This document shows, in pieces, positions 1 through 64,000 of a stretch of 64,000 nucleotides of DNA (the first letter of the stretch is position 1; each line of letters begins with the position of its first letter). The stretch is from NCBI RefSeq assembly GCF_034059295.1, contig NZ_CP139141.1:3579001-3643000 (forward strand), written 5' to 3'. Under the pieces are notes generated by a model. It had not been told where the DNA came from, ran no database searches, and saw only the letters and a list, made by a program, of their open reading frames with translations. This stretch comes from Pseudomonas sp. HR96. GTDB lineage: Bacteria > Pseudomonadota > Gammaproteobacteria > Pseudomonadales > Pseudomonadaceae. A program made the translations under genes and the position numbers.

Positions 1-1206
1 CTCGGCAGTGGGCCGATCTCCGATCATTTCGGCCGCCGCCGCGCGATCATCATGGTTGGCCTGGTGTTTGCGGTCGGCTCGCTGCTCTCGGCGCTGTCGC
101 CGAGCGTGCCGGTGCTGATCCTTTCGCGCTTCCTGCTGGGCTTGAGCGCCGGCAGCGCGACGCAGATCATCCCGGTGTACATCGCCGAGGTGGCGCCGCC
201 GGCGCACCGCGGCAAGCTGGTGGTGCTGTTCCAGTTCATGGTGGTATTCGGCATCACTGTCGCCTACTTCACCGGTTTCGGCCTGGGCGACCATTGGCGC
301 ATCATGTTCGGCCTGGGCATCGTGCCGGCGCTGATCCTTCTCGCAGGAATGTTCGTGCTGCCCGAGAGCCCACGCTGGCTGCTGGTGAAGAACCGCGAGC
401 AAGACGCCTACAACGTGCTGCGCCAGGTCCGTCAGACCGACGAGCAGGCCCGCGCCGAGATCGAAGAAATCAAGACCATCAGCCTCAAGCAGCCCGAGGG
501 CGAGTGGCGCGACCTGGCCAAGCCCTGGATTCGTCCGGCCCTGATCGTTGGCGCGAGCATCTCGATGTTCTCGCAGATCACCGGCAACAACGCGCTCATC
601 TATTACGCGCCGACCATTCTCACCCAGGCCGGGTTTTCCGATCAGATGGCGGTGCTGGCCACCGGTTGCAGCACCTTGCTGATCGTGATCATGACCATGG
701 TCGGCAGTGTGCTGGTGGACCGCTATGGACGTCGCCGCTACCTGCTGTGGATGATCCCCGGCTCGATCATTGCGCTGGCTTTGATGGGCTACCTGTTCAT
801 GGGCGGCGGCCCCACCACCGACGGCGGTCGCTGGCTGGTGGTGGCGTGCCTGGCGGCCTACCTGATGCTCAACTGTGGCGGCTTCGGTGTGTGTATCTGG
901 CTGATCAACGCCGAGGTCTACCCCTTGTTCGTGCGCGGCAAAGGCGCCAGCGTCGGCGCGTTCAGCCACTGGTTCTTCGACCTGATCGTGACCCTCACCA
1001 CACTGAGCCTGGTGACCTGGCTCGGGATTGCCTATACCTTGTGGCTATACACGGGTATCTCGCTGATCTCGTTGATCTTTATCTACCGCTGCGTGCCGGA
1101 AACCAAGGGCCGTTCGCTGGAAGACATCGAGCACGCCCTGCGCAACGACCAGTTCTATCCGTACAAGGCCAAGAAGCTGGCCAGCAAGGTGCCGGTCAAC
1201 GCCTGA
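1..1206 (+). CDS. Sugar-porter MFS transporter, 5' end outside window
   Basis: This is the C-terminal part of an inner-membrane major facilitator of the sugar-porter family, probably a proton-coupled sugar importer. The frame is open from base 1. It begins inside the loop 2-3 signature (GSGPISDHFGRRRA), so about 60-90 residues and the start codon are missing. Family motifs visible are PESPRWLL after helix 6, VDRYGRRR between helices 8 and 9, and the terminal PETKGRSLEDIE. Alternating hydrophobic segments give about ten of the usual twelve helices. A strong hairpin terminator follows the stop. The substrate cannot be read from the sequence. Confidence 0.93.
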   Translation, partial: LGSGPISDHFGRRRAIIMVGLVFAVGSLLSALSPSVPVLILSRFLLGLSAGSATQIIPVYIAEVAPPAHRGKLVVLFQFMVVFGITVAYFTGFGLGDHWRIMFGLGIVPALILLAGMFVLPESPRWLLVKNREQDAYNVLRQVRQTDEQARAEIEEIKTISLKQPEGEWRDLAKPWIRPALIVGASISMFSQITGNNALIYYAPTILTQAGFSDQMAVLATGCSTLLIVIMTMVGSVLVDRYGRRRYLLWMIPGSIIALALMGYLFMGGGPTTDGGRWLVVACLAAYLMLNCGGFGVCIWLINAEVYPLFVRGKGASVGAFSHWFFDLIVTLTTLSLVTWLGIAYTLWLYTGISLISLIFIYRCVPETKGRSLEDIEHALRNDQFYPYKAKKLASKVPVNA

Positions 1207-1222
1207 TCTGCCCCGGAGCATG

Positions 1223-1257
1223 AAAAAACCCTCGACCGTGGCCGGCGAGGGTTTTTT
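1223..1257. terminator. Bidirectional rho-independent terminator
   Basis: Inverted arms (CCCTCG / CGAGGG) are flanked by six A on the left and six T on the right, with an 11-nt GC-rich loop. It lies 17 nt after the sugar-porter stop and before the next transporter, so it probably ends the first transcript. Confidence 0.9.
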
Positions 1258-1311
1258 CCATGGGCGTTTTGCAACATGATGTTCGGCTACGCACCTGCCC
1301 AGAGCTTCTCG

Positions 1312-2541
1312 ATGAACGCCACCGCTCCCCCGCTTGCGCCCTTTTCCCGCTATCAGAAATTCGTCGTCGGCCTGCTGGCCACTTTGCAATTCGCCGTCAT
1401 CATCGACTTCATGCTCATGGCCCCACTGGGCGCGATGATCATGCCGGCGCTCAGCATGTCGGCCCGCCAGTTCGGCCTGGTGGTCAGCGCCTATGCCTTC
1501 AGCGCCGGTCTTGCCGGCCTGCTTACTGCCGGCTTCGCCGATCGCTTCGATCGCAAGAAGCTGCTGCTGTTCTTCTATATGGGCTTTGTCGTTGGCACGC
1601 TCTGGTGCGGCCTGGCCAACAGCTTCGAGCTGTTGCTGCTGGCACGCATCGTGACCGGCATCTTTGCCGGGGTGATCGGCTCCATCGTCCTGGCGATCGC
1701 CGCCGACCTGTTCGCCCCGCAGTCCCGTGGCCGGGTCATGGGCGTGATCCAGACCGCTTTCGCCGCGAGCCAAGTGCTTGGCCTGCCGGTCGGTTTGTAC
1801 CTGGCCAACCATTGGTCATGGCACGCGCCGTTCCTGCTGCTGGCAGCCCTCGGTCTGGCCGGCGGCCTGGTCATCCTGCTGGCCATGCGCCCGGTGGCCG
1901 ATCATCTCACGGCACCGCAAGAGCACAGCGCCATGCGCCATCTGCTCAACACCCTCAGCACCCGGCGCCACTGGGCCGCGTTCGCGACCACTGCGCTGCT
2001 CACCACCGGCGGCTTCATGCTGATGCCGTTCAGCAGCGCCTACACCGTCAACAACCTGGGCATCGACATCACCAGCCTGCCCACCGTGTACCTGCTCACG
2101 GGCCTGTGCACCATCGTCACCGGCCCACTGATCGGCCGCGCCAGCGATGCCTTCGGCAAGCTGCCGGTGTTCTATGTCGGCAGCGCGCTGACCATTGTCA
2201 TGGTGATCATCTATACCCACCTGCCGGTGGTCGCGCTGCCGGTGGTGATCCTGGTCAACGTCATTCTGTTCGTCGGCATCTTTTCCCGGCTGATCCCGTT
2301 CCAGGCCATGGTCGCAGGCGTGCCCGACCCGACCCACCGCGGCGCTTTCAATGCGGTCAGCTCGGCGATTCAGCAGTTGTCAGGGGGCTTTGCGTCGCTG
2401 ATCGCCGGGCACATCGTGCTGATCGGCAGCGACGGCAAGCTGCAACATTTCGATGCGGTGGGCTACATTCTGGTGGCCACCACGCTGGTCGCGGGATTTC
2501 TGGCGTGGCAGGTCAAGCGGGGGCTGGATGCCCGCGCTTGA
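1312..2541 (+). CDS. MFS transporter, drug-efflux-like
   Basis: A 12-helix major facilitator of 409 residues, most like the DHA1 (drug:H+ antiporter) class. The loop 2-3 motif is degenerate (GFADRFDRKK) and helix 5 carries the antiporter-like stretch GVIQTAFAASQVLGLPVG. I start at ATG 1312 (MNATAPPLAP), directly before the first helix. An in-frame ATG at 1276 would add 12 residues, and neither start has a clear ribosome site. It lies downstream of a terminator, so it is probably transcribed on its own. Export of a small hydrophobic compound is an inference; no substrate is indicated. Confidence 0.85.
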   Translation: MNATAPPLAPFSRYQKFVVGLLATLQFAVIIDFMLMAPLGAMIMPALSMSARQFGLVVSAYAFSAGLAGLLTAGFADRFDRKKLLLFFYMGFVVGTLWCGLANSFELLLLARIVTGIFAGVIGSIVLAIAADLFAPQSRGRVMGVIQTAFAASQVLGLPVGLYLANHWSWHAPFLLLAALGLAGGLVILLAMRPVADHLTAPQEHSAMRHLLNTLSTRRHWAAFATTALLTTGGFMLMPFSSAYTVNNLGIDITSLPTVYLLTGLCTIVTGPLIGRASDAFGKLPVFYVGSALTIVMVIIYTHLPVVALPVVILVNVILFVGIFSRLIPFQAMVAGVPDPTHRGAFNAVSSAIQQLSGGFASLIAGHIVLIGSDGKLQHFDAVGYILVATTLVAGFLAWQVKRGLDARA

Positions 2542-2571
2542 GGTCTGTATCGGCGAATGGGCGATTGGCTA

Positions 2572-2694
2572 TCAGCGCTGTTCGTAGCCATAGCGCCAGC
2601 AGCAATGATCACGGTGACCCGGCAGGATGATGCAGCCGCTCAAGCTCGACAGCAGAACAGCGGAGATAATCAGCAGCGAGACGCGACGTAGCAT
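2572..2694 (-). CDS. Small Cys/His-rich lipoprotein, 40 residues
   Basis: Reading the minus strand from ATG 2694 gives a 40-residue protein with a complete lipoprotein signal: MLRR, a hydrophobic core, then LSGC with the lipidated Cys at position 21. The mature part is only 20 residues. It holds His27, His30, Cys31 and Cys32 next to an aromatic tail (WRYGYEQR). AAGAGGAAACACC upstream of the start is a good ribosome site. I do not recognise a family. The signal plus the ribosome site make it a credible gene, and the HxxCC cluster suggests metal or redox chemistry (inference). Confidence 0.7.
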   Translation of the reverse strand: MLRRVSLLIISAVLLSSLSGCIILPGHRDHCCWRYGYEQR

Positions 2695-2873
2695 GGTGTT
2701 TCCTCTTGGTTTGTATCGGGTATGTATTGAACGAGAGAGAAAGAGGAAATCCGTCGCGGGCTTGGGAAGTTTTTTCTACCGGGTGTGCCCACAGTCGTGC
2801 AGACACTGAATCGACACCTGGCGCGCCGATAACTCATACAATGGCCGCACCCCATCAAAGAGAGTACTGCCCC

Positions 2874-3356
2874 TTGTCCCTGCACATCCGCCCTGCCCAG
2901 CCCAGCGACGCTGAGCAAATCCTCGCCTTCATTACCGAACTGGCCGACTACGAACGTGCTCGCCACGAAGTGATCGCCAGCGTCGAAGACATCCAGCGCA
3001 CGCTGTTCGGTGCCGATGCGACGGCACATGGCCTGATGTGCCTGAAAGACAACCAGCCGATTGGTTTCGCGGTGTATTTCTTCAACTACTCCACTCGGCA
3101 AGGACGTAACGGGCTCTATCTGGAAGACCTGTACGTCAGCCCGTCGCAGCGCGGCAGCGGCGCTGGCAAGGCCTTGCTCAAGCAGCTGGCGCGGGAAGCC
3201 TGCGCCAAGGGTTGCGGGCGTTTCGAATGGAGCGTACTCGACTGGAACGAACCGGCCATCCAGTTCTACAAGTCCATCGGCGCGCTGCCGCAGGACGAGT
3301 GGGTCCGCTACCGTATGGAAGGTGACGGCCTGCGTCGGTTCGCCGAAGCGGATTAA
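2874..3356 (+). CDS. GNAT family N-acetyltransferase
   Basis: A single-domain GCN5-related acetyltransferase of 160 residues, of the spermidine/diamine acetyltransferase-like type. The acetyl-CoA loop is seen as VSPSQRGSGAGKALL, preceded by the strand GLYLEDLYV and followed by FEWSVLDWNEPAIQFYKSIGA. I prefer TTG 2874 (MSLHIRPAQPSDAEQ), which sits about 13 nt after AAAGAGAG and begins exactly at the first strand. ATG 2841 would add 11 unconserved-looking residues. The stop overlaps the stop of the convergent exporter by 4 nt. The acceptor substrate is unknown. Confidence 0.9.
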   Translation: MSLHIRPAQPSDAEQILAFITELADYERARHEVIASVEDIQRTLFGADATAHGLMCLKDNQPIGFAVYFFNYSTRQGRNGLYLEDLYVSPSQRGSGAGKALLKQLAREACAKGCGRFEWSVLDWNEPAIQFYKSIGALPQDEWVRYRMEGDGLRRFAEAD

Positions 3357-4258
3357 GCCTGCGGTTGCACGGTCTCGGCGGCTACGGCGGGCTTGACTGC
3401 CGTTTTGCGGCCGATGACGACGGTAGCGACAACAGCGGCGGCGAAGGCCCAGGTAAAGCTGTCGATGTGCTCGCCAAAGAACAGCGCCGACAGCGCCATG
3501 GTGAAGAATATCTGCAGCAACTGCACTTGACCGACCCGGGCAATGCCACCCATGGCCAACCCGGCGTACCAGGCGAAAAAGCCAATGAACTGCGAAAACA
3601 GCGACACGTAGCCAAATGCCCACCACGACTTCGTCGCGATCTCGCCCTGATGATGCCAGGCCAACCACGCCACCGGTGCAACCAGTACCGGGCTGGCCAG
3701 CACCAGCGCCCAGCAGATCACCTGCCAACCGCCCATGTCGCGTGCCAGTCGACCGCCTTCGGCATAGCCCAGGCCACCCAGGATGATAGCCAGCAGCATC
3801 AACAGATCACCGGCACTGACCGTCCCTGCCCCCTGAATCACGGCATAAGCCAGCACCAGAGCGCTACCCAGCGCAGCGCACACCCAGAACGCCCGCGACG
3901 GCCGTTCGTGGGACAGCCAGGCGGCGAACAACGCAACCATCAGCGGCTGCAAGCCGTTGACCAGCGCGCCGTGGGAGGCCGGCAACGTCTGCATGGCCCA
4001 GGACGATAGCATCGGAAACCCGAGGATCACCCCCAGCACCACCAGGCACAGGCCTTTGAACTGCGCGCGCGTCGGCAGCCTTTGCTTGCGCCACAGCAGC
4101 AACACGGCCGCGGGTACTGCCGCCACCAGTGCGCGGCCGAGGGCGGCCAGCACCGGGTTGACGTCATGCACCACCAGCCGCGTCATGGGCAAGGTCAGGC
4201 TGAAGATGATCACTGCAAGCAGGCCGAGGGCCATGCCCTGGTTTTCGCGCTGGGTCAT
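3353..4258 (-). CDS. EamA/DMT-family transporter
   Basis: An inner-membrane protein of 301 residues with ten predicted helices in two EamA repeats, typical of exporters of amino acids or other small metabolites (RhaT/RarD type). The first repeat begins GMALGLLAVIIFSLTLPMTRL. The second contains the repeat signature near FAWYAGLAMGGIARVGQVQLLQ. The short C-tail is polar. ATG 4258 (MTQRENQGM) is chosen because the longer reading is proline-rich and unlike a membrane protein. It is convergent with the GNAT gene, with overlapping stops. Substrate not determinable. Confidence 0.88.
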   Translation of the reverse strand: MTQRENQGMALGLLAVIIFSLTLPMTRLVVHDVNPVLAALGRALVAAVPAAVLLLWRKQRLPTRAQFKGLCLVVLGVILGFPMLSSWAMQTLPASHGALVNGLQPLMVALFAAWLSHERPSRAFWVCAALGSALVLAYAVIQGAGTVSAGDLLMLLAIILGGLGYAEGGRLARDMGGWQVICWALVLASPVLVAPVAWLAWHHQGEIATKSWWAFGYVSLFSQFIGFFAWYAGLAMGGIARVGQVQLLQIFFTMALSALFFGEHIDSFTWAFAAAVVATVVIGRKTAVKPAVAAETVQPQA

Positions 4259-4406
4259 GGCTGGGCCGCGGGGCGAGTTGAAGGGCGGCCATGGTGCCAT
4301 GGGGGCAGGAACGTTTGGAATCACAGCTGGGGGATGGTTGGGCCGTACAGTTTGCTGCTTCGGATAAGGCCTTAGGGTAGGAGCAAGTATCTTTGCAGCC
4401 CACAAA

Positions 4407-4440
4407 GAAAAACCCCGCAGGCGTTAACCTGCGGGGCTTT
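4407..4440 (-). terminator. Terminator of the tRNA/pgsA transcript
   Basis: A 9-bp perfect stem (CCCCGCAGG / CCTGCGGGG) with a 6-nt loop. It is followed on the minus strand by a T run (AAAAA on plus). It lies just after the 3' end of tRNA-Cys, closing the tRNA cluster. Confidence 0.9.
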
Positions 4441-4446
4441 CAAAGG

Positions 4447-4520
4447 TGGAGGCCGAGGTCGGAATCGAACCGGCATAGACGGATTTGCAATCCGCTGCAT
4501 AACCATTTTGCTACTCGGCC
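4447..4520 (-). tRNA. cysT: tRNA-Cys (GCA)
   Basis: A 74-nt cloverleaf on the minus strand. The acceptor stem GGCCGAG pairs with CTCGGCC, the anticodon loop is ATTGCAAAT (anticodon GCA), the T-arm is GGTTCGATTCC, and CCA is encoded. It follows tRNA-Gly by about 42 nt and precedes a terminator, so the two are probably processed from one transcript. Confidence 0.97.
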
Positions 4521-4562
4521 CCAAACGTCACGCACCTCGAAAGCTGCATGACGCGTACAAAC

Positions 4563-4638
<76 letters not shown>

Positions 4639-4705
4639 GTCGTGTTGACGGGCGCCATTCTATCTAAACGGCATGGCCAGTCAAGCCCTTGATTCAAAAA
4701 TAGTT

Positions 4706-5266
4706 TTATTTCTTTTGCGCGTCCACGCGCAGGTGCGGCCAGGCAGCGCGCAGGTATTGCACCATGGACCACAGGGTCAGGCCCGCAGCGACCATCAACA
4801 GTGCGTATCCGGTGATCACCCAGAAAGTGGCGGTGGACGGGTTGGCGAGCAGGATGACCAGGGCCAACATCTGCGCGGCGGTTTTCCATTTACCCAGGTT
4901 GGACACGGCCACCTGGGCCCGGGCACCGAGCTCCGCCATCCATTCGCGCAGCGCGGAGATGACGATTTCACGGCCGATGATGACGGCCGCCGGCAGGGTC
5001 AGCCAGACGTTGGCGTGTTCCTGCACCAGCAATACCAAGGCGACCGCGACCATCAACTTGTCGGCGACAGGGTCGAGAAAGGCGCCGAACGGGGTGCTCT
5101 GCTCCAGTCGGCGGGCCAGGTAGCCGTCGAGCCAGTCAGTGGCTGCCGCGAACGCGAACACCGAGCTGGCCGCCGTATAACTCCAGGTGTACGGCAGATA
5201 GAACAGCAGGATGAAGATCGGAATCAGCACGACGCGAAGCACGGTAATCAGGTTCGGGATGTTCAT
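4706..5266 (-). CDS. pgsA: CDP-diacylglycerol-glycerol-3-phosphate 3-phosphatidyltransferase
   Basis: An integral membrane enzyme of 186 residues. It makes phosphatidylglycerophosphate, the first committed step to phosphatidylglycerol and cardiolipin. The CDP-alcohol phosphotransferase motif is complete: DG-x2-AR, then G and two Asp in DPVADK (about residues 55-85). Start ATG 5266 ([11 protein letters not shown]) matches the usual N-terminus; a reading six residues longer is unlikely. It is third in the gacA-uvrC-pgsA order, 32 nt after uvrC, with tRNA genes downstream. Confidence 0.97.
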
Positions 5267-5298
5267 CGGCACAACTGGCGGCAAGGTGAGTGGGCATT

Positions 5299-7122
5299 CT
5301 ACTCGCTGTGCAGGTTCGCATAAATCGACTCGGCAAGCTTTTTACTGATTCCTGGTGCCTTGGCGATTTCTTCCACGCTGGCCCTGCCCAACTCCTGCAA
5401 GCCTCCGAAATGCTTGAGCAGATCGCGCCGGCGGGTCGGTCCGACACCGGCCACCCCTTCGAGGGTGGAAGTGCGCCGGGCCTTGCCGCGGCGAGCGCGG
5501 TGACCGGTGATGGCAAACCGGTGGGCCTCGTCGCGGATCTGCTGGATCAGGTGAAGCGCCGGAGAGTCGCCGCGCAAGGTGAACTCGTGGGCGACATCGT
5601 TGAGGTAGAGGGTTTCAAAGCCAGCCTTGCGGGTGGTGCCCTTGGCCACGCCGAGCAGGATCAGGTCCGGCACGGCCAGCTCGTTCAGGACGTCACGCGC
5701 CATGTTCAGCTGACCTTTGCCGCCGTCCACCAGCAGCACGTCGGGCAGCTTGCCCTCGCCATCCTTGATCTTGCCGAAACGCCGGGTCAGGGCCTGGTGC
5801 ATGGCAGCATAGTCGTCGCCGGCGGTCACGCCCTCGATGTTGTAGCGGCGGTAATCGGATTTGATCGGACCTTCGGGGCCGAACACCACACACGATGCCA
5901 CAGTGGCCTCGCCGCTGGAGTGGCTGATGTCGTAGCACTCAAGACGCTGCGGGGCTTCGTCGAGCTTGAGCACTTCAGCCAGGGCTTCGAACCGTGCGGC
6001 TACATGCTGGCGGTTGGCTAGACGCGCACCCAGCGCCTGTTCGGCGTTGGTCACCGCCAGCTGTTGCCAGCGTGCGCGGGTGCCGCGCACGCGATGGCTG
6101 ATGGTCAGCTCGCGGCCACGCAAGGTGTCGACCGCCGAGACCAGTGCGTCGAAATCCTCGTGAACCACGTTGACGATAAGCTCGCTGGGCAGCTCGCGCT
6201 CGGCGTTGCCCAGATAGTACTGGGCGAGGAATGCCGACATCACTTCGGCGACCTCCTCTTCGATACCCACCTGCGGGAAGAAATTCTTGCTGCCGAGCAC
6301 GCGGCCGGCGCGCACGCTGATCAGGTGCACACAGGCGCCGCCCGGGTTGATGAAGGCGGCGACCACGTCGACGTCGCCACTGCCGCCCTCCATGCTCTGC
6401 TGGTCCTGGACGCGGCGCAGCAGGCCGATCTGGTCGCGCAACTGCGCGGCCGTCTCGAACTCAAGGTTCATCGCAGCTTTTTCCATGCTTGCCGAGAGTT
6501 CGTCGGTGAGCTGGTTGCTGCGCCCTTCCAGGAACATCACCGAGTGACGCACGTCCTCGGCGTATTCCGCCGGCTCGACCAGGCCCACGCACGGCCCCTT
6601 GCAGCGCTTGATCTGGTACTGCAGGCACGGGCGGGTGCGGTTCTTGAAGAAACTGTCTTCGCACTGACGCACCAGAAAAGTCTTCTGCAGCAGGCTGAGG
6701 CTCTCGCGAATCGCCCCGGCGCTGGGGTACGGCCCGAAATATCGGCCTTTGCCCTTCTTCGCCCCGCGGTGAATGCTCAGGCGCGGGTAGGCATTATCCG
6801 AGAGATAGACGTAGGGGTAGGATTTGTCATCACGCAACAGGATGTTGTAGGGCGGCCGATGCTCCTTGATCAGGGTCTGTTCGAGCAGCAGCGCCTCGGT
6901 TTCGTTGGCGGTGATGGTGGTCTCGACCTGGGCGATGCGCCCCACCAGCGCGGCGGTCTTGGGCGCCAGGCCAGTCTTGCGAAAATAGCTGGCCAGACGC
7001 TTTTTGAGGTTTTTGGCCTTGCCGACGTAGAGCAGGCGCGCGTCGGCATCGAACATGCGGTAGACGCCGGGACGGCCGCTGCAGGTAGAAAGAAAGGCAC
7101 TTGGGTCGAAGATTACGGTCAT
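5299..7122 (-). CDS. uvrC: Excinuclease ABC subunit C
   Basis: The nuclease of nucleotide excision repair, which makes both incisions in the UvrB-DNA complex. It has 607 residues, the normal length. Domain order: N-terminal GIY-YIG nuclease (GVYRMF...[14 protein letters not shown]), Cys-rich region ([15 protein letters not shown]), UvrB-interacting UVR motif near 210-240, RNase H-like endonuclease domain ([20 protein letters not shown]) and C-terminal helix-hairpin-helix pair ([21 protein letters not shown]). Start ATG 7122 lies 1 nt from the end of gacA, so the two genes are almost certainly co-transcribed. Confidence 0.98.
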
Positions 7123-7123
7123 G

Positions 7124-7768
7124 TCAGGCGCTGGCGTCCACCATGCCATGTCGCACCGCCAACAGGGTCAATTCCACGTCGCTGGTGACACCCAACTTTT
7201 CAAAGATGCGGTAGCGGTAGGTATTCACGGTCTTGGGGGACAGGCACAGCTTGTCGGAGATGGTCTGGACTTTCTGGCAGCCGACGATCATCAGGGCGAT
7301 CTGGATTTCGCGCTCGGAGAGCAGATCGAACGGCGATTGGGTAGTTTGCGGCTGGAACGACTTGAGCGCCAGCTGCTGAGCGATCTGCGGGCTGATATAG
7401 CGCTGCCCGGCGAACACCAGGCGGATCGCCTGAACCATTTCCTCGAGGCCGGCGCCCTTGGTCAGGTAACCCGCCGCGCCGGCTTGCAGCAGGCGCGTGG
7501 GAAACGGATCTTCCTCGCACACGGTAACCGCGACCACCTTGATGTCCGGATAGCTGAGCTGCAGCTTGCGAGTGGCTTCAAGCCCGCCGATGCCAGGCAT
7601 CTTGACGTCCATGAGGATCACGTCGGGTTTGAGTTCGCGGGCGAAATGCAGAGCCTGTTCGCCGGATTCGGCCTGCCCTATCACCTGCAGGCCGTCGATG
7701 TCGGCCAACATACGCGTGATGCCCGTGCGAACCAGATCATGATCGTCGACTACCAGTACCCTGATCAA
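7124..7768 (-). CDS. gacA: Response regulator GacA
   Basis: The global regulator of the GacS/GacA system. It activates small RNAs that titrate RsmA/RsmE, and so controls secondary metabolism, exoproducts and biofilm. It has 214 residues: a receiver domain with Asp9/Asp10 and phospho-acceptor Asp54 (ILMDVKMPG), and a C-terminal LuxR-type helix-turn-helix ([12 protein letters not shown]...[17 protein letters not shown]). The start codon is TTG 7768, as in many pseudomonad gacA genes, with GAGGTG about 8 nt upstream. It is the first gene of the gacA-uvrC-pgsA run. Confidence 0.98.
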
Positions 7769-7889
7769 GGAGACACCTCACGTTACTATTTCTTCAATAG
7801 CGCCCACCTTAGCAAATTTGCCAGCGTGAACCTAACGCAAAGCGCCAAGGTGGTGCAGGATCTGCGATCGGTCACCCGATCGGGTGGGG

Positions 7890-8267
7890 TCAAACGTCCT
7901 TGATCTGGTTTTTCAGCTTGCGCGGGGTCTTTACCGAATAGTTAGCAGACATTTCCGCGAGGCTAATGGCCATGTGCTGCAAAGCCTCCTGACCCTCCCT
8001 CGGCAGCACCCTGTAACTGTCCAATACGCGCTCCTCGCCGTTGTCCAGATGCTCGAGGAGCATCGGTGAACGCTGCCCGGTTAGCACATAGAGCACGTCT
8101 ACGCCGTGGCGTGCAACCTTGGCCAGATAATCGGCCTTGGGCGCGCGCTCGCCACTTTCATACCTGCCTTGGGCATTCGGCTCGACACCGCCGATCAGCC
8201 CGAAGACCTTCTGGGTCATGCCCAGCCGTTCACGCTCTTGCCGCAGGCGCGGACCAATTCCAGTCAT
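7890..8267 (-). CDS. Cro/CI-type helix-turn-helix regulator
   Basis: A 125-residue DNA-binding protein with an N-terminal XRE helix-turn-helix (residues about 3-60: GPRLRQERERLGMTQKVFGLIGGVEPNAQGRYESG). A short helical tail follows (REGQEALQHMAISLAEMSAN) that resembles C-termini of prophage repressors lacking the protease domain. ATG 8267 is preferred; GTG 8294 would add nine residues that overlap the probable promoter. It is divergent from a second small DNA-binding gene at 8349, with an 81-nt shared control region carrying a palindrome. The target genes are unknown. Probably a domesticated phage-type switch (inference). Confidence 0.8.
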   Translation of the reverse strand: MTGIGPRLRQERERLGMTQKVFGLIGGVEPNAQGRYESGERAPKADYLAKVARHGVDVLYVLTGQRSPMLLEHLDNGEERVLDSYRVLPREGQEALQHMAISLAEMSANYSVKTPRKLKNQIKDV

Positions 8268-8291
8268 TTGAATGTATAATCCCTTATCAGA

Positions 8292-8305
8292 CACCCGTAT
8301 GGGTG
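8292..8305. promoter_or_regulatory. Palindrome between divergent regulators
   Basis: CACCC-GTAT-GGGTG, two perfect 5-bp arms with a 4-nt spacer, lies in the 81-nt gap between the two divergent helix-turn-helix genes. TATAAT at 8275-8280 and an AT-rich tract at 8321-8345 could be promoter elements. Its position fits an operator for one or both regulators, but no binding is shown. Confidence 0.45.
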
Positions 8306-8348
8306 AGTCGCACTAACGCGTTTACACCAAATTAAACGGATTTGAACT

Positions 8349-8567
8349 ATGCACGGTATACGGACTGCCGCACAAGCCAAGGCCTGGCTCGATCAACAGG
8401 GGAAATCGGTTCAAGAGTTTGCCAGGGAGCACGGGGTTGACCCCTCGACGACCTATCAAGTGCTGGCCGGTCGAAAAAAGGGGCGTCGCGGCGAGGCCCA
8501 CCGGGTGGCGGTGCTGCTAGGCATGAAAGCAGGGCTGGAGACGGAACTGGAACCTGGCCAACGATAG
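8349..8567 (+). CDS. Small DNA-binding protein, BcepMu gp16-like
   Basis: 72 residues. The pattern MHGIRTAAQAKAWL...GKSVQEFAREHGVDPSTTYQVLAGRKKGRRGEAHRVAVLLGMK matches my memory of the phage-associated BcepMu gp16 family, a compact helix-turn-helix protein found in Mu-like phages and as chromosomal orphans. The recognition helix is probably PSTTYQVLAG (residues 37-46). The gene is divergent from the CI-like regulator. Together they look like a two-component immunity switch without surrounding phage genes. The family name rests on motif recall only. Confidence 0.7.
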   Translation: MHGIRTAAQAKAWLDQQGKSVQEFAREHGVDPSTTYQVLAGRKKGRRGEAHRVAVLLGMKAGLETELEPGQR

Positions 8568-8577
8568 CAGGCTGGCA

Positions 8578-9012
8578 TCAACCTGGCGCTGGACGCTCCA
8601 TGCGGTAGAAGCAATCGTCCTCACCGACCTGGACGAAGCCATGCCGCGCGTACAGGCGTTGCGCTCGATTGCTCTTGAACACGGTCAGGCGCACCAGCGC
8701 CAGCTTGCGCTCGCGGGCCATCGCCAGCACCAGGTCCAGCACCTGGGCCCCGACGCCCTGCCCGCGTACGGCTTCGAGCAGGTGCAGCTCGCGGATATAC
8801 AGGGCACGGCGGTCGGCGCTGAGGCTGAGAAACCCCAGCCAGCGCGGGCCGTCGCGCACCACGCGCTGTTCGCGCCAGTGCCAGGTGTCGTCGAAAGCCT
8901 GGTCCTGCCAGAGCAGGTCGTAGGCAATGTAATAGGGCAGCATGCCGCGGCGTGCCAACGCTCGGGCCGGGGGCAAGTCCGCCGCGCCCGCGGGGTCCAG
9001 CCAGATCTGCAT
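8578..9012 (-). CDS. GNAT family N-acetyltransferase
   Basis: 144 residues with the acetyl-CoA-binding pattern EAVRGQGVGAQVLDLVLAMA and the following strand-helix RLTVFKSNRAQRLYARHGFVQVGED, which is typical GNAT. Start ATG 9012 has an AGGAGG ribosome site 6 nt upstream. It sits 12 nt downstream of a nitrilase-family gene on the same strand and is probably its operon partner. The substrate is unknown. Confidence 0.88.
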   Translation of the reverse strand: MQIWLDPAGAADLPPARALARRGMLPYYIAYDLLWQDQAFDDTWHWREQRVVRDGPRWLGFLSLSADRRALYIRELHLLEAVRGQGVGAQVLDLVLAMARERKLALVRLTVFKSNRAQRLYARHGFVQVGEDDCFYRMERPAPG

Positions 9013-9024
9013 GAAGGCCTCCTG

Positions 9025-9792
9025 TCAGCCGAGGTTCAACCTGGGCAGATCGACCACCTGCCCTTGCCAGCCTGCCTGGGAGGCCCGGACGAGTACCAGG
9101 CAGTTGCCGACGCCGGGCGCGGCCACCACCTTCTCGCCGTCCGGGCCCCAGAAAGCGCTGCGCCCGGCGCAGGTCCAGCCGCCCGACGGCCCGCCGTGAT
9201 TGGCCATGAGCAAGCCCAGGTGGTGGCGCCGGGCGTAGCCCTGCAGCAGCGCACTGTCATGAGCGTAGCCAGTTTCGCTGACCAACACGCTGGCGGCATA
9301 CACCTGGGCGCCGGCCTCAGCGGCGGCGGCGACATGGCGCTCTTGGGCAAAGTCGGCACACACGGCCAGGGCAATGCGTCGCTCGCCGTAGCGCAGCGCG
9401 GCGCCTCCTGTCCCAGGGCTGAAGACCTTCTCCTCGCCGGGGTGCAGGTGCTGTTTGCAGTACAGCGACTGGCGGCCATCGCCGTGCAAGGTCAAGGCCG
9501 CGATCAACACCTTTGTGCTGCCGGGCAGGCGGATCGGCAGGCCCACCGTGGTATCCATGCGCAGCTGCCGGGCGCGCTCGCGCAGCGGCTGCAACAGCGC
9601 CGCGTCGGGCGCCAGGGCAAGCCCGGCAGCGAGCTGCGGCTCATAGCCGGTCAGTGACAGTTCGGGGAACAGCAGCAGGTCGATACCCTGCCTGCCGGCC
9701 TCGTCCATGAGGATGAGGTGGCGGGCCAGGTTGGCCGCAAGATCACCCGCAATGCAGCTGTATTGAGCGGCGGCAAGGGTCAGGTCGGGCAT
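9025..9792 (-). CDS. Carbon-nitrogen hydrolase (nitrilase superfamily)
   Basis: A 255-residue cytoplasmic amidase-type enzyme. The catalytic triad is visible: Glu44 in FPELSLTGYEP, Lys113 in CKQHLHPGEEKVF and Cys145 in ALAVCADFAQ. ATG 9792 (MPDLTLAAAQYSC) begins at the first core strand, so longer readings are discarded. The next gene, a GNAT, begins 12 nt later. Members of this family hydrolyse omega-amides, carbamoyl amines or nitriles; the exact activity is not readable here. Confidence 0.9.
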   Translation of the reverse strand: MPDLTLAAAQYSCIAGDLAANLARHLILMDEAGRQGIDLLLFPELSLTGYEPQLAAGLALAPDAALLQPLRERARQLRMDTTVGLPIRLPGSTKVLIAALTLHGDGRQSLYCKQHLHPGEEKVFSPGTGGAALRYGERRIALAVCADFAQERHVAAAAEAGAQVYAASVLVSETGYAHDSALLQGYARRHHLGLLMANHGGPSGGWTCAGRSAFWGPDGEKVVAAPGVGNCLVLVRASQAGWQGQVVDLPRLNLG

Positions 9793-9934
9793 GGGTGGAC
9801 TCGATGGCAGTAGTGCCTGCATCTTTCCATACATCCCTGCCAAACGCAGCCACTGCAAATTATCGTTGAAACCGCAAGCGCCCCTGCAGTAAGCTCGCGC
9901 TCACAGCTTTCAAACAGCCACTTTCGAGCACGCC

Positions 9935-10057
9935 ATGCCCATTTTTGCGTCACTCACCGCCATGCACCGCGCCAGCGCCCGTCGCTCGGCGGCGGCGGCT
10001 GCCGTGCGTGTCGCCGGTGCGCGTGCGTATTATTTTGGGTATTGGTTCAGCCACTAG
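9935..10057 (+). CDS. Aromatic-rich leader peptide of DAHP synthase attenuator
   Basis: A 40-codon reading frame (ATG 9935, alternative in-frame ATG 9962) ends in Tyr-Tyr-Phe-Gly-Tyr-Trp-Phe-Ser-His-stop. Six of the last nine codons specify aromatic residues. A strong terminator hairpin begins 57 nt after its stop, and a DAHP synthase gene follows. This is the classic layout of ribosome-mediated attenuation: scarcity of charged aromatic tRNA stalls the ribosome and prevents terminator formation. The ribosome site is weak, as is common for leaders. Peptide and control are inferred from layout. Confidence 0.7.
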   Translation: MPIFASLTAMHRASARRSAAAAAVRVAGARAYYFGYWFSH

Positions 10058-10114
10058 CGCGCCCGATACCTTTGCGGCGCCCAGGTCACACGGGTCGCCC
10101 ACCAGAGAATTCTC

Positions 10115-10154
10115 AAACCCCCGGTCGGCCTCCCGACCGGGGGTTTTGTTTTTT
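10115..10154 (+). terminator. Attenuator terminator before DAHP synthase
   Basis: The stem CCCCCGGTCGG / CCGACCGGGGG (11 bp, 4-nt loop) is followed by TTTTGTTTTTT. It lies between the aromatic leader peptide and the structural gene, where it would end transcription unless an alternative fold forms. Confidence 0.9.
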
Positions 10155-10187
10155 CAGGCCCACACTTTCCAATCGAGGATCCGCTCC

Positions 10188-10328
10188 ATGAACTACGCCA
10201 CCTATTACCGTTATCCGACTTGCAGCGCCTGGCGATTTAGCAGCTTCCGTTCGGGACAATCTGGCGCCTCCGTTCGGTCACTTTGTGGTGGCGCCTGCAA
10301 CAGCACGCTTTGTCGAACACCTCGATAG
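10188..10328 (+). CDS. Second putative leader ORF, Tyr-rich
   Basis: 46 codons starting ATG 10188 after GAGGAT. The first nine residues include four Tyr (MNYATYYRY), and Trp15, Phe17 and Phe20 follow. It lies between the attenuator and the DAHP synthase start. A hairpin with arms GGCGCCTCC / GGTGGCGCC (10263-10295, one mismatch) covers its second half, but no T run follows. It may be a second sensing peptide acting on translation of the next gene, or an incidental frame. I do not recognise it as a protein family. Confidence 0.45.
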   Translation: MNYATYYRYPTCSAWRFSSFRSGQSGASVRSLCGGACNSTLCRTPR

Positions 10329-10374
10329 GCTGCGCCGCGGGATGCCCCCGCCGCCGGCCCCAGGACACTTTTAT

Positions 10375-11460
10375 ATGAACACCGTCAACACCGCCCTGCC
10401 GCACAACCTCACCCTCGCCGCCAACACCTCGGTCAGCCGCCGCCTGCCCAGCGCGCTTGCGCTGAAGTTGCAACTGCCGCTGTCCGCCGCCCTGAGCGCC
10501 CAGGTCCACCGCCATCGCCAGGCGATACGGGATATTCTCGACGCCAAAGACCCGCGCCTGCTGGTGATCGTCGGCCCCTGCTCGCTGCACGATCCGCAAT
10601 CGGCCATGGAGTACGCTGCCCGCCTGGCACGCCTGGCCAATGAAGTGAGCGGTGAAATGCTGCTGGTGATGCGCGCCTATGTGGAAAAACCACGCACCAC
10701 GGTCGGCTGGAAAGGCCTGGCCTACGACCCGCGCCTGGATGGCAGCGACGACATGGTTGGCGGCCTGACCCTGTGCCGTGAATTGATGCTGGCCATGCTC
10801 GCGTTGGGCTTGCCGATTGCCAGTGAGTTGCTGCAACCGATGGCCGCAGGCTATTTCGACGACCTGCTCGGCTGGGTGGCCATCGGCGCGCGCACCACCG
10901 AATCGCAGATCCACCGGGAAATGGCCAGCGGCCTGGGCCTGCCGGTCGGTTTCAAGAACGGCACGGACGGCAGTGTCGGCATCGCCTGCGACGCCATGCG
11001 CAGCGCTGCCCATGGCCACCGCCACTTCGGCGTCGACCCTCAGGGTCACCCGGCGATCATCGAAACCGCCGGCAATCCCGACACCCATCTGGTGCTGCGC
11101 GGCGGCCATGGCGGGCCGAACTACGACCGCGCCAGTATCGCCCAGGTCCATCAAGCCCTGGGGCGCGCAGCGATTGCCGCGCGGATTCTGGTCGACTGCA
11201 GCCATGCCAACAGCGGCAAGGATCCGGCGCGCCAGCCGCAGGTGTTCAACGCGGTGCTCGAACAGCGGCTGGAAGGGGATCGTTCACTGGTCGGCATGAT
11301 GCTTGAGGGCCATCTGTTCGACGGCTGCCAGGCACTGGGGGGCGAACTGCGCTACGGCGTGTCGGTGACGGACGGCTGCCTGGGCTGGGACAGCACCGAG
11401 CGGTTGCTGCGCGATGCCGCCCGGCGGTTGCGCATGGGCGCGCAAAGCCTGGCAGGTTAG
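10375..11460 (+). CDS. aroF: 3-deoxy-7-phosphoheptulonate synthase, class I
   Basis: The first enzyme of the shikimate pathway, condensing phosphoenolpyruvate and erythrose 4-phosphate to DAHP. It has 361 residues, usual for the AroFGH type. Motifs: IVGPCSLHDP (61-70 region), EKPRTTVGWKG, GFKNGTDGS, DCSHANSGKDPARQ and MLEGHLFDG, including the metal and PEP ligands. ATG 10375 lies 10-11 nt after AGGA; upstream in-frame extensions are not conserved-looking. Expression is probably controlled by the leader and attenuator upstream. Which aromatic amino acid inhibits the enzyme cannot be told, so the symbol is by family only. Confidence 0.93.
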   Translation: MNTVNTALPHNLTLAANTSVSRRLPSALALKLQLPLSAALSAQVHRHRQAIRDILDAKDPRLLVIVGPCSLHDPQSAMEYAARLARLANEVSGEMLLVMRAYVEKPRTTVGWKGLAYDPRLDGSDDMVGGLTLCRELMLAMLALGLPIASELLQPMAAGYFDDLLGWVAIGARTTESQIHREMASGLGLPVGFKNGTDGSVGIACDAMRSAAHGHRHFGVDPQGHPAIIETAGNPDTHLVLRGGHGGPNYDRASIAQVHQALGRAAIAARILVDCSHANSGKDPARQPQVFNAVLEQRLEGDRSLVGMMLEGHLFDGCQALGGELRYGVSVTDGCLGWDSTERLLRDAARRLRMGAQSLAG

Positions 11461-11580
11461 TGCTGCGGCATTGTGTGGGCATGACACTCATCATGGCCAC
11501 ACACATCCAATTGAATTACTGGAAGAAACCGCCCTCTCAATCCGGTACGCTACGTTTTTTTGACCCAAGGAGTCTCCCCC

Positions 11581-11862
11581 ATGCCTAAAGCAACCGCCCG
11601 CCACATCCTGGTTTCCAGCGAAGAAAAATGTAACGAACTCAAGGCCCAGATCGAAGGCGGCGCCGATTTCGGCGAAGTGGCCAAGGCCAACTCCAGCTGC
11701 CCTTCGAGCCGTCAAGGCGGCGACCTGGGCTCGTTCGGCCCTGGCCAGATGGTCAAGGAATTCGACACCGTGGTCTTCAGCGCCCCGGTCAATACCGTGC
11801 AAGGCCCGGTCAAGACCCAGTTTGGCTACCACCTGCTGGAAGTGACCAGCCGCCAGGACTGA
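11581..11862 (+). CDS. ppiC: Parvulin-type peptidyl-prolyl isomerase
   Basis: A stand-alone rotamase domain of 93 residues with no signal peptide, like cytoplasmic PpiC. Family pattern: ARHILV at the first strand, DFGEVAKANSSCPSSRQGGDLGSFGPGQMVKEFD, and the terminal FGYHLLEV. It catalyses cis/trans isomerisation of proline peptide bonds in folding proteins. It is monocistronic, with a terminator 18 nt after the stop. A shorter paralogue with the same core pattern lies at 22214. Confidence 0.95.
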   Translation: MPKATARHILVSSEEKCNELKAQIEGGADFGEVAKANSSCPSSRQGGDLGSFGPGQMVKEFDTVVFSAPVNTVQGPVKTQFGYHLLEVTSRQD

Positions 11863-11880
11863 TCCCGGCGAGCGCAAGAA

Positions 11881-11910
11881 AAAACGGCCCACCTATGCGT
11901 GGGCCGTTTT
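11881..11910 (+). terminator. Terminator after ppiC
   Basis: AAAACGGCCCAC / GTGGGCCGTTTT, a 12-bp perfect inverted repeat with a 6-nt loop ending in T residues, lies between ppiC and the peptide importer operon. Confidence 0.9.
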
Positions 11911-12002
11911 GTTTACAGAACGAATCGCGCATGATGGTGAAATAAGCTGTTTCAATTCAAGGTTGGCAACGGCTCTTCACTCCAGGGAAAACAAGAGTAA
12001 AC

Positions 12003-13886
12003 ATGCGCACGGTTTTTGCCTCCCTACTGCTGACTGCCCTCGTTTCGATCGCGCCGGCCGCGCTGAGCCTCCCCCTGCATGCCTTGACCGTCTACGGTGA
12101 AGCCCCTCGCTACCCCGACACCTTCCAGCACTTCGACTACGTCAACCCCGATGCGCCCAAGGGCGGCAGCCTGCGCCGCTCGGCGCTGGAGATCGGCCAG
12201 TTCGACCACATGCTGCCCTACATCGACAAGGGCACCGGCGTGTCGCAGATCGACGGGCTGCTCTACTCGCCACTGGCGGTGCGCTCGCTCGACGAACCTT
12301 ACACCGTCTACGGCCTGGTGGCCCAGCGCATGGAACGCAGCGACGACGGCCTGTCGCTGCGCTTCTATTTGAATCCCAAGGCGCGCTTCGCCGACGGCAC
12401 GCCGATCACCGCCGCAGACGTCGCCTACACCTACAATCTGCTGATGACCCAGGCCAGCCTCAAGTACCGCACTCAGTTCGCCGACGTGGCCAAGGTCGAG
12501 GTCGAGGCGCCGGACCGAGTCCGCTACGACTTCAGGAACGCCGATAACCGTACCCTGGCGCTGGACCTGGCGACCCTGCCGGTGTTCCCCGAGCACTGGT
12601 GGAAGACCCGTGATTTTGCCGACGGTGGCGGCTTCGAGGCGCCGCTGGGCAGCGGCCCGTACAAGGTCGGCAAGGTCGACAATGGCCGCAGCATCACCTT
12701 CGATCGCGACCCCGACTGGTGGGGCAAGGACCTGCCGGTCAGCCGCGGCATGTACAACTTCGACCACTTCAGCATCGAGTACTTCGGCGACACCGAAGTC
12801 GCCCGCCAGGTGCTGCGCGGCGGCGGCTACGACTACAATCGCGAGTTCTCCGCGACCGGCTACACCATCGGCTACAGCGGACCGGCCCTGGACGATGGCC
12901 GCCTGCAACGCGCGCACCTGGCGCGCCAGGGCCTGCAGCCGGCGCAGGGCTTTGTCTTCAACCTGCAACGGCCGATGTTCCAGGACCGCCGCGTGCGCGA
13001 AGCGCTGGCCATGCTCTGGGATTTCGAGTGGAGCAACCGGCAGATGATGCGCGATATGTATCTGCGCCAGCAGAGCTACTTCTCCAACAGCCCCCTGGCG
13101 GCCACCCAACTGCCCGACGCCGACGAGCTGAAGATCCTCGAGCCCCTGCGCGGCAAGGTTCCGGACGAGGTCTTTACCCAGGTGTTCAAGGCCCCGCACA
13201 CCGATGGCAGCGGCTTTATTCGCGACAAGCAGCTGCAGGCCCTGGCCCTGCTTGAACAGGCTGGCTGGCGCCCGGACGGCGACCGCCTGGTCAACGCCCG
13301 AGGCGAGCCGCTGAGCTTTACCTTCCTCAACGCCCAGGGCGGCTTCGAGCGACTCCTGCTGCCGTGGAAGCGCAATCTGGCGCAGATCGGCATCGACCTG
13401 CAGATCCGCCGCATCGACTCGGCGCAATACCTCAACCGCCTGATGGCCCGGGACTACGACATGATCGTCACCGGCTATCCGGTGTCGCCAGCGCCGGGCA
13501 ACGAGCTGTACAACTACTTCGGCTCCAAGGCCGCCAACGATCCAGGCTCGAGCAATTACATGGCCTTGCAGGACCCCGCCGTCGACAGCCTGATCGACGG
13601 CCTGGTGCGCGCTCGCACGCAACCGCAGATGGCCCTTTACGCCCACGCCCTGGACCGCGTGCTGCAGTGGAACCACTACTGGGTACCGAACTACTACCCG
13701 CCGGGTACCTCCACGGTGTGGTGGAACCGCTTTGGCATGCCGGCGGTGCCGGCGAGCAACGACGAGGCACCGGAGACCTGGTGGGAAGTCAGCCCCGAGC
13801 CGTTGACCCGCGCGCAGATGAGCGCACGCCAGGCGGGCGCCGCGAACGCCACCCCGACCCCGCCCGCCAAGGAGCCGCAGCCCTGA
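12003..13886 (+). CDS. Periplasmic peptide-binding protein, YejA/NppA type
   Basis: The solute receptor of a peptide ABC importer. It has 627 residues with an N-terminal signal peptide (cleavage near [12 protein letters not shown]) and a family 5 extracellular binding fold. Recognisable parts include [25 protein letters not shown] and [19 protein letters not shown]. It is first of four genes that overlap or nearly touch, in the order binding protein, two permeases, ATPase. The layout equals E. coli yejABEF (microcin C uptake) and the P. aeruginosa npp genes (peptidyl-nucleoside antibiotics). A role in uptake of oligopeptides or Trojan-horse peptides is inferred from that kinship. Confidence 0.9.
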
Positions 13887-14953
13887 TGCCCGCCTATATC
13901 GCTCGTCGCCTGCTGCTGATCCTGCCAACGCTGGTGATCATCCTGCTGGTCAACTTCGTGATCATCCAGGCCGCACCTGGCGGCCCGGTGGAACAGGCCA
14001 TCGCCCACCTGCAGGGCGTGGGGGGCGCCAGTGTCGGCGCCAGCAGCAACGACAGCGCCGGGGCCGGTGGCGGCTCGCGTGCCAGCCGCGGCCTGGACCC
14101 CAAGCTGATCGCCGACATCGAGCGCCAGTACGGCTTCGACAAGGCCGCCCCCGAGCGGCTGTGGCTGATGCTCAAGCACTACGCCGTGCTGGATTTCGGC
14201 AACAGCTTCTTTCGCGGGGCCAAGGTCACCGACCTGATCTGGCAGAAGATGCCGGTGACCCTCTCGCTGGGCTTCTGGGCGACCTTGATCACCTACCTGG
14301 TGTCGATTCCGCTGGGCATCCGCAAAGCGGTGCGCCATGGCAGCCTGTTCGACATCTGGAGCAGCACCGCCATCGTGGTCGGCTACGCGATGCCGGCGTT
14401 TCTGTTCGCCATGCTGCTGATCGTGCTGTTCGCCGGCGGCACCTCGCTGAACTGGTTTCCGGTGCGCGGGCTGGTCTCGGACAACTTCGACCAGCTGAGC
14501 CTGGTCGGCAAGCTGGCCGATTATTTCTGGCACCTGGTGCTGCCGGTGGCCGCGCTGGTGATCGGCGGCTTCGCCACCCTGACCATCCTCACCAAGAACT
14601 CCTTCCTCAACGAAATCACCCGCCAGTATGTCGTCACCGCCCGCGCCAAAGGCCTCAGCGAGCGCCGCGTGCTCTACGGCCATGTGTTTCGCAACGCCAT
14701 GCTGCTGGTGGTGGCCGGCCTGCCCCAGGCGTTCATCAGTGTGTTCTTCGCCGGGTCGCTGCTGATCGAGGTGATCTTCTCGCTCGACGGCCTCGGCCGC
14801 CTGAGCTACGAGGCCGCGGTGGCCCGCGACTACCCCGTGGTGTTCGGCACCCTGTTCATCTTCACCCTGGCCGGGCTGCTGATCAAACTGCTGGGCGACC
14901 TGTGCTACACCCTGGTCGACCCGCGAATCGACTTCTCGGCGAGGAACGCCTGA
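13886..14953 (+). CDS. Peptide ABC transporter permease, YejB type
   Basis: A 355-residue inner-membrane permease with the binding-protein-dependent transport domain. The EAA loop is [22 protein letters not shown]. The first helix begins at residue 7, and a Gly/Ser-rich periplasmic insertion (about residues 48-72) separates it from the rest. The start codon overlaps the upstream stop as TGATG, which implies translational coupling. It pairs with the permease encoded next. Confidence 0.92.
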
Positions 14954-15987
14954 TGCGCGCCTTCTCCCTGCCGCTGTCGCAGACCGCCCGGCGCCGCCTG
15001 CAGCGCTTTCGCAGCAACCGCCGCGGCTGGTGGTCATTGTGGCTGTTCATCGGCCTGTTCGCGGTGTCGCTGGGCGGCGAGCTGATCGCCAACGACAAGC
15101 CGCTGCTGCTCAAATACCAGGACAGCTACTACTTCCCGGTCTTCAAGCGCTACACCGAGCAAGAGTTCGGCGGCCAATTGCCGTTCCAGCCCGATTACCG
15201 CAGTGAATACGTGCGCCAACTGGTGGCCAGCACCGGCGGCTGGATGCTCTTCCCGCCGATCCCTTTCAGCGCCGACACGCCCAACTACGAACTGCTCAAG
15301 CCGGCACCCAGCCCGCCCAGCAGCAGCAACTGGCTGGGCACCGACGACCAGGCCCGCGATGTTCTGGCGCGGGTGATCTTCGGCGCGCGGGTGTCGATAC
15401 TGTTTGCCCTGGCGCTGACCGTCATCAGCTCGCTGATCGGCATCGCCGCCGGCGCCCTGCAGGGTTATTACGGCGGCTGGATCGACCTGTTCGGCCAGCG
15501 CATTCTCGAAGTCTGGTCGGGGCTGCCGGTGCTCTACCTGCTGATCATCCTCTCGGGCTTCGTGCTGCCCAATTTCTGGTGGCTGCTGGGCATCATGGTG
15601 CTGTTCTCCTGGCTGACCCTGGTCGACGTGGTGCGCGCCGAGTTCCTGCGCGGACGTAGCCTGGAATACGTCAAGGCGGCCCGCGCGCTGGGCCTGAGCG
15701 ACCGCAAGATCATCCTGCGGCACATCCTGCCCAATGCCATGAATGCCACCTTGAGCTACCTGCCGTTCATCCTGACCGGGGCCATTTCCACCCTAACCGC
15801 CCTGGACTTCCTCGGCTTCGGCATGCCCGCCGGCAGTGCTTCGCTGGGCGAGCTGATCGCCCAGGGCAAGGCCAACCTGCAGGCGCCCTGGCTGGCCCTG
15901 ACAGCCTTCTTCACCCTGGCGGTGGTGTTGTCGCTGCTGGTGTTCATCGGCGAGGCGCTGCGCGATGCCTTCGACCCTCGCGCCTGA
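14953..15987 (+). CDS. Peptide ABC transporter permease, YejE type
   Basis: A 344-residue permease. After helix 1 there is a long periplasmic segment (about residues 45-130), then SNWLGTDDQARDVLARVIFGARVS, the hallmark of DppC/OppC-like subunits. The EAA loop is KAARALGLSDRKIILRHILPN. The start again overlaps the preceding stop (TGATG at 14951-14955). It forms the heterodimeric channel with the preceding gene product. Confidence 0.92.
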   Translation: MRAFSLPLSQTARRRLQRFRSNRRGWWSLWLFIGLFAVSLGGELIANDKPLLLKYQDSYYFPVFKRYTEQEFGGQLPFQPDYRSEYVRQLVASTGGWMLFPPIPFSADTPNYELLKPAPSPPSSSNWLGTDDQARDVLARVIFGARVSILFALALTVISSLIGIAAGALQGYYGGWIDLFGQRILEVWSGLPVLYLLIILSGFVLPNFWWLLGIMVLFSWLTLVDVVRAEFLRGRSLEYVKAARALGLSDRKIILRHILPNAMNATLSYLPFILTGAISTLTALDFLGFGMPAGSASLGELIAQGKANLQAPWLALTAFFTLAVVLSLLVFIGEALRDAFDPRA

Positions 15988-16000
15988 TACTGGAGCCGTC

Positions 16001-17587
16001 ATGCCCGCCAACGTGCAGAACCTCATCGAAATTCGCGACTTGAGCGTGACCTTCAGCGGCCAGACCGTGGTGCGCAACGTCTCCCTGGACATCCCCGAAG
16101 GCCAGTGCGTGGCGCTGGTCGGGGAGTCGGGCTCGGGCAAGTCGGTCACCGCCCACTCGATTCTGCAGCTGCTGCCGGGCGTCGGCCTGCACACCGAGGG
16201 CAGCGTGCGCTTTCGCGGCCAGGAGATGCTCGGGGCCAGCGGCAAGATCCTGCGGCAGATCCGCGGCAACCGCATCGCGATGATCTTCCAGGAGCCCATG
16301 ACTTCGCTCAACCCGCTGCACACGGTGCACAAGCAAATCGGCGAAACGCTGCTGGTGCACAAGGGGCTGGGCGGCAAGGCGGCGCTGCAGCGCACCCTGG
16401 AGCTGCTCGAACTGGTCGGCATCAAGAACCCGGCGCAGCGCCTCAAGGCCTACCCGCACCAACTCTCCGGCGGCCAGCGCCAGCGGGTGATGATCGCCAT
16501 GGCGCTGGCCTGCGAGCCCGACCTGCTGATCGCCGACGAACCCACCACGGCGCTGGACGTCACCGTGCAGCGGCGCATCCTCAAGCTGCTCAAATCGTTG
16601 CAGCAGCGCCTGGGCATGTCGCTGCTGCTGATCAGCCATGACCTCAACCTGGTGCGCAGCATCGCCCAGCACGTGTGCGTGATGAAGGCCGGCGAAATCG
16701 TCGAGCAGGCGCCCAGCGAGTGCCTCTTCTGCAGCCCGCAGCACCCCTACAGCCGCCTGCTGCTGGACGCCGAGCCCGCCGGCGAGGCGCTGCCTCGGGA
16801 AGACCGCGAGGCGGTGCTGGAAGTCGATCAGCTCAAGGTCTGGTACCCGATCGGCGGCGGACTGTTGCGCGGGCCGCGCGAGTACGTCAAGGCGGTGGAC
16901 GGTATCAGCCTGTCGCTGCAGCGCGGCAAGACCCTGGGCATCGTCGGCGAGTCGGGCTCGGGCAAGTCGACCCTCGGCCAGGCGATCCTGCGCCTGCTCG
17001 ACTCCCAGGGCGGCATCCGCTTCCAGGGCCAGGCGCTGGAGGGCTTGAGCGAAAAGCAGATGCGCCCGTGGCGCAAGCATCTGCAGGTAGTGTTCCAGGA
17101 CCCCTACGGCAGCCTCAGCCCACGCATGTGTGTGTCGCAGATCATCAGCGAGGGCCTGGAGGTGCACGCCCAGCTAAGCGCCGAGCAGCGCGACGCCGAA
17201 GTGGTGCGGGCGTTGCAGGAGGTCGGCCTGGACCCGGCCACGCGCTTTCGCTACCCCCACGAGTTTTCCGGTGGCCAGCGTCAGCGCATCGCCATTGCCC
17301 GGGCGCTGGTACTCAAGCCGGCGCTGATGCTGCTGGACGAACCGACCTCGGCGCTGGACCGTACCGTGCAGAAACAGGTGGTCGCCCTGTTGCGTACCCT
17401 GCAGGAACGCCATGGCCTGACGTACCTGTTCATCAGCCACGACCTGGCGGTGATCAGGGCGCTGGCCCATGATGTGATCGTGGTACGCGACGGCCAGGTG
17501 GTGGAGCGCGGCGCCAGCCACGAACTGTTCGCGGCGCCGCAGCACCCTTACACCCAGGAGCTGTTGCGCGCAGCGCACGTCGATTAG
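16001..17587 (+). CDS. Peptide ABC transporter ATPase with two nucleotide-binding domains, YejF type
   Basis: 528 residues comprising two fused ABC ATPase domains. Each has a Walker A (GESGSGKS at about 39-46 and again in the second half), a signature (LSGGQRQR, then FSGGQRQR) and a Walker B ([12 protein letters not shown], then [12 protein letters not shown]). An oligopeptide/dipeptide C-terminal motif ([18 protein letters not shown]) follows each domain. Start ATG 16001 lies about 8 nt after GGAG; an in-frame start at 15965 would overlap the preceding gene. It energises the importer encoded upstream. Confidence 0.94.
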
Positions 17588-17617
17588 CCCTTTCCAGTCG
17601 CCATGAGGCACCTGAGC

Positions 17618-18388
17618 ATGACCCTCAAGCACAAGACCGCCCTTATCACCGGCTCCACCAGCGGCATCGGCCTGGGCATCGCCCGGGTGCTGGCCCAGGC
17701 CGGTGCCAATGTCCTGCTCAACGGCTTCGGCGATGCCAGCGCAGCGCTCGCCGAACTGCAGCAGTACGCAACCCAGGTACGCCATCACGGCGCCGATGTC
17801 AGCGACCCGGCGCAGATCGAAGCGATGTTCGCCTACGCCGAAGCCGAGTTCGGCGCCGTCGACATCCTGGTCAACAACGCCGGCATCCAGCATGTAGCGG
17901 CGCTCGAGGATTTCCCGGTGCAGCGCTGGGACGCGATCATCGCCATCAACCTGTCCTCGGTGTTCCACGGCACCCGCCTGGCGCTGCCGGGCATGCGCGC
18001 GCGCAACTGGGGGCGCATCGTCAACATCGCCTCGGTACACGGCCTGGTGGGTTCCACCGGCAAGGCCGCGTATGTCGCGGCCAAGCACGGGGTGATCGGC
18101 CTGACCAAGGTGGTCGGCCTGGAGACCGCCACTACCCAGGTCACCTGCAACGCCATCTGCCCCGGCTGGGTGCTGACCCCGCTGGTGCAGCAGCAGATCG
18201 ACCAGCGCATCGCGGCCGGCGCCGAGGCCGACCAGGCCCGTGATGACCTGCTGGCCGAAAAACAGCCGTCACGCCAGTTCGTCACGCCCGAGCAACTGGG
18301 CGAGCTGGTGCTGTTTCTGTGCAGTGAAGCGGCCAGCCAGGTGCGAGGCGCCGCCTGGAATATGGACGGCGGCTGGCTGGCCCAGTAG
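17618..18388 (+). CDS. hbdH: 3-hydroxybutyrate dehydrogenase (SDR family)
   Basis: An NAD-dependent short-chain dehydrogenase of 256 residues interconverting 3-hydroxybutyrate and acetoacetate. The cofactor motif is TGSTSGIG (residues 11-18). NNAG is at 86-89, and the catalytic Ser139, Tyr152 and Lys156 are present. The NLSSVFHGTRLALPGM and QVTCNAICPGWVLTPLV segments match the 3-hydroxybutyrate dehydrogenase subfamily as I know it. ATG 17618 is preferred to 17603. It follows the peptide importer by 30 nt and could be read through from it. Other SDR substrates cannot be excluded. Confidence 0.85.
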   Translation: MTLKHKTALITGSTSGIGLGIARVLAQAGANVLLNGFGDASAALAELQQYATQVRHHGADVSDPAQIEAMFAYAEAEFGAVDILVNNAGIQHVAALEDFPVQRWDAIIAINLSSVFHGTRLALPGMRARNWGRIVNIASVHGLVGSTGKAAYVAAKHGVIGLTKVVGLETATTQVTCNAICPGWVLTPLVQQQIDQRIAAGAEADQARDDLLAEKQPSRQFVTPEQLGELVLFLCSEAASQVRGAAWNMDGGWLAQ

Positions 18389-18401
18389 CGGGTTGGGCAC
18401 T

Positions 18402-19565
18402 TTACTGGTGCGGCTCGTCCCGATCCGAGACCAGCCCCCAATCGGCGCTGGCGATCTCGGCCGCCGGCACGGGCGCCGCCGGTGCCGTGGTCTGCTCCAC
18501 GCCGCCTTCGCGGTGCAGCTTGAGGCGCAGGCGCAGGTTGTTCACCGAGTCGGCATTTTTCAGCGCCTCTTCCTCGTCGATCGCACCCTCCACCACCAGG
18601 CCGTAGAGCGCCTGGTCGAAGGTCTGCATGCCCAGGTTGACGGATTTCTCCATCAGCCCCTTCAGCTCGCTGAACTCGCTGCGGTGGATGAAATCGCGCA
18701 CAGTCGGCGAGCCCAGCATCACCTCCACCGCTGCGCGGCGCTTGCCGTCGACGGTGCGTACCAGGCGCTGCGAGACGAAGGCCTGCAGGTTGTTGCCCAA
18801 GTCATTGAGCAGCTGCGTGCGGCGATCTTCGGGGAAGAAATTGATGATGCGGTCCAGCGCCTGGTTGGCATTGTTGGCGTGCAACGTGGAGATCGCCAGG
18901 TGCCCGGTGTCGGCGAAGGCCAGCGCATGCTCCATGGTTTCGCGGTCGCGGATCTCGCCGATCAGGATCACGTCCGGCGCCTGGCGCAGGGTATTCTTCA
19001 GCGCGGCCTGGAAGCTGCGGGTGTCGACGCCGACCTCACGCTGGTTGATGATCGACTTCTTGTGCCGATGGATATACTCCACCGGGTCCTCGATGGTGAT
19101 GATGTGGCCACTGCTGCTGCGGTTGCGGTAGTCGATCAGCGCCGCCAGCGAGGTCGACTTGCCCGACCCGGTGGCTCCGACGAACAGCACCAGGCCGCGT
19201 TTCTGCATGATCACATCGAGCAGCACCGGCGGCAGCTTGAGGTCTTCGAAGCGCGGGATGTCCAGCTTGATGTTGCGCGCGACGATTGACACTTCGTTGC
19301 GCTGCTTGAAAATGTTCACGCGAAACCGGCCGACGCCGGACACCGACAAGGCCAGGTTCATCTCCAGGTCACGTTCGAAATCGACCTTCTGCTCGGCGTC
19401 CATGATCCCGGCGGCCACTGCGGCCACCTCGCCTGGCTTGAGCGCTTCGGCACTCAACGGCTTGAGCACGCCATTGAATTTGGCGCACGGCGGCGCCCCG
19501 GTGGACAGGTAGAGGTCCGAACCATCCTGGGTGGCCAAAATCTTGAGCAGGGCTTGGAGTTCCAT
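18402..19565 (-). CDS. pilU: PilT/PilU-type twitching ATPase
   Basis: A 387-residue cytoplasmic hexameric ATPase of the type IV pilus retraction class. It has Walker A GATGSGKST, Asp box ITIEDPVEYIHRH, Walker B ILIGEIRDRETM and His box HLAISTLHANNANQALDRI. The extended C-tail after residue 345 and the divergent N-terminus (MELQALLKILATQDGSDLYLSTG) fit PilU better than PilT. No other pilus gene is nearby. It is convergent with the dehydrogenase gene (13 nt between ends) and divergent from the sensor kinase. In other pseudomonads PilU works only alongside PilT, so its role here depends on genes outside the window. Confidence 0.88.
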   Translation of the reverse strand: MELQALLKILATQDGSDLYLSTGAPPCAKFNGVLKPLSAEALKPGEVAAVAAGIMDAEQKVDFERDLEMNLALSVSGVGRFRVNIFKQRNEVSIVARNIKLDIPRFEDLKLPPVLLDVIMQKRGLVLFVGATGSGKSTSLAALIDYRNRSSSGHIITIEDPVEYIHRHKKSIINQREVGVDTRSFQAALKNTLRQAPDVILIGEIRDRETMEHALAFADTGHLAISTLHANNANQALDRIINFFPEDRRTQLLNDLGNNLQAFVSQRLVRTVDGKRRAAVEVMLGSPTVRDFIHRSEFSELKGLMEKSVNLGMQTFDQALYGLVVEGAIDEEEALKNADSVNNLRLRLKLHREGGVEQTTAPAAPVPAAEIASADWGLVSDRDEPHQ

Positions 19566-19664
19566 AACGGTGTCCACAGTACAATCGCAAAGGGTTTGAA
19601 GTCGGTTGGAAGCGGGTAAGCTGACAGCTTGGCAACAAGCGGCTGGAAAAACAAAGGAAACCTT

Positions 19665-22217
19665 ATGGATGGCTCAACCGCGGCAGGCGATGCTCGCGCA
19701 CTTCTCGCCCGCCTCGATGCCGGCAACAGCCCGTTGCCGCCCCAGGCGCAATGGCCACAGAGCCTGCGCACGGCGACCGACATCGTGCTCAACACGCCCA
19801 TGGCCACGCTGCTGCTCTGGGGCCCGCAGTTGTGCCAGCTGTACAACGACGCCTTCGCCGCGCTGATCGGCCAGCGCCACCCGGTCGCGTTCGGCCAGCC
19901 GGTGCACCAGAGCTGGCCGGAGCACCGCGCCTTCGCCGAACCGGTCTACCAGGCCGTGTTGGCCGGGGAGTCGCGGGCCTTCGTCGAACAGCCATTCGCC
20001 ATGGCCCCCGGCAACCCGGAGGCGACCCTGTGGGTCGACATCACCTACAGCCCCGTGCATGACGAACAGGGCCAGGTGCAGGGCATCCTGCTCAGCGTGA
20101 TCGACACCCGGCAGCGCCGTCAGACCCAGGCCGAGCTGCAACGCCGCTCCGAGGCCAGCATCCTTGCCCAGCGCGACTCCGAGGAGCGCCTGCAGTTGGC
20201 GCTGGAGGCCAGCAGCGCCATCGGCACCTGGGACTGGGACATCGAGCAGGACCACTTTCGCGCCGATGGCCACTTCGCTCAGATGCACGGCGTCGACCCG
20301 CAGCAGGCCGGGCACGTACCGATCGGCATCTACCTGGACGGCGTGCACCCGGACGACCGCGCCAAGGTCACCCACGGCATCGGCCATTGCCTGCGCCACA
20401 GCAGCGAGTACAACGAGGAATATCGCCTGCTGATGGCCAGCGGCGAGCAGCGCTGGGTGTTCGTCCGTGGCCGCTGCTACCGCAATGCCAAGGGCTGGCC
20501 GCAGCGCTTCATCGGCGCATCCATCGACATCACCGAGCGCAAGGAGGCCGAAGCCGCCCTGCGCGACAGCGAAGCGCATTTTCGCATGGCCATCGAGCTG
20601 TCGCCGGCCATGCACTGGACTGCCGATGGCCGCGGCCGCGCCAACGAACGCCCCGAGCGTTGGAAACGCCTGACCGGGCGCCACACCATGGACAAGAACT
20701 GGCTGGGCCTGTGGCACGACCTGGTGCACCCGGAAGACCGCCAGGCGGCCATGGACGCCTGGCACTACTCGGTGGCCAACGGCACTCAGTACGATGCCGA
20801 ATATCGCCTGCGCACCGCCGACGGCAGCTACCGCTGGATGCACGCCCGTGCCCTGCCCCGGCTGGACGACACCGGCCAGGTTCAGCAGTGGTACGGCATG
20901 ACCGAAGACGTTGACAACCGGCGGCGCATCGAACTGGCCCTGCGTGACCTCAATGAGACCCTCGAAGAGCGGGTGGCCGAACGCACCCGCGCCCTGGCCG
21001 AGGTCAACCGCCGCCTGCAGAGCGAGATGCACGAGCGCGAGCGCGCCGAAGAGGCCCTGCGCCATGCGCAGAAGATGGAAGCGCTGGGCCAGCTGACCGG
21101 CGGCATCGCCCACGACTTCAACAACATGCTCACCGGCATCATCGGCAGCCTGGACCTCATGCAGCGCTACATCACCGCCGGGCGCAGCGCCGAGATCGGC
21201 CGCTTCGCCGAGGCGGCGGTGACCTCGGCCAACCGCGCCGCCGCGTTGACCCACCGGCTGCTGGCCTTCTCACGGCGCCAGTCACTGGACCGCCAGCGCC
21301 TGGACCCCAACCAGTTGGTCAATTCACTGGAAGAACTGCTCAGCCGCACCAAGGGCGAGCATATCGAGCTGAGTCTGTCGCTGACGCCCGACGTGTGGCC
21401 GGTCAATACCGATGCCAGCCAGTTGGAAAGCGCCCTGCTCAACCTGGTCATCAACGCCCGCGACGCCATGCCAGGCGGTGGCCTGCTGAGCATCGAAACG
21501 GCCAATTGCAGCCTGGCCGACAGCCCCGCCGGCTCGACCCTGGAGCAGTTCCAGCCAGGCGACTACGTGATGTTCAGCGTCAGCGACAACGGCGCCGGGA
21601 TGACCGCCGCGGTACTGGCCAAGGCCTTCGAGCCGTTCTTCACCACCAAGCCGATCGGCCAGGGCACGGGCCTGGGGCTGTCGATGATCTACGGCTTCGC
21701 CCAGCAGTCCGGCGGCCAGGTCACCCTGCACAGCCGCGCCGGCGCGGGCACCTGCGTGCGCCTGTACCTGCCGCGCTTCACTGCCGTGCTGGCCGAACCC
21801 AGCCAGGCGCCGGCATTCGGCGAAGCGCCGCTGGCGGTGGCCGGCGAAAGCGTGCTGGTGGTCGAGGATGACCCGCAAGTGCGCATGCTGGTGCTCAATG
21901 TGCTCGACGAATTGGGCTACGTCGCGCATCCTGCCGCCGATGCCAACAGCGCCCTGGCGCTGATCGAATCACCGCTGCGCATCGACCTGCTGGTCACCGA
22001 CGTCGGCCTGCCTGGCCTCAACGGTCGGCAACTGGCGGAGATCGCCCGCCAGCACCGCCCCCAGCTCAAGGTGCTGTTCATGACCGGTTATGCGCAGATG
22101 GCGGCCGAACGCAGCGGTTTTCTCGCCGAGGGCATGGACATGGTCGCCAAGCCGTTCTCCATCGACCTGTTGGCCAACAAGATACGCGACATGATCAATC
22201 AAGAGACTTTGCCATGA
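19665..22217 (+). CDS. PAS-containing hybrid sensor histidine kinase
   Basis: 850 residues with no clear membrane helix, so probably soluble. Order: an N-terminal PAS/GAF-like module (about 20-160), two PAS/PAC modules (about 170-300 and 300-425, each ending in a PAC-like segment such as [18 protein letters not shown]), and a coiled-coil linker. A HisKA-type dimerisation helix follows ([15 protein letters not shown], phospho-His in AHD), then a HATPase domain ([24 protein letters not shown]) and a C-terminal receiver with Asp in [13 protein letters not shown] 19665 has AAAGGA upstream. The stop overlaps the start of a parvulin gene by 4 nt. The signal and partner regulator are unknown. Confidence 0.92.
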
Positions 22218-22489
22218 AAGCCCAGGCCCGCCACATCCTCCTGAAAACCGCCGAACAGGCCGAAGCGCTCAAGCAACGTCTCGCCCAGGGCGAGGCCTTC
22301 GATGTGCTGGCCAAAAAATACTCCACCTGCCCGTCGGGCAAGCGCGGCGGTGATCTGGGCGAGGTGCGCCCGGGGCAGATGGTTGCGGTGATCGACCAGG
22401 TGATCTTCAAGAAGCCGCTGCGGGTGGTGCATGGGCCCATCAAGAGCAAGTTCGGCTATCACCTGGTGCAGGTGTTCTTCAGAGACTAG
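22214..22489 (+). CDS. Parvulin-type peptidyl-prolyl isomerase coupled to a sensor kinase
   Basis: 91 residues, a bare parvulin domain: ARHILLKTAEQAEALKQRL, KYSTCPSGKRGGDLGEVRPGQMV and KSKFGYHLVQVFF. It has no signal peptide. The start and the kinase stop share ATGA (22214-22217), so translation is probably coupled. It is paralogous to the gene at 11581; both keep the CPS...GGDLG...GQMV core. A link between the isomerase and kinase function is an inference from the overlap. Confidence 0.93.
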   Translation: MKAQARHILLKTAEQAEALKQRLAQGEAFDVLAKKYSTCPSGKRGGDLGEVRPGQMVAVIDQVIFKKPLRVVHGPIKSKFGYHLVQVFFRD

Positions 22490-22559
22490 ATGAGGCAGCC
22501 GACCAGGAGCCGCTGTATACTCGCGCGCCGCAAACCCTCTCTTCACCGAGCGCCTAGAC

Positions 22560-22754
22560 ATGTCCGCCGACGAAAACACCCCAGACACCACCGAAACGCC
22601 CGCTGTGGCGCCCTTCAGCTTCCCGTTCAACCCGGCGAAATTTGCCAATGCCGCGAAAAAGGCCCCGACCTACCCCGGCGCCGGCAAATCCAACCACGAC
22701 AAGACCCCCGGCCGCGCGCCGAATGGCACGCGCCGGTCGATGGGCAAACGTTAG
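22560..22754 (+). CDS. Conserved small Pseudomonas protein, unknown function
   Basis: 64 residues, acidic at the start (MSADENTPDTTET) and basic at the end (GKSNHDKTPGRAPNGTRRSMGKR), with a central PFSFPFNPAKFANAAKKAP block. It has no signal, helix or known domain. TATACT at about 22515 could be a -10 element. I recall similar short proteins in other pseudomonads but know no function. The basic, Gly/Pro-rich tail suggests a disordered nucleic-acid- or ribosome-associated protein (speculative). Confidence 0.65.
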   Translation: MSADENTPDTTETPAVAPFSFPFNPAKFANAAKKAPTYPGAGKSNHDKTPGRAPNGTRRSMGKR

Positions 22755-22776
22755 AAGAGGAAGGGTGAAAGACGGA

Positions 22777-23058
22777 TCAGTGATGGCGACGCTGCAGCAG
22801 GTTGCGACCATGGAAGTCGGCGGCGAACCATTCCTGATTGGCCTTGAGCTCTTCGCGCAGCTGCGCGATCAAGTCGTTGATGTCCCGGCTGGTATTCAAT
22901 GATTCGGTGGGTATGCCCATCACCAGCAGGTCGACCTGGCCAGTTTGTGGGTCGGTGACTTCGACGGTCAGATTGCCGCCCGGATTGATGGTGCAATGGC
23001 AGGTCATGGGGGTAAAGCTCGCCTCGATGATGCGGCGCAGCTCGACTGTGGGAATCAT
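22777..23058 (-). CDS. DUF1652 family protein
   Basis: 93 residues. The pattern IPTVELRRIIEASFTPMTCHCTINPGGNLTVEVTDPQTG, followed by two helices (SLNTSRDINDLIAQLREELKA), is that of DUF1652, a small family largely confined to Pseudomonas with no known function. ATG 23058 has a strong GGAGGT 8 nt upstream; the longer open frame is discarded. A TetR-operator-like palindrome lies about 100 nt upstream at 23156. Confidence 0.85.
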   Translation of the reverse strand: MIPTVELRRIIEASFTPMTCHCTINPGGNLTVEVTDPQTGQVDLLVMGIPTESLNTSRDINDLIAQLREELKANQEWFAADFHGRNLLQRRHH

Positions 23059-23155
23059 TGGCAGAACCTCCGTAAATACATCTCGCAACTTTGAAAAGGG
23101 CTGCCGCGTCAAAGCCCGTACCTCTCGTGGCGGCGGTTTTCTGGCGAATGGCAAC

Positions 23156-23169
23156 TAACCAGTCGGTTA
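23156..23169. promoter_or_regulatory. TetR-type operator-like palindrome
   Basis: TAACC-AGTC-GGTTA, perfect 5-bp arms with a 4-nt spacer, lies between the DUF1652 gene and the end of the methyltransferase gene. The form resembles operators of TetR repressors. No TetR gene is in the window, so this rests on symmetry alone. Confidence 0.3.
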
Positions 23170-23215
23170 AAAGTGCCACGCAGCGATAATTTTGCAAGTT
23201 CCTTGCCAGCCCATC

Positions 23216-24199
23216 TCAGCCGGTTCGGGTGACTGTCAACACCACTGCCGCAATTCGCTCGGCCTGCGCGTACTCGGGCGTTTCCAGCTCCTCGCCGAAC
23301 ACATCCGGGTCCACTTCCCGATAGCTCCAGGCCCAGCCGGGCACACCGTCAAACAATTTGCGCGCCTGCTCGAGAAACACGTCGACACCGGCGATCATCG
23401 GCGCGCCGGTATAGAGTAGCAAACTGCCACCAATGCGCAGGCGTTGCAAGGCCTCCCCGACGATCCGTACCGACAAGGCTGAACCCAGCCCCTCGCCGCC
23501 ATGCCGATAGGCACGCTGCAAGGGATCCTGCATGTAAGGCGGATTGGCCACGATCAGGTCGAAATCGTCACTGGTGCCTTGCAGGATATCGCTGTGCCAG
23601 GCCGAAACATTGCTCACCTCGGCCAAGGCGGCATTCACCGCAGTGTAGCGCAGCGCCGTGGGGTTGATGTCCACCGCCAGGACTTGCGCCTCGCGCCGGG
23701 CACGGGCGATGAGTATGGCACCCGCGCCACTGCCGCAGCCGATATCCACGGCGCGAGTGATCGGTGCGAGGCTGCTGCGCAGGTGCTCTTCGATGGCCTG
23801 GGCGAAGCGGTAGGTGTCCGGGCCGAAGAACACCGCATCATGGGCTTGGGTGGGATAGGAAGAGTGCACCAGCAGCAACTCGCCCAGACTGGACCAGCGC
23901 ACCTGGCTAGCCCACAGCCCGTCATGGGCACGCAGCACCCCGTGCTCGAGCAGGCTGGTCAGTTCCGCCGCGGGCAACAGGCCATCCTCGAACGGCCGGT
24001 TCCAGCCGAACACATCGCGTACATCCCGGGCCAGGCGGCTGCTGTCGCGGGCATTGTTGCGCTGCTGGGTCAGCGGCGTCACGCTGACGAACCGGTAGCG
24101 GTCGGCCTGCAGGCGGCGGCCGAGCTGCACCAAGGCCTGGTCGCGGGCACCGACGTCGAGGTCTGGCGCCGAAGGCGCAGCGTTTCTGATCATGTTCAT
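23216..24199 (-). CDS. Class I SAM-dependent methyltransferase (PrmC/HemK-like fold)
   Basis: 327 residues. The SAM site is VDIGCGSGAGAILIA (about 151-165), with acidic end of strand 2 at LAVDINP. NPPY is at 219-222, the motif of enzymes that methylate planar amide or amine nitrogens. The N-terminal 150 residues are not the usual PrmC helical domain. The start overlaps the stop of the upstream oxidase as ATGA (24196-24199), so the two proteins are co-produced. Substrate unknown. Coupling to an oxidase points to a small-molecule pathway rather than to release-factor methylation (inference). Confidence 0.82.
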   Translation of the reverse strand: MNMIRNAAPSAPDLDVGARDQALVQLGRRLQADRYRFVSVTPLTQQRNNARDSSRLARDVRDVFGWNRPFEDGLLPAAELTSLLEHGVLRAHDGLWASQVRWSSLGELLLVHSSYPTQAHDAVFFGPDTYRFAQAIEEHLRSSLAPITRAVDIGCGSGAGAILIARARREAQVLAVDINPTALRYTAVNAALAEVSNVSAWHSDILQGTSDDFDLIVANPPYMQDPLQRAYRHGGEGLGSALSVRIVGEALQRLRIGGSLLLYTGAPMIAGVDVFLEQARKLFDGVPGWAWSYREVDPDVFGEELETPEYAQAERIAAVVLTVTRTG

Positions 24200-25533
24200 C
24201 GGGCCATCCCCGCGCCATGCAAGTGTCTGGAGAACGCCTGGGTCGCCAGCAGGCCCGGTGGCGTCGCATGGCAGGCCGGGGCTAGCTGTTCCAGGTTCGG
24301 CGGCGTAGTCGCGGATGCCGCCTTGGGCAGCGCCGGGCCGCGCGCACGCCGGCGGAACTGCGCACGGAACGGCGCCGCCTCGGCGGCTTGCCAGTCGCCG
24401 GCGATCCAGTCGTGCAGCAGCTGCATCTCGTAGCCGCTGAACACGCCGAACATCGCCGCCCCGGGCCCATCGATCAGTTGCCAGAATCGGCTTTGCGCCG
24501 GGTCGGCATTGCGCTTGATCCAGCCCTTCTCTTCCAGTGCCGCGAGAAAAGCCAGGCTCTGCCCCGGCTCGGCCAGCCATTGATTGACCGTGCGGCCCTG
24601 CAGGCGGCAGTAATCGGAGTGCATGTGCTGGCCGAAGCTGCGCTTGCGCTCGAGCATGGCCACCACCTCACGCTCCAGGTCGAAGCCCTCGATGACTGCC
24701 ATGCTGCCCACACCCAACTCGTTGAGCAGGTAACCGGCGCGCAGGCGCTCGATGAAGGCCGCGCGCTCCGGGCCATTGGGCAGCAGGTCGTGCACTGCTG
24801 CCAAGGCTTTGTGGGCGTGCCCGCTGCTGGCGTTGTCGACGGTGACGTGCAAGGTGAAGTAATAGGGGTCGATGCCCAGTTCGTTGAGTTCAAAGGCGCT
24901 GATCAGCAAGTGCAGGGGCAGTTGCTCGTAACCCAGGTTGTAACCCAGCACTTCGGGCAGAAAGCGCTCTACCGCCTGGCCCAGCGCCAACTGCAGCGCG
25001 CCCTGCAGGTACAGCTCGTCGGCCAGCGGTTCGGTCGCAGCGCAGTCATGCTCGGCGAGCAGCTTGCGATACAGCGACACATGGTTGAGGGCCGGGTCGC
25101 CGTCGCCAAGCTCCTCCAGATAGGTACGGATCAAGCCGTGAAAGCGCCAGTCGTCGGCGTGCCGCAGGGTGCCATACAGCCAGGCACCATCCACCAGCTT
25201 GCTCGGCGCCACATGGCGCAGAAAGTACAAGGCATGGGCCTTGCTGCTGAAAAAGCCTCGCGGGGCGCCTGCATGACGCTGCTCCAGGTACTCGGCATAG
25301 CGCTCGGCGACCTGTTCGGCATTGCCGTTGACCCAGGCCAGCAGGTCCTCGGGCTCCGGCATGTCGCAGGGCAATTGCCGGGCCTGCTGCAAGTGATGGC
25401 CGAGAAAAGCGTCGAGCTGCGCCGGCGGGAGGGCTTCGGGCGTGTGCAACACCGCTTCGTAGAAGGGCTGCGCGGCAGGCAGTGCCAGCGCGGGTTGGGC
25501 AGTAGCGTCTTGCAGGCTTTGAAAGTGGGTCAT
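24196..25533 (-). CDS. Haem-oxygenase-like iron-containing redox enzyme
   Basis: 445 residues. The central part has the pattern of haem-oxygenase-like diiron oxidases (PF14518 type): E-E-L-G-D-G-x4-N-H (Glu140/Glu141 and His151), then FELNELGIDPYYFTLHVTVDNASSGHAHKAL. Candidate ligands in that second stretch are Glu218, His229, Asp233 and His239. Relatives oxidise amino acids, fatty acids or amines in natural-product pathways. The N-terminal 100 and C-terminal 150 residues extend beyond the core. Start ATG 25533 is chosen; TTG 25545 is an alternative. The gene overlaps a methyltransferase by 4 nt. Product unknown. Confidence 0.78.
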   Translation of the reverse strand: MTHFQSLQDATAQPALALPAAQPFYEAVLHTPEALPPAQLDAFLGHHLQQARQLPCDMPEPEDLLAWVNGNAEQVAERYAEYLEQRHAGAPRGFFSSKAHALYFLRHVAPSKLVDGAWLYGTLRHADDWRFHGLIRTYLEELGDGDPALNHVSLYRKLLAEHDCAATEPLADELYLQGALQLALGQAVERFLPEVLGYNLGYEQLPLHLLISAFELNELGIDPYYFTLHVTVDNASSGHAHKALAAVHDLLPNGPERAAFIERLRAGYLLNELGVGSMAVIEGFDLEREVVAMLERKRSFGQHMHSDYCRLQGRTVNQWLAEPGQSLAFLAALEEKGWIKRNADPAQSRFWQLIDGPGAAMFGVFSGYEMQLLHDWIAGDWQAAEAAPFRAQFRRRARGPALPKAASATTPPNLEQLAPACHATPPGLLATQAFSRHLHGAGMAR

Positions 25534-25623
25534 GACGGTCGCCAATAGCTGTTCTTGTCTTATTCTTCAGACGCTGGCGGCACGATATTGATCCATTTAG
25601 ATTGCCGCAGTGTGTGGCGCGGC

Positions 25624-25650
25624 AAAAAAAAACCCGCCAGCAGGCGGGTC
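25624..25650 (-). terminator. Terminator after the catalase operon
   Basis: GACCCGCC-TGCT-GGCGGGT followed by ten T on the minus strand. It ends the catalase/small-gene transcript 50 nt after the small gene and before the oxidase gene. Confidence 0.92.
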
Positions 25651-25699
25651 AAGGGAGAGAGCAACGCACACAATTCAAGGCAACTTTCAAAGCAGATGA

Positions 25700-25858
25700 T
25701 CAGCTGCGTCGGCGATAGTTTTTCAGTAGCTGGGTAACCCGCAACGCTCGACCGAATAATTGCGCACGCATATCAAAGCTTTTGAGCGTGGCATTGAAAT
25801 CCAGGCCCGGAACATTGACCGCTGCGGTCAAGGGTTGCTCCAATTGCATATCGGCCAT
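25700..25858 (-). CDS. Small protein downstream of manganese catalase
   Basis: 52 residues read on the minus strand from ATG 25858, with an ideal ribosome site (AAGGAG) ahead. MADMQLEQPLTAAVNVPGLDFNATLKSFDMRAQLFGRALRVTQLLKNYRRRS in outline: an acidic/polar first half and a basic amphipathic helix ending YRRRS. It begins 23 nt after the catalase stop and is followed by a terminator, so it is the last gene of that operon. I do not recognise the family. It has no signal or membrane segment. Confidence 0.72.
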   Translation of the reverse strand: MADMQLEQPLTAAVNVPGLDFNATLKSFDMRAQLFGRALRVTQLLKNYRRRS

Positions 25859-25881
25859 TATAGGAACTCCTTGATATCCAA

Positions 25882-26766
25882 TTATTCAGCCGGCCCTTGC
25901 ACCAGGCCACTGCCCAGATCAGCACCGGTCACCGGGTTGGCAGTCGGGTCGGACTGAGTGCGCAACTTGAGCGCCGTCAGCACCTCCTCGTCGTCCGCCG
26001 ACAGCGTCACCGATGCGGTACCGTCGCCACCGTCGACAGCGGGCTCGGGGCTCTCGACGTATTCCCACTCCTCACCCTCGTTCCACGGCCCCCGCAGGTT
26101 CGGCTCGCCTTGCGACATGTTGAAGTAGACGTTGGTGAACTGTGGCATGCCAGGCAGCTTGCCCTGGGGAAAGTTCGGCTGGATCGAGTGCAAGGCCTTC
26201 TCGAAGGACATCTGGTGAGCGATCTCGCGAGTCATCAGGAAGCCCAGTGCCTCTTTCACACCGGGGTCGTCGGTGACATTCATCAAGCGCTCATAGACAA
26301 TCTTGGCGCGGGATTCAGCGGCGATGTTGGAACGGAAGTCCGCCGTCGGCTCACCAATGGTGTCCACGTACGCAGCGGTCCATGGCACCCCCGCCGAATT
26401 GACCAAAGGGGCGCCACCGCCATACAGCAGCTGGGTGATATGCGAGTCGTTGCCTGCGCCGTTCAGGCGACGGTACAGCTCACCTTCCTCTTCGACCGCT
26501 TCGGCCAGCTGACCCTTGGCACCCTTGTTGAGCATGACGATGATCGAGCCGATGATTTCCAGGTGGCTCAATTCCTCGGTGGCGATATCCATCAGCAGGT
26601 CCTTGCGACCTGCGTCTTCTTCGGCCAGGCCCTGGGTGAAATAACGTGTGGCGGCAGCGAGCTCGCCTTGTGCTCCGCCGAACTGTTCCAGCAGCAAGTT
26701 GGCCAGGCCAGGGTTGGGCTGGGCGACGCGCACGGTATATTGCAGACGCTTGTTATGAAGAAACAT
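25882..26766 (-). CDS. Manganese (non-haem) catalase
   Basis: 294 residues with a ferritin-like four-helix core. It disproportionates hydrogen peroxide at a dimanganese centre. Expected ligands are present: Glu35, Glu65 and His68 (ATEELSHLE), Glu151 (NIAAES) and His184 (TREIAHQM). The C-terminal 60 residues form an acidic tail typical of proteobacterial members. In pseudomonads such catalases are often part of the stationary-phase response, but no promoter evidence is claimed here. It is followed by a 52-residue gene in the same transcript. Confidence 0.94.
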   Translation of the reverse strand: MFLHNKRLQYTVRVAQPNPGLANLLLEQFGGAQGELAAATRYFTQGLAEEDAGRKDLLMDIATEELSHLEIIGSIIVMLNKGAKGQLAEAVEEEGELYRRLNGAGNDSHITQLLYGGGAPLVNSAGVPWTAAYVDTIGEPTADFRSNIAAESRAKIVYERLMNVTDDPGVKEALGFLMTREIAHQMSFEKALHSIQPNFPQGKLPGMPQFTNVYFNMSQGEPNLRGPWNEGEEWEYVESPEPAVDGGDGTASVTLSADDEEVLTALKLRTQSDPTANPVTGADLGSGLVQGPAE

Positions 26767-27180
26767 GATGAACTCCGCGAATCAGGCTTGTGCCGCTTTC
26801 GTAAAAGACGGCTATCGATTAGGTCTGGCTGACATCCTGGAATACAAAAATCCCGTTGTTCGCGCTGACTGACTCGCGACCACCACCTCAAGTATGCATA
26901 GGGTCTGATAAAGCCCCACGCGAAACGGCTGCAGTTATTTCTGTTCGGCACGACCGGCGGCACTAATGAACTAACGCGCAATGTTTAGTGCTTGAATGTT
27001 TAACGTTTCCTGGCCATGGTTCAGCCAGGCGTCGAGGCACGGGCTCAGGGTCCGCCGCAGGGTTGCCAGCGCCGGACTGACGCAGCGCTGGCCCCCTGCC
27101 CCCGGAAACTGGCACCATTGCACCTTTCCGACAGCCTCGCCTGCCGGCTGGACCTTCTGCCGTTTGAAGAGAATGAATCG
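26767..27180. other. Intergenic region between catalase and aroA
   Basis: 414 nt. It must carry the divergent promoters of the two genes; I see no convincing consensus. An inverted repeat CCTGGC / GCCAGG with a 9-nt spacer is at 27009-27029. Open frames run through on both strands (from 27016 on plus, into 26971 on minus), but neither has recognisable protein features. Confidence 0.4.
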
Positions 27181-28446
27181 ATGAGCGTAAACGACACCGT
27201 CACCGTGATCCCGCCGGGCCGCCCCCTGCACGGCCAGGTCAGCCCACCGGGCTCCAAGTCGATCACCAACCGCGCGCTGCTGCTCGCGGCCCTGGCCAAG
27301 GGCACCAGCCGCCTGGGTGGCGTGCTCAAGAGCGATGACACTCGGCACATGTCCAATGCCCTGCGCCAGATGGGCGTGACGGTCGAGGAGCCGGACGACA
27401 CCACCTTCGTGGTCACCAGCAGCGGCCGCTTGCAGGCCCCCGAGGGGCCGCTGTTTCTCGGCAACGCCGGCACCGCCGTGCGCTTTCTCACGGCGGCGGT
27501 GACCACGGTAGACGGCAGCGTGACCCTGGACGGCGACGAGTACATGCGCAAGCGCCCGATCGGCCCGCTGGTCGACGCGCTGCGCGCCGCTGGCCTTGAG
27601 GTCAGCAGTGCCACCGGCTGCCCACCGGTGCAGGTCAAGGGCAGCGGCACCCTCGCCGCCACCCGCCTGGAGATCGACGGCGGGCTGTCCAGCCAGTACG
27701 TCTCTGCGCTGTTGATGCTCGCCCCCTGCGCCGCGCAGCCGGTGGAAGTGGCCTTGATCGGCCAGGACATTGGCGCCCGCGGCTACGTCGACCTGACCCT
27801 GGCCTGCATGCGCGCCTTTGGCGCCCAGGTCACCGAGCTGGACGCCAACACTTGGCGAGTCGCCCCGACCGGCTATGTGGCCAGCGATTACCAGGTCGAG
27901 CCGGACGCCTCCGCCGCCACCTACCTGTGGGCTGCCGAGGCGCTGAGCCAGGGCCGCATCGACCTGGGCGTGGCCGCCGACGCCTTCACCCAGCCCGACG
28001 CCCGCGCGCAAGGCTTCATTGCCCAGTTCCCGCAGATGCCGGCGGTGATCAATGGCTCGCAGATGCAGGACGCCATTCCCACCCTGGCCGTGCTGGCGGC
28101 GTTCAACCGCACCCCGGTGCGCTTCGTCGACCTGGCCAACCTGCGGGTCAAGGAATGCGACCGCGTGGCGGCCTTGCACGATGGCCTCAATGCCATCCGC
28201 CCAGGCCTGGCCACGGTCGAAGGCGACGATCTGCTGGTCGCCGCAGACCCGGCGCTGGCCGGCAGCCACAGCGACTGCTCGATCAACACCCACGCCGACC
28301 ACCGCATCGCCATGTGCTTTGCACTGGCCGGCCTGAAGGTCAGCGGCGTGCGCATCCAGGACCCGCTGTGCGTCGGCAAGACCTACCCGGGCTACTGGAA
28401 AGCGCTGGAATCGCTGGGCGTCGAATTGCAGTGGGTCTCGGCCTGA
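27181..28446 (+). CDS. aroA: 3-phosphoshikimate 1-carboxyvinyltransferase (EPSP synthase)
   Basis: The sixth shikimate-pathway enzyme, joining PEP to shikimate 3-phosphate. It has 421 residues in two inverse alpha/beta domains. Motifs: PPGSKSITNRALLLAALA with Lys26, LFLGNAGTAVRFLTAA, GLSSQYVSALLML, LRVKECDR and HADHRIAMCFAL. ATG 27181 (MSVNDTVTVIPPG) follows GAAGAG; the longer frame is not conserved-looking. In pseudomonads a bifunctional prephenate dehydrogenase/AroA is the usual housekeeping form, so this stand-alone gene is probably a second copy. The residue after the conserved Arg101 is Phe, where E. coli has Pro101. Confidence 0.95.
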   Translation: MSVNDTVTVIPPGRPLHGQVSPPGSKSITNRALLLAALAKGTSRLGGVLKSDDTRHMSNALRQMGVTVEEPDDTTFVVTSSGRLQAPEGPLFLGNAGTAVRFLTAAVTTVDGSVTLDGDEYMRKRPIGPLVDALRAAGLEVSSATGCPPVQVKGSGTLAATRLEIDGGLSSQYVSALLMLAPCAAQPVEVALIGQDIGARGYVDLTLACMRAFGAQVTELDANTWRVAPTGYVASDYQVEPDASAATYLWAAEALSQGRIDLGVAADAFTQPDARAQGFIAQFPQMPAVINGSQMQDAIPTLAVLAAFNRTPVRFVDLANLRVKECDRVAALHDGLNAIRPGLATVEGDDLLVAADPALAGSHSDCSINTHADHRIAMCFALAGLKVSGVRIQDPLCVGKTYPGYWKALESLGVELQWVSA

Positions 28447-28463
28447 AGCCCTGCCGACAGGCT

Positions 28464-28718
28464 GGTTTGATCTTCGGCCTGGCGGAATGTCCGCCGCCTT
28501 GAGACCGGCCTGTCGGCCTCTCGGGGTCTGCGACCCCTCCCACATGAGACCACGCCCGACGTGGGAGGGGGCAACGCCCCCGAGAGGCCACAAGGCCGGT
28601 TTGATCTTCGGGCGCCTGGCGGAACGTCCGCCGCCTTGAGACCGGCCTGTCGGCCTCTCGGGGTCTGCGACCCCTCCCACATGAGACCACGCCCGACGTG
28701 GGAGGGGGCAACGCCCCC
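28464..28718. repeat. Two tandem copies of a REP-containing unit
   Basis: A unit of about 137 nt occurs twice (starts near 28464 and 28598). It runs from GGTTTGATCTTCG through TTGAGACCGGCC and GGCCTCTCGGGG to GTGGGAGGGGGCAACGCCCC. Each copy holds inverted arms (CTCCCAC / GTGGGAG and GGCCTCTCGGGG / CCCCGAGAGGCC) able to fold as REP hairpins. The same motifs recur at 51876 and in the array at 61179. Confidence 0.85.
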
Positions 28719-28802
28719 ATCTCACGGCCGATACGCAACACCAGGCCATTCGATGCCCCGCTGCGACAATTGGTAGCAGACTAAGTATTTCCCCTCTGGC
28801 AC

Positions 28803-28826
28803 CGCTATATGTTTTTCTATATAGCG
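28803..28826. promoter_or_regulatory. ModE-box-like palindrome before the metal-uptake operon
   Basis: CGCTATAT-N8-ATATAGCG, perfect 8-bp arms, lies 20 nt before the first gene of the permease/ATPase/receptor/binding-protein operon. It has the form of the molybdate-responsive ModE site (CG-x-TATAT arms around a short spacer) and not that of a Fur box. It would overlap the promoter, as expected for repression. Identification is from remembered consensus, with no ModE gene in the window. Confidence 0.6.
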
Positions 28827-28845
28827 TAAATTCCAGAGCCTCCCA

Positions 28846-29862
28846 ATGCCTGTGCCAGACCCATCGCGCCACTTCACGGCCTGGCTGACCGCCGCCCTGG
28901 CCCTGCTCCTGTTCGCCGCCGTCGCATCCCTGACCCTGGGCCGCTACCCCATCGGCCTCGGCGAGCTGTGGCGTTTCCTCGGCCATGACCTCAGCCCGCA
29001 ACGCCAGCAATTGCTGCACAGCGTCATCCTTGACACACGCCTGCCACGGGTGATCGGCGCGGTGCTGGTGGGCGCCGGGCTGTCGGCGTCCGGCGCCGCC
29101 TACCAGGCTGTGTTCCGCAACCCGCTGGTCTCGCCGGGCCTGCTCGGCGTGCTCAGCGGCTGCGCGCTGGGCGCCTCGCTGGCGATCGTGCTGGGCCTGC
29201 AGGGGCTATGGATCTCGCTGCTGGCCTGCGTCACCGGGCTGCTGGCAGTGGGCGTCGGGGTCGCGGTGGCGGCGATGTTCACCACGCCCTCGATCCTCAT
29301 GCTGGTGCTCGGCGGCATCGTCAGCAACGCGCTGTTCACCGCCCTGCTGTCCATTGTGCAATACCTGGCGGACCCGCAGGACCAACTGCCGACCATCGTC
29401 TACTGGATGCTGGGCAGCCTCAGCGCGGTCGACCCCCATGCCCTGGGCTGGACCGCTCCGGTGCTGATCGTGGCGATCATCGCCCTGTGCCTGCTGGGCC
29501 GGGTGATCGATGCACTGTCGCTGAGTGATGACGAAGCCCGCAGTCTGGGCGTGCCGGTGTCGGTGATCCGCTATGGGGTGATTGCCCTGGCTACGCTGAT
29601 CAGCGCCCTGACCGTCAGCATCGCCGGCATGGTGGGCTGGGTCGGCCTGCTGGTGCCGCACCTGGCGCGCTTTCTGGTGGGCCCCAGCAGCGCCCGCCTG
29701 CTGCCGATCAGCGCCTGCCTGGGCGGCTGCTTCCTGCTGGCGGCCGACGGCCTGGCGCGCAGTTTCAGCGCCGGCGAAATCCCCTTGGGCATCATCACCG
29801 AACTGCTCGGTGCCCTGGCCTTCGTGCTGGTGTTGAACCGCGTGCGCCGGGGCTGGCTATGA
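28846..29862 (+). CDS. FecCD/BtuC-type ABC permease
   Basis: 338 residues with about ten helices, a type II importer permease for metal chelates or oxyanions. Typical stretches: LPRVIGAVLVGAGLSASGAAYQAVFRNPLVSPGLLGV near residues 66-102, DDEARSLGVPV facing the ATPase, and MVGWVGLLVPHLARFLVG. ATG 28846 is first in a run of four genes. The stop overlaps the ATPase start (ATGA). Relatives carry iron siderophores, cobalamin or, in MolBC, molybdate. The upstream ModE-like box makes molybdate or tungstate a real candidate (inference). Confidence 0.9.
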   Translation: MPVPDPSRHFTAWLTAALALLLFAAVASLTLGRYPIGLGELWRFLGHDLSPQRQQLLHSVILDTRLPRVIGAVLVGAGLSASGAAYQAVFRNPLVSPGLLGVLSGCALGASLAIVLGLQGLWISLLACVTGLLAVGVGVAVAAMFTTPSILMLVLGGIVSNALFTALLSIVQYLADPQDQLPTIVYWMLGSLSAVDPHALGWTAPVLIVAIIALCLLGRVIDALSLSDDEARSLGVPVSVIRYGVIALATLISALTVSIAGMVGWVGLLVPHLARFLVGPSSARLLPISACLGGCFLLAADGLARSFSAGEIPLGIITELLGALAFVLVLNRVRRGWL

Positions 29863-30626
29863 GCGCTCTGCTGACCGCCGAGCACCTTAGCTACCGCATC
29901 GAAGGGCGCTCGGTGCTGGCGGGCATCGACCTGCAGGTCCACTGCGGCGACTGCATCACCCTGCTCGGCGCCAATGGCGCCGGCAAGAGCACCCTGCTGC
30001 GCCTGCTGCTTGGCCTGCTCAAGCCCCATGGCGGCCAGGTGCGGCTCAACGGCCAGGCGCTGGCGACGGTCAAGCGGCGCGGCATCGCCCGGCAGGTCGC
30101 CTATGTGCCCCAGAGCCATGTGCCGAGTTTTCCCTACCGAGTCCGCGAGGTGGTCAGCCAAGGGCGCTTGCCCAGCACCGGCCTGGGCCGCGCACCGAAT
30201 GCCCGGGATCACGTCGTCGTCGATCAGGCGCTGGCCGAATTGGGCATCGAGCACCTGGCGCAGCGCTTGTACACCGAATTGTCCGGCGGTGAGCGGCAGT
30301 TGGCGCTGATCGCCCGCGCCCTGGTGCAGCAGGCGCGGCTGATCATTCTCGACGAACCGGTGGCGGGCCTGGACTACGGCCACCAGCAGCGTCTGCTCGA
30401 ACACCTGCAGCGCCTGGCGCGCGCCGGGTTGAGCATCCTCAGCAGCAGCCACCACCCCGAGCACGCCCTGGCCTGGGCCAACCGCGCCTGGGTGCTGGAG
30501 CACGGCCGGCTGATCGCCGACGGCACCCCCCACGCGGTGATCGACGCCCAGTTGATCGCCCGGCTGTACCAGCGCCAGGTGCGTCAGGTCGACGTGCCGC
30601 CCCATCGTTTTTTCGTCCCCTTGTGA
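29859..30626 (+). CDS. FecE/BtuD-type ABC ATPase
   Basis: 255 residues with Walker A GANGAGKSTLL (about 38-48), Q-loop AYVPQSHVP, signature LSGGERQL and Walker B LIILDEPVAGLD, followed by the switch His in SSHHPEHAL. It powers the permease encoded just upstream. The start ATG is inside the permease stop (ATGA), and the stop overlaps a GTG start for the receptor. This is the cytoplasmic motor of the four-gene uptake system. Confidence 0.93.
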   Translation: MSALLTAEHLSYRIEGRSVLAGIDLQVHCGDCITLLGANGAGKSTLLRLLLGLLKPHGGQVRLNGQALATVKRRGIARQVAYVPQSHVPSFPYRVREVVSQGRLPSTGLGRAPNARDHVVVDQALAELGIEHLAQRLYTELSGGERQLALIARALVQQARLIILDEPVAGLDYGHQQRLLEHLQRLARAGLSILSSSHHPEHALAWANRAWVLEHGRLIADGTPHAVIDAQLIARLYQRQVRQVDVPPHRFFVPL

Positions 30627-32764
30627 GCCTGACCACCATGCCCTCCACCGCTTTGCGTTTTGCCTTGTCACCGCTGTGCCTCGCCGTGTCACTAGGCGTC
30701 GCCCACGCCGCCGACAGCGACTCGATCCAGCTGGCGCCCGTCGACGTCACCGCCAGCGCAACCCCTGACGACGACACCCAGCTGGCGAAAAACAAGGCCG
30801 CGAGCCTCGGCCCGCTGGGCGAGCGCAAGGTGCAGGACACGCCCTACTCGATCAACGTGGTCAATGCCCAGCTGATCGACAACCAGCAGTACAAAAGCTT
30901 CAAGGACATCCTGCGCCTGATGCCGTCGGTACAAGGCGACGGCGCCCGGCCGCAGAGCCGTGGCATGCAGGGCAGCGTGGTGCAGAATTCACGGCTGGAC
31001 GGCCTCAACGTGGTCTCGACCACCGACTACCCTGCCGAGCAGTTCTCTGCCATCGAAGTACTCAATGGCCTGGCCGGTGCGCTGTACGGCCCTGCGAACC
31101 CGGCCGGCACCTTCAATTTCATCTCCAAGCGGCCCACCGACGAGACCCGCAACCGGGTGACGGTGGGCGTCGGCACCGGCCTGACCTGGCTCAAGGAAGC
31201 CGACCTGTCCGGCCCCTTCGACCCGGACGGGCGCATCAAGTACCGCCTCGACCTGCTCGACGAACAGGGCCAGGGCTACAACCCGGGCAGCCAGCTGCGT
31301 CGCCAGCTGGTCAGCCTGGCGCTGGACTTCCAGCTCAGCGACCAGGACCTGCTGCAGACCAACTTCAGCTACTACAACTTCCTCGACAAGGGCCTGCCCG
31401 GCAAATTCGCCCTGGCCAGCAACGCCAGTTTCCCCCACGCGCTGGACCCCACCCGCAGCAACCTGGGGCAGAACTACGCTGGCGACAACAACACCACCGA
31501 GACCGCCAGCGCGCACTGGAAACATGATTTCAACGGCAACTGGAAGCTGGACGTCGGCGGCCTGCGGCAGATTGCCGACCGCCAAAGCACCGGCGTCACC
31601 AATACCCTGAGCACCACCCCCGGCCAGTACACCAGCTCGGTGTCGTCGGCCACCGCCAGCCGTTTCACCATCAACAGCTACCTGGTCAGCCTCAACGGCA
31701 GCGAATGGACCGGCCCGGTGCGCCACGACCTGACCCTGGGCCTGAGCGGCTTCAACTGGCAGAACTACAACCCGGTCGCTGGCGCCACCACCACCCTGGG
31801 CACTGCCAACCTCAGCGATCCGCAGGACTTCGCCGAACCGAACTATCCGGACTTCACCGACCGCTACCAGTCGGCGGTGGCTACCCAGCGCGCGCTGATC
31901 TTCGGCGACACCCTGACCTTCACCCCGCAGTGGAGCCTGATGCTCACCGGCAGCCAGAGCCGGCTGACCAGTCGCAACTACGCCAAGACCCTGAACGTCA
32001 CCTCCAGCTCCGAGGACAGTGGCCTGAGCAGCGCCACCAGCCTGCTGTACAAGCCGGTGGAGGACCTGACCCTCTACGTCACCTACGCCGACAGCCTGCA
32101 ACAGGGCGACACAGCGCCGACCGGTACCAGCAACGCCAACGACATCCTGGCCCCCTACCGCAGCAAGGAGTGGGAGACCGGGGCGAAGTGGGCACTGGAC
32201 CGTGTCAACCTGTCGCTGGCCGCGTTCCAGATCAAACGCCCCTATGCCTATACCCAGGGCACCGTCTACGCCAACGGCGGCGAGCAACGCAACCGTGGCG
32301 TCGAGTTCATGGCCGACGGCAAGGCCAGCGACACCGTGCAGCTGTTCGGCGGCCTGACCTGGCTGGACCCCAAACTGCTCCACACCGGCACCCCGAGCAC
32401 CGAGGACACGCGCATCGTCGGCCTGGCCAAATACACCGCCAACCTGCTCACCGTGGTGCAGATACCCCAGGTGCAGGGCCTGTCGCTCAACCTCAACAGC
32501 CGCTATGTGGGCCGCCGCCCCACCGACAACACCGACAGCAGCTGGGTCTCGGGCTACAGCACCTTCGACGCCGGCGCCGCCTTGACCACCACCTTGTGGC
32601 ACCGCAACACCACCTACCGGCTGGAGGTCGAGAACCTGACCGATCGGCGCTACTGGACCAACGTCGTGCCCGGCGGCCTCAACGGCTACTCCGGGGCCGG
32701 CAATGCCAGTGCCTCGCTGGGCACCCCGCGCGAAGTCCAGGCCTCGATCCAGGTGGACCTGTGA
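30623..32764 (+). CDS. TonB-dependent outer-membrane receptor, siderophore-receptor type
   Basis: 713 residues. A signal peptide (to about AHA-ADSDS) is followed by a plug domain (DTPYSINVVNAQLIDNQQYKSFKDILRLMPSVQ, then IEVLNGLAGALYGPANPAGTFNFISKRP), a 22-strand barrel, and a terminal strand ending VQASIQVDL. There is no N-terminal signalling domain, so no sigma/anti-sigma control is expected. GTG 30623 overlaps the ATPase stop (GTGA); ATG 30638 is the alternative. Being inside the ABC operon ties it to the same substrate. Homology suggests a siderophore, but the operator suggests molybdenum or tungsten control. Confidence 0.9.
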   Translation: MSLTTMPSTALRFALSPLCLAVSLGVAHAADSDSIQLAPVDVTASATPDDDTQLAKNKAASLGPLGERKVQDTPYSINVVNAQLIDNQQYKSFKDILRLMPSVQGDGARPQSRGMQGSVVQNSRLDGLNVVSTTDYPAEQFSAIEVLNGLAGALYGPANPAGTFNFISKRPTDETRNRVTVGVGTGLTWLKEADLSGPFDPDGRIKYRLDLLDEQGQGYNPGSQLRRQLVSLALDFQLSDQDLLQTNFSYYNFLDKGLPGKFALASNASFPHALDPTRSNLGQNYAGDNNTTETASAHWKHDFNGNWKLDVGGLRQIADRQSTGVTNTLSTTPGQYTSSVSSATASRFTINSYLVSLNGSEWTGPVRHDLTLGLSGFNWQNYNPVAGATTTLGTANLSDPQDFAEPNYPDFTDRYQSAVATQRALIFGDTLTFTPQWSLMLTGSQSRLTSRNYAKTLNVTSSSEDSGLSSATSLLYKPVEDLTLYVTYADSLQQGDTAPTGTSNANDILAPYRSKEWETGAKWALDRVNLSLAAFQIKRPYAYTQGTVYANGGEQRNRGVEFMADGKASDTVQLFGGLTWLDPKLLHTGTPSTEDTRIVGLAKYTANLLTVVQIPQVQGLSLNLNSRYVGRRPTDNTDSSWVSGYSTFDAGAALTTTLWHRNTTYRLEVENLTDRRYWTNVVPGGLNGYSGAGNASASLGTPREVQASIQVDL

Positions 32765-33780
32765 GCGCCCGCGCCTGGCTGAGCGCTGCCGCGCTGGCCT
32801 TGTGCAGCGCCGGTGCCCTGGCCGACGCCGGCCACCTTGTGCGCGATGACGCCGGCCAGCAGGTCAGCGTGCCGGCCAGCCCCCAGCACATCGCCGACGC
32901 CTGGTACGCGCACCATGCGTTGCTGATGACCCTGGGCGCCGGCGACCGTATCGCCGCCACCGTCAACCACGAGGCTGGCCAGCCCTGGATGTTCCTCGTG
33001 CAGCCGTCGCTGCGCCAGGCACTCAGTGTGCCGGGCAACGCCTTCGGCGCCGAAAGCCTGCTGGCGGCAAAGGTCGACCTGGCCTTCGTCAGCACCGGCG
33101 ACCGCAACGCCCAGGCCTACCAGCAGGCGGGCATCGCCGTGGTGCATGTCGGCTTCAAGGACATCCCCGGGCTGCAGCACACCCTGCTGCTGACCGCCCA
33201 GGCTCTGGGCAGCGACAGCGCCCGGCAGCGCGCCCAGGCCTACAACGCCTACCTCGACAAAGCACTGGCCGAGGTTTCCACGCGCACAGCCAGCCTCACC
33301 GCGCAGCAACGCCCGCGCGTGCTGCACATCGCCTCGCTCAATCCTCTGAAGGTCGACGGCGATGGCACCCTGATCGATGACTGGATCAAACTGGTCGGCG
33401 GGCGCAACGCCGCCGACGGCCTGCACGGCAACCTGCAGACGGTGTCCGCCGAACAACTGCTGGGCTGGCAACCCGATGTGCTGATCCTCGCCGCCAACGC
33501 TGGCAACCTCGCCGATTCGCCCGCCAGCGCGCTGCTCGGGGAACTGGACGCGGTGCAGCACGGCCGGGTACTGCGCAACCCCGCCGGGGTGTTCCCCTGG
33601 GACCGCTACGGCACCGAAATCGCCCTGCAACTGCCGTGGGCCGCACAGCAATTGCACCCGGAGTTGTTCAAGGACGTCGACCTGAATGCCCTGACCATCG
33701 ATTTCTACCGACGCTTTTTCGACTACCCGCTGTCGACGGCGCAGGCGGCGCGTATTATCGGAGGTTTGCTTCCCCAGTAG
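32761..33780 (+). CDS. Periplasmic binding protein, FepB/TroA-like
   Basis: 339 residues starting at GTG 32761 within the receptor stop (GTGA). The signal peptide ends near ALA-DAGHL. It has a PF01497-type fold: LVRDDAGQQVSVPASPQHIADAWYAHHALLMTLGAGDRIAATV, VDLAFVSTGDRNAQAY, and the terminal VDLNALTIDFYRRFFDYPLS. There is no lipobox, so it is a soluble receptor. It completes a binding-protein/permease/ATPase/receptor set. The C-terminal FYRRFF...LS pattern recurs in nickel, cobalt and molybdate-type members, but the ligand is not assigned. Confidence 0.88.
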   Translation: MSARAWLSAAALALCSAGALADAGHLVRDDAGQQVSVPASPQHIADAWYAHHALLMTLGAGDRIAATVNHEAGQPWMFLVQPSLRQALSVPGNAFGAESLLAAKVDLAFVSTGDRNAQAYQQAGIAVVHVGFKDIPGLQHTLLLTAQALGSDSARQRAQAYNAYLDKALAEVSTRTASLTAQQRPRVLHIASLNPLKVDGDGTLIDDWIKLVGGRNAADGLHGNLQTVSAEQLLGWQPDVLILAANAGNLADSPASALLGELDAVQHGRVLRNPAGVFPWDRYGTEIALQLPWAAQQLHPELFKDVDLNALTIDFYRRFFDYPLSTAQAARIIGGLLPQ

Positions 33781-33816
33781 CATCAAGTGACAACTGGGCC
33801 TTGCTCACGCCAAGGG

Positions 33817-33837
33817 TTGCTATAAAATCTATAGCAA
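33817..33837. promoter_or_regulatory. Palindromic operator of the toxin-antitoxin pair
   Basis: TTGCTATA-N5-TATAGCAA, perfect 8-bp arms, lies 33 nt before the antitoxin start. It contains TATA elements that could be the -10 region. Antitoxins usually bind such sites to repress their own operon, so this is a plausible autoregulatory site. Confidence 0.55.
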
Positions 33838-33870
33838 TATTGACTGTCGATCTGCGCTGCGGAGGATCCC

Positions 33871-34143
33871 ATGGCCCATGTTGAAAAGCTGGACACGGTC
33901 TTGTTTCGGCTTCGCCCCCAAGACACCCCTACAGGCATCAGTACCGAAACCTTCGGTTTGCTGATGGCCCAAACCGGAATGAACAAGACCGAGGTGATCC
34001 ACTATGCCTTGCGCCAGCTAGCAGACCGTTATCTGCCGAAGTATGAGCTCGACGACGGCCCTCTGACCCCGGAACAGATGGACGCAATAAAAGCTGCAAG
34101 TCCAGCCCTGCCAGACAGCCGACTGACGCGATCGCTGTTTTGA
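33871..34143 (+). CDS. Antitoxin-like small protein
   Basis: 90 residues with GGAGGA before ATG 33871. The N-terminal half (MAHVEKLDTVLFRLRPQDTPTGISTETFGLLMAQTGMNKTEVIHYALRQLADRYLP) looks like a strand followed by two helices, compatible with a ribbon-helix-helix fold. The C-terminal part (LTPEQMDAIKAASPALPDSRLTRSLF) would be the toxin-binding tail. It overlaps the next gene at TTGA. The antitoxin role is inferred from position, size and the upstream palindrome; I do not know the family name. Confidence 0.65.
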   Translation: MAHVEKLDTVLFRLRPQDTPTGISTETFGLLMAQTGMNKTEVIHYALRQLADRYLPKYELDDGPLTPEQMDAIKAASPALPDSRLTRSLF

Positions 34144-34538
34144 TCTCGCCACGCCCATTCACTCCCCTGCCTGCACCGGGCGACATCGTCTGGTGCAAGT
34201 TTCCCGAGAGGCTTGGCACCCCTGGCCCGAAGAGTCGGCCGGGGCTGGTCATCGGCGTGTTCGATGAGGAGCGCAAGGTTCGGGTATGTTATGGGACCAG
34301 CCAGAAAACCGACCGGATCTACCCCGGCGAGTTTGTGCTCGATCCCGATGATGATGGATTCCCCTTGAGCGGACTGGGCGCACGCACTAAATTCGATCTG
34401 AACCACACCTTCGATCTGGCGTTCGATACGGACTGGTTTGCGATGCATTCAAGCCTGGTTCCCGCGATACCGTTGCCGAAGATGGGTTCATTGCATTCCA
34501 GCTACATGCAAGCCATCAAAAAAGCGCAAAGCCGTTAA
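34140..34538 (+). CDS. PemK/MazF-like toxin
   Basis: 132 residues from TTG 34140, overlapping the antitoxin stop. The N-terminal pattern PLPAPGDIVWCKFPERLGTPGPKSRPGLVIGVFDEERKVRVCYGTS resembles the SH3-like barrel of PemK/MazF endoribonucleases (PGDIVW..., K-x-RPxLVI). The C-terminal half (FDLAFDTDWFAMHSSLVPAIPLPKMGSLHSSYMQAI) is longer and less typical. With the small gene upstream it forms a probable type II toxin-antitoxin module. RNA cleavage is predicted, not shown. Confidence 0.65.
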   Translation: MISPRPFTPLPAPGDIVWCKFPERLGTPGPKSRPGLVIGVFDEERKVRVCYGTSQKTDRIYPGEFVLDPDDDGFPLSGLGARTKFDLNHTFDLAFDTDWFAMHSSLVPAIPLPKMGSLHSSYMQAIKKAQSR

Positions 34539-34557
34539 TCCCTGAGCCGATTCAAGC

Positions 34558-34899
34558 ATGAATGAACAACTGCACATAGAAGACCTGCACCCTGGCACCG
34601 GGAAGGCCGTGGTCAAGGGCGCGCTGATCACCACGCACTACACCGGCTGGCTGGAAGACGGCCAGGAGTTCGATTCGTCGCACTCGCGCGGCAAGCCGTT
34701 CCAGTGCGTGATCGGCACCGGGCGCGTGATCAAGGGGTGGGACATCGGCCTGATGGGCATGCAGGTCGGCGGCAAGCGGCGTCTGTGGGTGCCGGCGCAC
34801 CTCGCCTATGGCGAGCGGCAGATGGGCAAGCTGATCACGCCGCACTCGAACCTGCGCTTCGAGATCGAGCTGCTGGAAGTGCTGACCCGGGAGGATTGA
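34558..34899 (+). CDS. FKBP-type peptidyl-prolyl isomerase
   Basis: 113 residues, a single FKBP domain with no signal peptide. Pattern: LHPGTGKAVVKGALITTHYTGWLEDGQEFDSSHSRGKPFQCVIGTGRVIKGWDIGLMGMQVGGKRRLWVPAHLAYGERQMG in outline, ending FEIELLEV. The aromatic pocket residues Tyr, Phe, Asp and Trp are in place. A cytoplasmic protein-folding catalyst. It starts 20 nt after the toxin gene, so it may be partly co-transcribed, but the functions look unrelated. Confidence 0.93.
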   Translation: MNEQLHIEDLHPGTGKAVVKGALITTHYTGWLEDGQEFDSSHSRGKPFQCVIGTGRVIKGWDIGLMGMQVGGKRRLWVPAHLAYGERQMGKLITPHSNLRFEIELLEVLTRED

Positions 34900-34935
34900 T
34901 CACCCCGGAGGAGGTCAGCGCCGCCGCCCCAGTTT

Positions 34936-35640
34936 TCAGCTTGCCAGCTGCTTGAGCAGCAAGGCATCGCCCACCGCCTCGCCCCCTGCAGTATTGTCGA
35001 AGATCACCCATACCGGCCGATCCGTCGGCAAATGCTCCACCAGACGCTGCAGATACGCCTGCCCATACGCCGAATAATAAATCCTTGGCGATCCATGCAG
35101 CCGCCAATACTCGAAGCCATTCCAGCCGCCCGGGATGTCACCACCGGCTATCGGCGCGGGGTCGGCCGCTACCCGGGCGATGCGCTGTTCGATCAGCAAC
35201 GGCTGCGCCTGCAGCCAGCTGGGATGCCGCGGTTCGAGGGCGACCGCGCCGCTGTAGCGCTCGCGCAGCGCCGTGAAAAACTCCTCGGCGGCCTCTGCCT
35301 GGTAGTGCAACGACGGCGGCAACTGCACCAGCAGACAACCGAGTTTGTCGCCCAGTGCCGCGCATTGGCCAAGGAACTCGTCGAGCAAGGTGCTGCAATC
35401 GTTCAAGCGGGCGACGTGGGTGATCTGCTTGGGCATCTTGACCGAGAAACGGAAACCGGCGGGAACGCTTTGCGCCCAACGGGCGTAGGTGGCGGGACGG
35501 TGTGGGCGGTAGAACGAGCTGTTGATTTCCACGGCGCCGAGCACCTGGCTGTAGCGCTGCAGATGCGAACCTTGGACGGGGAACAGATTCTGGCAGCCGC
35601 GCGGCAGGCTCCAGCCAGCGCAACCGAGCAATAACGACAT
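34936..35640 (-). CDS. DUF72 family protein
   Basis: 234 residues with the DUF72 pattern: LGCAGWSLPRG at the start, YSQVLGAVEINSSFYRPHRPATYARWAQSVPAGFRFSVKMPKQITH, and the later EPRHPSW, YWRLHGSPRIYYSAYG and VIFDNTAGGEAV. The fold is a TIM-barrel relative (YecE family) with no proven reaction. ATG 35640 has GAGGTAG upstream. It is convergent with the FKBP gene. Confidence 0.9.
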   Translation of the reverse strand: MSLLLGCAGWSLPRGCQNLFPVQGSHLQRYSQVLGAVEINSSFYRPHRPATYARWAQSVPAGFRFSVKMPKQITHVARLNDCSTLLDEFLGQCAALGDKLGCLLVQLPPSLHYQAEAAEEFFTALRERYSGAVALEPRHPSWLQAQPLLIEQRIARVAADPAPIAGGDIPGGWNGFEYWRLHGSPRIYYSAYGQAYLQRLVEHLPTDRPVWVIFDNTAGGEAVGDALLLKQLAS

Positions 35641-35701
35641 GGGCAGCTACCTCGGGCGGGGTTACAGGCTGTGACCCCGCCCGAGTCCAACGGTGCCGCA
35701 A

Positions 35702-36715
35702 TCAGCGCGTGAAGTCAGTCTTCCAGTAGTCTTCGATCTTGCCTACCAGCGACTTGGGCAGTGCCACGTAGTCCAGCGAAGCGGCCTGTTGCTGGCCGTT
35801 TTCCAGCGACCACTTGAAGAAGTCGAAGGCCGCAGCGCTTTGCTCGGCGTTCTTGGGCTGCTTGTACATGATGATCCAGGTGGTCGCGGTGATCGGCCAG
35901 GCGCCATCGCCCGGGGCGTTGGTCATGATCACGTTGAAGTCCTTGGCGCTGTTCCAGTCGGCGGTGTCGGCAGCCGCCTGGAAGGCCTTGGCGCCCGGCT
36001 CGACGAACTTGCCGGCGGCGTTCTTGAGCTCGGTGTGGGACATCTTGTTCTGCATCGCATAGGCATATTCGACGTAGCCGATCGAACCCTTGATCTGCTT
36101 GACGTAGGCCGAGATGCCTTCGTTGCCCTTGCCACCGACGCCCACCGGCCATGGCACGGTAGTGCCGAAGCCGATCTTGTCCTTCCACTCGCCGCTGGCC
36201 TTGGCCAGGTAGTTGGTGAAGTTGAACGAAGTCCCCGAGCCGTCCGAGCGGTGCACCACGGTGATGGCGGTTTCCGGCAGTTTCAGGTCCGGGTTGAGCT
36301 TGACGATAGCCGGGTCGTTCCAGGTCTTGATGGTGCCCATGAAGATCTTCGCCAGGGTCTCGCCGTCGAGCTTCAGCTTGCCCGGTTCCACGCCTTCGAC
36401 GTTGACCACCGGCACGATGCCGCCCACGACGCTGGGGAACTGGCCCAGGCCACCGGCCTTGAGGTCATCGGCCGACAAGGGCGCGTCGGAGGCGCCGAAG
36501 TCCACGGTGGCCGCCTTGATCTGGGCGATACCGCCACCCGAACCGATCGACTGATAGTTGATCTTGTGCGGGGCAGTCTTGCTGTAGTCCTGGGACCATT
36601 TCGACAGAACCGGGAACACGAAGCTCGAACCGGCACCGGTGACATCGGTAGCGTGGGCCATGCCGCTCAGAGCGAGCGACGCGAGCAGGATCGACAACCG
36701 GGTTTTAGTCAGCAT
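35702..36715 (-). CDS. pstS: Phosphate-binding periplasmic protein PstS
   Basis: 337 residues. The signal peptide ends SGMAHA-TDVTGAG. Phosphate-binding loops are visible as GAGSSFVFPVLSKW, SIGSGGGIAQIKA, DFGASDAPL and HRSDGSGTSFNFTNYL. It captures inorganic phosphate for PstCAB. ATG 36715 is chosen; TTG 36721 would add two residues. A well-matched Pho box 79 nt upstream predicts PhoB activation under phosphate starvation. No pstCAB genes are adjacent on the readable side. A chemoreceptor gene is divergent from it. Confidence 0.95.
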   Translation of the reverse strand: MLTKTRLSILLASLALSGMAHATDVTGAGSSFVFPVLSKWSQDYSKTAPHKINYQSIGSGGGIAQIKAATVDFGASDAPLSADDLKAGGLGQFPSVVGGIVPVVNVEGVEPGKLKLDGETLAKIFMGTIKTWNDPAIVKLNPDLKLPETAITVVHRSDGSGTSFNFTNYLAKASGEWKDKIGFGTTVPWPVGVGGKGNEGISAYVKQIKGSIGYVEYAYAMQNKMSHTELKNAAGKFVEPGAKAFQAAADTADWNSAKDFNVIMTNAPGDGAWPITATTWIIMYKQPKNAEQSAAAFDFFKWSLENGQQQAASLDYVALPKSLVGKIEDYWKTDFTR

Positions 36716-36793
36716 TTTCAAGGTCTTGTCTCATCGATTCGAAATTAGTGTGGCATGCCACAGCGGTGACCGGGCCAATCTAACGGGGCAATG

Positions 36794-36811
36794 ATGTCAG
36801 TTTGATAACAG
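36794..36811 (-). promoter_or_regulatory. Pho box (PhoB site) upstream of pstS
   Basis: On the minus strand it reads CTGTTAT-CAAA-CTGACAT: two direct heptamers, each 6/7 to CTGTCAT with the standard 4-nt spacer. It ends 79 nt before the pstS start. Confidence 0.75.
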
Positions 36812-36944
36812 TCGATGAATTTTTCTTCAGCCGGGGTGTACGACCTGGCTGTCAAAAAAACCGGCGTCAATTAAGCGATGTCATAAAGACATCACACAAT
36901 TGCCTTATAAACACCGCATCTCCGTTTCGTCGCCCGGTGTCCCC

Positions 36945-38627
36945 GTGAAATTGCCCAAGCCCTTGTCTTTCCTGCGGCGCCAACGCCGCCCCGCCCGCCT
37001 GTGGCTGCGCCGCCTGGGTATTCCCGCGCGCATGGTGCTGTGCTTTTCCATCGCCGCACTGCTGCTGGGCGGCCTGGGCGGTTTCTGCCTGTGGCAGATG
37101 CAGGTCATCCGCCAGCAGGGCAGCGTCATCGAGAGCGGCGCGCTGCCGAGCATCGCCACCGCCGACGCCATCGCCATCGCCCTGGGCAAACTGCGCGGTG
37201 AAGGCCTGCGCCTGATCGTCGGCGCCGACGACCCCAGTGGCGTGGTCACCAGCAAGATCAACATCGGCCAGCTCAAGGACGAAGTCGACGCCCACTTCAA
37301 GACCTACCTGGCGCGGGTCAGCGACGGCACCGAGCAGGATTCCATCCGCGCCTTGCAGGCCGCCTATGAAACTTTCATGAGCGGCCTGCACGACGAAGTC
37401 GGCTTGATCGAACAGCAGCAACTGCCCGCAGCGCGCGCACTGTCGGACAGCACCCTGTCGATGCAGGGCGACCTGATGGACATGCAGGTGCAACTGCTGC
37501 GCGAGCTGAACAAGCAGACCGCCAGCGGCGCCGTGGACAGCGCCGGGGCGCGCTATCAGCAGGCCCGCAGCATCGCCCTGGGCGCCATTGCCGCCGCCTT
37601 GCTGCTGATCGTACTGCTGGCCTGGCGCCTGAGCGTCAGCATCATTCGCCCGCTGCGCGAGGCCTTGCAGATTGCCGGCACCATCGCCGACGGCGACCTC
37701 AGCCAGGCCGTGGTCGCCAGCGGCCGCGACGAAACCACCGACCTGTTGAACATGCTCGGGCGCATGCGCGGCAACCTGCATGGCACGGTCGGCCAGATCA
37801 ACGCGGCGGCCGACCAGTTGAGCCATTCGGTGCAACAAATGGGCTCGATCGCCGAAGCCAGTGCGCAGAACCTGCAATACCAGAACGACGAGATCGAGCA
37901 GGCCGCCCTGGCCGTCACCCAGATGACTCAGGCTGCGGGTGACGTGGCCTTCAATGCCAATGACACCTCGGCGCAGTCGCAGGCCTCCAACGATGCCGCC
38001 AGCCTTGGCCAGGGCAAGCTTGGCGAGACCATCGTCTCGATCCGCAAGCTGGCCGACCGGGTGCTGGGCTGCTCGCAGCAGGCCGAAGGCCTGGCCGAGC
38101 GCACCCAAAGCATCAGCAAGATCCTCGACGTGATCCGCAGCATCGCCAACCAGACCAACCTGCTGGCGCTCAATGCCGCCATCGAGGCCGCACGCGCCGG
38201 TGAGGCCGGCCGCGGCTTCGCCGTGGTGGCCGACGAAGTGCGCTCGCTGGCGCAGCGCACCAGTGCCTCCACCGCCGAGATCGAGACCTTGATCGGTGAC
38301 GTGCAGACCCGCGCCGAAGGCACTGCCCACGCCTTGCGCAGCACCGCCGAACAGTCCGGCCAGACCCTGGAACAGGCAGCGGGCACCCAGCAGGCGCTGG
38401 CGTTGATCATCGACGCCACGGCCAGCATCAACGACCGCAACCTGCTGATCGCCAGCGCCGCCGAGCAGCAGGCGCAGGTGGCCCAGGAGGTCGACCAGAA
38501 CCTGGGCAGCATCCGCCAGCTGTCGGTGCAGACCGCCGCCACGGCGCAGCAGACCAGCGTGGCGAGCAGCCAACTGGCGCAACTGGCACAGGACCTCAAC
38601 CTGACCGTGCGCCGGTTCGTGCTCTAG
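36945..38627 (+). CDS. Methyl-accepting chemotaxis protein
   Basis: About 560 residues from GTG 36945; TTG 36900 is possible and neither start has a strong ribosome site. Layout from the GTG: basic N-terminus, helix 1 (about 31-52), a periplasmic helical ligand domain of about 145 residues, helix 2 (about 203-222), HAMP ([20 protein letters not shown]), then the signalling domain with the hairpin [47 protein letters not shown] in outline. The receptor would talk to CheA/CheW. Divergence from pstS across one Pho-box region suggests phosphate taxis (inference). Confidence 0.9.
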
Positions 38628-38755
38628 AACTGAATCTCGCAGGTCTGGAGCACGCGGGCGAACGGGCCACCCAGCGTCAGCTTGTGATGGGCGATGATCG
38701 CCTGCGCCGTGAGCACCGGCGTGTCCGGGCAGCTGTGGACACCGCCATAGGCACG
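38624..38755 (-). pseudogene. Truncated coding remnant
   Basis: A 43-codon minus-strand frame (RAYGGVHSCPDTPVLTAQAI and onward, ending [12 protein letters not shown]) with the strongly GC-rich third positions of a real gene. It has no start codon before an upstream in-frame TAG (38756-38758). It overlaps the chemoreceptor stop by 4 nt and abuts the stop of the oxidoreductase at 38763. It looks like the C-terminal end of a gene whose front has been lost. Family not recognised. Confidence 0.4.
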
Positions 38756-38762
38756 CTACTGG

Positions 38763-40010
38763 TCATTGCCTGACCGGGCTGTGCTCACTGGCCCAGTCGA
38801 TGGCCACCGGCCGGTTTTCCCGCGCCGAGCAATAGATCGCTTCCATCAGCAGGTGGTCCTGCAAGCCCTCCTCGCCCGGCGTGCGTGGCGACTTGCCGTT
38901 GAGTATGCAGTCGGCGAAGTGGTCGATCTCAAGGGCGAACTGATTCTTCGCGCCCAGGCGCAGCTCGTCCACAGCTTCGGCCGAGCCGTGCCGGTGCGCG
39001 ATCCGCAAGCGCTGGCCGCGGTAGGCGAAGGCGTTCTCCAGGTCGAGCTTGCCCAGTTCCAGGTGGATGCGCAGGTCCTTGGACTCATGCGCGCCGTAGC
39101 TGGTCGAACAATTGGCTATGGCGCCGCTGGGAAAGCGCAGCATGAAGCTGATGGTTTCCTCGACCTGGGTGTAGCGCGGATCGCCTTGCGGGTTGACCAC
39201 TTGCGCGTACAACTCTATCGGGTCCTCCCCCAACATGGCCCGCACGCCGTTGAGGCAGTACAGGCCGATGTCCGGCAGCGCACCACCGCCGGCCAGCGCG
39301 GCGTTCAGCCGCCACTGGCCGGCCGGCCCCTGGACCTGGGTGTTGCTCGCTTCGATCACCCGCGCCCGACCCAGCTCGCCGGACTGCACCAGGCGCGCCG
39401 CCTCCCGATTGAACACTTCATACTGGCAGCGGTAGGCGACCATCAGCTTGACCGCCGCCTGCTCGCAGTCGGCAATCATCTGCCGCGCCTGCTCGGCGTT
39501 GTTGGCCATGGGTTTTTCCGACAGCACATGCTTGCCGGCCTTGGCTGCAGCGCGCAGTTGCTCGGCATGCAGGCCGTTGGGGGTCACCAGGTATACCGCC
39601 TGCACCTGCGCATTCTCCGCCAGCCGGTTCATTTCGTCATACCCGTAGACCGCCTCGATACCGTACTGCGCAGCTACGGTGCGCGCCTTCTCGGGGCTAC
39701 CAGAGACCAGCGCCACGGGGCGCGCGAGCTTGCACTCGTTGAAGGCCGGGAGGATCTCGCCCAACGCCAGGCGGCCGAGCCCGACAATCGCGAAGCCGAC
39801 CCGCTGGGCCGGCGGCAGTGGCGCGGGCAGTGCTGGGTCGGGCTTGTCGGCCATGCCTTTCCAGTTGTCGAACAACACTTGGCCGTTTTCGACACGGCCA
39901 CGGTCCAGCTCGCTGGGCGGGCGAATGGCGCCGCTGGCGGGCAGGGTCGGGCCCTGGGCAGTGCCCGGGCCTTGCTGGGTAAAAACGGGGTGCGACGTGT
40001 CGGCAGCCAT
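38763..40010 (-). CDS. Gfo/Idh/MocA oxidoreductase, glucose-fructose-oxidoreductase-like
   Basis: 415 residues. A polar 75-residue N-terminal extension, without a Tat or Sec signal, precedes the NAD(P) fold (VGFAIVGLGRLALGEILPAF). The signature SEKPMANNAEQARQMIADCE and the sugar-binding half (MVAYRCQYEVFNREAARLV, GGALPDIGLYCLNGVRAMLGEDP) follow. ATG 40010 has GAGGAG upstream. Relatives oxidise sugars such as glucose or xylose with bound NADP. It lies 48 nt downstream of a DUF1275 membrane gene and is probably in its operon. The substrate is not readable. Confidence 0.88.
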   Translation of the reverse strand: MAADTSHPVFTQQGPGTAQGPTLPASGAIRPPSELDRGRVENGQVLFDNWKGMADKPDPALPAPLPPAQRVGFAIVGLGRLALGEILPAFNECKLARPVALVSGSPEKARTVAAQYGIEAVYGYDEMNRLAENAQVQAVYLVTPNGLHAEQLRAAAKAGKHVLSEKPMANNAEQARQMIADCEQAAVKLMVAYRCQYEVFNREAARLVQSGELGRARVIEASNTQVQGPAGQWRLNAALAGGGALPDIGLYCLNGVRAMLGEDPIELYAQVVNPQGDPRYTQVEETISFMLRFPSGAIANCSTSYGAHESKDLRIHLELGKLDLENAFAYRGQRLRIAHRHGSAEAVDELRLGAKNQFALEIDHFADCILNGKSPRTPGEEGLQDHLLMEAIYCSARENRPVAIDWASEHSPVRQ

Positions 40011-40058
40011 GGTCCGCTCCTCTTTTATAGGCAATGACGCTCGATAAGAAATGACAGG

Positions 40059-40706
40059 TCAAACGACCACGGCGACCTGCTGCGGCCACGCGCACAGGGC
40101 ATTGACGATGATCAGGCTGGCGATGACCAGCAGCGTCGCTGTGCCGAAGATCGACGTCAGCACGCAGCCGGCCACCGCGCCCAGCAATAGCGCCAGCCAG
40201 CGCAGCAGATCGCCTGCGGCTTCGGCCCAGCGCGCGGCAGCCAGGGCGCGGCCAGTCTTGACCAGCACGCCGGTGATGAAGCTGACCCCGGGCTCGCCAG
40301 CCAGGGCCTGGTTGAGACAGCCGATAGCGGCGGCGATCAGCGCAACGGTCGCCAGGCTGAAGGATTCGGGCTGCAAGGCTGCGAGCGGCGCAGCGCAGGC
40401 CATCAGCACCGCGCTCAGGGTCATCACCAGGGTCGCGCGCCAGTCGCCCACCCGCTGACCCAGCCAGGCAGCGCCGGTAGTGGCCAGCAGAAAAACGCCA
40501 AGCACCGCCAGCAAGGGTGCTGTCGACTGCCAACGTCCCTGCAACGCGAACTCGCCGACCCTGGTGGTATTGCCGGTCATGTACACCGCGAGCAATTGCT
40601 TGCTGTGCTGGAACACCAGCGCATCGGTGGCACCGGCCAGTGCGATCAATGGCAGTGCCCGGCGCAGGCCGCCCCTGGGGCTCGGCGAAGGCTTTGGATC
40701 GGGCAT
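40059..40706 (-). CDS. DUF1275 (YoaK-type) membrane protein
   Basis: 215 residues with six hydrophobic helices. The DUF1275 hallmark is an early TDALVFQHSKQLLAVYMTGNTTRVGEFALQGRW region followed by LNQALAGEPGVSFITGVLVKTGRAL. A probable inner-membrane transporter of unknown substrate. The gene is immediately upstream of the oxidoreductase on the same strand. Confidence 0.88.
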   Translation of the reverse strand: MPDPKPSPSPRGGLRRALPLIALAGATDALVFQHSKQLLAVYMTGNTTRVGEFALQGRWQSTAPLLAVLGVFLLATTGAAWLGQRVGDWRATLVMTLSAVLMACAAPLAALQPESFSLATVALIAAAIGCLNQALAGEPGVSFITGVLVKTGRALAAARWAEAAGDLLRWLALLLGAVAGCVLTSIFGTATLLVIASLIIVNALCAWPQQVAVVV

Positions 40707-40882
40707 CGGCGCGTGCTCTTCAGTCAGGTCGTGAAAAGTCGACCCGCTGCCGGCGCCAAACGTTCAGGGCGATAGGGGTTGCCCGGCCCAGGCACAGATG
40801 AAATTTCGCTCAGGGACTTCCAGACGCCTTGTTATACAGTAACCTTCTGCTCTACCAAACAACGACTTACGGCGGGTTCTTC

Positions 40883-42109
40883 ATGTACAGACGTCGCCTT
40901 CTCACCTATCTGCTAGCGGGCGTGGCCTTGCCTGCGCCGCTGCTCGCTCACGCCCAGCAGCAAGTGTTGGCCGCGCGCGGCGCGCGGGTCGGTGACAAAT
41001 TGCGCGTGGTGCTGGAGCTCAGCGGCCCGGTGCAGTACCAGTCTTTCGAGCTGGGCTCGCCGCCGCGGCTGATCCTCGACCTGCATGGCACCCGGCTGTT
41101 GACCGCCCTGCGCGACCCGTCACTGGCCAGCGCGCCGATCAAGGCGATCCGCAGCAGTGCCAGGGGTCCCGGCGACACCCGGGTGGTGCTGGAATTCGAC
41201 CAGCCGGTGCAGAGCAAGACCTTTCTGCTGCCGCCCGAGGGCGGCAAGGGCCACCGCCTGGTGGTCGATCTGCAGACACAGGCCAGCCCGGCCATCGTCA
41301 AGACTGCGCCGCCGGCCGCAGCGGCGGCGACGGCAGTGGCCGAAGAGAAAGCGAGTTCGGTCAAACGCCAGCGCGACATCATCGTGGTGATCGACGCCGG
41401 CCACGGCGGCAAGGACCCGGGCGCCATCGGCGGCGGTGGCGAGCAGGAGAAGCACGTGGCGCTGTCCATCGCCCGCCTGCTGGCCCAGCGTATCGATCGG
41501 CAGAAGGGTTACAAGGCGCGCCTGGTGCGCAACGACGACATCTTCATTCCGCTGCGCAAGCGGGTCGACGTGGCGCACAAGTACAACGCCGACATGTTCG
41601 TCTCGGTCCACGCCGATGCCGCGCCGCGCCTCACCGCATCGGGCGCTTCGGTGTTCGCCCTCTCCGAACACGGCGCGACTTCGGCCATGGCCAGCTACAT
41701 GGCGCAGCAGGAGAACAGCGCCGACATGCTCGGCAGCCGCCAGCTGCTGACGCTCAAGGACAAGGACCCGATGCTCGCCGACGTCATCCTCGACATGTCG
41801 ATGAATTCGACCATCAGCGCCAGCCTGGACCTGGGCAACATCGTCCTCGGCCATGTCGGCAAGGTCGCCGGGGTGCATGGCATGCGCGTGGAACAGGCCG
41901 GTTTCGCCGTGCTCAAGTCGCCGGACATTCCCTCGATCCTGGTCGAGACCGGCTTCATCTCCAACGCCGGCGACTGCCGCCGGCTGATCGACGGGCGCCA
42001 CCAGCAGAAGCTGGCCGGGGCGATCTTCGACGGCGTCACCCAGTACTTCAGCCGCAACCCGCCGGAAGGCACCTACCTGGCCGAGGTCAAGGGCAGCTCG
42101 CTGGCGTGA
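40883..42109 (+). CDS. amiC: N-acetylmuramoyl-L-alanine amidase, AmiC type, Tat-exported
   Basis: 408 residues. The N-terminus MYRRRLLTYLLAGVALPAPLLAHA is a twin-arginine-like signal. An AMIN domain (about 30-130) targets septal peptidoglycan, and a Pro/Ala linker follows. The amidase_3 catalytic domain has the zinc ligands in IDAGHGGKDPGA and FVSVHADAAP, and the Glu in ILVETGFISN. It cleaves the amide between muramic acid and the stem peptide during daughter-cell separation. There is no LysM domain, unlike AmiB. ATG 40883 is preferred to an upstream TTG. Monocistronic. Confidence 0.92.
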   Translation: MYRRRLLTYLLAGVALPAPLLAHAQQQVLAARGARVGDKLRVVLELSGPVQYQSFELGSPPRLILDLHGTRLLTALRDPSLASAPIKAIRSSARGPGDTRVVLEFDQPVQSKTFLLPPEGGKGHRLVVDLQTQASPAIVKTAPPAAAAATAVAEEKASSVKRQRDIIVVIDAGHGGKDPGAIGGGGEQEKHVALSIARLLAQRIDRQKGYKARLVRNDDIFIPLRKRVDVAHKYNADMFVSVHADAAPRLTASGASVFALSEHGATSAMASYMAQQENSADMLGSRQLLTLKDKDPMLADVILDMSMNSTISASLDLGNIVLGHVGKVAGVHGMRVEQAGFAVLKSPDIPSILVETGFISNAGDCRRLIDGRHQQKLAGAIFDGVTQYFSRNPPEGTYLAEVKGSSLA

Positions 42110-42121
42110 CGCCGGCCGATA

Positions 42122-43492
42122 TCACCCCAACGCATGCCAAAGCAGCAGGGTGCCCACCAGCCCCACCACCGAGACGATGGTCTGCAGCACCGACCAGACC
42201 ATGATGGTCTGCTTGAGCTGCAGGCCGAAGTACTCGCGCACCATCCAGAAGCCGGCGTCGTTGACGTGACAGAAGAACACCGAGCCAGCGCCGATGGCCA
42301 GCGCCACCAGCGAACTCTGGGTGGCAGCCAGCCCGGCCATCAAGGGCGCGAGGATGCCCGCCGTGGTGGTGGTCGCCACCGTCGCCGATCCGGTGGCCTG
42401 GCGCAGCGCCACGGCGATCAGCCAGGCCAGCAGGATGTAAGGCATGTGCGCGCCCTCGGCGACCTTGCTGATGGTCTGGCTGACGCCGGCATCCAGCAGG
42501 GTCTGCTTGAGGCCGCCGCCGGCACCTATGGTCAGCAGCAGCACGGCGATCGGCGCCAGGCTTTTACGCAGGGTGTTGCCGACATGCTCGCGGGCCATGC
42601 CGTTGGCCCAGCCCAGGCAGATCACCGCAGCGATCACTGCCAGGCCCAGTGCCACCAGCGGTTCGCCGAGGAACTTCAAGGTTTGCGCCACGCCGCTGGC
42701 CACTGGCATCGCCACCTTGGCCAGGGTACTGCCGAGCATCAACAGCACGGGCAGCAGGATGATCAGCAGCGACACGGCAAAACTCGGCTGGCGCGGCTGG
42801 GTCACCGGCTTGCTGAACAGCTCGCCCAGCTCCGCAGGCGCTTCAATGTGCAGGCGCCGCGAAAGCCAGTTGCCATACAGCGGGCCGGCCAGGATGACCG
42901 CTGGAATGGCCAGGCACAGGCCCAGTAACATGGTCAGGCCGAGGTCGGCATGCAGCGCACTCACCGCAATCAACGGGCCCGGGTGCGGTGGCATCAGGGC
43001 ATGCAGCGTGGTCATGCCGGCCAGCGCCGGAATGGCGATTTTCAACAACGGCTGGCCCGAGCGCCGGGCCATGACAAAGATGATCGGCACCATCATCACC
43101 AGGCCGACCTCGAAGAACAGCGGCAGGCCGATGACCATCGCCACCAGGGCCATGACCCACGGCAGGCTGGCGCCCTTGCCCATCTTCAGCAAGGTGGTGG
43201 CGATACGGTCGGCCGCCCCCGATTCGGCCATCACTGCGCCCAGCATCGCACCCAGGGCGATGATCATGCCGGCCTCGCCGAGAATGCCGCCGGCACCCTT
43301 GCTGAACGCCTTGGCCACTTCTTCGGCGGGCAGCCCGGCGCCAATGCCGGCAATGAAGGTGCCGATCAGAATCGACAGAAACGGCGGCAGGCGAGTGGCG
43401 CTGATCAGCACGATAATGGTGGCGATGGCGGCCAGGCAGCAAAGGATCAAGCGGCTGTCATGGGCCATCCAGGCAACGGTTGATGGGTCCAC
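42122..43492 (-). CDS. gntT: GntP-family gluconate:H+ symporter
   Basis: 456 residues with about 12-14 helices and the GntP family pattern: LPPFLSILIGTFIAGIGAGLP, AMLGAVMAESGAADRI, MMPPHPGP-like LHALMPPHPGPL, and the C-terminal GSVFFCHVNDAGFWMVREYF. It imports gluconate or a related sugar acid. GTG 43492 is supported by AGGAG 7 nt upstream; ATG 43468 is less well placed. No gluconate kinase or regulator is adjacent. It is convergent with amiC and divergent from an oxidoreductase gene. Confidence 0.92.
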   Translation of the reverse strand: MDPSTVAWMAHDSRLILCCLAAIATIIVLISATRLPPFLSILIGTFIAGIGAGLPAEEVAKAFSKGAGGILGEAGMIIALGAMLGAVMAESGAADRIATTLLKMGKGASLPWVMALVAMVIGLPLFFEVGLVMMVPIIFVMARRSGQPLLKIAIPALAGMTTLHALMPPHPGPLIAVSALHADLGLTMLLGLCLAIPAVILAGPLYGNWLSRRLHIEAPAELGELFSKPVTQPRQPSFAVSLLIILLPVLLMLGSTLAKVAMPVASGVAQTLKFLGEPLVALGLAVIAAVICLGWANGMAREHVGNTLRKSLAPIAVLLLTIGAGGGLKQTLLDAGVSQTISKVAEGAHMPYILLAWLIAVALRQATGSATVATTTTAGILAPLMAGLAATQSSLVALAIGAGSVFFCHVNDAGFWMVREYFGLQLKQTIMVWSVLQTIVSVVGLVGTLLLWHALG

Positions 43493-43685
43493 TGGGCACT
43501 CCTGTTTGTAGGCGACAAGGCTGCAACATTCAGTTGCAAATCCGCCAGAGCATACCCGATAAACCTGGCACTTTGCCGCATCGCTGCGGCATTCAGTTTG
43601 AACTTGCCAGCCGTTTTCCTGCCGACTCTAGAGAGCGACGGTGCGCAACCGTTGATATTCAGAGCACACTCGAGGAGGCTTCGAC

Positions 43686-44792
43686 ATGCCGGATGCACAA
43701 GGCAAAATTCGTTACGCAGTGGTCGGTGGCGGCTGGATTTCCCAGGGCGCGTTCATGCCCGGCGTGGCCCAGACCCGCAATTCGGTGATGACCGCGCTGG
43801 TCACCGGCGACCCGATCAAGGCCGACCGCCTGGCCCAGAAATACGGCCTGAAGAGTTACGCCTATGAAGAGTTCGACACCTTGCTCAAGAGTGGCGAAAT
43901 CGACGCCGTGTACGTCGCCACCCCGAACTTCCGCCACCGTGAGTTCGCCGAGCCTGCGTTGCTGGCCGGCATCCACGTGTTGCTGGAAAAGCCCATGGCA
44001 GCCAGCGAAGAGGACTGCCTGGCAATCAATGCTGCGGCGCGGCAGTCGGGCGCCAAGCTGATGATCGCCTACCGCCTGCATTGCGAGCCGGGCACGGTGG
44101 AAATGGTCGACCGCGTGCGCCGCGGCGATATTGGCGACGTGCGTCTGTTCAGCTCGGTGTTCAGCCAGGTCACCAAGCCCTCCAACCACCGCATGCAGAG
44201 CGGCTTCTGGGCCGGCCCCGCGACCGACATGGGCCCCTACCCGCTCAATGCGGTGCGCAACCTGTTCGCCAGCGAGCCGGTGCAAGTGCACGCCGTGGCC
44301 ACTCAGACGCCGGGCCGACCGGTCAACACGCCAGACACGGTCAACGTGACCTTGCGTTTCCCCGAAGAGCGCCTGGCGACCTTTACCGTCAGCTACAGCC
44401 TGCCGGCCACCGAGCGCTTCCAGGTGATCGGCGACAAGGGTGAGTTCGAAGCCTCGCCGTGCTTCGGCTTTGGCGAGGGCGTGGGGATCGCCTACCGGGC
44501 GACCCTCGACGGCAAGACCCAGGAACACAAGCACCCGGTGGTCGACCATTTTGGTGGCGAAACCGAGTATTTCTCCGATTGCATCCTCAATGACCGCGCC
44601 CCCGAGCCGGACGGTGAGGAAGGCTGGCGCGATGTACGCGTGCTGGCGGCCATAGAACGCGCCTTGAGCACCGGCCAGGCCCAGCGCCTCGAGCCACTGC
44701 CATCGCGCCGCGGCATCCAGCGCGACCAGGCTCGCAGCCTGCCCCTGGCCAAGGTGCCGGATTATGTGAATACTTCGCAGCCCAATGGGTGA
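43686..44792 (+). CDS. Gfo/Idh/MocA family oxidoreductase
   Basis: 368 residues with GAGGAGG before ATG 43686. The NAD(P) fold is YAVVGGGWISQGAFMPGV, then AVYVATPNFRHREFAEPALLAG and LLEKPMAASEEDCLAI with the conserved EKP. The C-terminal half carries YRLHCEPGTVEMVDRV and DMGPYPLNAVRNLF. Similar enzymes oxidise glucose, inositol or related sugars. Divergence from the gluconate permease suggests a sugar or aldonate role (inference). Confidence 0.88.
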   Translation: MPDAQGKIRYAVVGGGWISQGAFMPGVAQTRNSVMTALVTGDPIKADRLAQKYGLKSYAYEEFDTLLKSGEIDAVYVATPNFRHREFAEPALLAGIHVLLEKPMAASEEDCLAINAAARQSGAKLMIAYRLHCEPGTVEMVDRVRRGDIGDVRLFSSVFSQVTKPSNHRMQSGFWAGPATDMGPYPLNAVRNLFASEPVQVHAVATQTPGRPVNTPDTVNVTLRFPEERLATFTVSYSLPATERFQVIGDKGEFEASPCFGFGEGVGIAYRATLDGKTQEHKHPVVDHFGGETEYFSDCILNDRAPEPDGEEGWRDVRVLAAIERALSTGQAQRLEPLPSRRGIQRDQARSLPLAKVPDYVNTSQPNG

Positions 44793-44832
44793 GGTGATCA
44801 GCGGCCGCCTTGAGATTCAAGCGCGGCCGCTA

Positions 44833-45040
44833 TCGGCCGCCCGCGGCCTATCGCCAGCTTCGCCGGCTCCTACATTTATTTCGATTTATGTCCATGCAGT
44901 GGCATCGCCTATGACCGCTCTTGATGTTCGACGATAGACCGCCAAGCGCCAGGGCGGTCATAGGTGATCTGTCTGGAACGGCACGGTCGAAGCAAATGTG
45001 GGAGCCGGCGAAGCTGCCGATAGGCCGCGCGGGCGGCCGG
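44833..45040. repeat. Inverted REP pair enclosing a second palindrome
   Basis: Two REP-like elements face each other: left 44833-44875 (GGCCGC...CTTCGCCGGCTCCTACAT) and right 44996-45040 (ATGTGGGAGCCGGCGAAG...CGGGCGGCCGG). Between them lies an 11-bp perfect inverted repeat, CCTATGACCGC (44908-44918) and GCGGTCATAGG (44954-44964). With flanking bases it extends to 15 with one mismatch. This fills most of the 419-nt gap before the dehydrogenase gene, and no ORF is supported in it. Confidence 0.75.
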
Positions 45041-45211
45041 TGGTGGCGATATTGAACCTCTCGCCTTGCACCACCCCAACCCACCCCGGTTGCGCATAAC
45101 CCTCAAGAGTCGTACGATAACTGACAATAACGGTGCCCAGCACCCGACAACAACAGCCACCCGCTCCATGCCGCCAAGGCACCCGCCCGCATCCCTCACA
45201 GGAGATACCTC

Positions 45212-46795
45212 ATGCCCAATGTTCTCGGCCAGAACTTCATCGCCGGCGCTCGCAGCGCGCAAGGCAAGCCCCAGCACAAGAGCCTCGACGCCAGCACCGG
45301 CGAAGCGTTGCCGTATGAGTTCTATCAAGCCACCGATGCCGAAATCGATGCCGCCGCCCTGGCCGCCAAGGGCGCCTTTGCCGAGTACCGCCAGCTGAGC
45401 CCGGCCCGTCGCGCTGAATTCCTCGACGCCATCGCCAACGAACTGGACGCCCTGGACGATGAGTTCGTCGCCATCGTCTGCCGTGAAACTGCCCTGCCCG
45501 CCGGCCGTATCCAGGGCGAGCGTGCGCGCACCAGCGGGCAGATGCGTCTGTTCGCCAAGGTCCTGCGCCGCGGCGATTTCCTCGGCGCGCGCATCGACCT
45601 GGCCCTGCCGGACCGCAAGCCGCTGCCGCGTGTCGACCTGCGCCAATACCGCATCGGCGTCGGCCCGATCGCCGTGTTCGGTGCCAGCAACTTTCCACTG
45701 GCCTTCTCCACCGCTGGCGGTGACACCGCGTCGGCCCTGGCGGCTGGCTGCCCGGTCGTTTTCAAGGCCCATAGCGGCCACATGGCCACCGCCGACCTGG
45801 TGGGCTGCGCGATCATCCGCGCCGCTGAAAGCACCGGCATGCCCAAGGGCGTGTTCAACATGATCTTCGGCAGCGGCGTGGGTGAAGGCCTGGTCAAGCA
45901 CCCGGCCATCCAGGGTGTCGGCTTCACCGGTTCGCTGCACGGCGGCAACGCCCTGTGCAAATTGGCTGCCGAGCGTCCACAACCGATTCCGGTGTTCGCC
46001 GAGATGTCCAGCATCAACCCGGTGATCCTGCTGCCCGACGCCCTCGCCGCCCGCGGCGACACCGTGGCCAAGGACCTGGCAGCTTCCGTGGCCCTGGGTG
46101 GCGGCCAGTTCTGCACCAACCCAGGCCTCGTGGTCGGTGTACGGTCGCCAGCCTTCAGCGCCTTCCTCGGCCAGCTGCAGGAACACCTCGGCGCCCAGGC
46201 ACCGCAGACGCTGCTCAACGCCGGCGGCCTGAAAAGCTATGAAAAAGGCGTCGCCCACCTGCTGGCGCACCCGGGTATCACCCACCTGGCCGGCAATCCG
46301 CAGGAAGGCAAGCAAGCGCAATCGCAGCTGTTCAAGGCTGACGTCAGCCTGCTGCTCGAAGGCGACGAGCTGCTGCAGGAAGAAGTCTTCGGCCCGGCGA
46401 CCATTGTCGTCGAAGTCGCCGACGACGCCGAACTGGAACGTGCCCTGCTGGGCCTGCGCGGCCAGCTGACGGCCACGCTGATCGGCGAGCCGGCGGATCT
46501 GCAGAAATATCAGTGGCTGGTGCCGCTGCTGGAGCAGAAGGTCGGGCGAATCCTGGTCAACGGCTACCCAACCGGTGTGGAAGTGTCCGACGCCATGGTT
46601 CACGGCGGCCCGTACCCGGCGACGTCCGACGCCCGCGGCACTTCGGTGGGTACCTTCGCCATCGACCGCTTCCTGCGCCCAGTGTGCTATCAGAACTACC
46701 CGGATGCGCTGCTCCCCGAGGCGCTGCGCAACGCCAACCCGCTGGGCCTGCAACGCCTGGTCAACGGTGAGTGGAGCAGCCAGCCGATCAACTGA
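45212..46795 (+). CDS. Alpha-ketoglutaric semialdehyde dehydrogenase
   Basis: 527 residues of the aldehyde dehydrogenase superfamily, class that oxidises 2,5-dioxopentanoate to 2-oxoglutarate in sugar-acid, arabinose and hydroxyproline catabolism. It has the cofactor loop VGFTGSLHGGNAL, catalytic Glu in PVFAEMSSINPV and catalytic Cys in GGGQFCTNPGLV. The N-terminal QNFIAGARSAQG and the terminal NGYPTGVEVSDAMVHGGPYPATSD are typical of this branch. A strong terminator follows. The usual partner dehydratase is not adjacent, so it may be one of several isozymes. Confidence 0.9.
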   Translation: MPNVLGQNFIAGARSAQGKPQHKSLDASTGEALPYEFYQATDAEIDAAALAAKGAFAEYRQLSPARRAEFLDAIANELDALDDEFVAIVCRETALPAGRIQGERARTSGQMRLFAKVLRRGDFLGARIDLALPDRKPLPRVDLRQYRIGVGPIAVFGASNFPLAFSTAGGDTASALAAGCPVVFKAHSGHMATADLVGCAIIRAAESTGMPKGVFNMIFGSGVGEGLVKHPAIQGVGFTGSLHGGNALCKLAAERPQPIPVFAEMSSINPVILLPDALAARGDTVAKDLAASVALGGGQFCTNPGLVVGVRSPAFSAFLGQLQEHLGAQAPQTLLNAGGLKSYEKGVAHLLAHPGITHLAGNPQEGKQAQSQLFKADVSLLLEGDELLQEEVFGPATIVVEVADDAELERALLGLRGQLTATLIGEPADLQKYQWLVPLLEQKVGRILVNGYPTGVEVSDAMVHGGPYPATSDARGTSVGTFAIDRFLRPVCYQNYPDALLPEALRNANPLGLQRLVNGEWSSQPIN

Positions 46796-46828
46796 CGGCA
46801 GCTTGCTGCGCCGCTCGGCGCAAACCTG

Positions 46829-46868
46829 AAAAAAACGGCGCAGACACCTGTCTGCGCCGTTTTTTTTT
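46829..46868 (+). terminator. Terminator after the semialdehyde dehydrogenase
   Basis: ACGGCGCAGACA / TGTCTGCGCCGT (12-bp arms, tight loop) is preceded by A8 and followed by T9, so it can act in either direction. Confidence 0.93.
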
Positions 46869-46993
46869 CAGCCATACTGCATGGACTGTCCGTCTAGAAA
46901 TGACCCTAGGGTTCTGTTACCACTAATATTTTTTGGAGTGGCAGGCAAAGCAGTGGCACACTGGCATCAAAGCGTTGCGTCCGAGCGTTCCAG

Positions 46994-48214
46994 ATGATCA
47001 AAAAGATAGCCGTCAGTGATCTGCAAGTCGGGATGTTCGTCCACGAATTCGGCGGGGCGTGGCTGGATCACCCCTTCTGGAAGTCGCGCTTCAAGGTTCA
47101 GCACAGCGCCGACCTGAACAAGATCCGCGAGTCGGGCATCGGTGAAGTCTTCATCGACACCGAACGCGGCAGCGATGTGCCGAGCAGGCCTGCCGAACGC
47201 CCGCCGCTGGCGGCCCAGGTCTGCGCGGCCGTGGACAGGCCGCCGCGGGTGGCGCTGGACGTCGAGGTGTCGCGCGCCTTGAAGATCTGCGGCCGGGCCA
47301 AGGACGCCGTGATCAGCATGTTCAACGATGCGCGGATGGGCCAGGCGATCAACGCCCAGGACACCGCCCTCCTGATCGGCGAGATCTCAGCCTCCGTAGA
47401 GCGCCATCCGCAGGCCCTGATCAGCCTGTCGCGGCTCAAGACCTCGGACGAATACACCTACATGCATTCGGTGGCGGTGTGCGCGCTGATGGTCGCCCTC
47501 GCCCGCCAGCTCGACATGCCCGATGAATGGGTGCGCGAGGCCGGCGTGGCCGGGCTGCTGCACGATATCGGCAAGATGACCATCGACATCGACATCCTGA
47601 ACAAGCCGGGGCGCCTGACCGACGACGAGTATGGCATCGTCAAGGGCCACCCCGAAGGCGGCCTGCGTATCCTCCAGCAGAGCAAGCTCAACAGCGCCAC
47701 GGCCATCGACGTGTGCCTGCACCACCACGAGAAATACGACGGCAGCGGCTACCCCTTCGGCCTGGCCGGCGAGCAGATCAGCGTGTTTGCGCGCATGGCG
47801 GCGATCTGTGACGTGTACGACGCCATCACCTCCGAGCGCCCGTACAAGAAAGCCTGGGGCCCGGCGCACTCGATCCGCGAGATGGCCACCTGGGCCGGGC
47901 ACTTCGACGAAAAGATCTTCCAGGCCTTCGTCCGCGCCGTGGGCATCTACCCGATCGGCGCGCTGGTGCGCCTGCACAGCGAACGCATCGGCCTGGTGGT
48001 GGAGCAGAACGACAGGCACCTGCTCAAGCCCAAGGTCATGCTGCTGGTGTCGGCACGCACGCGCATGCCGCTGGAGCGCAAGGTGCTGGACCTGGCCAGC
48101 TTCACCGCCGAGGACCGCATCATCCGCATCGAGTCGGTCAAGGACTGGGACCTGCACAACCTGGATGAAATCTGGAGCGGCCTGCCCGCGCCGGTACAAG
48201 GCTCGCGTTTCTGA
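46994..48214 (+). CDS. HD-GYP cyclic-di-GMP phosphodiesterase
   Basis: 406 residues. A DUF3391 N-terminal module (MIKKIAVSDLQVGMFVHEFGGAWLDHPFW) precedes the HD-GYP domain (about 140-320). Metal-binding residues are present: HSVAVCALM, LLHDIGKM, and the full HHEKYDGSGYP signature, so an active enzyme degrading cyclic di-GMP is expected. It is soluble with no receiver domain. Monocistronic by position. Targets (motility, biofilm) follow from family knowledge only. Confidence 0.93.
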   Translation: MIKKIAVSDLQVGMFVHEFGGAWLDHPFWKSRFKVQHSADLNKIRESGIGEVFIDTERGSDVPSRPAERPPLAAQVCAAVDRPPRVALDVEVSRALKICGRAKDAVISMFNDARMGQAINAQDTALLIGEISASVERHPQALISLSRLKTSDEYTYMHSVAVCALMVALARQLDMPDEWVREAGVAGLLHDIGKMTIDIDILNKPGRLTDDEYGIVKGHPEGGLRILQQSKLNSATAIDVCLHHHEKYDGSGYPFGLAGEQISVFARMAAICDVYDAITSERPYKKAWGPAHSIREMATWAGHFDEKIFQAFVRAVGIYPIGALVRLHSERIGLVVEQNDRHLLKPKVMLLVSARTRMPLERKVLDLASFTAEDRIIRIESVKDWDLHNLDEIWSGLPAPVQGSRF

Positions 48215-48349
48215 GCTGTGCCCTGACGCAAGGCCCGGTGCGCAACGCCGGTCATCGCCGCTGAACCTTCATGTATGCGGCGTTGCCAGTGGTATGTCGA
48301 TCAACGACTATTCTGCTCCGGCAATGCATGCACGCGAAGGAGGCATTTC

Positions 48350-49333
48350 ATGAAATACGTCAACCTGGGCCGCACCGGCCTGAAGATCTCGCCCATCGCC
48401 CTGGGCTGCATGACCTACGGCATTCCCGACCGCGGCAAGCACCCCTGGACGCTCGACGAAGACAGCAGCCGGCCGCTGATTCGTCAGGCGGTGGAGCTGG
48501 GCATCAACTTTTTCGACACGGCCAACAGCTACTCGGACGGCACCTCCGAGGAAATCGTTGGCCGCGCGCTGCGGGATTTCGCCCGCCGCGACGAGATCGT
48601 CATCGCCACCAAGGTCTACTTCAAGTTCCGCGACGCGCCGAACAACGGCGGCCTGTCGCGCAAGGCGATCTTCCACGAGATCGACAACAGCCTGCGGCGC
48701 CTTGGCACCGACTACGTCGACCTGTATCAGATTCACCGGTGGGACTACGAAACGCCTATCGAGGAAACCCTCGAGGCGCTCCACGACGTGGTCAAGGCCG
48801 GCAAGGCCCTGCACATCGGCGCTTCATCGATGCACGCCTGGCAGTTCGCCAAGGCCCTGCACACCGCCGAGCGCAACGGCTGGACACGCTTCGTCAGCAT
48901 GCAGAACCACCTCAACCTGCTCAACCGCGAAGAGGAACGCGACATGCTGCCGCTGTGCCGCGACGCCGGCATCGCCGTGCTGCCGTGGAGCCCGCTGGCC
49001 CGCGGCCGGCTGACCCGCGCCTGGGACGAAACCAGCGAGCGTACCCAGACCGACGACTACGGCAAGACCTTGTACCAGGCGCGCACGGCTGACGCCGACC
49101 GCCAGGTAGTGGAAGCGGTAGCGCAGATCGCGGCCGAGCGCGGGGTACCCAAGGCGCAGGTGGCACTGGCGTGGGTGCGCCAGGCGCCGGGCGTCACCGC
49201 GCCATTGGTGGGAGCTTCCAAGCCGTCGCACCTGACCGACGCGGTGGCGGCATTGGAGCTGGATCTGACCGATGAGGAAGTACAACGCCTGCAGGCGCCC
49301 TACATTCCCCATGAGGTGGTCGGTTTCGAGTGA
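48350..49333 (+). CDS. Aldo/keto reductase
   Basis: 327 residues, an (alpha/beta)8 NADPH-dependent reductase. The catalytic tetrad is Asp56, Tyr61, Lys88 and His129, in FFDTANSYSDGTSE, IATKVYF and DLYQIHRWDYETPIEETL. ATG 48350 follows a strong GAAGGAGG. It resembles the AKR subgroup acting on aldehydes, methylglyoxal or quinones. The physiological substrate is unknown. Confidence 0.92.
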   Translation: MKYVNLGRTGLKISPIALGCMTYGIPDRGKHPWTLDEDSSRPLIRQAVELGINFFDTANSYSDGTSEEIVGRALRDFARRDEIVIATKVYFKFRDAPNNGGLSRKAIFHEIDNSLRRLGTDYVDLYQIHRWDYETPIEETLEALHDVVKAGKALHIGASSMHAWQFAKALHTAERNGWTRFVSMQNHLNLLNREEERDMLPLCRDAGIAVLPWSPLARGRLTRAWDETSERTQTDDYGKTLYQARTADADRQVVEAVAQIAAERGVPKAQVALAWVRQAPGVTAPLVGASKPSHLTDAVAALELDLTDEEVQRLQAPYIPHEVVGFE

Positions 49334-49348
49334 AACTGCGGCGTGCTG

Positions 49349-49750
49349 TCAGTGCAGGTCAGCTGGCAGCTCGCCGCCATTTTCAGCGATCTTGCGCAGC
49401 ACTTCCTTGTGCAGCCAGATGTTCATGCTGGCCGAATCCTCGGTCGAACCGCTGTATTTCAGTTCCTTGGCCAGCTCCTGGCGCTTGGTCAGGCCGCTGT
49501 CGAGGCCGAGCAGCTTGAGCAGGTCGACAATCGAGGTGCGCCAGTTCAGTTTCTCGGGGTTATTGCTGGCCAGGCCGTCAAGCTTGGCGGCGACATCGAC
49601 GCTGCTGACGGCCTGCGTAGCGCTGCTGGCTGGAGCCCCGGCGCTCGGCGCATCGGCGGTGGGCGTTGTCGGCGCGGGGGCTGGCTGGGCGGACGCATCG
49701 GTGTGGGGGCCGATGCCGAGTTTCTCCAGAATGGCTGAAAACAGGCTCAT
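49349..49750 (-). CDS. DUF3597 family protein
   Basis: 133 residues. MSLFSAILEKLGI is followed by a Pro/Ala/Thr-rich spacer (about 17-48). The DUF3597 core comes next: SVDVAAKLDGLASNNPEKLNWRTSIVDLLKLLGLDSGLTKRQELAKELKYSGSTEDSASMNIWLHKEVL in outline. The core resembles a helical LysM-adjacent domain of unknown role. ATG 49750 has GGAG upstream. It is convergent with the aldo/keto reductase. Confidence 0.88.
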   Translation of the reverse strand: MSLFSAILEKLGIGPHTDASAQPAPAPTTPTADAPSAGAPASSATQAVSSVDVAAKLDGLASNNPEKLNWRTSIVDLLKLLGLDSGLTKRQELAKELKYSGSTEDSASMNIWLHKEVLRKIAENGGELPADLH

Positions 49751-49942
49751 GGTTGTGCTCCGTTGAATGGCAGTGAGGACCAGGTCGGTCCTAAGGGATG
49801 ACCCTGCCAGGGCCCGAGCGTTCAGGTTGTGTGCTGACTGATTGGCAACATCCTGGGGCCGCTTGCCACTTCCTTTACGCCGCCGCTGGCACATCCTGAT
49901 AAGATGCTGGCCCTTAGCTGGCTATCGAAGTTGATCCAACGC

Positions 49943-51409
49943 ATGTCTCTTTCCCTGTCCCTCCCGCAGATCCGCAGCAACGTGCTGGCCGGGCTGACCT
50001 CCTCGTTCGCCCTGGTGCCCGAATGCATCGCCTTCGCCCTGGTGGCCCAGCTCAACCCGCTGATGGGGCTGTACGGTGCCTTCATCATCTGCACCCTGAC
50101 CGCTCTGTTCGGCGGCCGCCCGGCGATGATCTCCGGCGCTGCGGGCTCCATGGCGGTGGTCATCGTCGCCCTGGTGGTGCAGCACGGCGTGCAGTACCTG
50201 CTGGCGACCACGGTGCTGGGCGGGCTGATCATGCTGCTCTTCGGCCTGCTGCGCCTGGGCAAGCTGGTGCGCATGGTGCCGCACCCGGTGATGCTCGGCT
50301 TCGTCAACGGCCTGGCGATCATCATTGCCTGGTCGCAGCTGGAGCACTTCCACGACGCCCAGGGCGCCTGGCTGCGCGGCTCGGCCTTGTGGGTCATGCT
50401 CGGCCTGGTGCTGCTGACCATGCTGATCGTCTACGTCCTGCCGCGCCTGACCCGCGCGGTGCCGGCGGCGCTGGTAGCGATCGTCGGCGTCAGCCTGCTG
50501 GTGGCCTGGCTCGACCTGCCCACGCGCACCCTGGCCGACATGGCGGCCATCGCCGGCAACCTGCCGACCCTGCACCTGCCCCAGGTGCCGCTGACCCTGC
50601 AAACCCTGCAGATCATCCTGCCCTACGCCGCCTTGATGGCCATGGTCGGCCTGCTGGAAACCCTGTTGACCTTCAACCTCACCGACGAAATCACCGAGAC
50701 CCGTGGCCAGCCCAACCGCGAGTGCATGGCGCTGGGTGCGGCGAATATCCTGTCGGGGTTGTTCGGCGGCATGGGCGGCTGCGCCATGATCGGCCAGACC
50801 GTGATCAATCTCAGCTCCGGCGGGCGCGGACGGCTGTCCGGGGTGGTCAGCGGGGTGATGATCCTGCTGTTCATTCTGTTCCTGTCGCCCATGATCGAGC
50901 GCATTCCGCTGGCGGCGCTGGCCGGGGTGATGTTCGTGGTCGCCCAGCAGACCTTTGCCTGGGGATCCTTGCGGGTGCTGGGCAAGGTGCCGCTGACCGA
51001 CGCCCTGGTGATTGTCGCCGTGACCCTGGTCACCGTGTGCACCGACCTGGCCACGGCGGTGCTGTGTGGCATCGTCATCGCCGCGCTGGCCTTTGCCTGG
51101 CAGCATGCCCTGGACCTGCGTAGCGACAGCGCCACCGACCCTGACGGGGTCAAGACCTACAGCCCCCACGGCACACTGTTCTTCGCCTCGACCACGCGCT
51201 TTCAGGCGCTGTTCGATGCCCAGCAGGACCCCGCGCAGGTGGTGGTCGATTGCCGCGCCCTGCACGTGATGGACCATTCGGCGATTGCCGCGCTGGAGAC
51301 CCTGAGCGAGCGCTATCAGAAGGCCGGCAAGCGTCTGGAGTTGGTCGGCCTGTCCGCGCGCAACCGGGCGTTGCTGGAGAAGGCCGCCACGCGGATTCCG
51401 TTCCAATAA
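49943..51409 (+). CDS. SulP-family anion transporter with STAS domain
   Basis: 488 residues. About 14 helices (residues 1-390) carry SulP features (ALVPECIAFALVAQLNPLMGLYGAF, GRPAMISGAAGSMAV, GGMGGCAMIGQTVIN). A short cytoplasmic STAS domain follows (VVVDCRALHVMDHSAIAALETL). It probably imports sulfate, bicarbonate or a dicarboxylate. ATG 49943 is chosen; the longer frame adds 13 unlikely residues. Substrate unresolved. Confidence 0.9.
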   Translation: MSLSLSLPQIRSNVLAGLTSSFALVPECIAFALVAQLNPLMGLYGAFIICTLTALFGGRPAMISGAAGSMAVVIVALVVQHGVQYLLATTVLGGLIMLLFGLLRLGKLVRMVPHPVMLGFVNGLAIIIAWSQLEHFHDAQGAWLRGSALWVMLGLVLLTMLIVYVLPRLTRAVPAALVAIVGVSLLVAWLDLPTRTLADMAAIAGNLPTLHLPQVPLTLQTLQIILPYAALMAMVGLLETLLTFNLTDEITETRGQPNRECMALGAANILSGLFGGMGGCAMIGQTVINLSSGGRGRLSGVVSGVMILLFILFLSPMIERIPLAALAGVMFVVAQQTFAWGSLRVLGKVPLTDALVIVAVTLVTVCTDLATAVLCGIVIAALAFAWQHALDLRSDSATDPDGVKTYSPHGTLFFASTTRFQALFDAQQDPAQVVVDCRALHVMDHSAIAALETLSERYQKAGKRLELVGLSARNRALLEKAATRIPFQ

Positions 51410-51523
51410 AGTCTCCCAATAGACTCATTCCACAGGCTCATGGCCGTTCGTCGGGCCATGGGCACTGCCTGAGCGCCCCAACACACCAATATCAGGTAAC
51501 GACCCATCCATTGGAGACGTACC

Positions 51524-51853
51524 ATGATCAAGCACAAACTGACGGTATTGGCCCTGTCGGGCCTGCTGGCAGCGACCTCGCTGGCGAGCTTCGCCGGCAC
51601 TGCCGCCCCTGACAGCATGCAACCTGGCACCAAGGGTGAAATGAGCAACGCCAACAGCGGCTCCACCGTGAACGGCACCAGTTCCAGCGCCACTGGTGGC
51701 GGCAACATGGGCACCGGCGCCGGCAGCACCACCAGCGGCAGCAGCATCAGCGGCTCCAGTGGCAGCGGTGCAGGCGGCAGCGGCACCGGTGGCGGCGCGG
51801 GTGGCAGCGGCGGCGCAGCGGGTGGTGGCGGTTCAGGTGGTGGTGGCAAATAA
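51524..51853 (+). CDS. Secreted Gly/Ser-rich low-complexity protein
   Basis: 109 residues with a clear Sec signal (MIKHKLTVLALSGLLAATSLASFAG). A mature part follows made almost entirely of Gly, Ser, Thr and Asn, ending in poly-Gly (GGAAGGGGSGGGGK). GGAG lies 7 nt before ATG 51524. No domain is recognisable. It is probably a disordered periplasmic or surface protein; function unknown. Confidence 0.75.
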   Translation: MIKHKLTVLALSGLLAATSLASFAGTAAPDSMQPGTKGEMSNANSGSTVNGTSSSATGGGNMGTGAGSTTSGSSISGSSGSGAGGSGTGGGAGGSGGAAGGGGSGGGGK

Positions 51854-51875
51854 GCCATAGCCTGACTTATAAAAG

Positions 51876-51935
51876 CCCGGGGGCTTTGCCCCCTCCCACG
51901 ATCAATGTGAGAGGGGGCAAAGTCCCCGAGTTTTT
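51876..51935. repeat. REP-type hairpin, possible bidirectional terminator
   Basis: GGGGGCTTTGCCCCCTCCCAC pairs imperfectly with GTGAGAGGGGGCAAAGTCCCC across a 7-nt loop, followed by TTTTT. It lies between two convergent genes (ends at 51853 and 51948) and could end both transcripts. Confidence 0.65.
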
Positions 51936-51947
51936 GCTTTGTGCGGC

Positions 51948-52874
51948 CTAATCCTCGAAAGCCCCCACCACTTCCCTGCCCCCCACAAAAAAACTGTCAG
52001 CCACAATGCGCAATGGCTGCAGGTCGACATCGCTTGCCCCATCCCTGACCAACCGCTGGAAGTGCCGATACACCGCCGCATACTCCCCTTCCGGAGCCAC
52101 CGGCTGGGCCACGCCATCGACACTGAGCAGCGCCCCGCCTTGCTCCAGGCGCAGCACGTCGCCCTGGGCCTTGATCTCGATCTGCCAGAGTTCTTCCTGG
52201 CCATGGTCCCAGTCGAACTCGGCGCGCACGTTCAAGCCGTTGCTGTCGGTCATCTGCACATCGGCCGCAATCGGCGCCTGGCGGTTGGCAGGGAAACGCA
52301 GCGCGGCGGCCTCGACGAACAGGCTCTCGGGCAACAGGTAACTCAGGATCGACAGCGCATTGATGCCCGGGTCGAATACCCCGAGCCCCCCCGGCTGCCA
52401 GATCCACTGCTGTCCGGGGTGCCATTTGCGCACGTCTTCCTTCCAGTCGACCTTGACGCTGTCCAGTTCGCGCTCGGCCAGCCAGTCGCGGGCCGCTTCC
52501 ACCCCGGGGGCGAAGCGCGAGTGCCAGGCGAACAGGCAACTGACGCCCTGCTCACGTGCCTGCTCGACCAGCGCCATGGCCTCGCCCAAAGTAGCGCAAG
52601 GCGGTTTCTCGACCAGCACATGCTTGCCTGCAATCAGCGCCTGGCTGACCTGGGCGTAACGGCCCTGCGGGGGCGTGCAGAACGCCACGGCATCCAGTGT
52701 CGGCCCCTGCTCGAGCATCTCGGCCAGCGAGCGGAAATTTTCCACCCCAGGGCAAGGCTCGCCCAAGGTGGCCACGGCCAGCAGCTCGAACGCCGAATTG
52801 GCACGGATCGCCGGCACATGTTGGTCTTGCGCGATCTTCCCGTAACCTACCAGTCCCAGACGAATCGGACGCAT
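51948..52874 (-). CDS. gal: D-galactose 1-dehydrogenase
   Basis: 308 residues of the Gfo/Idh family. RPIRLGLVGYGKIAQDQHVPAI at the start, CPGVENFRSLAEMLEQGP, FCTPPQGRY and LVEKPPCATLGEAM closely match the P. fluorescens galactose dehydrogenase as I remember it. That enzyme oxidises D-galactose, and often L-arabinose, to the lactone. This is the entry step of the oxidative route that would end in 2-oxoglutarate semialdehyde, oxidised by an enzyme like that at 45212. No other pathway genes are adjacent. Confidence 0.85.
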   Translation of the reverse strand: MRPIRLGLVGYGKIAQDQHVPAIRANSAFELLAVATLGEPCPGVENFRSLAEMLEQGPTLDAVAFCTPPQGRYAQVSQALIAGKHVLVEKPPCATLGEAMALVEQAREQGVSCLFAWHSRFAPGVEAARDWLAERELDSVKVDWKEDVRKWHPGQQWIWQPGGLGVFDPGINALSILSYLLPESLFVEAAALRFPANRQAPIAADVQMTDSNGLNVRAEFDWDHGQEELWQIEIKAQGDVLRLEQGGALLSVDGVAQPVAPEGEYAAVYRHFQRLVRDGASDVDLQPLRIVADSFFVGGREVVGAFED

Positions 52875-52963
52875 GCTGAACTCCTGTGCTTGTCATTTTT
52901 GTAGGGCTCTAGGATTTGCACAGGCTTTATAGCAGCAATCGGCCGATCAGTTGTGGGCGCTGT

Positions 52964-53389
52964 TCACTTGGCGAACAGCTGGCTCATGTCCTTGAAGGCC
53001 TTGAACTCCAGCGCGTTGCCGCAGGGGTCATAGAGAAACATGGTGGCCTGCTCGCCGACCTGGCCCTTGAAGCGGATATAGGGTTCGATGACAAAGCGCG
53101 TGCCCAGCCGTTGCAGGCGCTCGGCCAGCGCCTCCCACTGCTCCCAGTGCAGGATGATGCCGAAGTGCGGCACGGGTACGTCATGACCGTCCACCGCATT
53201 GGTGCCAGCGTGGGCCTGGGAGTCGGTCTGCGGATGCTCGTGAATCACCAACTGGTGCCCGTAGAAATCGAAATCCACCCAGTGCTCGCTGGAGCGGCCT
53301 TCGGGCAGGTTGAACACCTCGCCGTAGAAGCGCCGGGCAGCGGCCAAGTCGTGAACAGGGATAGCGAGGTGAAAGGGCGAAAGGCTCAT
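52964..53389 (-). CDS. Glyoxalase/VOC family protein
   Basis: 141 residues with the paired beta-alpha-beta-beta-beta modules: [30 protein letters not shown] at the start and [18 protein letters not shown] at the end. Metal-ligand candidates are His6, His80-region residues and Glu132. ATG 53389 is chosen within a longer frame. It is divergent from a LysR gene (116 nt apart), so it is a probable target of that regulator. Reaction unknown. Confidence 0.87.
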
Positions 53390-53505
53390 AGGAGGTCCAG
53401 TGCGGGTTGGGTAAGGGTGGCGCAGATATTGAGCCAAGGTATCTTTTGCGTAAAACGGATATATTTTCGCCCGAGCAATAAAATTATTCATTGATTGGCG
53501 ACCCC

Positions 53506-54426
53506 ATGATCCGTGAAATGAAAACCCTGTTGAGCGTGGCCCAGCTGGGCACCTTTGTCGCTGCCGGCAACCGCGTCGGCTTGACCCAGTCGGCGGTCAG
53601 CGCGCAGATGCGCAGCCTGGAGCAAGCCGTGGGCACGCCACTGTTCGAACGCACCGGACGCACCGCCACCCTCAACGCGGCCGGCCAGCGCGCGGTGCGC
53701 ATGGCGACCGAGATCCTGCAGATCTACGAGCGCCTGTGTACCCCCGAGCAACCGGACGGCTACCACGGCAGCCTGACCCTGGGCGCCATCGCCAGCGCCC
53801 AGACCGGCATGCTGCCTGCAGCCCTGGTGCACCTGCGCGAAACCGCGCCGCAGGTGCAGACCAAACTGGTGCCGGGAGTGTCTTTGAACCTGCTCAGTGC
53901 GGTGGACGCGGGCGAACTGGACCTGGCGATCATGATCCGCCCGCCGTTTGCCGTGCCCAAGGAGCTGCGCGTCGAGCTGCTGGCCCAGGAGCCCTTCGTG
54001 CTGATCTGCCCGCTCGACCTGCCCGGCGACGACCCCCTGCAACTGCTGCGCGACCAGCCGCTGGTGCGCTACGACCGCCACTCTTTCGGCGGCCGGCTGG
54101 TCAGCAACTTTTTGCGCGAACAGCGCATCGAAGCCCGCGCCGGGCTGGAGCTCGATGAACTGGATGCGATCGTGCGCATGGTAGCTGCGGGCCTGGGCGT
54201 TTCACTGATCCCCCGCGCCGGCTTGTGGTTGCAGCAGCCGGCGCGGGTGCGGGTGCTGGAACTGGGGCCACTGACCTTTCATCGCGAGCTGGTGCTGGTG
54301 CTGCGCCATGCCCAGCACCGGCAGCCCTTGATCCAGCTGTTCCGCCAGTGCCTGGGCGGCACCGGCGAGACCGCCGATCAGATCGGCGGCGACGCGCTGA
54401 CCACCCGCAGGCACAGCCCCTCGTAG
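53506..54426 (+). CDS. LysR-type transcriptional regulator
   Basis: 306 residues. The N-terminal winged helix ([49 protein letters not shown] in outline) is followed by a LysR substrate-binding domain ([47 protein letters not shown]). ATG 53506 is preferred to TTG 53491. Its 3' end overlaps the 3' end of the convergent GH13 gene by 49 nt. It probably regulates the divergent VOC gene and itself. Confidence 0.92.
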
Positions 54427-56444
54427 GGATCCAAGCTGATGGTGAAATGGCCGTCCTCGGTGAGGTCGCCCTCGACCCGCTCGTTGATGATATCGACCAC
54501 CGGGCCCGGCGCGATGCCGGGCAGGTTGAGGGTCTCCACCAGCGCCTCGTTGCCGAAGTTCAGCGCGGTGATCTGCGTGCCTTTGCCGGCAGGAAGCTCG
54601 TGCACCATGATCAGCAGCGCCGGGTGTTCGACGTCGGGAATCAGGATCTGCCGGCTGGCGGCGATGTCGTAGGCGCGGCGCACGGCAAGGATCTTCTTCA
54701 GCTGGCTGGCGAAGGAGTCGCTGCGTTGCAGCTGGCTGACCAGGCTGCCGTATAGGCTCTTGGGCCTGGGCATGCCGCCGGCCGAGTGCTCGGCCTCGGG
54801 GTCGAGCTCGGCCAGGTCGTAGGCACCACGGTGAATCCAGCGGGTATCGCCGTCGCCCATCAGATGCGCGACCTGCTCGGCCGGCAGCGTCAGCGCCCCC
54901 ACCAGGTCCCAGCCGGACAAGGCGAACACCCCCGGCTGCATGGCGTTGTACATCACCAGCAGCAAGTGGATGTGCTGGATTTGCTTGATGTCGGCCTCGG
55001 TGATCGCCTCCAGGTCGCGAATGCCCAGGGCCGCCGTGATGATGCTGGCGGTGGTGCAGGAGACGCCGTTGGTGACGAACTTGAGGTTGTACGGGGCGTG
55101 CTCGCCGGCCAGGCGCTCGTACATCTCCTCGCGGATGTGCTCGCGCAGGATGTTGCCGGGGAAGGTCTGGCCCTTGTACAGGTACTGGTCGTGGGCGTGC
55201 AGGGTCCAGAAGTGCACCAGCTCCAGGGTCAGCTCGTCATGGTTCTGCAGGGCATGAATCAACGAAGCCGGGTCGATGCCAAAGGTGTGCACCTGGCGCA
55301 GCATCATGCGCAGGAACTCGGTGCGCCCGGTGAGCAAGGCGTGCTGGTAGGCCGGCCGGGTGATGAAGTCGTAGGACAGGTCGGCGCCGCCATGGGACAT
55401 CGAGGCGATGTCGTCGATGGTCAGGTTCAGTTCCTGGAAGCTGAAGCCGCCGGCCTTGCGGATCGCGCCGCCGAGCAGCTGATTGCCGACAACCGACAGC
55501 GGGTGGCTCTCCGACCACGCCGGGCCCTCGGCACGTCGTTCGACGCCGAGAAAGCCGTTGGCGTCCAGGCGCAGGATGCGCGCGCCCATGATGTCGATCG
55601 AATGCAGGGCGTCGCCGATGATCATCTGCTGGGCGTTGAAGGTCGGGTCGAGCCAGTTCAATGACGGCTGACCTTCCTTGAAGTAGTGCAGGTAGACCCA
55701 GCGGCGCAGCTTGCCGTCGACCCCTTCGATGACCGGGGTCACGCTCCAGTCGGTCTCCTTGACGCCGGGCTCGAAGAAGATCACCCGCTGCAGCTGGCCG
55801 ACGATGTAGTGCTTGTCCTTGAGCTGGTCGACCACCTCGGGCGGCAGGTTGCGCGCGTCGCGGCCTTCAGCGACCTCAGGCAACAGCGGCCAGTCCTCTT
55901 CCTTGATCTCGACCATGTGGAACAGCCCGGGGTAATCCTCGTAGCCGAGCTCGGCCAGGCGGAAGTCCGCGCCCTTGCCGGTGTGCGACGGAATCGCGTC
56001 GTCGATCACCACGGCGTTGTGCGCCGCAGCGATGCGCGACAGGTTGAGCATCTCGGTTTCGCTGCCCAGGTCCGGGTCGATATCGAAGCTCATGCGGTCG
56101 AAGTTACCGTCCACGCTGGGCGTGCGTTCACGCCCGCGCAGCCCACCGGACAACTTGAGCGGGCCGTTGTGGATGCCCTGGATGCCCACTTCCGACAGCG
56201 CGTGCCACAGCGTCTCATCCCCCAGTGCCTGCAACACCGACTCGCCGGGGCGAGTGACGATGGAGGCCGGATAGGCAGTGAACCACACCGAGGCAATCGC
56301 CGAAGCGTCCCGTGGGCGCGACTGCGCATAGGGCCGCTGCCACAAGCGCGCCTGCCCGGCATAGAGCTTGGCGCGCTGCTTGGCAGCGTTGAGCATCGAC
56401 TGGTCGACCAGCCATTGAATGTATTCCTTGTCCGGTTTCGCCAT
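54378..56444 (-). CDS. GH13 alpha-amylase family protein, trehalose-synthase-like
   Basis: 688 residues of the GH13 superfamily, with degenerate catalytic surroundings: [47 protein letters not shown] (nucleophile-type Asp) and [18 protein letters not shown] (HD motif). The domain order resembles trehalose synthase/maltose glucosyltransferase-type proteins. It carries no carbohydrate-binding or signal region, so it is cytoplasmic. ATG 56444 is chosen; TTG 56453 is the alternative. Exact activity is uncertain; trehalose or maltose isomerisation is a guess by kinship. Confidence 0.8.
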
Positions 56445-56604
56445 GATCGTCAAACACCCCTTGGCTTATAGTCTGAGGTTAAGAGTGCGACGAGCGGCGT
56501 TCGTTGCATCGAAACCGAACCCCTCCCCGGCCAGACGCTGTCAAACGTGGGAGCGGGCATAGCCCGCGATTTTTCAGCGGCGCCGCCAACTCTAGAGGAC
56601 TTTC

Positions 56605-57057
56605 ATGAAAATCGGCCTGATCTCCGACACCCACGGCCTCCTGCGGCCCGAGGCACTCGACGCCCTGCGCGGCTGTGACCATCTGGTGCATGCCGGCGAC
56701 ATTGGCAAGCCGCACATCCTCGAGGCCCTGCGCGAGCTGGCGCCGCTGACCGTGGTGCGCGGCAACAACGACCCGCAGGAGCACTGGCCGGGCGTTGCCG
56801 TCGAGCAGCACCTCAGGCTTGGCGAGATGGGTCTGTACGTCACCCATGAGCTGGCCGACGTGCCCGAAATCCTGCCACCGGGCACCGACGTCGTCATCAC
56901 CGGCCATTCCCACAAACCGCTCGAACAACGGCGCCACGGCGTGCTCTTCGTCAACCCCGGCAGCGCCGGCCCGCGCCGCTTCAAGTTGCCGATCAGCGTG
57001 GCACTGCTGCACGTCGAGGGCCGCCAGCTGCGCGTGGAGTTCGTTCATCTGCTCTGA
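56605..57057 (+). CDS. YfcE/MJ0936-type metallophosphoesterase
   Basis: 150 residues with the calcineurin-like metal motifs: ISDTHG (Asp8, His10), HAGDIGKP (Asp32), VRGNNDP, THEL and ITGHSHKP, ending NPGSAGPRR. A small cytoplasmic phosphodiesterase with unknown natural substrate. ATG 56605 has AGAGGAC upstream. A single REP-like element lies at about 56548-56575 before it. Confidence 0.92.
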   Translation: MKIGLISDTHGLLRPEALDALRGCDHLVHAGDIGKPHILEALRELAPLTVVRGNNDPQEHWPGVAVEQHLRLGEMGLYVTHELADVPEILPPGTDVVITGHSHKPLEQRRHGVLFVNPGSAGPRRFKLPISVALLHVEGRQLRVEFVHLL

Positions 57058-57226
57058 GCAAGCTTCATGGAACCCTGCCGCCCCCGTGCGGACCAATCTA
57101 GAGACCCCCGGCCTGCCCCCTGCCACTTTGCCTGAACGCCACCGGCTGCCAGGCATAGCCCAGAGCCCCGACCCGTCAGCGTCCGCAGAGACGCACGATG
57201 CAACCGTCCTGATGGAGATCCCGCTC

Positions 57227-57859
57227 GTGTCGAAAAAACCCGAAGACCCGTCCACACTGATTCCCAATATCGCCCTGTCGCGCCGTTCGATGCTGCAAGC
57301 CATCGGTGTCGGCGGCACTGCCGCTGCCCTGGGCGGCGGAATGGCCAGCGCCGCCCTGGCGGCCAGCGCGGCCGAGGCGCCTGTCGAGGTCGAACCCGGC
57401 GCGCAATCGGTGCGCCTGAAGATCAACGGCAAGCCCATGACCCTGCAGGTCGACCCGCGCACCACCCTGCTCGATGCCCTGCGCGAGCGGGTGCAGCTGA
57501 CCGGCACCAAGAAAGGCTGCGACCATGGCCAGTGCGGCGCCTGCACCGTGCACGTCAATGGCCGACGGGTCAATTCCTGCCTGAGTTTCGCGTTGATGCA
57601 CGAAGGCGACGAGATCACCACCATCGAGGGCCTTGGCAACCCGGCCAACCTGCACCCGATGCAGGCCGCCTTCGTCGAGCATGACGCCTACCAATGCGGC
57701 TATTGCACCTCCGGGCAGATCATGTCCGCCGTGGCCCTGGCCAAGGAACCTTGCGGCGGCAGCGACGCCGAGGTCAAGGAGGCCATGAGCGGCAATATCT
57801 GCCGCTGCGGTGCCTACTCGAACATCCTTGCCGCCATCCAGCAGACCCGCAAAGCCTGA
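57227..57859 (+). CDS. paoA: Periplasmic aldehyde oxidoreductase, [2Fe-2S] subunit (PaoA type)
   Basis: 210 residues. A twin-arginine signal (SRRSMLQAIG, about residues 18-27) exports the folded complex. Two [2Fe-2S] clusters are formed by Cys98, Cys103, Cys106 and Cys118, and by Cys157, Cys160, Cys192 and Cys194. GTG 57227 is preferred because GGAG lies 9 nt upstream; ATG 57212 would hide that site in the gene. First of three genes in the order iron-sulfur, FAD, molybdenum subunit, as in E. coli paoABC, which oxidises aromatic and other aldehydes. Confidence 0.9.
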   Translation: MSKKPEDPSTLIPNIALSRRSMLQAIGVGGTAAALGGGMASAALAASAAEAPVEVEPGAQSVRLKINGKPMTLQVDPRTTLLDALRERVQLTGTKKGCDHGQCGACTVHVNGRRVNSCLSFALMHEGDEITTIEGLGNPANLHPMQAAFVEHDAYQCGYCTSGQIMSAVALAKEPCGGSDAEVKEAMSGNICRCGAYSNILAAIQQTRKA

Positions 57860-57881
57860 CGGCACGCCCTGGAGCCAGCTC

Positions 57882-58886
57882 ATGCAGACCTTTACCTTCA
57901 ACCGCGCCAGCAATGTCGAACAGGCCGCCCGTTTCGCCGCCGCCGCCAACACCGCCCAGCAGGGTGCCGACGTGCGCTTCATCGCCGGCGGCACCACCCT
58001 TACCGACCTGATGAAACTGGGGGTCGAAGCCCCGGCCCGCCTGGTGGACATCAATCACCTGCCGCTGGCCGACATTGGCCCTGCGGCCGACGGCGGCCTG
58101 AAAGTCGGCGCCCTGGTGCGCAACAGCGACATGGCCCACAACGCGCGCCTGGCGCAGGACTACCCAGTGCTGTCGCAGGCGCTGCTGTCCGGCGCCTCGG
58201 CGCAGTTGCGCAACATGGCCACCACGGGCGGCAACCTGCTGCAGCGCACCCGCTGCACCTACTTTCGCGACAATGTCAGTGCCTGCAACAAGCGCCAACC
58301 AGGTTCCGGCTGCGCGGCCCTGGAAGGTGTCCATCGCACCTTGGCGATTCTCGGCACCAGCGAGCACTGCATCGCCACCAATCCATCGGACATGAACGTC
58401 GCCCTCACCGCGCTGGACGCCACTGTGCACATCCATGGCAAGAACGGGGCGCGGGCAGTACCGATCACCCAGTTCTACCTGCTGCCGGGCGACACCCCGG
58501 ACAAAGAGAACGTGCTGCAGCCCGGTGACCTGATCACCCACATCACCCTGCCGCCACCACTGCCCGGCAGTCGTTCGGCCTACCTCAAGCTGCGCGATCG
58601 CGCTTCCTATGAATTCGCCCTGGCTTCGGCCGCCGTGGTGTTGCAGATCGACAATGGCCAGATCCGAGCCGCACGTGTGGCGCTCGGAGGCGTCGGCACC
58701 AAGCCCTGGCGCTCGGTGGAGGCCGAACAGGTGCTGACCGGCGCGCCGGCCACCCCGGCCACCTGGAAAGCCGCGGCGCAAGCGGCGCTGCAACACGCCC
58801 AGCCGCATCCCGAGAACGCCTTCAAGGTCGAACTGGCCAAGCGTTGCCTGACCCACGCGTTGACCTCGGTCGCGCAACTCGCCTGA
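57882..58886 (+). CDS. paoB: Aldehyde oxidoreductase, FAD subunit (PaoB type)
   Basis: 334 residues with a PCMH-type FAD fold: FIAGGTTLTDLMKLGVEAPARLVDINHL and ATTGGNLLQRTRCTYFRD. An inserted Cys-rich segment (Cys125, Cys135, CNKRQPGSGC with Cys144, and a Cys near 164) matches the extra [4Fe-4S] cluster known for PaoB. ATG 57882 has GGAG ahead and is 22 nt after paoA. It passes electrons from the molybdenum site outward. Confidence 0.92.
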   Translation: MQTFTFNRASNVEQAARFAAAANTAQQGADVRFIAGGTTLTDLMKLGVEAPARLVDINHLPLADIGPAADGGLKVGALVRNSDMAHNARLAQDYPVLSQALLSGASAQLRNMATTGGNLLQRTRCTYFRDNVSACNKRQPGSGCAALEGVHRTLAILGTSEHCIATNPSDMNVALTALDATVHIHGKNGARAVPITQFYLLPGDTPDKENVLQPGDLITHITLPPPLPGSRSAYLKLRDRASYEFALASAAVVLQIDNGQIRAARVALGGVGTKPWRSVEAEQVLTGAPATPATWKAAAQAALQHAQPHPENAFKVELAKRCLTHALTSVAQLA

Positions 58887-58907
58887 TCACTGCCGGGAGC
58901 ATCCACC

Positions 58908-61136
58908 ATGGCGCAATCCACAGCAGCCCAGTCCAAGCCGACCCCCGACAATGTCATCGGTTTCGGTTACCCGCGCATCGACGGCCCGAAAAAGGTCAGC
59001 GGCGCGGCGCTCTACACCTCCGATCACAACTTTCCCAACCTGGCCTATGCGGTACCGGTCACTGCGACCATTGCCACAGGGCACATCACTGCGCTGGACG
59101 CCAGCCAGGCCGAGCGCATTCCCGGTGTGGTCGCCGTGTACCATGCGGGCAACTTCGACAAGCAGCTGTTCCGCAAGAGCGGCGGCGGCAAGACCGATGA
59201 AGGCCGCCCGCCCCTGAGCGATGATCGCATCACCTACTACGGCCAGTATGTCGCCGTGGTGGTGGCCAACACCTATGAACAGGCGCTGGCCGGCGCCGCT
59301 GCAGTGAAGGTCAGTTACGCCGCCGACAAGCCCAACGTCGACCTGCTGCTCAGCGCCGAGGAGCCGCAGAAAGTCGACACCGAGCGCGGAGACGTCGACA
59401 AGGCGTTCGCCGCCGCGCGGGTCAAGGTCGACCAGACCTACACCACCCCGCCCCACGCGCATAATCCGATCGAGCTGCACGCCACGGTGGCGCTGTGGAA
59501 CGGCCGTGAGTTCACCCTCTACGAGACCTCGCAGGCGATCATGAACCATCGGCTGGTCAGCGCGCAGATGCTTGGCGTGGCCCCGGAGCAGGTGCGGGTC
59601 ATCACCGAGTTTCTCGGTTCCGGCTTTGGCGGCAAGCTGTGGCCCTGGACCCACTCGCTGCTGGCCGCCGCCAGCGCCCGCGAGCTCAACCGCCCGGTCA
59701 AGCTGGTGGTCGACCGGCAGATGATGTTCCAGACCGTCGGCCACCGCACCAACACCCAGCAGCGTATCCGCCTGGGCAGCGACGCTGGCGGCAAGCTCAG
59801 CTGCGTGCAACAGGATTACCTGTTCCACAACGCGCGGCTGGACACCTACAAGGAAAACTGCGGCGAGGCCACGGGCTTTCTCTACAGCACACCGAACCTG
59901 CGCGCGGCCTGGTCCTTCGCCCGCCGCGACATTGCCCCGCCGACTTCAATGCGCGGGCCCGGTGCGGTGCCGGGGCTGTATGCGCTGGAATCGGCGATGA
60001 ACGAACTGGCGGTCAGCCTGGACATGGACCCGCTGCAACTGCGCCTGGTCAATCAGCCGGATCACGACGAAAGCACCAACCAGCCGTTTTCTTCACGGCA
60101 CCTGACCGAGTGCCTGAATGCCGGCGCTGCGCGCTTTGGCTGGGCGCGCCGCGACAAGCGTCCTGGCTCGATGCGCAACGAAGCCGGCGATATCGTCGGC
60201 TGGGGGATGGCCTGTTGTTCATGGCAGGCCAAGGCGCTGCCTGCCGAAGCCGCGGTGCAGCTGACCAATGACGGCCGTGCGCGCGTGTCCTCCGGGACCC
60301 AGGACATCGGCACCGGCACCTACACGGTGGTGGCGCAGATGGTTGCGCAGCTGACCGGCCTGCCGCTGGAGCGGATCGATGTGGTGCTTGGCGACAGCAA
60401 CCTGCCGCCGGGGCCGATGTCCGGCGGCTCGATGGCCACCGGCTCCTTGGTGCCTGCGGTACAGCAAGCCACCCGGGCGGCCATGGATCAGGCCGTGCAG
60501 GCCGCCGCCCAGCATCACCCAGCGTTCGCCGGCAAGCAGGCCGATGACCTGCAATTCACGGCCATGCGCATCCACCTCAAAGACTCACCGGCCGACAGCG
60601 GCGTGGCGGTTGGCGACCTGCTGCAAGCGGCGCGGATCAATCACGTCAGCGGCCAGGGCAAGGCCGAGGGCAGCGCCGAGGCGGCGAAAAAGGTCTCGCT
60701 GCATTCCTACGGCGCGCATTTCGTCGAGGTGGTGTGGCAGCCGGAAATGGCCCGCCTGCGGGTCAACCGCGTGGTCACCGTGATCGATGCCGGCAAGGTC
60801 ATCAACGCCCGCACCGGGCGCAACCAGATCGAGGGCGCGATCATCATGGGCGTCGGCATGGCGCTGTTCGAGGCCATCGAGTACGACAGCCGCAGCGGCG
60901 CGCCGGTCAACAGCAACCTGGCCGACTACATCGTCACCACCCACGCCGATGCACCCAGCGTGGACATCACCTTCCTCGATTATCCGGACATGGCGCTGAA
61001 CCCGCTGGGTGCGCGGGGGATCGGCGAAATCGGCCTGGCCGGGGTAGCTGCGGCGATCACCGATGCGGTACGGCATGCCACAGGGGTGACGATTCGCAAG
61101 CTGCCGGTCAGGATCGAGGATTTGCTGGAGGCTTGA
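58908..61136 (+). CDS. paoC: Aldehyde oxidoreductase, molybdenum cofactor subunit (PaoC type)
   Basis: 742 residues of the xanthine oxidase large-subunit family. The Moco-binding loops include GSGFGGKLWPW, MRGPGAVPGLYALESAMNELA and SSGTQDIGTGTYTV. The catalytic Glu lies in GARGIGEIGLAG close to the C-terminus. It hydroxylates aldehydes to acids. RBS GGGAG is upstream of ATG 58908. It is the last gene of the operon. A PaoD-like cofactor-insertion chaperone is not found after it, where a repeat array begins instead. Confidence 0.93.
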   Translation: MAQSTAAQSKPTPDNVIGFGYPRIDGPKKVSGAALYTSDHNFPNLAYAVPVTATIATGHITALDASQAERIPGVVAVYHAGNFDKQLFRKSGGGKTDEGRPPLSDDRITYYGQYVAVVVANTYEQALAGAAAVKVSYAADKPNVDLLLSAEEPQKVDTERGDVDKAFAAARVKVDQTYTTPPHAHNPIELHATVALWNGREFTLYETSQAIMNHRLVSAQMLGVAPEQVRVITEFLGSGFGGKLWPWTHSLLAAASARELNRPVKLVVDRQMMFQTVGHRTNTQQRIRLGSDAGGKLSCVQQDYLFHNARLDTYKENCGEATGFLYSTPNLRAAWSFARRDIAPPTSMRGPGAVPGLYALESAMNELAVSLDMDPLQLRLVNQPDHDESTNQPFSSRHLTECLNAGAARFGWARRDKRPGSMRNEAGDIVGWGMACCSWQAKALPAEAAVQLTNDGRARVSSGTQDIGTGTYTVVAQMVAQLTGLPLERIDVVLGDSNLPPGPMSGGSMATGSLVPAVQQATRAAMDQAVQAAAQHHPAFAGKQADDLQFTAMRIHLKDSPADSGVAVGDLLQAARINHVSGQGKAEGSAEAAKKVSLHSYGAHFVEVVWQPEMARLRVNRVVTVIDAGKVINARTGRNQIEGAIIMGVGMALFEAIEYDSRSGAPVNSNLADYIVTTHADAPSVDITFLDYPDMALNPLGARGIGEIGLAGVAAAITDAVRHATGVTIRKLPVRIEDLLEA

Positions 61137-61178
61137 AGGAGCGGTATTGGACATCGCGCGGGGCGCGAGCAAGATCAA

Positions 61179-61853
61179 ACCGGCCTGGCGGCCTCTCGGG
61201 GGCTCTGCCTCCTCCCACATGAGCCGCGCCTGGCTTGGCAACGACTGACCGTGCAAGATCGTGGGAGGGGGCGAAGACCCCGATCTTCTGATCTAGGCCA
61301 AACCGCCCTGGCGGCCTCTCGGGGGCTCTGCCCCGTCCCACATGAGCCGCGCCTGGCTTGGCAACGACTGACCGTGCGCGATTGTGGGAGGGGGCGAAGA
61401 CCCCGATCTTTTGATCTAGGCCAAACCGCCTTGCGGCCTCTCGGGGGCTCTGCCCCCTCCCACATGAGCCGCGCCTGGCTTGGCAACGAGTGACCGTGCT
61501 AGATCGTGGGAGGGGGCGAAGACTCCGATCTTTTGATCTAGGCCAAACCGCCCTTGCGGCCTCTCGGGGGCTCTGCCCCTCCCACATGAGCCGCGCCTGG
61601 CTTGGCAACGACTGACTGTGCAAGATCGTGGGAGGGGGCGAAGACCCCGATCTGTTGATCTAGGCCAAACTGGACTGCCGCAAATCCAATGTGGGAGGGG
61701 GCGCAGACCCCGATCTTTTGATCTAGGCCAAACCGGCCTTGCGGCCTCTCGGGGGCTCTGCCCCCTCCCACATGAGGCGCGCCTGGCTTGGCAACGACTG
61801 ACCGTGCAAGATCGTGGGAGGGGGCGCAGACCCCGAGAGGCCGCCAGGCCGGT
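61179..61853. repeat. Five-unit REP array flanked by 23-bp inverted repeats
   Basis: A unit of about 122-123 nt recurs at 61191, 61314, 61436, 61559 and, after one shortened copy, 61744 (positions of GCCTCTCGGG). Each holds GGCCTCTCGGGGGCTCTGCC, CTCCCACATGAGCCGCGCC, TGGCTTGGCAACGACTGACC and GATCGTGGGAGGGGGCGAAG. The whole block starts with a 23-bp sequence (61179-61201) that returns as its exact reverse complement at its end (61831-61853). It fills the 729-nt gap between paoC and the lipoprotein gene. No coding capacity is supported. Confidence 0.88.
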
Positions 61854-61865
61854 CTTGAGATTCAA

Positions 61866-62273
61866 TCACCCATCAATGCAATTAAAGTCCGAAGTCGAGG
61901 CCACGGTCTTGCCCTGCTGGTTCACCAGTTTCGCCGAGAAGTCTTCGCCCAGGCTGCTCTCCACCAGGCGGTAGTGATGCCCGGCCTTGAAGCCGCTGTA
62001 CTTGATGTCGGCAGTGCAGGTTTCAGCGGCGTTCGGGCCGCCGTCGTCATAGGCGGTCACGGCCAGGTCATGGCCGCCCGGCTTGACTTCGAAATAGCGA
62101 CCGTCCTCGACCTTCTTGCCATCCACCGCCTCGGCCAGCACCACGCTCTGAACATCGTCACGCAGGCCGATCCAGGCCTCGCTGGGGTCCGCCTTGGGCA
62201 CGGGACCGGCACAGGCGGACAACAGGCAGACAGCGCCGAGCAGGGGCAGCAGCAGGAATGATCTGGATTGCAT
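61866..62273 (-). CDS. Lipoprotein, tandem paralogue 1
   Basis: 135 residues with a lipoprotein signal (LLLPLLGAVCLLSAC, lipidated Cys21). The mature part is a compact beta-rich domain: PKADPSEAWIGLRDD, VLAEAVDGKKVEDGRYFEVKPGGHDLAVTAYDDGG, KYSGFKAGHHYRLVE, and two Cys that may form a disulfide (TCTADI and FNCIDG). It is a close paralogue of the gene at 62346, 72 nt upstream on the same strand. Function unknown; the envelope location is predicted. Confidence 0.85.
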   Translation of the reverse strand: MQSRSFLLLPLLGAVCLLSACAGPVPKADPSEAWIGLRDDVQSVVLAEAVDGKKVEDGRYFEVKPGGHDLAVTAYDDGGPNAAETCTADIKYSGFKAGHHYRLVESSLGEDFSAKLVNQQGKTVASTSDFNCIDG

Positions 62274-62345
62274 GGGGGCAGTACCTCATCAAGGGTGCAG
62301 TAACCGTCGGCACACGCCGTCCGGATTCGTCGAAAGAAACAGTCA

Positions 62346-62753
62346 TCAGCCCGGCATGCAGTCCATCGGACCGGCATGGGCCAGGACCCTGCCCTGGCCG
62401 TCCTGCAAGGTCGCGCTGAGGCTGTTGCCCAGGTTGCTCTCGACCACGCGGTAGTGCTGGCCGGCCTTGAAGCCTTGATAGCTGATATCGGCCTGGCAGG
62501 TCTGGGTGTCGTCGTTGGTGCGCTCGTCGTAGACCATCACCTCAAGGTCATGCCGGCCCGGCTTGACCTCGAAGAAGCGCCCATCGTTGATGTTCTTGCC
62601 ATCGACGCGCTCGGCCAGCACCACATCCTGATTGTCGTCGCGCAGGCCGATCCAGGCCTCGCTCGGATCAGCCTTGGGCATGGGCCCGGCGCAGGCCGAC
62701 AGCAGACAGACACCCGCCAGCAGCGGGGCCAGAAGAAGGGTTGTGGATTTCAT
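62346..62753 (-). CDS. Lipoprotein, tandem paralogue 2
   Basis: 135 residues with signal LLAPLLAGVCLLSAC. The same domain as its neighbour: PKADPSEAWIGLRDD, VLAERVDGKNINDGRFFEVKPGRHDLEVMVYDE, YQGFKAGQHYRVVESNLG, and the Cys pair TCQADI / DCMPG. ATG 62753 has GAGGTGAG upstream. The pair clearly arose by duplication. Divergent from the RND pump gene (228 nt apart). Function unknown. Confidence 0.85.
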   Translation of the reverse strand: MKSTTLLLAPLLAGVCLLSACAGPMPKADPSEAWIGLRDDNQDVVLAERVDGKNINDGRFFEVKPGRHDLEVMVYDERTNDDTQTCQADISYQGFKAGQHYRVVESNLGNSLSATLQDGQGRVLAHAGPMDCMPG

Positions 62754-62981
62754 GACGCTCACCTCGAACAATTGAATGGCCTGCGCAGGGAGCCCTCCCC
62801 CGAGGCATGCAACAAGGTTGCGCCGCCACCTCCACGCGTACCAATGAAGCCACATGAAGGAAAGGTAACCTTCGCGCTAAAACTTCTTTCACCTGGCCGA
62901 AAGGCCCGTGTTAGGCGCGTTTGGCAAGACTGCCCAGCATCCGCAACTCCTGTCCGTACACCCCCTACTGGAGAACACTGC

Positions 62982-64000
62982 ATGCTCGGGCTGGTAAAGA
63001 CCGCATTGCTCAAGCCGTACACGTTCATCGTGCTGGCGATATTCATCTGCATCGTCGGCCCCATGGCGGCGGTGAAGACCCCCACCGACGTCTTTCCCAA
63101 TATCGGCATACCCGTCGTCGCCGTGGTCTGGCAGTACGCCGGTCTGTCGCCCAACGACATGGCCGGGCGGGTGATCTACACCTACGAGCGCTCGCTGAGC
63201 ACTACGGTCAACGACATCGAACACATCGAGTCGCAGTCGCTGCCGGGCATGGGCATCGTCAAGATCTTCTTCCAGCCGGGCGTCGACATCCGCACCGCCA
63301 ACGCCCAGGTGACGGCGCTGTCGCAGACCGTGCTCAAGCAGATGCCACCGGGCATCACGCCGCCGCTGATCCTCAACTACAGCGCCTCGACGGTGCCGAT
63401 CCTGCAGATGGCGTTCTCCAGCCCGACCCTGTCGGAAGCGAAGATCCGCGACCTGGTGACCAACAATATCCGCCTGCCACTGACCTCGGTGGCCGGCCTG
63501 TCGTTGCCCACGCCCATGGGCGGCAAGCAGCGCCAGATCACCCTGGACCTCGACCCGCAGGCGCTGGCCGCCAAGGGCCTGTCGGCCCAGGACGTCGGCA
63601 ACGCGCTGGCCGCCCAGGACCAGATCATTCCGGTGGGCACCGCCAAGCTGGGCACCGACGAATACACCATCCTGCTCAACAACAGCCCCGAGGTGGTCGA
63701 CCAGCTCAACAACCTGCCGATCAAGACGGTCAACGGCGCGGTGATCACCATCGGCCAGGTTGCCCACGTGCGCGACGGCTCGCCACCCCAGACCAACATC
63801 GTGCGAGTCGACGGCCGCCGCGCAGTGATGATGCCGGCGATGAAGAACGGCAACCTGTCGACCATCGACATCGTCAACAACGTGCGCAACCTGTTCCCGC
63901 GCATCGACGAAACCCTGCCGCCGAGCCTGAAGACCTCGTTCCTCGGCGACGCCTCGGTGTTCGTCAAGGAGTCGGTGGGCAGCGTCGCCCGTGAGGGCAT
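62982..64000 (+). CDS. RND efflux transporter permease, 3' end outside window
   Basis: The first 339 residues of an inner-membrane RND pump (full proteins are about 1000-1050). It has helix 1 (KPYTFIVLAIFICIVGPMAAVKTPTDVFPNIGIPVVAVVWQYAGLSPNDMAGRV in outline). The porter domain follows, with GVDIRTANAQVTALSQTVLKQMPPGITPP and LPLTSVAGLSLPTPMGGKQRQI. ATG 62982 follows GGAG. The frame is open to the last base. No membrane-fusion gene precedes it in the window, so partners may lie downstream. Substrate class (drug or metal) is not decided. Confidence 0.93.
   Translation, partial: MLGLVKTALLKPYTFIVLAIFICIVGPMAAVKTPTDVFPNIGIPVVAVVWQYAGLSPNDMAGRVIYTYERSLSTTVNDIEHIESQSLPGMGIVKIFFQPGVDIRTANAQVTALSQTVLKQMPPGITPPLILNYSASTVPILQMAFSSPTLSEAKIRDLVTNNIRLPLTSVAGLSLPTPMGGKQRQITLDLDPQALAAKGLSAQDVGNALAAQDQIIPVGTAKLGTDEYTILLNNSPEVVDQLNNLPIKTVNGAVITIGQVAHVRDGSPPQTNIVRVDGRRAVMMPAMKNGNLSTIDIVNNVRNLFPRIDETLPPSLKTSFLGDASVFVKESVGSVAREG

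What the first reader, a model, noticed from the sequence alone, without database searches (positions are those of the whole stretch)
28803..33780. TonB-receptor/FecCD uptake operon under a ModE-like, not Fur-like, operator
The sequence shows a perfect CGCTATAT-N8-ATATAGCG palindrome 20 nt before four genes that each overlap the next by 4 nt: permease, ATPase, outer-membrane receptor, periplasmic binding protein. The half-sites match the remembered molybdate ModE box, and I see no Fur-like 19-mer. FecCD-type molybdate/tungstate importers (MolBCA) are known, but an operon that also carries its own TonB receptor would be an active outer-membrane route for molybdenum, tungsten or a chelate of them. 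The window also encodes a Moco aldehyde oxidoreductase, so molybdenum demand is real in this organism.
Basis: partly seen in the sequence, partly recalled or inferred. Interest (0 to 1): 0.78.

Follow-up and report, generated by a model that had tools for sequence, protein, structure and literature searches.

The report
Molybdenum-regulated TonB uptake operon
A Pseudomonas carries a conserved set of genes that looks like an energy-driven molybdenum import route through both cell membranes, controlled by the cell's molybdenum sensor instead of its iron sensor; its cargo has not been tested by experiment.

The parts
28803..28826 (.). ModE-type operator CGCTATAT-N8-ATATAGCG
   Evidence: same box 21 nt before modA in this genome
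28846..29862 (+). FecCD (type II) ABC permease, sister clade to MolB
   Evidence: best solved relative MolB HI1471, 210 bits against 170 for the next; trees
29859..30626 (+). ABC transporter ATPase
30623..32764 (+). TonB-dependent outer-membrane receptor (TIGR01783; best solved matches FemA and BauA); ATG 30638 is an alternative start
32761..33780 (+). Periplasmic binding protein (PF01497), MolA-like fold, family signature NPAGVFPWDRYGTE

Best explanation
The operon is a ModE-repressed, TonB-dependent molybdenum (or tungsten) acquisition system. When cytoplasmic molybdate is low, ModE leaves the box just before the first start codon and the four genes are expressed (inferred from sequence). 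The outer-membrane receptor takes up a scarce molybdenum species with TonB energy, most likely an organic chelate such as a catecholate complex (inferred, because free molybdate passes porins). The MolA-like binding protein hands the metal species to the MolBC-like type II ABC importer in the inner membrane, in parallel with ModABC. The confidence given covers ModE-controlled Mo or W uptake in either chemical form; the chelate form alone I put at about 0.55.
Against: No experiment. The receptor's best solved matches are iron-siderophore receptors. MolBC-A of H. influenzae is a low-affinity molybdate importer (PMC4031551, passages). 22 of 81 loci have no box at 2 or fewer mismatches: three pseudomonad loci are degenerate (L026, L030, L031), Azotobacter and Azomonas have none, 11 of 13 Acetobacteraceae by the script have none. 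Three Tatumella genomes have ModE and the binding protein but no box before it and no receptor match at E 1e-60, so receptor loss does not need modE loss. The binding protein's conserved motifs differ from MolA's. 16 of 23 genomes searched with the permease have no match above 158 bits, that is, no MolB-like permease. modE is in 115 of 119 pseudomonads, so its presence alone says little. In the own genome sites with up to 1 mismatch are 4 against 2 for the reversed pattern, and with up to 2 mismatches 5 against 9.
Confidence: 0.8

Rival explanations
1. ModE regulates the operon, but the receptor takes free molybdate or tungstate and not a chelate, as a high-affinity route for trace oxyanion (a variant inside the best explanation).
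For: The binding protein's close fold relative MolA binds molybdate and tungstate (PMC4031551, passages). In the frame lists of 23 loci, read by eye without a family scan, I noticed no siderophore-synthesis genes with the operon except an NRPS beside one Chimaeribacter pair.
Confidence: 0.25
2. ModE regulates the operon, but the cargo is not Mo or W (an iron siderophore, vanadate or another metallophore) needed when Mo is short.
For: Best solved receptor matches are FemA and BauA, iron-siderophore receptors. PF01497 and FecCD proteins mostly carry iron complexes or B12 (general knowledge).
Against: Linkage to MolA and WtpA-like proteins in Citrobacter and on a Pantoea plasmid, MolB sister permease, no Fur-like site.
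Confidence: 0.12
3. The palindrome is the operator of another regulator, or chance, and the operon is an ordinary iron-siderophore system.
For: Perfect palindromes are common in the window. Some orthologues have degenerate or no boxes.
Against: Same box before modA in the same genome; box in 59 of 81 loci; no boxes in the one operon genome without a strong ModE match.
Confidence: 0.03

Closest known systems
MolBC-A of Haemophilus influenzae (type II molybdate/tungstate ABC importer)
   Different: The operon adds its own TonB receptor; the binding protein has different conserved motifs; the permease is a separate clade
ModABC-ModE of proteobacteria
   Same: Same regulator and box, similar box position before modA
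   Different: ModABC here is an SBP_bac_11 / ModC-TOBE system; no receptor gene was seen beside it
TonB-dependent siderophore uptake systems (FemA, BauA, FhuA type)
   Same: Receptor subfamily TIGR01783; receptor + PF01497 + FecCD + ATPase architecture
   Different: ModE box in place of a Fur site
morABC of Rhodobacter capsulatus
   Same: Second Mo-repressed putative Mo transporter beside ModABC
   Different: morABC products are ModABC-like; the word TonB does not occur in that paper (PMC6925177, passages)
modD-TonB receptor operon of E. coli and Citrobacter (seen here)
   Same: ModE box, PF01497 binding protein, FecCD permease, ATPase, TonB receptor
   Different: Receptor not matched by the window's receptor at E 1e-3, plus ModD and a methyltransferase

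Membership tests
ModE regulon | ModE-type box in the promoter | tested here: met
ModE regulon | modE encoded in the same genome | tested here: met
ModE regulon | ModE binds the site and represses with molybdate | not testable with these tools
   needs gel shift and reporter assays
MolBC-A molybdate importers | FecCD permease inside the MolB clade | tested here: inconclusive
   sister to MolB (97/96, or 100/99 without long rows), not inside it; trees are unrooted
MolBC-A molybdate importers | MolA-type binding protein fold | tested here: met
MolBC-A molybdate importers | binding of molybdate or tungstate | not testable with these tools
   conserved motifs differ from MolA
TonB-dependent receptors | plug and beta-barrel domains | tested here: met
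   PF07715 and PF00593 over cut-off
Fur-regulated siderophore operon | Fur box upstream | tested here: not met
   best 9 of 19, shuffled mean 9.5 (consensus recalled; window only)

The most novel reading that the evidence does not exclude
Bacteria have dedicated TonB-dependent outer-membrane routes for molybdenum chelates (molybdophore receptors), arisen at least twice (this receptor family and the modD-linked one in E. coli and Citrobacter), both under ModE. In many Enterobacterales the receptor and binding protein work without a MolB-like permease of their own.
Probability: 0.55. Interest if true: 0.87.

Novelty: new variant of a known kind. Interest (0 to 1): 0.73.

Why it matters
A survey of molybdenum use in about 5,900 organisms names the importers ModABC, WtpABC and TupABC, does not contain the words TonB or outer membrane, and says additional uptake systems may exist (PMC6147048, passages). 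A ModE-controlled TonB receptor would be an outer-membrane step for molybdenum bound to organic ligands, would give a candidate receptor for molybdophore uptake in Azotobacter-type nitrogen fixers (A. beijerinckii has the operon), and the boxes before MolA suggest what may couple molybdate to mol gene expression. All of this can be tested with reporter fusions and deletions.

Tried and rejected
Iron-regulated siderophore operon: no Fur-like site. Co-occurrence with modE as main evidence: set aside, because modE is in 115 of 119 pseudomonads; in a sample of 149 genomes of the family of an Erwinia, all 9 genomes with a strong (over 500 bits) binding-protein match have ModE over cut-off against 89 of 149 overall, but that sample holds many genomes of under 2.5 Mb. 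G195, with a broken binding-protein gene and a ModE frame of 98 aa, was set aside because its region looks generally decayed; it still has a 1-mismatch box. sigma-70 promoter and terminator scan of 28440-28900: nothing found. An NRPS (condensation, adenylation, carrier, terminal NAD_binding_4) beside the pair in Chimaeribacter coloradensis was not used as a molybdophore clue, because I saw none in the frame list of the C. californicus locus and its product is unknown. A Mop-type TOBE gene in L118 lies about 1 kb from the two boxes there and not behind them, so I do not count it as a target. The receptor model (mean pLDDT 70.5, plug poor) was not searched for folds. morABC of R. capsulatus as a precedent: ModABC-like. 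Literature: ten searches, of which I read listings and, for four papers, passages; none showed a ModE-regulated TonB receptor. The search cannot tell ModE from the word mode, and most subscription papers are not held.

Full report
What was seen. The palindrome CGCTATAT-N8-ATATAGCG lies at 28803-28826, 19 nt before ATG 28846, and heads four same-strand genes with 4-nt overlaps: FecCD permease, ABC ATPase, TonB receptor, PF01497 binding protein. Perfect 8+8 palindromes as such are not rare here (118 in the window), so the case rests on what the box is and where else it occurs. No Fur-like site is present (best 9 of 19, shuffled mean 9.5, consensus recalled).

The regulator. The genome (5.87 Mb; window at C1:3579001-3643000) has one ModE hit over cut-off, 108 bits against 98.5; a second, weak match (24 bits) is below it. 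The protein has 254 aa with HTH_1 and two TOBE stretches. Exact matches to CGNTATAT-N8-ATATANCG number two in the whole genome: this operon, and a site 21 nt before the ATG of modA in a modABC operon. Two single-mismatch sites lie near the 5' ends of an M24 peptidase / DsbD-thioredoxin pair and of a TetR gene. The reversed-pattern control gives 2 sites at up to 1 mismatch and 9 at up to 2, so beyond the exact matches the own genome alone decides little; the closest relative (dw_358) does have a perfect box near the 5' end of its M24 gene (L120).

Conservation. A search with an alignment of 24 binding proteins in one genome per species matched 112 stretches, 88 of them relatives, of which the best 80 were kept: pseudomonads, Azotobacter, Azomonas, many Enterobacterales, two Burkholderiaceae and 13 Acetobacteraceae. 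With the window that makes 81 loci. A box with 2 or fewer mismatches in 14 positions lies within -300 to +250 of the first operon gene in 59 of 81: pseudomonad type 10 of 14, Enterobacterales 46 of 50, Burkholderiaceae 1 of 2, Acetobacteraceae 2 of 13, Azotobacter/Azomonas 0 of 2. The remaining 1.12 Mb of the same loci holds 7 such sites, 4 of them at the MolA gene of Citrobacter; the reversed pattern gives 24 sites over all loci. The misses in gamma-proteobacteria: L021 begins inside the receptor gene; L026 and L030 have 3 mismatches; L031 is degenerate; L028 (Azotobacter) and L034 (Azomonas) have only looser palindromes; L047, L050 and L062 (Tatumella) have a lone binding protein; L069 is Pantoea sp. 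A4. In L082 a 2-mismatch site fell outside the counted stretch because the frame is split. In pseudomonads the box keeps its place, about 16-21 nt before the start in most loci, while the flanks differ.

The box is ModE's. In 24 operon genomes (24 of the 80) the sites with 0-1 mismatch sum to 102, against 12 for the reversed pattern (my sum of the table). Box loci read include modA promoters (L098, L099, L102, L104, L105, L121) and the upstream region of a DmsA-like molybdopterin oxidoreductase gene (L107). Of 49 operon genomes asked for, 48 were held; ModE matches at E 1.3e-19 or better in 47, with 36 of 48 over the curated cut-off. The exception, Pantoea sp. A4, has only a generic match, no site at 0-1 mismatch in its genome, no receptor match at E 1e-60, and receptor remnants that I read by eye. 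Against reading too much into this: three Tatumella genomes have ModE but no receptor match and no box before the binding protein; modE is in 115 of 119 pseudomonad genomes while the operon's binding protein is in 5 of 119.

A second ModE-TonB system. A separate boxed locus in Citrobacter (1 mismatch) holds a PF01497 binding protein, FecCD permease, ATPase, methyltransferase, ModD (TIGR01334, 440.7 bits) and a TonB receptor that the window's receptor does not match at E 1e-5. The same gene order is annotated in E. coli, with a perfect box 24 nt before the binding-protein start in the strain read. 777 of 5426 E. coli genomes match the Citrobacter operon DNA and 1847 of 5426 match the 73-bp promoter stretch; I did not look into the difference. 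modD itself is rare: 3 of 229 class members sampled. This independently ties a TonB receptor to a ModE box.

Mechanism. Shown: operon structure, box, regulator, conservation, family relations. Inferred: ModE with molybdate occupies the box near the start and represses; on Mo shortage the receptor draws in a molybdenum species with TonB energy; the binding protein and type II ABC importer carry it in. A chelate is likelier than bare molybdate because oxyanions pass porins (general knowledge) and the receptor is of the siderophore type, but the MolA fold leaves free oxyanion open. A puzzle: in 16 of 23 genomes searched with the permease, among them Erwinia, Pantoea, Rouxiella and Chimaeribacter, no match rose above 158 bits, against 213 or more for MolB-like ones, so the module may use another importer there.

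Known or not. MolBC-A is described as a low-affinity molybdate importer whose molB is repressed 10-fold by molybdate through a factor the authors call unknown (PMC4031551, passages); the boxes before MolA genes in Enterobacterales suggest ModE, though H. influenzae itself was not examined here. A survey of Mo transporters has no mention of TonB (PMC6147048, passages). A review on iron in A. vinelandii describes catechol siderophores and in the passages seen names no molybdenum receptor (PMC10669500). Ten searches of the open-access library showed no ModE-regulated TonB receptor. I file it as a new variant of a known kind.

Noticed in passing
L166:3501-9975 (E. coli NZ_CP026723.1); L161:848-7334 (Citrobacter): A second ModE-boxed operon: binding protein, FecCD permease, ATPase, methyltransferase, modD, TonB receptor; box perfect in the E. 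coli strain read. 777 of 5426 E. coli genomes match the Citrobacter operon DNA and 1847 of 5426 the promoter stretch.
   Followed up: partly
L009:7748-7771 and L009:10192-10215 (own genome): Two single-mismatch ModE-like boxes near an M24 peptidase / DsbD-thioredoxin pair and a TetR_C_3 regulator; the M24 box is perfect in the closest relative (L120). No known link to molybdenum.
   Followed up: partly
L036, L043, L052, L057 and similar Enterobacterales loci: Receptor plus binding protein under ModE boxes with no FecCD permease of this type next to them; 16 of 23 genomes searched have no MolB-like permease.
   Followed up: partly
L069 (Pantoea sp. A4): Genome without a strong ModE match and without any box at 0-1 mismatch; its receptor gene is reduced to remnants while the binding protein is still open.
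   Followed up: partly
L047, L050, L062 (Tatumella): Lone binding protein without box, and no receptor match in these genomes, although ModE is present.
   Followed up: no
L126, L127, L129, L146: MolABC beside a WtpA-like protein with 2-mismatch ModE boxes in Klebsiella, Raoultella, Kluyvera and Citrobacter genomes; may explain molybdate repression of mol genes.
   Followed up: partly
window 33817-34538: Two overlapping small genes, the second PemK-like, preceded by a TTGCTATA-N5-TATAGCAA palindrome: looks like a toxin-antitoxin pair with its own operator, not a ModE box.
   Followed up: no
window 28450-28720: A stretch of roughly 130 bases appears twice in near succession between the EPSP synthase gene and the operon (read by eye).
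   Followed up: no
L037:5-4588 (Chimaeribacter coloradensis): An NRPS with condensation, adenylation, carrier and terminal NAD_binding_4 domains ends next to the boxed receptor/binding-protein pair; I saw none in the frame list of the C. californicus locus.
   Followed up: partly
L085-L096 (Acetobacteraceae): Binding protein-permease-ATPase operons mostly without the box; several have a GGATATAG-type stretch upstream (by eye), and ModE there scores below the cut-off, in open frames of 119-188 aa.
   Followed up: no
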